Assembly (NCBI GenBank): GCA_016844585.1
Contig: JAERMM010000003.1
Location: 1 to 34,262, forward strand
DNA from: Chloroflexota bacterium
Lineage (GTDB): Bacteria > Chloroflexota > UBA6077 > SHYK01
DNA: 34,262 bases
Direction of reading: 5' to 3'
Positions 1 to 34,262 of the stretch are shown piece by piece (the stretch's first letter is position 1; each line of letters begins with the position of its first letter). The position numbers were made by a program, and so were the translations under genes. Below the pieces are notes generated by a model that made no database searches, had not been told where the DNA came from, and saw only the letters and a list, made by a program, of their open reading frames with translations.

Positions 1-2262
1 CCAACACCGCCTATGCCGTTCCCATCTGCAGCCGGTATTCGCATGCACGCATCGTATCCATCGATTGTTCGCGTGCAGAGCAGTTGGCCGGCGTTCGCGC
101 TATCCTGACCCGAGACCAGCTGCCCGAGTACGACCTCAACCTCGAACCAAGACCCGGCGACCAGCGATTCATTGTCACCGACAAGGTGCGTTTCGACGGT
201 GATCTCATCGGTATGGTGGCGGCCGACGATTTGCGCACAGCGCGCCGCGCCGCCGATCTGGTCGACGTCGAGTACGAGCCGCTGGCGCCCATCTTCTCGG
301 TTGAGGATGCGCGCTCGCCCGGCGCGCCGCTGCTCCACGAGGATCTTGGAACGAACTTTGTTCTCGCGGACACCCTGGAGTGGGGCGACGTCGAGCGTGG
401 ATTCGCGGAGTCGGACCACATCTTCGAAGAGGAGTACGTATCGCAGAACGTCTACCAGCACCCGATCGAGCCGGCGACCACCTACCTGGTGCAGTTTGAC
501 GACGATGGGCTGAACTTCTGGATACCTATGGCCGGTCCGTTCCATCTGGCCGCGGAGGCCGCTCGGCTCTTCCGCATCGACCCGAAGCAGGTACGCGTTC
601 GCGTGCCGTGGGTAGGGGGGAATTTCGGGGCAAAGGAAGGCGGGCCGGATGCGATGGTCGCGGCGGCCCTCGCGCGCAAGCTGGGCCGACCCATACGCGT
701 CACGGCCTCCTGGGATCAGAGCTTCAGATCTTCAGCTCGCCACGCAATGATCTACCGGGCGAAGATCGGGGCCCGGTCCGACGGCACGCTGCAGGCCCTC
801 GACGTCCAGATCCTGGTGGACGCGGGGGCCTACCTGACGCGTACCTGGTTTGCCACGCAGAACGCGGTGAGCTCAGCCTGGGGAGGTTATCGGATTCCTC
901 ACGTCAGGGTGCGCGGCGACGCCTTTTACACGAATAAAGTGCCCGCTGGGACGTTTCGAAACACCGGCAAGAACCAGACTACCTTCTCGATCGAGTGCGC
1001 CATGGACAATGTCGCGCGCCAGCTAGGCATTGAGCCTGTGGAGTTCCGCCAGAAGAACCTGCTCGTCGAGGGTGAGATCATGGCGCCGGAGCGCTGGATC
1101 CGGCATTTCAAGGAGGCGCCGTCTGAGAATGTGCCGCTGGACACGAACTTGATGGGCTTGATGCAGGCCGCCGCTAACGGCATTGGGTGGGACGGGCGCT
1201 CTTCATCAGGGCAGTCGGGAGGACAGCCGGCCCCGCGCAAGGGCATCAGGGCAGACGGGAGGACAGCCGGCCCCGCGCAAGGGCGTGGCGCGCGGCAGAG
1301 GGATGGCTGTTTCACTCCGTCGTGGCGCGTCCATCGGCGACGCAAGCGCGAGAGCCACGGTTTGCCAGGATGGCACGGTTACCATCAGCCACAACGCGCC
1401 GGACGTGGGCGAGGGCGCGCACACCATGATCAGTATCGTCGCCGCCCGAACGCTTGGCCTCAGCCGAGAGGCGGTTCGCGTCGAGGCGCCGGATACGTCC
1501 AATGAGCTGCATTTCACCGGGACCAGCTCACAGCGGACGACCGTCCAGATGGGAAACGCCGTGCGCGCGGCGTGCGAGAACCTCATCCAGGAGCTGGTGG
1601 AAGCCGCATCAGAAGTCAAGGGAGGCGATCCCTCAGGGTGGCAGGTGATGGGCGGAGAGCTGCGTTCGGGCGGGAACGGTTATTCGTTTGCAGAGATCGT
1701 GAGCGCATTGCCAGGTGGCGCGCAGTTGACCGCAACAGGCCAGTACACGCGAACGCGATCCGGTGACACGTCTTTCGGTGGCCACGACCACTGGGCGCCC
1801 AGCGCGGCCGCCGCCGAGGTGGAGGTGGACTGCGAGACCGGTGAGGTCCGCGTACTGCGGTACGCCATTGCAGCGGACGCTGGGAGAGCGCTTCACCGCA
1901 ACTCCGCCAAGGGACAAATCGAGGGAGGAGCGGTGATGGGCTTCGGGCTCGCCCTGTTTGAGGAGGTTGCTTACGACGAGGGCCAGCTCCTCAACGCCGA
2001 CGCGTTCCAGTATCGGCTGCCTCTCATGAGGGACATACCGAACATTCTTTCCAGCTCGATGGTGGAAAACGGCGATGGGCCAGGCCCGTTTGGGGCCAAG
2101 GGCCTCGCTCAGGTCGGGATCCCCGGCCCGGCTCCGGCCATCGGCAATGCCATCTACGACGCTATCGGCGTGCGGTTGAGGTCCACTCCCTTTACCCCCG
2201 AGAAAGTGCTTCGGGCCCTGCGCGGAGGCGACCGTCGCGTGGAACCAACAGCGGCTGGGTAA
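1..2262 (+). pseudogene. Xanthine dehydrogenase/aldehyde oxidase-family molybdopterin-binding subunit; 5' end truncated by the window, interrupted by a frameshift near 1204-1283
   Basis: The frame of ORF 84-1505 is open back to the window start (NTAYAVPICSRYSHARIVSIDCSRAEQLAGVRAILT, matching the paralog at 20075). Motif VPWVGGNFGAKEGG; continues in another frame as ORF 1183-2262 (GAHTMISIVAARTLGLS...GPFGAKGLAQ...NAIYDAIGV). Confidence 0.85.
1204..1283 (+). repeat. 40-bp tandem direct repeat, 2 copies (1204-1243, 1244-1283), one mismatch
   Basis: catcagggcag[t/a]cgggaggacagccggccccgcgcaaggg read twice in direct succession. Confidence 0.97.
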
Positions 2263-3412
2263 CGGTCCACTGCTTCATCGACCGGCCCTCAGCCAGGGCT
2301 CGGAGCTCGCCAACCCAGATCTTGCGGAGCAGGATGATGCCTACGTCCGAGCTGCCGAGATGTTCGTGTTCTCGATCCGCTATGACGCCCTGCCCGGTGA
2401 GGACCGTGAAGTCCTGCACGCTGCTGGTGTCCCATTTGCGGATCTTGTGGATGTCGTTGCTCCGGATCTTGCCGGCGAGTACATCGCGAGCCACATCCTC
2501 CATCGGGATGCTTTCCTGCTCGGCTTCGACCTGGCGCCGCCAGTCGAGGTACTTTCCCACCGCCTCGCCGGTCACGTTCACGCGTTGGGCGCCGAGAACG
2601 AGATGACTGCTATCGTCCACCGGAATACGCCACATGAACTTATGCCGGGTTCGCTCGGCCTCGATATGAGGCGCTGGGCTGCTGCCCGGGAAGTAGCTCA
2701 TGTTTGGCATGTAGAAGCGAATGCCCTTGGCCTCATAGCCGTAGTCGGTCTCGTGGCCGTCGATCTCGAGTGGGATCGGGGTCCCATGGTGATGGTGGAC
2801 GAAGGGGACGTGGACCGAGTCCGGCGCGTTCTCGATCCGGTTGAAGTAGTTGATCGGCCAGTCTTCGTGCCAATTCTCGATCAGACAGTCGTGCTCGAGC
2901 TCGGGGATACGGGGAACTGGCGGCGGCTCGCCCTCTCCAAGATAGGCAAAGATAAGACCGATGTATTCACGAATCGGGTAGCTCTCGACGCGGATCTTTT
3001 GACAAAACGGCTCCCGCTCACCGGGCTGTTCGATGCACTGGCCGGAGGCATCGTATTTCCAGCCGTGGTAGTAGCAGCGGAGGCTGTCACCCTCGACCCA
3101 GCCGGCCGAGAGCTGCGTGCCGCGATGAGCACAGCGGAAGGCCAGGAGATGGGCGTGGGGCTCGCTTTCGGCTGAGGCGGACTCCTCGCTCCGATAGAGA
3201 GTGAAGTCTTCGCTCATGACACGTATTGGCTTGGTTCGCCCGGGCCCGAGATCCTCTGATCGGCAGACCGGCTGCCAGAACATTCGAAGGTAGCGCCCGG
3301 CGAGGGTACCCGGGCCGGTATGGACGAAGTCCGTCCAGTCGTCTTTGGTGTACCGCCTCGTGGACCCATTGGCCTGGCGCACGCTGGATCTGGCTACGCT
3401 CGCTGCCATCAT
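2192..3412 (-). CDS. Rieske 2Fe-2S aromatic ring-hydroxylating oxygenase alpha subunit
   Basis: Rieske motif CAHRGTQ...CYYHGW; mononuclear iron motif DSVHVPFVHH; SD-like GAGGGGA before ATG. Confidence 0.92.
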   Translation of the reverse strand: MMAASVARSSVRQANGSTRRYTKDDWTDFVHTGPGTLAGRYLRMFWQPVCRSEDLGPGRTKPIRVMSEDFTLYRSEESASAESEPHAHLLAFRCAHRGTQLSAGWVEGDSLRCYYHGWKYDASGQCIEQPGEREPFCQKIRVESYPIREYIGLIFAYLGEGEPPPVPRIPELEHDCLIENWHEDWPINYFNRIENAPDSVHVPFVHHHHGTPIPLEIDGHETDYGYEAKGIRFYMPNMSYFPGSSPAPHIEAERTRHKFMWRIPVDDSSHLVLGAQRVNVTGEAVGKYLDWRRQVEAEQESIPMEDVARDVLAGKIRSNDIHKIRKWDTSSVQDFTVLTGQGVIADREHEHLGSSDVGIILLRKIWVGELRALAEGRSMKQWTVTQPLLVPRDGRLRAGPEALSRG

Positions 3413-3480
3413 TCCCCTCCTATCGATCGACGAATTGCCACTGAAGCTCTAACCGCTCGACCCGGGGCCGACGGCATATA

Positions 3481-4659
3481 TCAAGCCCAGCGGGACCTGG
3501 GCGCCGCCCCTTTGAGGTACGTCGATTCCGGCATGGTGAACTCGACCCCTTTGGCTCGGAGCGCTTCCTGATAGCGTTTTCGGATCTCCGGATCCTCGTC
3601 GGAATAGCTGATCAGCGTGCCGCCCTCGTTCATGTCCACCATGCTGAAGTGGCCTTCTTGCGCATCGGAGGCCATACGAAGCGAGAGCGGGTCGAAGTCC
3701 GGCCCTCCTCCACCGTGGAAGGCAAGGTGCCTGGCCGGCTCGGGGCCAGTATTGAAATGCTGGTGATACCAGTCGCTGGGCGGCGTGTAAACACTGCCAC
3801 GTCCCCAGGGCACTTGCACTACTTCGTCCCCGCGACCGATCTCGTACGGCCGCGACCCCAGCTCCTTCGGCCATAGCAACACGTACCCCTCGGATCGAAG
3901 CCCGAGGAGCAGCGCGCCAGCGTGATGATAGTGGCCCATGCGGTAGCGTCCGACCGGCCACTGCGCGATCCGCCCCGCCCAGTTGTTGCCGGACATCTCG
4001 AACATCGCACCGAGGACGCCGCTCCCGTGGCGCTCGTCCCCCTCATCGAGGTCCTCCTCGAACACGCTGGGGACAAAGTTCGTCACCCAGTGGCGTCCGT
4101 CGGTAACAGAATGCTTCGTAGGGACGAAATACGACTGACGGCCATCATAACGATCACGGAATGTGTATGGACAATTGAAGATGAAGTCCAGGTTGTGAAA
4201 CCCGTTGATCATCCTCGGCGCGTCCGACGTGGCCAGGAAACGCACTGGCTCGCTGCCGTGGTTGTACAGACGGTGCCAGGTATTGAGAGGGGGGGAGAAG
4301 ATGCTGCCGCGGCCCCACTCGAAGACGTGCTTCGTCGTGTCGCCCTCTTGCCAGATCTCTGTCGCCCCGTGGCCCTCCAGGATCATGACGAACTTCTCGA
4401 AGAGGTGCTTCAGTGGCTCCGTTGAGCCTCCGGGGGCGATCTCTGCCACGTAGACCTCGCGGAGGCCCTCCATGAAGGGGTATAGGTTGATGAACAGCGC
4501 CTTGCCGCCGAGTCGCGGCCACGGTGCGAGGTCGACGCGCCAGACATCGTCTACCCCGAAACCCTCTACGGTCGCTACCCCTTCATCTCTCAGCCATTCG
4601 CCATAGGGCGTCTTCGCAAATGTTTTTTTGATCGAGCGCACGTAGCCATCTAGCAGCAC
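3481..4659 (-). CDS. Cupin-domain protein (bicupin-like; resembles proteins annotated as ethanolamine ammonia-lyase-activating protein)
   Basis: Two cupin-like segments (EIWQEGDTTKHVFEWGRGSIFSPPLNTWHRLYNHG; GDEVVQVPWGRGSVYTPPSDWYHQHFNTGPEPARHLAFH); probable GTG start. Confidence 0.75.
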   Translation of the reverse strand: MLLDGYVRSIKKTFAKTPYGEWLRDEGVATVEGFGVDDVWRVDLAPWPRLGGKALFINLYPFMEGLREVYVAEIAPGGSTEPLKHLFEKFVMILEGHGATEIWQEGDTTKHVFEWGRGSIFSPPLNTWHRLYNHGSEPVRFLATSDAPRMINGFHNLDFIFNCPYTFRDRYDGRQSYFVPTKHSVTDGRHWVTNFVPSVFEEDLDEGDERHGSGVLGAMFEMSGNNWAGRIAQWPVGRYRMGHYHHAGALLLGLRSEGYVLLWPKELGSRPYEIGRGDEVVQVPWGRGSVYTPPSDWYHQHFNTGPEPARHLAFHGGGGPDFDPLSLRMASDAQEGHFSMVDMNEGGTLISYSDEDPEIRKRYQEALRAKGVEFTMPESTYLKGAAPRSRWA

Positions 4660-4677
4660 GCTGCCTGCCCCTCGACG

Positions 4678-5628
4678 TCAAACGGCACCTACGGGCTCCA
4701 TCTGCGGCCGATACCTGGCACACAGCTCCTGCCACTGGGTGGCCTTCCGCCTGGCCGCCTCTTCGACGCCAGGCGGGTCCACGAGGAACGGTGGTCGGTT
4801 TGGACCGGGATCACAATAGCCGGCGTATTTCATAGCGAGTTTCATGCCACCACCCTCGACGGGCGGTCCACCGCTTCCGCCGGGGATCTGCGCGGCCAAC
4901 TCCCTCGCAGTCTCGACGTCTCCCTCCTGGACCGCGCGCCAGAGCCGCAGCAACGGCCAGGGGCCCATCCATGCGTCGATCGACCAGCAGCCAGCGGCGC
5001 CCAATTGCCCGTATGGATAGATCTGCGATTGAGCTACAAAGACCCTCATCTTCCCACGGACCACGTCCATCAGCTTCATGAACTCCTGCGTCGTGCGGTG
5101 GCTGTCCTTCATGCCGATGATGTTGGGGCTCTGGGTAATCTTGCGGAAGGCGCTCACGGGGATGTGGACTCGATGGTTCAGTGGGTTGTGGTAGATCATG
5201 ATGGACAGGTCCGGGAACGCCTCGGCGATGCCGTTGTAGAAGCGAATGACGTTGTCGACACTCAGCGAGAAATAGTAGGGAACGCCAACCAGGACCCCCT
5301 CCCCGCCGGCATCGCGGACGATCCGCATCTTCTGGATCGTCTCACGCGTATGAACAGAGGTGCAACCGAGGAATAGGGGCACCCGCTGGTTCACCGCCTC
5401 GATCGCCGCGCGGGCGAGCGTCTCGAACTCGTTCAGCAACAGCGTGTGGCACTCGCCGGACGTCGCCGTCGTGCACATGACGTGAATGCCATCCTGGATG
5501 ATGCGGTTGACACCGGCCCGAAGGTGATCCACGTGGATGGTCGATGTGGAGAGAATGTCGCCTGCGTTCTCGGTCGCGAACGCCGGCATCATCACGTTCA
5601 CGCCGTGCAGGTCCTCAGTCGTATACAT
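4678..5628 (-). CDS. Dihydrodipicolinate synthase (DapA)/N-acetylneuraminate lyase family aldolase
   Basis: GVPYYF, YHNP and Schiff-base Lys context NIIGMKDS. Confidence 0.87.
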   Translation of the reverse strand: MYTTEDLHGVNVMMPAFATENAGDILSTSTIHVDHLRAGVNRIIQDGIHVMCTTATSGECHTLLLNEFETLARAAIEAVNQRVPLFLGCTSVHTRETIQKMRIVRDAGGEGVLVGVPYYFSLSVDNVIRFYNGIAEAFPDLSIMIYHNPLNHRVHIPVSAFRKITQSPNIIGMKDSHRTTQEFMKLMDVVRGKMRVFVAQSQIYPYGQLGAAGCWSIDAWMGPWPLLRLWRAVQEGDVETARELAAQIPGGSGGPPVEGGGMKLAMKYAGYCDPGPNRPPFLVDPPGVEEAARRKATQWQELCARYRPQMEPVGAV

Positions 5629-5739
5629 TTTTTAGAGCTCCTCCTCTGAGTACAGCTCCAGTGCGGCCAGCGTCGGCCAGTCGGTAACGGAAAACAGGAT
5701 CACTTCTCATGAATATGGCCATTCGCAGGGACCATTGTC

Positions 5740-5775
5740 CCTCTCCCATCGCAGTGGGAGAGGTTAGGTGAGGGC
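5740..5775. repeat. Dispersed hairpin repeat, copy 1 (CCTCTCCCA-N6-TGGGAGAGG followed by ttaggtgagggc)
   Basis: Perfect 9-bp stem; near-identical second copy at 19999-20034. Confidence 0.8.
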
Positions 5776-6223
5776 GACCCACAACGACCCCGCCTCCGCG
5801 CTTCCTCCCCGTTCGTCGTTGGGGCCACTGTAATCGGCGTGGATCACGCCGTCAACTGGCTAGCATGGCCCGTGTTGGCGCCGCCACCTTACGATGCCAG
5901 CGCGCGTTCGTCGGATGCCCGCTTGGCCGCGCGCTACAATGGCTGCCAGCTATCTCGAGGAGGATAGCTCGGCGGCCAGCTGCTAACCGCGACCGGGGGC
6001 CAGAGTTTAGCCGGAGCGAAAAGATCAACGCGTGCGTCGTGTGCTTGAACATCAGCTGCGCCTCTCGCGGTTCGCCCGCGCTTTACGAAGGGCTCAAAGA
6101 TCGCTTCGCCGCCGCCGTCAGCGCTGCTGCCTGCTGAGGAGGACATCGAGTGCGCTCTCATTGCCAGCCCCCGCGATCGGCCCCGACGGCGGCGGGTGCT
6201 TTAGGCCCTGCGCGGATGCAACC

Positions 6224-7474
6224 GTGCTGACACGTGAGGAGAACGAGCGCCTGACGATCGTCGGACCACACACCCCAGGTGGCGAGCTGCTTCGCCGCTA
6301 CTGGCAACCAGCAGCCCTGTCGGAGGAGCTCCCGCCCGGTGGAGCGCCACTCCCGGTGCGCCTCTTGTGCGAAGACCTCGTGCTCTTCCGTGACGAGCAT
6401 GGCCAGCCAGGCCTGCTCGGCATCCACTGCGCCCACCGCGGCGCTGATCTGAGCTATGGCCGCGTCGAGGATGCCGGCCTCCGCTGCATCTACCATGGCT
6501 GGCTCTACGATATTCACGGGCGATGCCTGGAGCAGCCCGGCGAGCCAGCAGGAAGTACCTTCCACGAGCGGGTGCGCCACCTCGCTTACCCATGTCAGGA
6601 GGTGGGCGGCCTGATTCTCGCCTACCTCGGACCAGGCACACCTCCGCTCGTGCCAGCCTACGAGTTCCTGCAGGCGCCTGTTGAGCGGCGGTTCAACACC
6701 AAGATCTACCAGGAGTGCAGCTACCTTCAGGCGAACGAGGGTAACACGGACTCGGTGCACGTTCCGTTTCTGCATCGCGTGGCTGGCCGCTGGGGTCCGT
6801 CTCCATCCTCGGCCACCAGGCGGATTGAAATGGTGATGGAGCCTGAGGAAACCGAGTTCGGCGTTCGTGTTCTTCGGATGGAGCCGCGCACCGACGACAC
6901 CGTGCAGACCAACATCGGCAATTTCATCATGCCCAACCTGAGCGCCATCCCCGCCGGACGAAGAGACGGCTACGAGGCCGTCTGGCACGTGCCGATCGAT
7001 GATGAGAGCCACTGGAAGTACGCTGTCCAGTTCAACCGCTCGCAGCCCATGGATCGGGAGCGTGAGGGCGACCACCGGGCCGAGATGACCGCGGACTACC
7101 GGCTGCTGCGAAACCGCGCGAACCGCTATCTGCAGGACCGTGAGGAGATGAAAGGGCAAGCCTTCGCAGGTTTGGGAAATTGCTTCCAGACGCAGGACGC
7201 CTGCGCGACAGAGGGCCAGGGCGCGATCCAGGACCGAACCCAGGAGCACCTGGGTTCTACCGACCGTGCCATACTCCTCATCCGGACGATGCTCCTGCGT
7301 GCCATCGGCGACGTGCAGGCAGGGCGCGAAGCGCCTCACGTGGTGCGCGACCCCGCGGCGAACCACTTTCCGAATCTGCTGGTTTGGACGGAACGGGTCC
7401 CGGCGTCAACGGACTGGCGCGCCCACCTGCGCGCGAAGATCGCAGCTTGCGAGGCGCAAGTCGATCCGGGATAG
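6224..7474 (+). CDS. Rieske 2Fe-2S aromatic ring-hydroxylating oxygenase alpha subunit (second copy)
   Basis: CAHRGADLSYGRVEDAGLRCIYHGW; NTDSVHVPFLH; GTG start at 6224 chosen because MLTREENERLTIVGPHTPGG is a typical N-terminus. Confidence 0.9.
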   Translation: MLTREENERLTIVGPHTPGGELLRRYWQPAALSEELPPGGAPLPVRLLCEDLVLFRDEHGQPGLLGIHCAHRGADLSYGRVEDAGLRCIYHGWLYDIHGRCLEQPGEPAGSTFHERVRHLAYPCQEVGGLILAYLGPGTPPLVPAYEFLQAPVERRFNTKIYQECSYLQANEGNTDSVHVPFLHRVAGRWGPSPSSATRRIEMVMEPEETEFGVRVLRMEPRTDDTVQTNIGNFIMPNLSAIPAGRRDGYEAVWHVPIDDESHWKYAVQFNRSQPMDREREGDHRAEMTADYRLLRNRANRYLQDREEMKGQAFAGLGNCFQTQDACATEGQGAIQDRTQEHLGSTDRAILLIRTMLLRAIGDVQAGREAPHVVRDPAANHFPNLLVWTERVPASTDWRAHLRAKIAACEAQVDPG

Positions 7475-7519
7475 CACCCTGCTGAAAACGCGCCGCGGGC
7501 GCCGTCTTAGGAGGACCGT

Positions 7520-8503
7520 TTGCTTTTGCTTTCAGAAGAAGACATCGAGCGCGTGCTCCCGCTGCCAGAGTGCATGCTGGAGGCAGTCGACGCCATCGAG
7601 GAGGCCGAGCGAGCACACGCCGAAGGGCGGACGACCGTGCATCGACGCATCTGGCTCCAGCACGATCGGGATCAGAACGTCATCGTGCTTCCAGCGATCG
7701 TGGATGGAATCGGCGCCGCGGTGCGCACCTATTCGCACGGTCGGTTCCGTCCGGGACTGGGCGCGCTTCCAAAGCCGCGTCGACTCCACGGCATCGTGGC
7801 CCTGTACGACGACGAGCTGGGCATGATTGCCGTCATCGAAGATGGACGGCACCTCAACCGGGTGCGTACCGGAGCGCCGACCGGCGTCGCGGCGAGGCAT
7901 CTGGCGAATCCCGACGCCAGCGAGATGGCGATCATCGGCACCGGGAAGCTGTCGGCCGGGCAGGTCGCCGCGGTGTGCGCAGTGCGCCCCATTGAGCGGA
8001 TTCGGGTCTACAGTCGGACGCCCGAGCACGTTGCCGAGTTCGTCCGGGAGCTACAGGAGATGCTCGGCATCGAGGTCGTGGGGTGCGGAAGCGGCGAGGA
8101 GGCCGTGCGCGACGCGGCCGTGGTCATCACGATCACCAACGCCCGTCGCCCGATCCTGGAGCGAAGCTGGTTGGCGTCTGGTGCGACGGTGTTGTCGATC
8201 GCGTCCAACGAGGTGGCGGAAGACACGATCGTCGACTCGCGGATGGTCACCACGTCCATCGACCGCTTGCTCAGCGATGAAGAAGGCCGTGAGCCGATCA
8301 TGACCATGGTGCACGAGGGTCGATTCGGACCGGACGATCTCGTGGAGCTGAATGCGGTCGTGACGGGCCGTGCCATAGGCCGCCAGAGCCCTGACGAGCT
8401 GGTCACCTTCATATCGACGGGATCAGCTCAGTGGGACGTGGCGGTGCCAGCCATGGCCTACCGAAGAGCCCGCGCCCAGGGACTCGGAGTCGAGTGGCCC
8501 TGA
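7520..8503 (+). CDS. Ornithine cyclodeaminase/mu-crystallin family protein
   Basis: VRTGAPTGVAARHLANPDASEMAIIGTGKLSAGQVAAVCAVRPIERIRVYSRTPE (Rossmann fold of OCD family); TTG start preceded by taggagg. Confidence 0.88.
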   Translation: MLLLSEEDIERVLPLPECMLEAVDAIEEAERAHAEGRTTVHRRIWLQHDRDQNVIVLPAIVDGIGAAVRTYSHGRFRPGLGALPKPRRLHGIVALYDDELGMIAVIEDGRHLNRVRTGAPTGVAARHLANPDASEMAIIGTGKLSAGQVAAVCAVRPIERIRVYSRTPEHVAEFVRELQEMLGIEVVGCGSGEEAVRDAAVVITITNARRPILERSWLASGATVLSIASNEVAEDTIVDSRMVTTSIDRLLSDEEGREPIMTMVHEGRFGPDDLVELNAVVTGRAIGRQSPDELVTFISTGSAQWDVAVPAMAYRRARAQGLGVEWP

Positions 8504-8510
8504 GCGCTTC

Positions 8511-9548
8511 CTAAACCTCTAGCCCTCGGCCGAGCTCACGCGCTCGCTTGATCACGAGCGATTCGGTGACGATGTCCGCCAGCGCGGGCGCTCCGTTGTT
8601 CTTGTAGAGCGTGATCTGTGAATCGCTCGTGCGGCCAGGCGTTTTCCCCAGAAGCAGATCCGGCAATTCGTGCACCCGGTCCCATGTCAGCACGCCGCGC
8701 TGAATCGGGTCGATCATGTCCCCCTGCAGGTCATTCCGCGCCTCTTCTTTTGAATTGATGTAGATCAAGTCCGACCGAGTGATCACGTCATCGTCCAGAT
8801 CGCGCACCAGGGGATCGAGCGGGCGGCCTTCTCCGTCTTGCCGTGTGGTCCCACCGTAGCAGGACGTCACGTGTTGGCCGGGCTCCAGCCACTCGCCGTG
8901 GAGTGATGGCGTTTTCGGCCCGCCGGTCGCCACCAGAACGATGTCGACCCCCTGAACTGCCGATCGACCGTCACTCACCGCCTTGACAGGAAATCCCAGG
9001 GCCTCGGACATTTGCCTGGCATACGCTTCGCGGTGGTCCGGATTGGGGCTGTAGACCTTGACGCTCTGAATGTCGCGGATCGCAGCCATCGCAAACAGGT
9101 GCGTTCGGGCCTGTCGACCGCTGCCAAGCACACCGATGGTGTGGGCGTTGGCGCGGGCGAGCCGCTTCGTGCCCACGGCACTGGTGGCCGACGTCCGTAT
9201 GTCGGAGCCACCCTTTTCGTACGGTGGGCCCACGATCTGCTCCAGGACGATCGCGTCCAGCAGCCCGGTATCGAGGTCCCAGTTGAAGCTTCCCGCATGG
9301 TATTTCCCGCCAACCAGGGGCGCCCCCGTCAGTCGCGTATTCCGAGTGTGGCCGTACACGCCGGTCCGATGCAAGAACGGCACGGTTGCTTGATGCACGG
9401 CAAGGCGCCGAGCGTCAGGCATCACGTGTCGAGGCGCGTTGATCGTCGGGTCCTCACCCCACTCGGTATATGCCTGCTCCAGCGCGTCGATCAGGTCCGC
9501 TATGTCGAGGATCCCCGTGTGGTCCTGCGGTCGCAACAAGAGAGTCAT
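8511..9548 (-). CDS. Ornithine cyclodeaminase family protein
   Basis: TSATSAVGTKRLARANAHTIGVLGSGRQARTHLFAM; start assigned to MTLLLRPQDHTGI (9548) with upstream GGGGGAG. Confidence 0.88.
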   Translation of the reverse strand: MTLLLRPQDHTGILDIADLIDALEQAYTEWGEDPTINAPRHVMPDARRLAVHQATVPFLHRTGVYGHTRNTRLTGAPLVGGKYHAGSFNWDLDTGLLDAIVLEQIVGPPYEKGGSDIRTSATSAVGTKRLARANAHTIGVLGSGRQARTHLFAMAAIRDIQSVKVYSPNPDHREAYARQMSEALGFPVKAVSDGRSAVQGVDIVLVATGGPKTPSLHGEWLEPGQHVTSCYGGTTRQDGEGRPLDPLVRDLDDDVITRSDLIYINSKEEARNDLQGDMIDPIQRGVLTWDRVHELPDLLLGKTPGRTSDSQITLYKNNGAPALADIVTESLVIKRARELGRGLEV

Positions 9549-9568
9549 CCGTCGCTCCCCCTCAGCTT

Positions 9569-9588
9569 GACCGACCCCTTGGTCGGTC
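9569..9588. promoter_or_regulatory. Candidate operator palindrome GACCGACC-CCTT-GGTCGGTC upstream of OCD gene, with a TATGAT -10-like hexamer about 25 bp further upstream
   Basis: Perfect 8-bp inverted repeat with 4-nt spacer; same architecture repeated at 17108-17127. Confidence 0.65.
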
Positions 9589-9869
9589 CCTTGACGCGAC
9601 GGCAATCATACCCCCGCAGCCCGCTCATTCGGCTTGGCGGAAATGAAGACCCGCACCGTGATCAAGAATCGCTGCCCGCTCAGCGGGACATAGAACATGC
9701 GTTGCTCGGGTTGGCCGCGGCGACGGAGCCCAAATACTGGCGGAGTCTAATCCTCCACAGGAGTGCCGCCGTCTAAAGACCGATAGAATTCCAGCGTCGA
9801 ACTCATTGCAGGGCGATCATAGCATTGCCGAGAGGTCCGCTAGCCAATGCGAGACGGACCCCAGAGTCG

Positions 9870-10453
9870 TCACGTCCGTTTCACCATCAGAACTCCGCCT
9901 CCATCCGCGGAATATGGCCCGCCCAACCGGACGGTGACGCGTGTCCCGCCGTCGCCTCCTTCGATCGCTACGTCGTAAGCCCCGCCCGGCGCCAGTCCCG
10001 TGATGAGGTGCCGCGACGCGTCGGTCGGCGCCGTGTAGCTGAGGCCACTAAAGGTCGCACCGAGACTGACAGGAAACAGCACCACGGCCTGGTTGACTGC
10101 GGCGCCGGCGAACGGCGTGCCACTGCTGCTCTCGATCAGCGTCACTCCATCCGGTGAGCTTCCCGGATCGAGGCCCTGAAGGACGTGGAGGAAACGACCG
10201 TCGGCCGGGTTGGATGCCGATTCGACGCGTAGGCGGTACCGCATCGGCTCCTCCTCTGCGACTCCTTCGTCAGCCACTCGCCGCGCCGGTAGAACTCGAA
10301 TTGGTTGCCGTCGCCGTGCTGGTGGTCGATTGTGATCCACCCGATGCTATAGGTGAACCAGGTCGCGTCCTCACCCCAACCCGTGCGAGAGAGGATGCGC
10401 GTAGGTTCTCCCGAATCCATCGGAGGAACACCTAGCCGTAATCGATGCTGCAT
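9870..10453 (-). pseudogene. C-terminal remnant of a heparinase II/III-like protein
   Basis: GWGEDATWFTYSIGWITIDHQHGDGNQFEFYRRGEWLTKE (frame of ORF 10142-10453) followed in another frame by MRYRLRVESASNPADGRFLHVLQGLD...GGAYDVAIEGG (within ORF 9870-10340); no N-terminal portion found upstream. Confidence 0.6.
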
Positions 10454-11053
10454 GCCCCCTCCCGGTCCTAGCTCGCGCTGAGTATTACATGCCGTTGACG
10501 GGGGGCTTCAACTCGTGCCGGCGCGAGAGTCACGGCGAGCGGCGACGAACGCTTTGGCCCGCGCGCTCAGAAGCCTAGGAGTTGCGTGCCATTCATATGC
10601 TCAGCACGGTGGCCAGCCGGAAGCTTTGCCGCATGCTGCGTACGGCTCAGGCTAACGAGAACCACTGCGCGTTCCCAGGCTACGCCTGGGCCTAAGGCGG
10701 ATCCGGGCGCAGCCTGCTATCCTGTTTTCAGGCCGTTGATTCGGCTACTTGGGTATCCCAGGAGCGAGTGCGATGCCTTCTCAGAAGATCCTGACAAGTA
10801 CCCATTCAGCGAGCGTTACGGATGGCTTTTCTTCCGATGAAGAAGTTCGATCTCGCGGAGCTGCAACGGGCCTACGCCGCGGCGGGAGCGACACACTGAG
10901 AATCACTATCCCATGACGGCTTCGACGCCCCTGGCCGCGAAGCCGTTCGCCCTTAAGACCTGTTCTACGGCTTCCCGTATCAAGCCTACGCAGCCAAACC
11001 CCCAGATGTCCTGTGATCCCATCTCGGTAAAGAGCACGGCTAGAAAACACCCC

Positions 11054-11413
11054 CTAGGGAGCGCCCGTCGCGGCCAATGCAGCGAGTTCGCTCTCGTGAA
11101 TTCCGATGGCCTCGTCCAGACGGGTTAGCGCGAGGATCTCGCGGTAGTGGTCATCCAGGCCATAGGCGAGGAGACGTTGCTGCTTGCGGTTGACACGGAT
11201 AAGCAACGTTACCAGCAGCCCGATGCCGCCGCTGTTCATGTACTCGAGCCCCCCGAAGTTCAGAATGATGGCCCGAGTCAGGTTGCCGCTGGCCTCAGTG
11301 TAGGCGTCCATCAGCGTCCGCTCGCAGGCGGCTGTGAGGACGCCCTCGATGTCTACAATGCTGGCCCCGTCGTCCACCTTTCGCACGTGCATCACGATTT
11401 TCGTTTCGGCCAC
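11054..11413 (-). CDS. STAS-domain anti-sigma factor antagonist
   Basis: IILNFGGLEYMNSGGIGLLVTLL, conserved STAS phosphorylation-site region; GTG start. Confidence 0.88.
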   Translation of the reverse strand: MAETKIVMHVRKVDDGASIVDIEGVLTAACERTLMDAYTEASGNLTRAIILNFGGLEYMNSGGIGLLVTLLIRVNRKQQRLLAYGLDDHYREILALTRLDEAIGIHESELAALAATGAP

Positions 11414-11515
11414 GACATACTCCCCAAGACTGCGGGCTTAGCTCTCGTCCGCATCTGAATCCTGTACTAGCTCCCGGATCGCCGTTAGCCTGGACCGCCA
11501 TCGCTGATCGGCGGA

Positions 11516-11869
11516 TCAGTGGCCGGCGCTTGCTATGGCGCTGGCCTCATTCTCATACACGCCCATGTAGTCGACGAGGCGGGTGATTTCGAAGATCTCG
11601 CGGAAATGGTCGCTAAGCTCGCATACTGCGATCGTGCGCCCCTCTTTGCGAGCGCGGGCCAGCACCCCGACGATCAATGCGATGCCAGTGCTGTTCATGT
11701 AATTCACGCGCTCGAAGTTCATGAGGATTGTCGATGGACGGCTCTGGGACGCCTCGGCGTAGGCCCCGGTGAGAGAGCCCTCCGCCCGCGCATCGATGTC
11801 GCCGACAAAGTCTAGAACAGCAACACCGTCTCGAAGCCGCGTGCTTGCCTCGAAGCTATTGCCCGTCAC
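11516..11869 (-). CDS. STAS-domain anti-sigma factor antagonist (second copy)
   Basis: ILMNFERVNYMNSTGIALIVGVLARARKEGR; overlaps the upstream HATPase gene by 14 nt. Confidence 0.88.
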   Translation of the reverse strand: MTGNSFEASTRLRDGVAVLDFVGDIDARAEGSLTGAYAEASQSRPSTILMNFERVNYMNSTGIALIVGVLARARKEGRTIAVCELSDHFREIFEITRLVDYMGVYENEASAIASAGH

Positions 11870-12386
11870 TTGCCGCGCCTTCCAGGTGAAGCGAGAGTCG
11901 CAAGACGTGGTGCAGCTCGTCGCCGCCTACCTCCATTTCGTCCACAAGGTTCTTGATGAGGAACAGCCCCCAACCTCGGGGACGATCCAATTCTGCGAGT
12001 TTGGCCTCCAGATCCGGGGTTGTCACGTCCGGGATCGGTCGGTGGCCGCCCTGATCGACGATTTGCACGGTGAGTCGCCCTTCTGATGCCAGCACCTGTA
12101 TCTCGACCGGCAGCTCTGCCCGGTTCTGGTTGCCGTGCTCGATTGCGTTCATCGTCGCCTCTGCCACGGCGGTCCCCAGCCGCTTGATGGTGCGCTGTGG
12201 CAATGCCAGCTCCTGTACGGCGTCGGTTACCTGCTGCATCGCGAGGCGCTCATTGCCAGGCTCGCTGGAGATGCTGAAATGGGCGAGTACCCGCTCTTCT
12301 CCCTTTGGCGCTGCATCGCCGCCTTCCACCTGACGCATCGCTCCCCCCGCCTGCTCGTGACTGCCGTCATAGTCGGCCTGACGCAT
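11856..12386 (-). CDS. RsbW-like ATP-binding anti-sigma regulatory kinase
   Basis: AVAEATMNAIEHGN (N-box), IVDQG, RGWGLFLIKNLVDEMEV; start uncertain because two in-frame ATGs lie in the 48-bp repeat. Confidence 0.87.
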   Translation of the reverse strand: MRQADYDGSHEQAGGAMRQVEGGDAAPKGEERVLAHFSISSEPGNERLAMQQVTDAVQELALPQRTIKRLGTAVAEATMNAIEHGNQNRAELPVEIQVLASEGRLTVQIVDQGGHRPIPDVTTPDLEAKLAELDRPRGWGLFLIKNLVDEMEVGGDELHHVLRLSLHLEGAASDGQ

Positions 12387-12424
12387 CGTTCACCCCACCC
12401 GCTCGTGACTGCCGTCATAGTCGG
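12329..12424 (-). repeat. 48-bp tandem direct repeat, 2 copies (12329-12376, 12377-12424), 4 mismatches
   Basis: cctgacgcatcg...gctcgtgactgccgtcatagtcgg repeated; spans the phosphatase stop/HATPase start junction. Confidence 0.95.
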
Positions 12425-13484
12425 CGCCGTCAGGCGCCCGCTCAAGGGTCACCAGCGTAACGTCGTCCTCCTGCTCGCCTGCTCGGGCGAATCGCCCAAG
12501 CTCCGCCAGGAGTTGTGAGATAAGCTCCGCACCGCCCGAACCCGATGCCACGAGCGCTCGGAGGCGCGGCATGCCGAACATCTGCCCCTCCACGTCGTGG
12601 GCTTCGGCCAGACCATCGCTGTGGAACAGAACACTCGCGCCGGGTACCACTTCGACTTCCTTTTCGTCGTAACCCATGTCAGGCAGGAGCCCGAGGGGCA
12701 TCCCACAGGCCCGCAGCTCAACGACGCCCGTCTCCGTCCGTAGATAGGGCAGGCTCTGGCCGGCGTTGGCATAACGCAGCCGCGCGCTGACGGGGTCCAG
12801 CACGGCATAGAAGCAGGTGACGAACATGTTCCGCGGCATGTCGGGGCAGAGCACCTCGTTCGCCCGCCGCAGCACCTCGCCCGGGGCCATGAGCCGTTGA
12901 GCTGACGCCCGCAACACGGCCCGGGTGGCCGACATCAGCAGCGCTGCTGGAACGCCCTTACCCGACACGTCTCCGAGCACGATGCCCAGACAGCCCTCGG
13001 GGAGCTCGATGAAATCGTAGAAGTCTCCGCCAACCTCGCGCGCTGGCTGGTAGCGGGCGGCGAGTTGCCACCCTATCAACTCCGGCACGTGTTTGGGAAG
13101 GAAGTTCTGCTGGATCAGGCGGGCAACCTCCAACTCCTGAGCGATGCGCTCCCTTGCCCGTGCCTCGGCCTCCTGCGCCCGCACGAGCAGTGCGACACGG
13201 ACCGCCGGGGCGGCCTGGGTGGCCAGCCGCTCCAGTAGTGTCCGATCGTCGGTTGAGTAGTCCTGCTCGCTCATTCTTGGGCCCAGGTTGAGGAGGCCAA
13301 CGAGCTCGCCCTGGTTCACCAGCGGCACCACGAGCTTGATCCCACTGGCTTTCAGCGCCGCTACGGCCGGCGAGTCAAAATTCAGTGCATCGACCTCGGC
13401 TGGCCCCCGCGCGCTTGCGAAATAGGCAAGAATCGGGTCATCCGGGCCGATGTCGAGGGGCGGCATGCCCGCGTCGTTAAGCAC
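12390..13484 (-). CDS. GAF-like domain plus SpoIIE/PP2C family serine phosphatase
   Basis: ARYQPAREVGGDFYDFIELPEGCLGIVLGDVSGKGVPAALLMS; VLFHSDGLAEAHDVEGQMFG; GTG start with SD overlapping the upstream stop. Confidence 0.9.
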   Translation of the reverse strand: MLNDAGMPPLDIGPDDPILAYFASARGPAEVDALNFDSPAVAALKASGIKLVVPLVNQGELVGLLNLGPRMSEQDYSTDDRTLLERLATQAAPAVRVALLVRAQEAEARARERIAQELEVARLIQQNFLPKHVPELIGWQLAARYQPAREVGGDFYDFIELPEGCLGIVLGDVSGKGVPAALLMSATRAVLRASAQRLMAPGEVLRRANEVLCPDMPRNMFVTCFYAVLDPVSARLRYANAGQSLPYLRTETGVVELRACGMPLGLLPDMGYDEKEVEVVPGASVLFHSDGLAEAHDVEGQMFGMPRLRALVASGSGGAELISQLLAELGRFARAGEQEDDVTLVTLERAPDGADYDGSHERVG

Positions 13485-13499
13485 CCCTGGCGCCCCTCC

Positions 13500-14960
13500 T
13501 CATTTCTTGAGCCATACGGATACATGGGTCGGCTGCATAGTCTCGCCCACGGCCGCGCGTAACTCGCTCGCCAGAGAGTCGAGGTCAACCTGCTCACGCA
13601 AGCGTGCGCTGAACGCTTCCAAAGTTCGGGCTGCATCGTACTTTCGGCGGTAGAAGCGTCGATCTACCTGGTCTTGTACACGGGCGCGGAGAGGCTGGAA
13701 GGCAGCCGTCACGACGAGGGCAGCCAGCACCGGGGCGAGGCCCGACTCCTGGCCGGTGGCTGCCACCAGCAGGCGCTGTCCGAGCAGGCTCAACGCCACG
13801 AAAAGCCCGCCCAGCAGCGCAGTCAACGTGCCGTAGACCAGCGTGCGGTTGATGAGCAGGTCGATGTCGAAGAGGCGATGCCGCACGATGGCGATGAACA
13901 GCGAGACGGGGATGATTGCGAAGAGCGGTGGGAAAAGGCGCAGCGCCACATCGAGACGACCCGACAGCCCCGTCTGAGGCGCCATGCCCTGCAATGGCCC
14001 CCCCAACGCCAGCACGACGAACGCGACAGCCACCAGGGCTGCAACCCCCAACGCGAGCAGCAAGAACTTTGTCTGCTGCCGCTCCTGGGCGGTAGCCACC
14101 GTGCGGTACCGGTATACCTGTGCGCTGACGCCCACGATGGGTATCAGGACGCCGTACATCAAGACCAGGAACCACAGCTCCGGGTCGAGGGTCAGGGCGA
14201 CTCCGGTATTGGCCAGATCCATGTTGAACTTGACGTCTTCCAGAGTAAAGCCCGCCCCAAACACGTACGTCGTTGCCCAGTCCCATTTGCCGGCGGCCTG
14301 GGCAAAGAGGTACGGCGTGAGCGGGTACCCGCCATACGCATTCCAGCCAGCGAGCATCTCGGGAACGTCGATGACACCCTTGAGGAGGCTCAACACTTGC
14401 CCCCCGACCGACGACATCACGATCTCCACCCCAGCGTAGGCGTACATGCCGATCAGAGGCCACTTCGCCCAATGCGGAACGAGCTTGCCGTTGGGGAACA
14501 GCAGCAGCGCGTGCACGTAGGTGACCCCGGAGAAGGCGTGGATGACGAAATGGACCTGGGTAATGAAGGCGAGCGCGGTAAAGGTCGTGAGCAGGACCAC
14601 GTGGCTCTGGAAGTTGAAGGCCGTGGCCGCCCCGACCATGCCCAGCCCGAGTAGCCGGGCGACCCAGTTGTCGGGCCGCCGCCATACGAGGAACACGCCG
14701 AAGCCCAGATTCAGTGCGCTGAGCAGGTAGTCGAACGTGAGCTGCAGCGGGTCGCCGGAGATGTGGGCGTGGGATGCCTGCTGGGCCCCGGTAAACGCCT
14801 GCTGGAGTGCGCCTTGGTTCCCAGCGAGGGCGTCGACGGCGCCGTGAAGCGGCAGGCCGGGGCCTGCCAGCCCGGAAGCCAGGCCCAACAGCACGAGCAG
14901 GACGGTCGCGGTCGTGTACAGCGCGAAGAAGGCCAGAAATAGGGCGTTAGGTGGGAGCAA
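13500..14960 (-). CDS. Multi-pass membrane sensor-like protein, upstream partner of the SpoIIE phosphatase
   Basis: Several hydrophobic segments; C-terminus RHRLFDIDLLINRTLVYGTLTALL...DRRFYRRKYDAARTLEAFSARLREQVDLDSL typical of sensors preceding GAF domains; TTG or upstream start. Confidence 0.75.
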   Translation of the reverse strand: MLPPNALFLAFFALYTTATVLLVLLGLASGLAGPGLPLHGAVDALAGNQGALQQAFTGAQQASHAHISGDPLQLTFDYLLSALNLGFGVFLVWRRPDNWVARLLGLGMVGAATAFNFQSHVVLLTTFTALAFITQVHFVIHAFSGVTYVHALLLFPNGKLVPHWAKWPLIGMYAYAGVEIVMSSVGGQVLSLLKGVIDVPEMLAGWNAYGGYPLTPYLFAQAAGKWDWATTYVFGAGFTLEDVKFNMDLANTGVALTLDPELWFLVLMYGVLIPIVGVSAQVYRYRTVATAQERQQTKFLLLALGVAALVAVAFVVLALGGPLQGMAPQTGLSGRLDVALRLFPPLFAIIPVSLFIAIVRHRLFDIDLLINRTLVYGTLTALLGGLFVALSLLGQRLLVAATGQESGLAPVLAALVVTAAFQPLRARVQDQVDRRFYRRKYDAARTLEAFSARLREQVDLDSLASELRAAVGETMQPTHVSVWLKK

Positions 14961-15147
14961 CCGGTGCCCGATGACACGCTGGGCTATCGTAGAGCCACCC
15001 TCCTTCTGGAGCCGGCGCAGGCGAGGTCGGGACGAACGGCGCCAACCTGAATCGAAAGACGACGTTCGAGGCTGGGCTCACGGCCAGACGAGGCCATCAT
15101 AACAGGCGCGGCGCAGCCAGTATAAGTCCCGAGAGCAACGCGAAGAT

Positions 15148-16578
15148 GTGAGGCAGCGCGGGCTGTTTGACCGACGAGGCATTGGCCGTTATCATCGCCA
15201 ACGCCCATGCGGGACAGAGCATCGCCCTGTGGGGCTCCGGTGTGGCGCGCCTAGGAAGCGGAGGGTCCCAACGGCAGGGAATCCCGGCTCCGACCTGAGT
15301 CTTTCGGGCATTACGGAAGGGATCGACGCGCCCGAATCCCCGATCGTCGTCGAGCATCGCGGTCAGCTCATTTACCTCCTCCGCGAGGCAGCCGAGCTCG
15401 AGCACGCGATCATGTGCCAGTACCTCTTCGCAGCGTTCACCATGAAACAGAGCACGGACGAAGGCCTGACGGACCCCCAGATGGAGGCCGTCAACCGGTG
15501 GCGCAAGGTCATCCTGGGTGTTGCGCGCCAGGAAATGCTCCATCTCGCGCTGGTCCAGAACTTGCTGACGGCGATCGGGGCCGGCCCGCACTTGACCCGC
15601 CCGAACATCCCCAGTCCTGCCGGGTACTTCCCACAGGGTGTTCAGATGGCGCTCATTCCCTTCGGCGAGCGGGCCCTCCGTCATTTCATGTTCCTCGAGC
15701 GGCCCGAGGGGATGCCGCTGGCGGACGCGGAGGGGCTAGCGACCGAGACTCGCAGGCGACCGCTTCTCGGTGACGAGGACATCGTGCCACGCGCCCAGGA
15801 CTATGCGACCGTTGGGCATCTGTACCGTGCGATCGACATCGGCTTCGGATGGCTGACCGCCATGCTCGGCGCGGACCGCCTGTTCGTGGGCCCTGCTTCG
15901 GGGCAGGCGACGCAGAAATATTTTGGCTGGCCGCAGCTCGTCCAGGTGGTGGATCTCAACTCCGCTCACCGGGCGGTCGACACGATTGTCGAGCAGGGGG
16001 AGGGCGTCCGGGGAGACTGGCAGGTAGCGCACTTCGGGCGCTTCCGAGATGTGTTCGACGAGTTCATGGCCCTGCGGCAGCAGGATCCTGGATTCGATCC
16101 CACCCGCCCGGTGATCGCGGGTCTCGTCCGTGAGCAGAGCGGAGCGGACCTGCCTATCATCAGCGATCCTGCCACCGGCCAGATTGCCGACCTGTTCAAT
16201 GTTGCCAACGAGATCGTCCTGATGGGTCTTACGCGCTTTTTCGCCCACACCGACGAATCCGGGGAGCAGCTGGACGCGCTAGTGGGTCTCTCGGTCGGAA
16301 TGATGTTCGACGCCATCAAGCCTCTGGGGGATCTTCTTACGCGGCTACCGTTCGGTCCCTCACACCCGGGCTCCAGCGCGGGCCCGACCTTCGAGTTGTT
16401 CTATCAAAGCGGATACTTCCTTCCCCATCGTGGCGCGGCGTGGCTGCTTATGGAGGAGCGCCTCCGTCAGGCTGTGGAGTTTGCGCGAAAGATCGAGTCA
16501 TCCTTTGCCGTTGGCATCTCCGGCGTCGCAAACGCCATGGAAAAGCACGCGGACGCCCTCGCCCAGGCAGCCACTTGA
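15148..16578 (+). CDS. Ferritin-like domain protein (VioB/iminophenyl-pyruvate-dimer-synthase-like ferritin fold); start uncertain, possibly near 15290
   Basis: LIYLLREAAELEHAIMCQYLFAAFTMK and ARQEMLHLALVQNLLTAIGAGPHLTRPNIP. Confidence 0.75.
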   Translation: MRQRGLFDRRGIGRYHRQRPCGTEHRPVGLRCGAPRKRRVPTAGNPGSDLSLSGITEGIDAPESPIVVEHRGQLIYLLREAAELEHAIMCQYLFAAFTMKQSTDEGLTDPQMEAVNRWRKVILGVARQEMLHLALVQNLLTAIGAGPHLTRPNIPSPAGYFPQGVQMALIPFGERALRHFMFLERPEGMPLADAEGLATETRRRPLLGDEDIVPRAQDYATVGHLYRAIDIGFGWLTAMLGADRLFVGPASGQATQKYFGWPQLVQVVDLNSAHRAVDTIVEQGEGVRGDWQVAHFGRFRDVFDEFMALRQQDPGFDPTRPVIAGLVREQSGADLPIISDPATGQIADLFNVANEIVLMGLTRFFAHTDESGEQLDALVGLSVGMMFDAIKPLGDLLTRLPFGPSHPGSSAGPTFELFYQSGYFLPHRGAAWLLMEERLRQAVEFARKIESSFAVGISGVANAMEKHADALAQAAT

Positions 16579-16809
16579 GCTTGTCTGTTACCCTGCGAGC
16601 TCGGCTCTTCAGCCTACGGAGGTGAGAAACTGGCGACGAATGAGGCCGCCATGCGACGACTCAGCCGGCACCCGATGCAGGTAACCCGAGGAGTCCGATT
16701 AGAAGAGCCGGGAGGATGCGCCTAATCAAAGTCGTCCCCTCGAGGATGTGGATTTTTGGCTACGGAGTCAGTGTTGGGCCGAAGGCTTCAGATTGGAGAG
16801 GAGACTGTA

Positions 16810-16914
16810 CCGTGGATACGCCGGGCTTTACGGACGAAGAGCGCATCGGCATGCTGAGCGGGACCGCCTGCCGGCTGCTGGGTATCAACCAGGCGGGGAT
16901 TGGCACATACTAAG
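16810..16914 (+). pseudogene. Possible C-terminal remnant of an amidohydrolase_2-like gene
   Basis: DTPGFTDEERIGMLSGTACRLLGI resembles the C-terminal helix of that family; no catalytic portion upstream. Confidence 0.35.
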
Positions 16915-17046
16915 TTCTCATGGGAACGAAATAACTGGTGCAAATCCATCGCATTTCATGCGTATCTGAGCGTAAACATGCACCATTTATTCGGTCGTGA
17001 CTCCTAAGGGACTGTCACGCTTTCACCGCTCCAGTGCTGTAGGGCG

Positions 17047-17153
17047 GGATCCCCGTGTGGCCCTGCGGTCGCAACAAGAGGGTCATCAGACGCTCCTCCT
17101 CACCATCGACCGACCACTCGGTCGGCCCGTAGACGCGACGGCTATCATACTCC
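17047..17153 (-). repeat. Diverged duplicate of the 5' region of the OCD gene at 9508-9614 (promoter, operator palindrome, first ~13 codons)
   Basis: Shared gatccccgtgtgg.cctgcggtcgcaacaagag.gtcatc...gaccgacc....ggtcgg...gacgcgacggc.atcata. Minus-strand reading MTLLLRPQGHTGIPPYSTGAVKA-stop. Confidence 0.88.
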
Positions 17154-17170
17154 GCGCGTTGGACGGCTTT

Positions 17171-18871
17171 TCAGGCACGTTCCCACAGGTGGCTGTTGCG
17201 CGGCATGGTCCCCGAATCGCCGCCGGCATAGTCATCGAGCGCGAGCACGCCTCTGGCGACGGCAGCGCTGCTGACACGGAAATAGAGGGGGATCAGTGGG
17301 AGATCGTCTGCCAGGATGTCGCCCATCGTCTTGGCCAACGCCACTTGCTCGCGGTCGTCCACCGTCTCGTAGAGGCGGTCGATCAAGCCGTCGAGCGTTC
17401 GGTTCGCATAGTGGTTCTTGTTCTGGCCCGCCCAACGGTTTTGTAGTGTCGCATTTTGCCGGGAGTGGAAATAGACGAACACGCCGAGCCCGTTCGTGCG
17501 CCCGGTACTGGCCAGCCCCGGAAAACTCGCCCGGTCCTCGTTGTTGTCGATGACAGAATTGGTCCGTTCTCGTGCATCGATCCCCATCGCGCGGAACGAA
17601 TCAGCCACGATCGCACGCTCGCGAGCGTCACGCTCCTCTGCCAGTATCTCAATCTCCACCACCTGGGTCCGCAAATCCGCCAGGCGTCCGTCGGGTCCCT
17701 TCAGCCAGCCGGCCTCCGCCAGTTGACGGGCGGCTGCCGCCGGGTCGTAGGGGTACCGGCTGAACGGCTCTCCCGTGACCCGCCTACGTGGGTCCTTGGG
17801 CAGTAGGAAGCTATCGGCGCCGATATCGCTTAACCCCGGATAGAGGAACTCCCGTAGACTCTGCCGGTCAATAGCCTGGAACAGCCCGCGGCGGAGCCGC
17901 ACATCCTGACTCACCTCGACCGGCCGTGCCCACTGCGGGTCCATCTGAAAGTGATGGTAGTGCCAGCTCTGCGGTCGGTTGACAATTGTAGCAATGCCGG
18001 ACCGCTCCCACTCCTCCCGCAGCTTCGCAACCGCATCATTGGGCAGCGCGCCATCCGACGTCATATCGATGACTCCGGCGCTCACGTGCGCGACCAGCGT
18101 GTTCGCGTCGCCGATGCGGCGCACCAAGACGCGGTCGATCTTTGGGCGGCCCAAGAAGTAATCGTCGAAGCGCTCGAACATAAGGGTATCGATCCCGAAC
18201 TCCACCAGCCGGAATGGGCCAAGGTGCACCCACTGCGTCGTCCAGTAGGGCGAGTTCCTGAACGCTTCGACATCCCTGCTGAATAGATCGGCAAGCAGAT
18301 GGCTCGGGAACGGCCAGATGACTCGGTGGCCGATGTCCAGGGCTCCATAATAGGTGCTGTTCCAGGTAACAACCAGCGTCAGCGGATCTGGCGCGGTCAT
18401 GCTGTCAATGAGCTGCACCCACTTGCTAGCGCTGGTAGATGGCGTGTCGGGGTGTTGCAGCACCTCCCAGGTGAATAGGAGGTCATTGGCTGTGAACGGC
18501 GTCCCATCGTGCCACTTCACGTTGGCTCTCAGCGGCCAAACGGTGCGCATGCGGCCATCGGGCAGTACAGCAATCGAGCCATCGTCCAGAGAAGGGAGCT
18601 TGCTCGCGAGTCGCGCCTCCAAGCCGCCCACAGGATCGTTCGTCACCAGACCGTTGACGTGCATCTCCGTCAGGCCGGGGAGGCCACCTGTTGGGTTGGA
18701 CTGGTCGAAGGGCGCGAAGGTCGGCGTAACCCCCAGCACGCCCACCACGATGGTTTTCGGCGCGCTCGAGAGAGGCGCCGCGGTTGTGCCCACTGCTCCC
18801 GGACTCGGCGGGCCGCTGCAACCAACCAGCGCGGCAAGCGCTGCGCCGAGCGTGACCCGTCGTAGTCGCAT
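17171..18871 (-). CDS. ABC transporter substrate-binding lipoprotein, SBP_bac_5 (peptide/nickel) family
   Basis: Lipobox-like LAALVGCSG; NVKWHDGTPFTANDLLFTWEVLQHPDTPS; LADDLPLIPLYF. Confidence 0.9.
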   Translation of the reverse strand: MRLRRVTLGAALAALVGCSGPPSPGAVGTTAAPLSSAPKTIVVGVLGVTPTFAPFDQSNPTGGLPGLTEMHVNGLVTNDPVGGLEARLASKLPSLDDGSIAVLPDGRMRTVWPLRANVKWHDGTPFTANDLLFTWEVLQHPDTPSTSASKWVQLIDSMTAPDPLTLVVTWNSTYYGALDIGHRVIWPFPSHLLADLFSRDVEAFRNSPYWTTQWVHLGPFRLVEFGIDTLMFERFDDYFLGRPKIDRVLVRRIGDANTLVAHVSAGVIDMTSDGALPNDAVAKLREEWERSGIATIVNRPQSWHYHHFQMDPQWARPVEVSQDVRLRRGLFQAIDRQSLREFLYPGLSDIGADSFLLPKDPRRRVTGEPFSRYPYDPAAAARQLAEAGWLKGPDGRLADLRTQVVEIEILAEERDARERAIVADSFRAMGIDARERTNSVIDNNEDRASFPGLASTGRTNGLGVFVYFHSRQNATLQNRWAGQNKNHYANRTLDGLIDRLYETVDDREQVALAKTMGDILADDLPLIPLYFRVSSAAVARGVLALDDYAGGDSGTMPRNSHLWERA

Positions 18872-18914
18872 CGCATTCCTCCCGACGCTGTAATAGACCA
18901 CCGCTCTGTAGTTT

Positions 18915-19877
18915 CTAGCTCAAGTAGCCAGCTTCTCGCCAGTAGCGCTCGGCAGCCGGGTGGAGCGGAATCTTGAGCGGTCCGGCCTGGGAGTCGCGGC
19001 ACATCTCTGCCAGCGGAAGGTCCCGCGGCTCCTGCCAGACGATGTTGGACTTCCGCGCGTCCAGCGCCTGGCAGAACCGATAGATCAGCTCGTCGGGCAC
19101 GTCCGCGTGCGTGTACACCGGCCAGCCACTGAAGTCCAGCGCAGGAATGTCCGCCGGCAGGTTGGGGAACATCGCCTTCGTGATCGGCGAGCGGTGGAAC
19201 CCGATGTCGTCCATGGCTTGCAGAACGGGCTCCTCCAACGGCAGCAGATGCATCTCCAGCTCGTCGAGCTGCGGAATGAGCTGTAGCACGGCCTCGTCGA
19301 AGATCGCGTCGACCTCGCCGCTGGTCACCTTCGCGGTGCGGGTTGGCCGATACGACATTTCGGAGTCGGGTACGATAGCGCCGCCCCACGAGATCACGTC
19401 CTCCACGCTGAACCCGTAGCACTTGAGCACCTCGTTCACGTACAGGTGGGTCGCGTGATCGGGCTGCGCGCGGAGCGATATGCGGAGTGGGTAGCGGCGC
19501 TCTTTGACCTCCGCGAGCGAGCCGAGCCCGGTCCGGTTGGCCACCGCGAACACCATCCAGTCGAGCGATGGGATGACCGTGATGGCGCGGACCGGAACCG
19601 GCTCGGAGAACGGCCCCTTGCCTCGGTAGCCGGCCGCTAGCGGGCCGGCCGGGTTCATGAGCGCGACGTCAACCTCGCGGGCGGCTACCTGGTTGATCAC
19701 CCGGTAGGAGTCGCTGCCGAAGAGCGCGAGCCCCCAATCCTCCTTGCCCTGCCGGCGCATCTGGACCAGCGATTGGTTCATCGAAAAGCCGGTCGGACGA
19801 ATCATCTCGGCCGCCGTCTCCAGAATCAGCGAGGACCGCGTCTTGGCTGGCACTTGAGTGGTTGGCCTCTCATCCAT
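18915..19877 (-). CDS. TAXI-family TRAP transporter solute-binding-like protein without obvious signal peptide
   Basis: VDVALMNPAGPLAAGYRGKGPF, SGEVDAIFDEAV, HPAAERYWREAGY; N-terminus MDERPTTQVPAKTRSSL is not hydrophobic. Confidence 0.7.
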   Translation of the reverse strand: MDERPTTQVPAKTRSSLILETAAEMIRPTGFSMNQSLVQMRRQGKEDWGLALFGSDSYRVINQVAAREVDVALMNPAGPLAAGYRGKGPFSEPVPVRAITVIPSLDWMVFAVANRTGLGSLAEVKERRYPLRISLRAQPDHATHLYVNEVLKCYGFSVEDVISWGGAIVPDSEMSYRPTRTAKVTSGEVDAIFDEAVLQLIPQLDELEMHLLPLEEPVLQAMDDIGFHRSPITKAMFPNLPADIPALDFSGWPVYTHADVPDELIYRFCQALDARKSNIVWQEPRDLPLAEMCRDSQAGPLKIPLHPAAERYWREAGYLS

Positions 19878-19998
19878 CGTCGACCCCCCTTAGCTCCCCT
19901 CAGTCCTCAGTCCTCAGTGGGGAGGGCACCAGTTTACGCCGATCCGCCAATTGCGGCCTTCCGACCCGCCGCATATACTCGGCCAATCCACATCTACT

Positions 19999-20034
19999 CC
20001 TCTCTCACCGCAGTGGGAGAGGCTGGGTGAGGGC
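19999..20034. repeat. Dispersed hairpin repeat, copy 2 (cctctctcaccgcagtgggagaggctgggtgagggc)
   Basis: Matches copy 1 at 5740-5775 with few differences. Confidence 0.8.
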
Positions 20035-20074
20035 CCCCCGGCTTCTGCCGCCAATCCCGTTTGGAGTAGGTCAC

Positions 20075-22375
20075 ATGGCTCCCGCTGTCTCTGTTATTGG
20101 CCAGGCCTTCCCTCGCGTCGAAGGGCACGACAAAGTGACGGGCGCAGCCGCGTACACAGCGGACGTCGTCCCGTCAGGTCGGCTCTGGGGAAAGCTGCTG
20201 CGCAGCCCGCTCCCGCACGCCCGCATCGTGTCCATCGACGCATCAGAAGCCCGACGGCTTCCCGGCGTTCGGGCTGTCGTGACGGCGGCTGACCTTCCGG
20301 CGCTGCTGATTGGCCGGGCTGCCAAGGACCAACCGCTGCTCTGTCACGATCGCGTTCGATTCGTTGGCGACCCGGTGGCGGCAGTGGCGGCCGATGATCC
20401 CGAGATCGCGGAGCAGGCGCTCAACCTCATCGAGGTCGAGTACGAGGAGCTGCCAGCGATCTTCGATGCGGTCGAAGCGCTCAGGGACGACACCCGGCTG
20501 GTCCACGAGCATCCGGAGAGCTACCGAGGAAGGCCGAAGGGCCTCCCAGATCTACCCAATCTCCAGTCGTACACCTGCTGGGAGGTTGGCGACGTCGACC
20601 GAGGGTTCGCCGAGGCGGACCAGGTGTTCGAACAGACCTTTACCACGCAGCGCGTCCACCAACTCTATCTCGAGCCGCATACCTGCACGATCGGCGCAGA
20701 CGATTCTGGTCGCCTCCAGGTCTGGGCAAGCAACAAGATGCCCTACGCGGTGCGGCGTTGGGTGGCTGAAGCCGCCGTCCAATCCCTCGACGACGTCATC
20801 GTGAACCCGGTGCGCATAGGTGGGGACTACGGCGGCAAGGGCGATCATCTGAACCTGCACCTGTGCTGCTTCCTCGCAAAGATGACCGGCCGTCCAGTGA
20901 CGATGATGCTTTCGTACGTCGAAGAGCTGACCGCGGCGAATCCGCGTCATTCCGCCACCATCGTGCTGCGGACCGGCATGAAGAGCGACGGGCGCCTCTG
21001 GGCGCGGCACGCCCATCTGGTATTCGACGGCGGCGCCTATGCAGGCTACAAGCCGCACCCGACCGGCGGGCTTGGAGGCGCGGACAAGAGCGGCGGCCCC
21101 TACCGCATCCAGCATTCGAAGATCGAGAGCTTTGTGGCCTATACCAACTCGGTCCCCGGTGGACACTACCGCGGACCCGGCTCCGTGCAGTCGCTATTCG
21201 CGGTGGAATCGCATATGGATACCATCGCGCGGGAGATGGGCATCGACCCCATCGAGCTTCGCCTCATCAACGCGATTCAGGATGGCGACCGTGCACCGGA
21301 TGGTCATCACTGGACCAAAATCCTCTTCACGGAGACGCTGCAGCGGGCAAGCCAGGTGAGCGGTTGGGACACACCGAAGACCAGCCCCAGCATTGGGCGC
21401 GGTGTGTCGGCCGGCTACCACCACATCGGAAACGGCGAGGCGGGCGCCGCCATCGAACTGGGCGGCGATGGTTCGGTCGCCCTGCTCACGGCGACGCCGG
21501 ACACCGGCACCGGAAGCCATTCGATCTTCGGGCAGTTCGTTGCCGAGGTGCTGCAGCGGCCGGTCGAGGAGGTGGCGGTGCGGCAGGCGCCGACGGGCCT
21601 GGTGGCCAATGACAGCGGCGTTGGCGCAAGCCGGGTTACCAACGTTGCAGGCCACGCGACGATGAAGGCGGCGGAGCAAATGCGCGAGGCGCTGCTGGAG
21701 ACAGCCGCTGGCCTGCTCGAGTGCGCGCCGAGCGAAGTCGAGCTGCGCGATGGGATATTTCGCGTCAGCGGTCAATCGACGGGCGGGCTCACCTGGTCCG
21801 AGATCGCTCAAGCCGTGACGCGCCAACATGGCGACCCCTTCCAGGTGAAGGCGACCTACGCTACAAAAGAGGAGATGCAGGAGAAATCGTTTGTCGTGCA
21901 TCTGGTCGAGGTGGAGGTGGACCGCGAAACCGGCGCCGTTTCCGTGCTGGGGATCACCACGGTCGACGAGGTTGGGCCCATCATCAATCCCACGAACGTC
22001 CAGGGACAGCTCGAGGGAGGGCTCGCGCAGGGCCTCGGGTTTGCCCTCATGGAGCACCTTCCAACCGAGGACGGCCGCGTCACGGCGGTGGGCCTGCACG
22101 ACTACAAGATCCCCACGATTCGTGACATGCCACCGCTGCGCACGGTGCTGATCACGGGCGGCGAAGGGCCGGGGCCGTTTGGGGCGAAAGCAGTCAGCGA
22201 GCTGACGATCTCCTCGATCGCGCCAGCCATCGCCAACGCGGTCTACGACGCCGTGGGTGTGCGCATCACCGACCTGCCGATCACCGCGGAAAAGGTCTAC
22301 CGCGCGTTGAACGAGGCTGAGCATACCAGGGGCCGGGCGGATCGAGCGACCTCGACAGCCAATCGCACGCTGTAG
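20075..22375 (+). CDS. Xanthine dehydrogenase/aldehyde oxidase-family molybdopterin-binding (large) subunit
   Basis: FPRVEGHDKVTGAAAYTADV; VRIGGDYGGKGD; GPGPFGAKAVSELTISSIAPAIANAVYDAVGVRITDLPITAEKV. Confidence 0.93.
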   Translation: MAPAVSVIGQAFPRVEGHDKVTGAAAYTADVVPSGRLWGKLLRSPLPHARIVSIDASEARRLPGVRAVVTAADLPALLIGRAAKDQPLLCHDRVRFVGDPVAAVAADDPEIAEQALNLIEVEYEELPAIFDAVEALRDDTRLVHEHPESYRGRPKGLPDLPNLQSYTCWEVGDVDRGFAEADQVFEQTFTTQRVHQLYLEPHTCTIGADDSGRLQVWASNKMPYAVRRWVAEAAVQSLDDVIVNPVRIGGDYGGKGDHLNLHLCCFLAKMTGRPVTMMLSYVEELTAANPRHSATIVLRTGMKSDGRLWARHAHLVFDGGAYAGYKPHPTGGLGGADKSGGPYRIQHSKIESFVAYTNSVPGGHYRGPGSVQSLFAVESHMDTIAREMGIDPIELRLINAIQDGDRAPDGHHWTKILFTETLQRASQVSGWDTPKTSPSIGRGVSAGYHHIGNGEAGAAIELGGDGSVALLTATPDTGTGSHSIFGQFVAEVLQRPVEEVAVRQAPTGLVANDSGVGASRVTNVAGHATMKAAEQMREALLETAAGLLECAPSEVELRDGIFRVSGQSTGGLTWSEIAQAVTRQHGDPFQVKATYATKEEMQEKSFVVHLVEVEVDRETGAVSVLGITTVDEVGPIINPTNVQGQLEGGLAQGLGFALMEHLPTEDGRVTAVGLHDYKIPTIRDMPPLRTVLITGGEGPGPFGAKAVSELTISSIAPAIANAVYDAVGVRITDLPITAEKVYRALNEAEHTRGRADRATSTANRTL

Positions 22376-22480
22376 TCGCATTTCGTCGGCGATACCGCAA
22401 CGGAGAATGGAACGCCCAGAGACATGATAGATCGACCCATGGTCCCTGTGGACCAACGCAATGTCTGTGAGCTACTGGTT

Positions 22481-22861
22481 TTAGTTCGGTGCCCAGCGGC
22501 CATGCTCGCGAATCGCATCGTACATGGTGTCTGGCGCCAGGTCGGCGCCATTCGGCCATTGGACGGCCCCCATCACAACTGCTGCTTGTGCGAAGGCTAA
22601 GGGGTCGCGGAGCGACTCGAACACGGTCCCTACCACTCTCGGATCGGTGAGGAAGCCGCCCAGGTCGACCTCGCCCGCGGTTCCATCGACGAAGGAGACT
22701 CGCAAGCGCATGTTGGGCAGCGGCTCGATCGACACAACCCGCCAGGGCACAGTGTGCCGAATGGTTGGGACTACGGCAGCGGTTGAACCGGTTTCGGGGG
22801 TTGTAGCTGGCTGCACAGATTCCAGTCCTCCATCAGATCGTCTCGATGGTCGTCCGCCCAC
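22481..22861 (-). CDS. DUF2442-family protein; functional start probably near 22750 (GTG)
   Basis: WRVVSIEPLPNMRLRVSFVDGTAGEVDLGGFL...VQWPNGADLAPDTMYDAI. Confidence 0.78.
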   Translation of the reverse strand: MGGRPSRRSDGGLESVQPATTPETGSTAAVVPTIRHTVPWRVVSIEPLPNMRLRVSFVDGTAGEVDLGGFLTDPRVVGTVFESLRDPLAFAQAAVVMGAVQWPNGADLAPDTMYDAIREHGRWAPN

Positions 22862-23031
22862 TCCAGGACGAGTGCCATCGCCCGGCGAGGGAGGGAGCCG
22901 CGGAGCACGCGAAGGTCTCGCAAATCGACGAGCGCCTCGTGCTCTCCGTAGAGCGCATGAAAATGCGGCGGGCCATGCTCATCCCAATACATCTGAATAA
23001 CGATACCGTAGAACATGCTGATCGTCGGCAT
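22771..23031 (-). CDS. DUF4160-family protein
   Basis: MPTISMFYGIVIQMYWDEHGPPHFHALYGEHEALVDL. Confidence 0.85.
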   Translation of the reverse strand: MPTISMFYGIVIQMYWDEHGPPHFHALYGEHEALVDLRDLRVLRGSLPRRAMALVLEWADDHRDDLMEDWNLCSQLQPPKPVQPLP

Positions 23032-23129
23032 GTAGCTCTCACACGGTCTTGAAGCTCGTGACGGGTCGGTCCTGCACAACGGATCATTCTGTTGCTTTGG
23101 AGCATGCGCCGATCATACATCGGCCGCGC

Positions 23130-24122
23130 CTACGGCCATTCAGTCCCGACGCCGATCTGGCGTGCACGCTCGCAGGCGAGGGAGGGCACCGCTACGTCCC
23201 AGGTGGCCGACGACCTCGAGGCGTAGGTGATGAGCTGGTCGGGCCTTTCCCGTCCGGTCGCCTTGCCGATCAGGATCTCACCGATCTCGACGAGATTGTC
23301 TGCCGAGATTCGCCCCTGATCCAGCAGGGTCGCAAAGGGCTCGCGTGGCTGCTTGAGATCGCGCAGCAAACGGACTGACGTGGTGACGATACGCGAATCT
23401 AGTGCGGTGGCCTCGTCGATCTCGCCGCTGGAAAGGGTAATCACCGTCGCGCCGGGCGACAGCCAATCGCGATGCACCACTGGCGCGCTGGCAGTCGTGG
23501 CCGAGAGCACGACGTGGGCGCCCTCGATCGCCTCTTCCGCCGAGGAGCATCCGATCACCTCGATCCGCAGCAGGTCCGCCATCTCGCGGGCGAACCGCGC
23601 CACATTCTCTGGAGTCCGGCTGTAAACGCGCACCCGGCGGATGGGGCGAACCGCGCATACCGCGGCCAGCTGGCCAGAGGCGATCTTTCCTGTCCCGATC
23701 ATGGCCAGCTCGCTGGCTTCGGGAATCGCCAGATGGCTGGCGGCAAGGCCGGTTGGCGCCGCGGTGCGGACGTTGTTCAGATGGCCGTCCTCGAGGATCG
23801 CGACCATGCCCATGTCATCGAAGGCGTAGACGGCCGTGACCCCGTGGAGCCTCCTCGACCGATCCGCTGCCGGCCTGGAGATGGAAGGGCCGTACGTATA
23901 CGTGCGCACCGCTGCGCCAACACCATCTACGATTGCCCCGGAGACGACCAGGTTGCGCCGAACGGCGTCGTCACCGCGGTAACCGATGGACGCACGCGGG
24001 TGTACGCTCGTCCGTCCCAACGCGCGAGCGATCTCCGCGCGCTCCAGGGCGGCGATTGCATCTCCCATGCACGCCGGCAAGGGCAGGGCCCGTTGAACGT
24101 CCTCGTCGGTCAGCAGCAGCAT
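23130..24122 (-). CDS. Ornithine cyclodeaminase family protein
   Basis: LNNVRTAAPTGLAASHLAIPEASELAMIGTGKIASGQLAAVCAVRPIRRVRVYSRTPENVARFAREM; closely similar to 7520-8503. Confidence 0.88.
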   Translation of the reverse strand: MLLLTDEDVQRALPLPACMGDAIAALERAEIARALGRTSVHPRASIGYRGDDAVRRNLVVSGAIVDGVGAAVRTYTYGPSISRPAADRSRRLHGVTAVYAFDDMGMVAILEDGHLNNVRTAAPTGLAASHLAIPEASELAMIGTGKIASGQLAAVCAVRPIRRVRVYSRTPENVARFAREMADLLRIEVIGCSSAEEAIEGAHVVLSATTASAPVVHRDWLSPGATVITLSSGEIDEATALDSRIVTTSVRLLRDLKQPREPFATLLDQGRISADNLVEIGEILIGKATGRERPDQLITYASRSSATWDVAVPSLACERARQIGVGTEWP

Positions 24123-24252
24123 CGAACGCCATCTCGTGGGTCACTTGTCATGGACATCACGACAGCATTGGCCCGTCGCTCCGGTGAATACCTGCATGCG
24201 TCCGTGCCGTCGTCCCGGTGGACATCGCCATGCGTCGGCGCCGTCGTCCGGT

Positions 24253-24276
24253 AGCGGGGGCTCGCCCCCCGCCGCT
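24253..24276. terminator. GC-rich hairpin downstream of the VOC gene pair
   Basis: agcgggggctcgccccccgccgct; no clear U-tract. Confidence 0.4.
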
Positions 24277-24350
24277 GAGCCCAGCCTGCACACATCCCGC
24301 GGAAAGGGACAAGGCCCCTCCGGACAAAAAGGCCTGCGGACGAGCGAACG

Positions 24351-24941
24351 CTATGAATCCTCGCTTGTCTCAGGCGGCGGCCATGTGTCGTGGCGGTAGA
24401 TGAGGTTCCAGTAGTTGTACGTCCCGCGCCACGCGGTGTCGTTCATCGGGTAGTCCCAGGCAACCAGCTCGAGCTGGTTGCCGTCGGGGTCGAGGAAGTG
24501 CAGCTCGACCCTGGTTGGTTCACCTGCCTCGTGTGCCGAATGCGTGTCGCGAAAGACAAGCGCGTTCGGCACGCCCCATTCGGTCAGGTGCTCCATCCAG
24601 GTGTTGACGTCGCCGCCTGGAATTGCGAAGCCCCAGTGGGGATTTGCCGTGTCTGGCGGGTTCCAGCCGAAGCGCTGCTCCACCAGGCAGACGTCCACGC
24701 CGGGGGCAAGGCGCATCCGAATGGAGGGGCGGGCCTGTAGCCCGACCTCCGTACAGCCGCGCTCCATGACGTCTCCCCCGACCACATTTGTATAGAACAG
24801 CTCCGCCTTCTCCAGGTCGCGGACCGGAAATGTGAAGCGGTCCAGTCCTTCCAGGTCGAGCGGCTCGGCGACCCGCCCGTAGTGCAGGCCCTCGAGCTCG
24901 CGTCGACCTGGGACCGTCTGCGCGTCGTCGCGTAAGTGCAT
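24351..24941 (-). CDS. VOC (glyoxalase/bleomycin resistance/extradiol dioxygenase) superfamily protein
   Basis: LDRFTFPVRDLEKAELFYTNVVGG; VELHFLDPDGNQLELVAWDYP. Confidence 0.85.
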   Translation of the reverse strand: MHLRDDAQTVPGRRELEGLHYGRVAEPLDLEGLDRFTFPVRDLEKAELFYTNVVGGDVMERGCTEVGLQARPSIRMRLAPGVDVCLVEQRFGWNPPDTANPHWGFAIPGGDVNTWMEHLTEWGVPNALVFRDTHSAHEAGEPTRVELHFLDPDGNQLELVAWDYPMNDTAWRGTYNYWNLIYRHDTWPPPETSEDS

Positions 24942-24942
24942 C

Positions 24943-25506
24943 TCAGACTCCTTCTGGACGGGTCGAGCCGTCCGGCACCATGGCTCGCCAGTCCTGCCAC
25001 GGGTAGGACAGCGCCATCGGATCGAAGGGCCCGACGTGCAGATCCGAGCGGTATGGATAATGGTCGCAAGCGACCTCGAGCTGGTTGCCGTCGGGATCGC
25101 GGAAGTAGGCCGACGCGCGCACCCGATCGCCAGCATCGCCGGGCGCCGGTGTGACGACGACGTGTGGCACGTTTGCCGCGTCGAGCCGGCCGAGGAGCGC
25201 ATCCATCAGCGCGGCGCTCTTGATGCGGAAGGATCTGTGCGGGTGGAGCTGGTCGGGCGCGGGTTGGCCCCAGGGCTGGAGGTACAGCACCATGTGCCCG
25301 TCCTGGTCGAAGAGCTGAACGGCCGCGTGGGCGCCGGCTTGCCCCCTGGGGCGTGCGCGCTCCCACACCGGCCCCAGCGTAACCACCCCGCCGAGCACCT
25401 CCGTGTAGAACTTGATCGCCACGTTGAAGTCACGGATTGGCATCGTGAAGTGGTCGAGCCGGTATAGGCGCAAATCCCGATCCGCGGCGCTCTTTCGTTC
25501 CGTCAC
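24943..25506 (-). CDS. VOC superfamily protein
   Basis: LYRLDHFTMPIRDFNVAIKFYTEVLGGVVTLGP; AYFRDPDGNQLEVACDHYP; 1-nt gap to the next VOC start. Confidence 0.87.
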   Translation of the reverse strand: MTERKSAADRDLRLYRLDHFTMPIRDFNVAIKFYTEVLGGVVTLGPVWERARPRGQAGAHAAVQLFDQDGHMVLYLQPWGQPAPDQLHPHRSFRIKSAALMDALLGRLDAANVPHVVVTPAPGDAGDRVRASAYFRDPDGNQLEVACDHYPYRSDLHVGPFDPMALSYPWQDWRAMVPDGSTRPEGV

Positions 25507-25723
25507 GCCCCAACTCCCTCGTAGTTCGCTTCCTGACCGTCGCCGGCGATTATACGCCGCTCCTGTTTAGCCGATGGCCAGTCGGTACCCGGGACGTCGG
25601 CTGAGGCGCAGCCGCGTTTCAGGATTGCTCACTGGTGGCGATTGACACGCACCGAGTTGTTGGAACATACATATGGCGCCAGGAGTAGCACTGGGAAACG
25701 CACATAAGAAGGAGTCATTTCAA

Positions 25724-26158
25724 GTGCTTGGGATGAGAACCTACACTCAAGACTACATAGACGCATGCCGATCGAGAGTTGACTCAGCTCTCTCCGTCTA
25801 CAGAAACCTGGTCATGGCAGCGAGAGATCATCCGAGCGATAAGACGCTGCCTGACCCCAGGCTGGAAGCTTTCGAAGCCACTTTCTTCAACAACATGATT
25901 CTCGTTCTGGATTATTTGTTTGTTCATAGACTCAGGACAGTTGAAGGAAAAGATGGCAATCCATTGAACGAAGTGCGGGTTATGGCGAATTCAATGCTCC
26001 TTAACAACAACATCATGAGTGCGGATAAGTCAATTGCGCTGTCTGCCGCAAAATCACTCTTGAAGCATCAAGTCGGAGACGAAATCAAGCTGAGTGAGGC
26101 CGACTTCCGGCTCATCTCCAAAGCATTCTTTGCCGAGATTGAACGGAAGTATCTGTAG
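25724..26158 (+). CDS. Hypothetical protein, visibly lower GC than flanks
   Basis: GTG start with AAGGAG 9 nt upstream; MRTYTQDYIDACRSRVDSALSVYRNLV...VHRLRTVEGKDGNPLNEVRVMANSMLLNNNI. Confidence 0.72.
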   Translation: MLGMRTYTQDYIDACRSRVDSALSVYRNLVMAARDHPSDKTLPDPRLEAFEATFFNNMILVLDYLFVHRLRTVEGKDGNPLNEVRVMANSMLLNNNIMSADKSIALSAAKSLLKHQVGDEIKLSEADFRLISKAFFAEIERKYL

Positions 26159-26352
26159 CGCGCGGGCCATGTCGTCATCCTGGCGCGGTGTCTGGCCATG
26201 GGCAGATAGCCCCATGCCATGAACTGAGGTTGGAGAGCCGGCTCGTTGCGAAAGGCCAGGAAGTAAAGGTACTCGGGAGCGAGGTCCGCTCGACAGCCGT
26301 GCGGATAAACGAGAAGGCAGCGGCCACCGACGTGAGTGACCCTTGCTGATGG

Positions 26353-26424
26353 AGCCGACGGGGGGATTCGAACCCTCGACCTGCTGTTTACGAAACAGCT
26401 GCTCTACCACTGAGCTACGTCGGC
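26353..26424 (-). tRNA. tRNA-Thr (anticodon CGT)
   Basis: GCCGACG acceptor paired with CGTCGGC; anticodon stem GCTGT/ACAGC with loop TTCGTAA; T-loop GGTTCGAATCC. Confidence 0.96.
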
Positions 26425-26490
26425 AAGGGAGTTCGAGTATACCATTTGACCAGAATCACCCTGGCGAATGGGCCTTTGCGGAGGTGTGCT

Positions 26491-26724
26491 TTGGCCACTG
26501 CGTACGTGCTGATCAAGACGCGGGTTGGCGAGACGGCGTCGGTGAAAGAGAAGCTAGCGAGTCACGCGCACATCCGCTCAGCGGATGTGATCATCTGGCC
26601 GTACGACATCATCGCCCACGTAGAGGCCGATGACCTCAACGCAATTGGCACGGTGGTGATGCGGTTTGTGCACGAGCTCGCAGGCGTGGAGAACACGATT
26701 ACCTGTCCGGTCATCGACGCGTAG
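26491..26724 (+). CDS. Stand-alone Lrp/AsnC ligand-binding (RAM) domain protein
   Basis: ATAYVLIKTRVGETASVKEKLASHAHIRSADVIIWPYDIIAHVEADDLNAIGTVV; TTG start with GGAGG upstream. Confidence 0.8.
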   Translation: MATAYVLIKTRVGETASVKEKLASHAHIRSADVIIWPYDIIAHVEADDLNAIGTVVMRFVHELAGVENTITCPVIDA

Positions 26725-26770
26725 CTGCCCTTATCTGAGCCCTTCCCTCTGCAGCAGGAGTAGGGCGGGC

Positions 26771-26995
26771 TCACTCGTCAGCGGCGGTCGCGGAGATGCC
26801 AGCGGTTTCGGCTGCGGTCTCGGATGCTGCCGGGGTCGTTAGCTGGCGGACGACGCTCTGCTGCGTCGTGAACGTGTCGTACGCTTGGTAGGCGCCCGTC
26901 GCCATGACGGCCATGATAACCAGGAAGATCAGCACGTACCAGAGATGGCTACCTTCGGTGTACGCTGGGATGGGTGCTGCGCGCGCAGCGGCCAT
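26771..26995 (-). CDS. Small single-pass membrane protein
   Basis: HLWYVLIFLVIMAVMATGAYQAY hydrophobic segment; AAGGAG before ATG. Confidence 0.6.
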   Translation of the reverse strand: MAAARAAPIPAYTEGSHLWYVLIFLVIMAVMATGAYQAYDTFTTQQSVVRQLTTPAASETAAETAGISATAADE

Positions 26996-27183
26996 GGACC
27001 GCTCCTTCTCGTGCGTGGGAGCCGCTGACGGGCTACAGCCCGCGTCTGACGGTCCTTTCTAGTCTAGCGGATGGCGGTCCATTACATTGGTGAATTCCGT
27101 CACACCAGCGGCAATATCTGTCTTCGGTCACAGGGCTGTAACGGTCGGGCCCGCGCCGACGGACTTGGTTTCGCCGGGAAGGG

Positions 27184-28395
27184 CTACGACTCCAACTCGA
27201 AGGCGTCGTGCAGGGCCTGGACCGCCTCGGGGACTCGGGTGGCGTCGATCACGCAGGTGATGCGGATGTCGGAGGTGGTGATCATGTCGATGTTCACGCC
27301 GCGCTCGGCCATCGTGCTGAACATGAGCGCTGCATCCCCTGGCGTGCTTTGAAGCCCGGTCCCGACGATCGACACTTTCGCCAGGTTCGAGGCGCTCTCG
27401 ACTCGACCGCTTAGCTCTTGCCCTACCCGATTCGTGATCTCCAACGCCGAGCCAAAGTCAGCGCGCGATACGGTGAACGAGATCTCCGCGAGTCCTTCGA
27501 TGCTGGACGCCTGGATGATGACGTCCACATTGATGCCGGCCTCGGCCAGTGGCGCGAATATGGAGCGCGCGATGCCCGGTCGGTCTGGGATGCCTGCCAC
27601 GGTGATCTTGGCTACGTCGGTGTCGTGGGCGATGCCGCGCACTCGCTTGCGGGTTTCCATGGCCCCTCCTCGATGAATCAATGTGCCAGGCCGCTCGTGG
27701 AAGCTGGATCGTACCTCGATCGGCACCGAGTACAGCTCGCCCAACTCGACCGCGCGCGCGTGCACGACGCGCGCTCCGCGCTGCGCCAACTCGAGCATCT
27801 CTTCGTACGAGATCTCGGGAAGCAGTCGTGCGTTCGGCACCAGCCGTGGGTCGGCGGTGTAAACACCATCCACGTCCGTAAAAATCTCGCACCGAGGCGC
27901 CTCGAGCGCGCAGGCGAGCGCTACGGCCGAGGTATCTGAGCCGCCGCGGCCGAGCGTAGTAACGTCCCCTTCGTCGGTCACGCCCTGGAATCCGGTCACG
28001 ATGACACAGCGGCCGCGGTTCAGCTCTGCGTGAACGCGGTCCGTGTTTATGTCGACTATGAGCGCTCGTGAATGGGAGCGATCGGTCTGGATGCCAAGCT
28101 GCGGCCCGGTGAGCGACACCACAGGGCACTGCTGCGCGTCCAGCGCCATGGCGACCAGCGTCGCGGAGACGGTCTCGCCGGTCGAGAGGAGCATGTCCAT
28201 CTCGCGGCGGTCGGGTTCGGGGTTGACCGAGTGCGCCAGGGCGATCAGGTCGTCTGTGCTGTCGCCCATTGCGCTGACCACGACGACAACCTCGTTGCCC
28301 TCCGCGTGTTTGCGACGAATGCGGTCCGCCACTACCCGGATGCGCTCGGCATTCGCGAGCGAGCTGCCGCCGTATTTTTGCACGACGAGTGTCAC
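27184..28395 (-). CDS. lysC: Aspartate kinase
   Basis: VQKYGGSSLANAERIR; GFQGVTDEGDVTTLGRGGSDTSAVALA; two ACT domains; GTG start at 28395 (GTG ACA CTC GTC GTG CAA). Confidence 0.93.
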   Translation of the reverse strand: MTLVVQKYGGSSLANAERIRVVADRIRRKHAEGNEVVVVVSAMGDSTDDLIALAHSVNPEPDRREMDMLLSTGETVSATLVAMALDAQQCPVVSLTGPQLGIQTDRSHSRALIVDINTDRVHAELNRGRCVIVTGFQGVTDEGDVTTLGRGGSDTSAVALACALEAPRCEIFTDVDGVYTADPRLVPNARLLPEISYEEMLELAQRGARVVHARAVELGELYSVPIEVRSSFHERPGTLIHRGGAMETRKRVRGIAHDTDVAKITVAGIPDRPGIARSIFAPLAEAGINVDVIIQASSIEGLAEISFTVSRADFGSALEITNRVGQELSGRVESASNLAKVSIVGTGLQSTPGDAALMFSTMAERGVNIDMITTSDIRITCVIDATRVPEAVQALHDAFELES

Positions 28396-28403
28396 AGGGG
28401 ACG

Positions 28404-28520
28404 GGGGCCAGGGGCCAGGGGACGGGGCCCGGGGTACCGGGAGCAGTGATCCTCGCGTGGTGGCAGTTCCGCTAGCTCGGGCCTCATCTTGCTGTCCCCC
28501 GTCCCCTGGCTCCTGGCCCC
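28404..28520. repeat. G-rich inverted repeat, 24-nt arms 28404-28427 and 28497-28520, one mismatch
   Basis: ggggccaggggccaggggacgggg versus ccccgtcccctggctcctggcccc; the right arm codes for part of the thrB C-terminus. Confidence 0.9.
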
Positions 28521-29425
28521 TCGATCTCAGCGCCTTTTTCGCGGACACGGGTGATGAGCCGTCGGCCTGGTACGCCGTCGCGAACGGCGGCCTGCGCCAT
28601 CGCATCGGCAACAGGCTGTGGGTCCCCCTCGACAAACGCCATGATTGTCGAGCCCGCCCCGCTCAGGAACACGCCGAGGGCGCCCGCCTCCAGCGCAGCG
28701 TGAAACAGCACGGGCATAGCCGGGAACAGACGCATGCGGGGCGGCTGGTGAAGCATGTCTTGCGTGCCGGTCCGAAGAGCGCCGTACTCGCCGGACGCAA
28801 GCCCGGCGACGAGGAGGCATGCTCGACTGACGTTATAGACAGCGTCGTACAGGTCCACGCGCCTCGGGATCACCCGCCTGGCCTCCCGCGTCGGCATGGG
28901 AACGTTCGGCACGAACATTGCCAGGCCGAGAGGTCGGGCGACCGGCACGCGGGCATGCACGACACGACCATCGGCCAGGGCGCACGCCTGTACGCCGCCG
29001 AGCAGCGCTGGCGTCACGTTGTCCGGGTGTCCCTCGATCTCTGAAGCGAGCTGCAGGATGTCGTCCTCGTGGCGCTCGGCGCCTGCGAGCTGGTCCGCGA
29101 TCAGCAGACCCGCCACGACGGCGGTGCTGCTGCTGCCGAGACCGCGCGAGAGCGGCACCTCATTTACGCACGACAGTCGCGCGGGTGGCAGCCGCAGCCC
29201 CCAGCGCTGCGCGGCGGTGGTGATGGAGCGATGCATCAGATTGCGGTCCCCCTGCGGAAGCCGTTCGGCGCCTTCGCCGGTGAGCACGACCTCCCATTGA
29301 TCGGCCGGCTCGACGCGTACGGTATTGACTAGGTCAATGGCCATCCCGAGGGCATCGAAACCAGGGCCCAGGTTCGCTGAGGAGGCGGGGACGGTGACCG
29401 TGAACGGGAGAAAGGTCAATTCCAA
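28484..29425 (-). CDS. thrB: Homoserine kinase
   Basis: [43 protein letters not shown] start overlapping the thrC stop. Confidence 0.92.
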
Positions 29426-30486
29426 CCCAGGGCGCGCTCGACTGCCACCAGATCTGGGTCGACGCGGGCGGCGTCGCCGGAGAGCATCACCGCCCGATCG
29501 GGGTCTTTCAGCCCGTTGCCTGTAAGGATACAAACGGTAGTCTTGTCAGTGAGGTCGAGTTTGCCCTCGCGCACCAGCTTGCGAACGCCGGCCACGGAGG
29601 CCGCGGAGGCGGGTTCGACGAAGAGGCCCTCTCGCTGGGCCAGCGCCTGGTAACTGTCGAGGATCTCATCGTCCGTCACGCAGTCGATCACGCCACCGGA
29701 CTGGTCGCGCGCCTCGACCGCCAGCTCCCAGCTCGCCGGGTTTCCGATCCGAATGGCGGTCGCGACGGTTTCGGGGTTTGGAACGACGGCGTTGCGCACG
29801 ATCGGCGCCGCGCCCGCCGCCTCGAATCCGAGGACGTGGGGTGTCCGGCTGATGCGCTCCAGGGCGTGGTACTGGCAGAACCCCATCCAGTAGGCAGAGA
29901 TGTTTCCCGCGTTGCCAACCGGGATCGCGAGGTAGTCGGGGGCGTCACCCAGCACGTCGCACAGCTCGAACGCGCCGGTCTTTTGCCCTTCGAGGCGGTA
30001 ATGATTGATCGAGTTGACGACCGTGACCGGGTGGGCCGCCGCGAGCCGTCGCACGATGTCCAGCGCATCGTCGAAGTTGCCGCGCACCATCACCACCCGG
30101 GCGCCGTAGATCATGGCCTGGGCGAGCTTTCCCAGCGCGACGTAGCCATCGGGCACGATGACTACCGCGGTGAGGCCGGCGCGCGCGGCGTAGGCAGCGG
30201 CAGACGCCGACGTGTTGCCCGTCGAGGCGCAGATGACGGCTCGGCTGCCTTCTTCGATGGCCTTGGCTATGGTGAGCACCATGCCACGGTCCTTGAATGA
30301 CCCGGTTGGGTTGGCGCCCTCGAACTTGAAGTAGAGTGCGCCGGCGCCGATTTCACCCTCGAGCGAGGTTGATCTGACGAGGGGAGTGTCGCCCTCGCCG
30401 AGGCTGAGCATCGGCGTGGCGTCGGTTATCGGCAGGTATTCGCGGTAATGGGCGAGCACGCCCGGATGGGGGTTGATGGTCCCCAT
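29416..30486 (-). CDS. thrC: Threonine synthase
   Basis: [23 protein letters not shown] (PLP lysine); [13 protein letters not shown]. Confidence 0.95.
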
Positions 30487-30487
30487 G

Positions 30488-31786
30488 TTACGGCTCGACG
30501 CGGATGAGGCTGCCGATGGAGTGAACGGCGGGGAGGCTTGCGACGGCGCGAATGGCGCGTTGCATGGGGGCCTCGACTGCCTCGTGTGTCATCAGCACGA
30601 TCTCAGCATACTCGACGGCTGGGTCTCCAATGAGCACGTTCTGCTTCTGGATTACCGATGCCAGGCTGATGCGTGCGTCCCCCAGAGCCTGAGTGATCTG
30701 CGCGAAAACCCCTGGCTGGTCCGCGGCGAGCAGGCGCAGATAGTAGCGGGTGCAGACCTCATCCATCGGCCGGAAGCGGTAGCGGTCGTCGTAAGCCGGT
30801 GGTCGAACCCTCGCAGTGCCCTCCATAGTACGGTGGGCCAGGTCGACGATGTCCGCGATGACGGCGCTCGACGTCGGGCCCGCGCCGGCCCCTCTTCCAT
30901 AGAAGAGGATGTTGCCCACCAGGTCGCCGCGCACGGTTACGGCGTTGAACACGCCGTCTACCTTGGCCAGCATCTCCGTCTGCGGAATCAGCGCCGGGTG
31001 GACGTGCAGCTCGACAGCGCCGTCGTTCGCGCGGCCAATGGCAAGCAGCTTCACCGCGTAACCAAGCTCACGCGCGTATCGGAAGTCCGCGGGAGCAAGT
31101 CCGGAGATTCCCTCGTGGAAGACGTCGCTGGGGCGCACCACGGTATGGAAAGCCAAGCTGCCCAGAATTGCGAGCTTGTAAGCGGCGTCGATGCCCTCGA
31201 TATCGTTTCGCGGATCGGCCTCCGCGTATCCTAGTTTCTGCGCCTCGGCCAATGCGGTGCCGAAATCCGTTCCGTCGGTCGCCATCCGTGTCAAGATGTA
31301 GTTCGTGGTGCCGTTGATGATGGCGCGAATCTCGTCGATCTCATTGGCGAGAAGGTCTAGCTTGAAGGGCCCGATGACGGGGATGCCGCCGCCGACGCTG
31401 GCCTCAAAGGAGATGTCCACGCCCCGCTCGGCTGCGATAGCCAGAATCTCGGGGCCATGTTTGGCCATGACCTCCTTGTTGGCCGTTACGACGTGCTTAC
31501 CGGCTCGCAGCGCGCGAACGATGTAGTCGTGGGCCGGCTGCTCCCCGCCCATTACTTCGACGATGAGGTCCGTTTCCGGGTCGTCGAGGATGTCGTCTGC
31601 GTTGGCAGAGATGAGGCTGGGGTCGATCGACCGCGGCTTACTCGCGTCGCGGATGAGAACGCGCCGAAGTTCGAGTGGGCGCCCGACGCGGTGTGTCAAA
31701 AGGTCGGCCTTGTCGATGAGGGCGCGCGCGACGGCTGAGCCAACCACGCCGAGGCCGAGGAGCCCAATGCGCAGTGGCGGGACCAT
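30488..31786 (-). CDS. hom: Homoserine dehydrogenase
   Basis: [28 protein letters not shown]-terminal ACT domain; GGAGGG before ATG. Confidence 0.95.
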
Positions 31787-31833
31787 ACGCCCTCCAAACG
31801 GACGACAGCGAAAGCGGTTGAAGACGCAACAAA

Positions 31834-31890
31834 CGGCCGCGGGCTGGCGCCAGCGCGGCCGTCTCAGTGCCCCTTGCCGCGGGGATTATA
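31834..31890 (-). promoter_or_regulatory. Leader of the hom operon: TATAAT hexamer (31885-31890) and strong leader hairpin (31834-31861)
   Basis: Minus strand GGTTATAATCC...cGGCCGCGCTGGCGCCAGCCCGCGGCCg, about 50 nt before the hom ATG. Confidence 0.5.
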
Positions 31891-31936
31891 ACCAGTGTCG
31901 AAGTGGGCGCAGCCAGCTATAGGGATGGCGCCCGGA

Positions 31937-31993
31937 TGACACGCGGAAGGCCTCCTCCCACCAACCGATGGAAAGGAGGCCTTCCGCGCGTCA
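31937..31993. terminator. 20-bp stem / 17-nt loop inverted repeat, putative terminator of the 32005-32976 gene
   Basis: tgacacgcggaaggcctcct ... aggaggccttccgcgcgtca, one mismatch; immediately after the stop of the minus-strand gene. Confidence 0.7.
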
Positions 31994-32004
31994 CGGTTTA
32001 GGCG

Positions 32005-32976
32005 TCATGCACGCTGCAAGGTGACGCGCCCGTCGTCCATGATCCACACGAGGTTCCCGGGGGGATCGTTCTCCCAATAGCCGAGGATCCAGCTGTCCTC
32101 CTGTGACATGACGCGGTACCATTCGCCGCCCGCGGCATACCATGCGAACTCCATGGATGGGTGCCAGTAGGCCTCGATCTCCTCGAAGACCACAAGCCAC
32201 AGGTCACCTGGAGTGCTCGGGGCGGGAGCTGGCGACGGAGCCGGCGCCGGTGGCGTTCCGCCGAGCTCAACATCCGGTACGCCTGGCAGGTCCGGGCCCG
32301 GTTGAATGATCACCGGCACCGCTGTCGCCGTCACGATGATTGGCTGCGGCTGGACCAAGCCGGAGGGCGAGATGCTACTCACGATGATGGTGCCGTTGTT
32401 GTTCTTGTCTGTCTCCTGGATCAGGTTCGACGGGTCAAGGAAGAACTGGTTCAAGATCTGGCCGCTCGTAGCCGTCACCGTGGTGAAGATAGTGAACGAG
32501 GCGCTAGCGCCGGGAGAGAGAGCCGGAACCTGGCAGGTAACCGTCGATCCGCTCAGCGAGCAAAAGCCCGTGGAAGTGTTGAAGGTCATTCCGCTAGGGA
32601 TCGGGTCAATCAGCGTCGTGGCGGCGGACGGAGCAACACCGATGTTGGTCACCTGAATCGAATAGGTGACTGTGCCCCCGGCCGTGATCGGGTCGGGTGA
32701 GTCGAAGACGCTGAGCATCAGATCCGGCAGACCACCGGGCGTTGTCGTAACGGTCGCTACGGCAGTGCTCGTTGCTGTCGCAGCCGCCGTCGCCGTCGCC
32801 GCTGTGGTAGCGGTAGCGGCCGTCGTGGCGGTTGCCGCAGTCGTCGCGGTAGGGACCGGGGTGTTCGTTGCCTGAGCCAGTGGGGCAGCGTTGCTTCCTG
32901 GCGTCCCGACCGAAGTCGCCAGCGCCGACGCCACCAGAATCGCGACGAGAGCCAAGAAGGTTCCGAGACGAGACAT
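32005..32976 (-). CDS. Secreted DUF11-like (CARDB-type) repeat protein with Thr/Ala-rich low-complexity linker
   Basis: Signal peptide MSRLGTFLALVAILVASALATS; PTATTAATATTAATATTAATAT linker; ITAGGTVTYSIQVTNIGVAPSAATTLIDPIPSGMTF. Confidence 0.82.
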   Translation of the reverse strand: MSRLGTFLALVAILVASALATSVGTPGSNAAPLAQATNTPVPTATTAATATTAATATTAATATAAATATSTAVATVTTTPGGLPDLMLSVFDSPDPITAGGTVTYSIQVTNIGVAPSAATTLIDPIPSGMTFNTSTGFCSLSGSTVTCQVPALSPGASASFTIFTTVTATSGQILNQFFLDPSNLIQETDKNNNGTIIVSSISPSGLVQPQPIIVTATAVPVIIQPGPDLPGVPDVELGGTPPAPAPSPAPAPSTPGDLWLVVFEEIEAYWHPSMEFAWYAAGGEWYRVMSQEDSWILGYWENDPPGNLVWIMDDGRVTLQRA

Positions 32977-33265
32977 GTGCGTACCTCCAACGGTGAGATG
33001 CTGGACCGTGCGCCAGCTCTGGCCGAGCCATGTTCGACTTCGACCCTCTCTATATCAAACACCAGTTTGGCATTCCGGTAACAGCCTCAAAGCGACTCGT
33101 CACAGAACTGTCATGACTTATCGTCAAGTTAGGTGGATGAGCCCCCGGAATATGTTCGCGTCGACTGGATGACGCTGAAAGCGGCGCCCGCCTGTAACAA
33201 GTGACCTTATCCACCCGTTAGCCGGATGTAGGACGCAAGACCATCCGGTAACCGAGGAGGATCGC

Positions 33266-33880
33266 ATGGACAGGGCAGGGACTTCGTTCGGGCACGTTCC
33301 TCAGTTCGACGTGGAAAGGTTGCGCAACAGCACTTCTGTTCATCGCGTTGCCACTGCCGCCGGGAACGATCTTCGCCCAATCCAGAGCCGCTGATCCCGA
33401 GTTGGCTGATCCTCGATTGCTGCTTCCCGCCGATTCCGAGCTCCCGACGTTCCTGGAGCACGAGGCGGGTCGGGACGTTGACATCCATGGGTCTACCTGG
33501 GCTGACTCCGTGCGATCCTATCGTCGTGTTGACGGCGCCCCGCCGGCCGCCGATATGCCGTCTCTCATTGTTCGGGTAAGCGTCTACCGCTCGAGCTCGG
33601 AAGCCGAGGATTGGCTCCATTTCTATTCCTGGAGCCAGGCCAAAACGGGGTTCACCGGCAGCCGTTATCCGGCGTTGGCGAGGAAAGTTACGTATTGAGG
33701 CGGAATGGACCGACAACCATCGGGCCAGCACAGGAGGACGTCGGGATTCTGTTCCGGGTCGGCGCAATGGTCGGTTGGACTCAGTTTCGAGACGATGTGG
33801 GCACCCCTTGCTTTGAGAGCGCCCTGGAGGTGGCGCGCCTTATAGAAGGGCCCTCACCAGTTGACTGCCAGCAGGTATGA
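33266..33880 (+). pseudogene. Small secreted protein gene with apparent frameshift(s)
   Basis: ATALLFIALPLPPGTIFAQSRAADPELADPRLLLPADSELPTFLEHEAG in one frame (ORF 33348-33698) and GVGEESYVLRRNGPTTIGPAQEDVGILFRVGAMVGW...ALEVARLI in another (ORF 33611-33880). Confidence 0.5.
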
Positions 33881-33895
33881 TGGCGGCCGTACTGA

Positions 33896-34262
33896 ATGGA
33901 CGGTGGCCCTTTGTCGTACCGCTCGCGGATCGTGCGGGCAGTCGCCCTCGCGGCCGTCCCGCTGATGGCCTTTGCAGCGGTCGTCCTGTGGCGAGACGCA
34001 AGAGCGGAAGAGTCTCGCACCGCGGACGACCGTATTGCTCTTGCCCGAGCCGCGGCGCTCCTGACTGAGGCGTTTATCGATGGGCAGGTGTCCACGGTCC
34101 AAACGCTCGCGGTTACTTCTGCCATCACCGACCCGACACTCCTCCCCGACTTGCCAACCCATATGCAGCGGCTGGCGGCAGAGAACCCCGAATGGGAGGG
34201 CGTGGGTCTCCTCGGTCCAGACGGAGTAGCTGTGGGTGGCTCGGCGGTCGCTCCACGGCCGA
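33896..34262 (+). CDS. N-terminus of a membrane sensor protein with Cache/PDC-like extracellular domain, truncated by window end
   Basis: Open to the window end: MDGGPLSYRSRIVRAVALAAVPLMAFAAVVLWRDARAEESRTADDRIALARAAALLTEAFIDGQVSTVQTLAVTSAITDPTLLPDLPTHMQRLAAENPEWEGVGLLGPDGVAVGGSAVAPRP. Absent from the ORF track because it has no stop in the window. Confidence 0.7.
   Translation, partial: MDGGPLSYRSRIVRAVALAAVPLMAFAAVVLWRDARAEESRTADDRIALARAAALLTEAFIDGQVSTVQTLAVTSAITDPTLLPDLPTHMQRLAAENPEWEGVGLLGPDGVAVGGSAVAPRP

Follow-up and report, generated by a model that had tools for sequence, protein, structure and literature searches.

When the gene for a catalytic subunit is met as two overlapping open reading frames, has the enzyme been broken by a change in the cell's own DNA, divided into two working chains, placed under a reversible switch, or misspelled by an assembler? 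The question is posed by the first 2.2 kb of the DNA analysed here, a window of 34,262 bp that constitutes a complete contig (C136) of a draft Chloroflexota genome (3.85 Mb in 443 contigs, 80% complete, with 3.8% contamination).

One gene in two reading frames

By sequence, the gene belongs among the large subunits of the xanthine-oxidase-family molybdenum hydroxylases. Matches to PF01315, PF02738 and PF20256 all lie well over their cut-offs and follow one another in the order of the family, spread across the two ORFs (Table 1), and the gene has its domain order and its GGxFG.K and FR..G motifs in common with 4-hydroxybenzoyl-CoA reductase alpha, XdhA and PaoC. Among the NCBIfam equivalogs none reaches its curated cut-off, the gene scoring far below each, and therefore no substrate can be named for it. 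The start of the contig cuts off the upstream side of the gene, and on the downstream side it is followed by convergent genes for Rieske, cupin and DHDPS-like proteins.

As assembled, the two ORFs run from base 3 (or 84) to 1505 and from 1183 to 2262, so that the frames overlap at 1183-1505. The earlier note had given them as 84-1505 and 1183-2262, bounds that stand except for the TTG at 84, which is not the real start of the gene because the upstream frame remains open to base 3 and runs off the contig edge. Between the two frames lie two adjacent copies of a 40-bp stretch, identical at 39 of 40 positions and sharing a longest identical stretch of about 29 bp, which Tandem Repeats Finder reports at 1204-1283 with a period of 40, 2.0 copies and 97% matches. 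This is far more than chance would give. The repeat extends one base to the right and none to the left, and its unit length leaves a remainder of one when divided by three. If either copy is removed, a single open frame of 739 codons results, ending in a stop at 2260-2262; the products of the two one-copy versions differ solely in reading GQSGG or GQTGG.

Table 1. Features of the interrupted large-subunit gene, in window coordinates
Feature	Position	Strand	Evidence or remark
Upstream frame: Ald_Xan_dh_C (a/b hammerhead) and MoCoBD_1	3-1203	+	Pfam PF01315 (1.1e-21), PF02738 (1.2e-65); N-terminus cut by contig start
GGNFGAK motif	615-635	+	Upstream part of gene
FRNTGK motif	954-971	+	Upstream part of gene
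Duplication, copy 1	1204-1243	+	Upstream frame encodes SGQSGGQPAPRKG
Duplication, copy 2 (A at 1255 for T at 1215)	1244-1283	+	Downstream frame encodes SGQTGGQPAPRKG
Out-of-frame tail of 5' ORF, predicted aberrant C-terminus	1244-1505	+	Stop at 1503-1505
Downstream gene part, +1 frame: MoCoBD_2 through natural stop	1284-2262	+	Pfam PF20256 (4.3e-61); open to 2262
CAG (Gln) codon at catalytic-Glu position of the xanthine-oxidase family	2110-2112	+	Motif KGLAQ at 2098-2112; alignment to HcrA and NDH chains

No further stop or frameshift was seen in either half, so that over about 2.2 kb the duplication is the sole lesion, and third positions are coding-like on both sides of it (GC3 of 0.79 and 0.75; the wrong frames of the 3' half give 0.68 and 0.54). 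The geometry proposed in the earlier note was thus borne out: sequence comparison and Tandem Repeats Finder agree on two 40-bp copies with a one-base difference (1215 t / 1255 a), deletion of either copy does join the two ORFs, and reading frames, Pfam and uninterrupted homologues all support the claim that the extra copy exactly accounts for the broken frame of this Mo-hydroxylase gene.

The junction in homologues and tandem repeats in genomes

The junction was compared with four paralogues from the same genome (two complete and two running off contig ends) and with homologues in four further genomes (G001, G002, G040 and G052). All of these homologues cross it in one continuous frame, and the repeat is absent from every paralogue and relative compared; a conserved two-copy arrangement in relatives, which the earlier note had raised against its own reading, occurs in none. 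The junction lies in the linker between the two molybdopterin-binding domains, which is poorly conserved in both length and sequence; homologues have the conserved motifs GW.. and RGRG separated here by some 3 to 22 residues. Since the homologues share one frame without the repeat, the duplication is private to this contig among the available sequences. Close homologues show 50-58% full-length identity. The genomes searched include no same-genus relative, their closest homologues being about 64% identical in protein. A search of the genome bin for a one-copy version of the locus returned the locus itself as its sole match.

How unusual is such a repeat? Two-copy tandems of 18-250 bp with an identity of 90% or more were counted, and the approximately 0.74 Mb sampled of this genome yielded 12, six of them at least 30 bp long; only the tandem at 1204-1283 splits a gene of confirmed identity. 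For the most part, tandems inside ORFs of this genome keep the frame (lengths in multiples of three), the pattern that selection would leave among real duplications, and a systematic artefact generating many tandems of random length was rejected on these grounds. Samples of 0.4 Mb were taken from each of two finished, single-contig genomes. One of these, from the same phylum (G049), contained 24 tandems, including near-perfect frame-splitting ones (period 98, 97/98; period 47, 44/47), and the other (G033) contained three, all in frame. Frame-breaking duplications of this type therefore occur in finished genomes and are not exotic.

Other repeats in the genome deserve mention in their own right. 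An older 48-bp tandem (44/48) at 12329-12424 of the window spans, on the minus strand, the stop of a PP2C-type phosphatase gene and the start of an anti-sigma-type ATPase gene; in the second copy the stop TGA is replaced by GGA, which extends the ATPase in frame at its N-terminus (MRQADYDGSHEQAGGA-MRQ...). This duplication is too diverged for a simple contig-join artefact. On another contig (L124, near 1373) a perfect 85-bp tandem (85/85) splits an open frame, leaving 235 codons where the one-copy version has 308. Tandem heptamers also recur, of the types CCTCAGT, CAGGGGC/ACAGGGG, GATAGGG and ACTCAGC, at 19898-19918 and 28395-28434 of the window and on three further stretches (L060 near 3985, L116 near 2944 and L134 near 2471). 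They are reminiscent of the STRR repeats of cyanobacteria.

Lesion, assembly join or divided enzyme

The explanation that we favour, with some reserve, is a derived +1 frameshift caused by duplication of a 40-bp stretch in a tolerant linker. The gene would have been, or in other cells would remain, one continuous reading frame, within which a head-to-tail copy of a single linker stretch arose, probably when a strand slipped or the template was switched in replication. A unit of 40 bases does not fit the triplet frame, so ribosomes that had read copy 1 would continue out of frame, add about 87 aberrant residues and terminate at 1505. MoCoBD_2, with its active-site loop, would be missing from the protein that carries the upstream domains, presumably at the cost of enzyme function. 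The lesion is probably recent, since the gene shows no other over about 2.2 kb and is otherwise intact and coding-like. Against slippage stands the single base of microhomology found at the ends of the duplication, slippage usually making use of microhomology. Furthermore, if the one difference in 40 is read as neutral divergence after the event, an estimated 27.75 substitutions would be predicted, 3.1% of them nonsense, or about 0.9 nonsense changes elsewhere in the gene; none was seen, which is weak counter-evidence given that the estimate is built on one mismatch. Likenesses can be found in the pneumococcal duplications of cap3A, cap8E/tts and wchA, which, as cited in PMC4022640, are likewise short, head to tail, inside an ORF and disruptive. 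Unlike those cases, the present one comes from one genome, has copies that differ by one base and affects a metabolic molybdoenzyme.

The fragmentation of the 443-contig draft counts against a duplication in the DNA of the cell and brings in its most serious competitor, a false tandem created where contig ends or strain haplotypes overlapping by 40 bp, with one SNP, were joined unmerged, the real gene being one-copy and intact. The intact remainder of the gene would fit such a join, as would the fact that the 0.74 Mb sampled contains no other confirmed frame break of this kind. The earlier note had held that the one-base difference argues somewhat against a simple collapse or expansion error; that argument is weak, since a strain SNP would produce the same picture if it lay in an overlap that the assembly k-mer exceeds in length. 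Several observations nevertheless weigh against a join: even a short read is far longer than the 40-bp unit, and the copies share an identical stretch of only about 29 bp, so that the repeat alone does not tangle an assembly graph; random-length false tandems are uncommon in this assembly, where ORF tandems mostly come in multiples of three; and the bin holds no one-copy version of the locus. A literature search on duplications as misassemblies in metagenome-assembled genomes found nothing direct. We regard an assembly artefact as a sizeable minority possibility, and a real duplication, with the small shares due to gene fission and to switching included, as the rather probable state of the cell's DNA.

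Could both ORFs instead be translated as separate subunits, the gene having undergone a functional fission at the natural boundary between its molybdopterin domains? Nicotinate dehydrogenase (NDH) provides the model, and the solved structures point to it from both sides: the 5' ORF is matched best by 3hrd chain A, the large molybdopterin subunit (2.8e-45), and the 3' ORF by chain B, the medium molybdopterin subunit (1.3e-40), with in-frame starts at GTG 1285 and ATG 1303 just ahead of MoCoBD_2. In that enzyme the two Mo-binding regions are carried on separate chains whose boundary is the linker disrupted here, so the break falls where a split is structurally tolerable. NDH is, however, a genuine split pair with Glu in the aligned motif, whereas the split here is made by a frameshift that would leave the 5' product with an aberrant tail of about 87 residues, its stop at 1505 lying 200 bases inside the 3' ORF. 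By eye, no well-placed ribosome-binding site precedes 1183, 1285 or 1303; no promoter-like site is present, and the closest relatives are fused. Because of the aberrant tail and the want of a convincing ribosome-binding site, functional fission is unlikely, and we accord it only a very small chance.

Smaller again is the chance of a phase-variable contingency locus, in which the duplication would be gained and lost at high frequency, so that the enzyme toggles between off and on. In principle, a pair of near-identical direct copies can recombine or slip back precisely to one, and spontaneous duplications in pneumococcal capsule genes (Waite 2001 and 2003, cited in PMC4022640) offer precedents. 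The unit here is nevertheless long and present in just two copies, reversion would leave either of two alleles given the one-base difference, no relative carries a repeat at the site, and the gene encodes a metabolic enzyme, neither a surface nor a capsule function. Programmed +1 ribosomal frameshifting across the duplication, which would restore the full protein and for which the long overlap of frames at 1183-1505 might speak, is rejected as exceedingly improbable: inspection by eye showed neither a slippery nor a pause signal, no relative conserves the arrangement, and the duplication fully explains the change of frame.

Of the three causes that the earlier note had offered, inactivating duplication and assembly error thus both remain, while phase variation is without positive support. 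Whether lesion or assembly error, the duplication is of an ordinary kind. In annotation the locus is best carried as one interrupted gene, and as two proteins or a switch only on the evidence of reads.

A clade with glutamine in place of the catalytic glutamate

Hydroxylases of the xanthine-oxidase family have a catalytic Glu. At the corresponding position (residue 726 of HcrA by counting along the alignment, and the position of E1265 in mouse AOX1) the interrupted gene encodes Gln, and the same is true of its whole clade: Gln occupies the position in all nine distinct complete members (9/9), with Asn in one broken relative. Outside the clade, 45 of 47 loci have Glu and the other two Asp. The Gln sequences are monophyletic with a support of 1.0 in a tree of 13 tips, several of which are the same place fetched twice (the Gln-bearing loci are the window, L003-L006, L022, L058-L060 and L063-L067). 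Members of the clade turned up in 5 of the 400 phylum genomes searched, and at the search threshold this genome has four of the loci. The broken relative (L068, from G001) has a lesion of its own away from the junction, a one-base frameshift in 3380-3460, just past the conserved VTISH motif.

Clade members retain the cofactor motifs; at least one genome also encodes partner subunits, and one has several paralogues. In a Chloroflexi MAG locus (L022, corresponding to G040) the gene row reads cupin, large subunit, FAD subunit and [2Fe-2S] subunit; this relative thus has the canonical partner genes. In both that locus (stretch 1748-6694) and L063 (stretch 4810-5943) the gene immediately upstream of the large subunit of the Gln clade encodes a cupin domain, and the window has its own cupin gene (stretch 3481-4659), beside the Rieske gene and the DHDPS-like gene. 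The recurrence of cupin genes near these large subunits, together with the cupin, Rieske and DHDPS-like set of the window, suggests a shared pathway, perhaps one acting on aromatic compounds.

In mouse AOX1 the E1265Q substitution abolishes activity while the cofactor is still bound (PMC2671166). Since Gln is clade-wide and this substitution inactivates AOX1, the gene is best described as a member of the superfamily by descent, for which canonical hydroxylase activity cannot be assumed. Furthermore, because the AOX1 variant loses activity with its cofactor in place, the clade may do something other than standard hydroxylation, or may use another base. A search of the literature for natural Glu-to-Gln variants of the xanthine-oxidase family found nothing direct. 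Our tentative picture, which we hold as conjecture, is of a small clade in this phylum that lost the catalytic Glu and kept its cofactor motifs, adopting a different reaction or proton-transfer scheme, with the copy in the window a dispensable paralogue in the course of being lost.

The Gln clade is a more interesting lead than the duplication through which it came to light: a clade-wide change from Glu to Gln, at a residue regarded as essential for hydroxylation, would be a testable exception to the accepted mechanism of the family.
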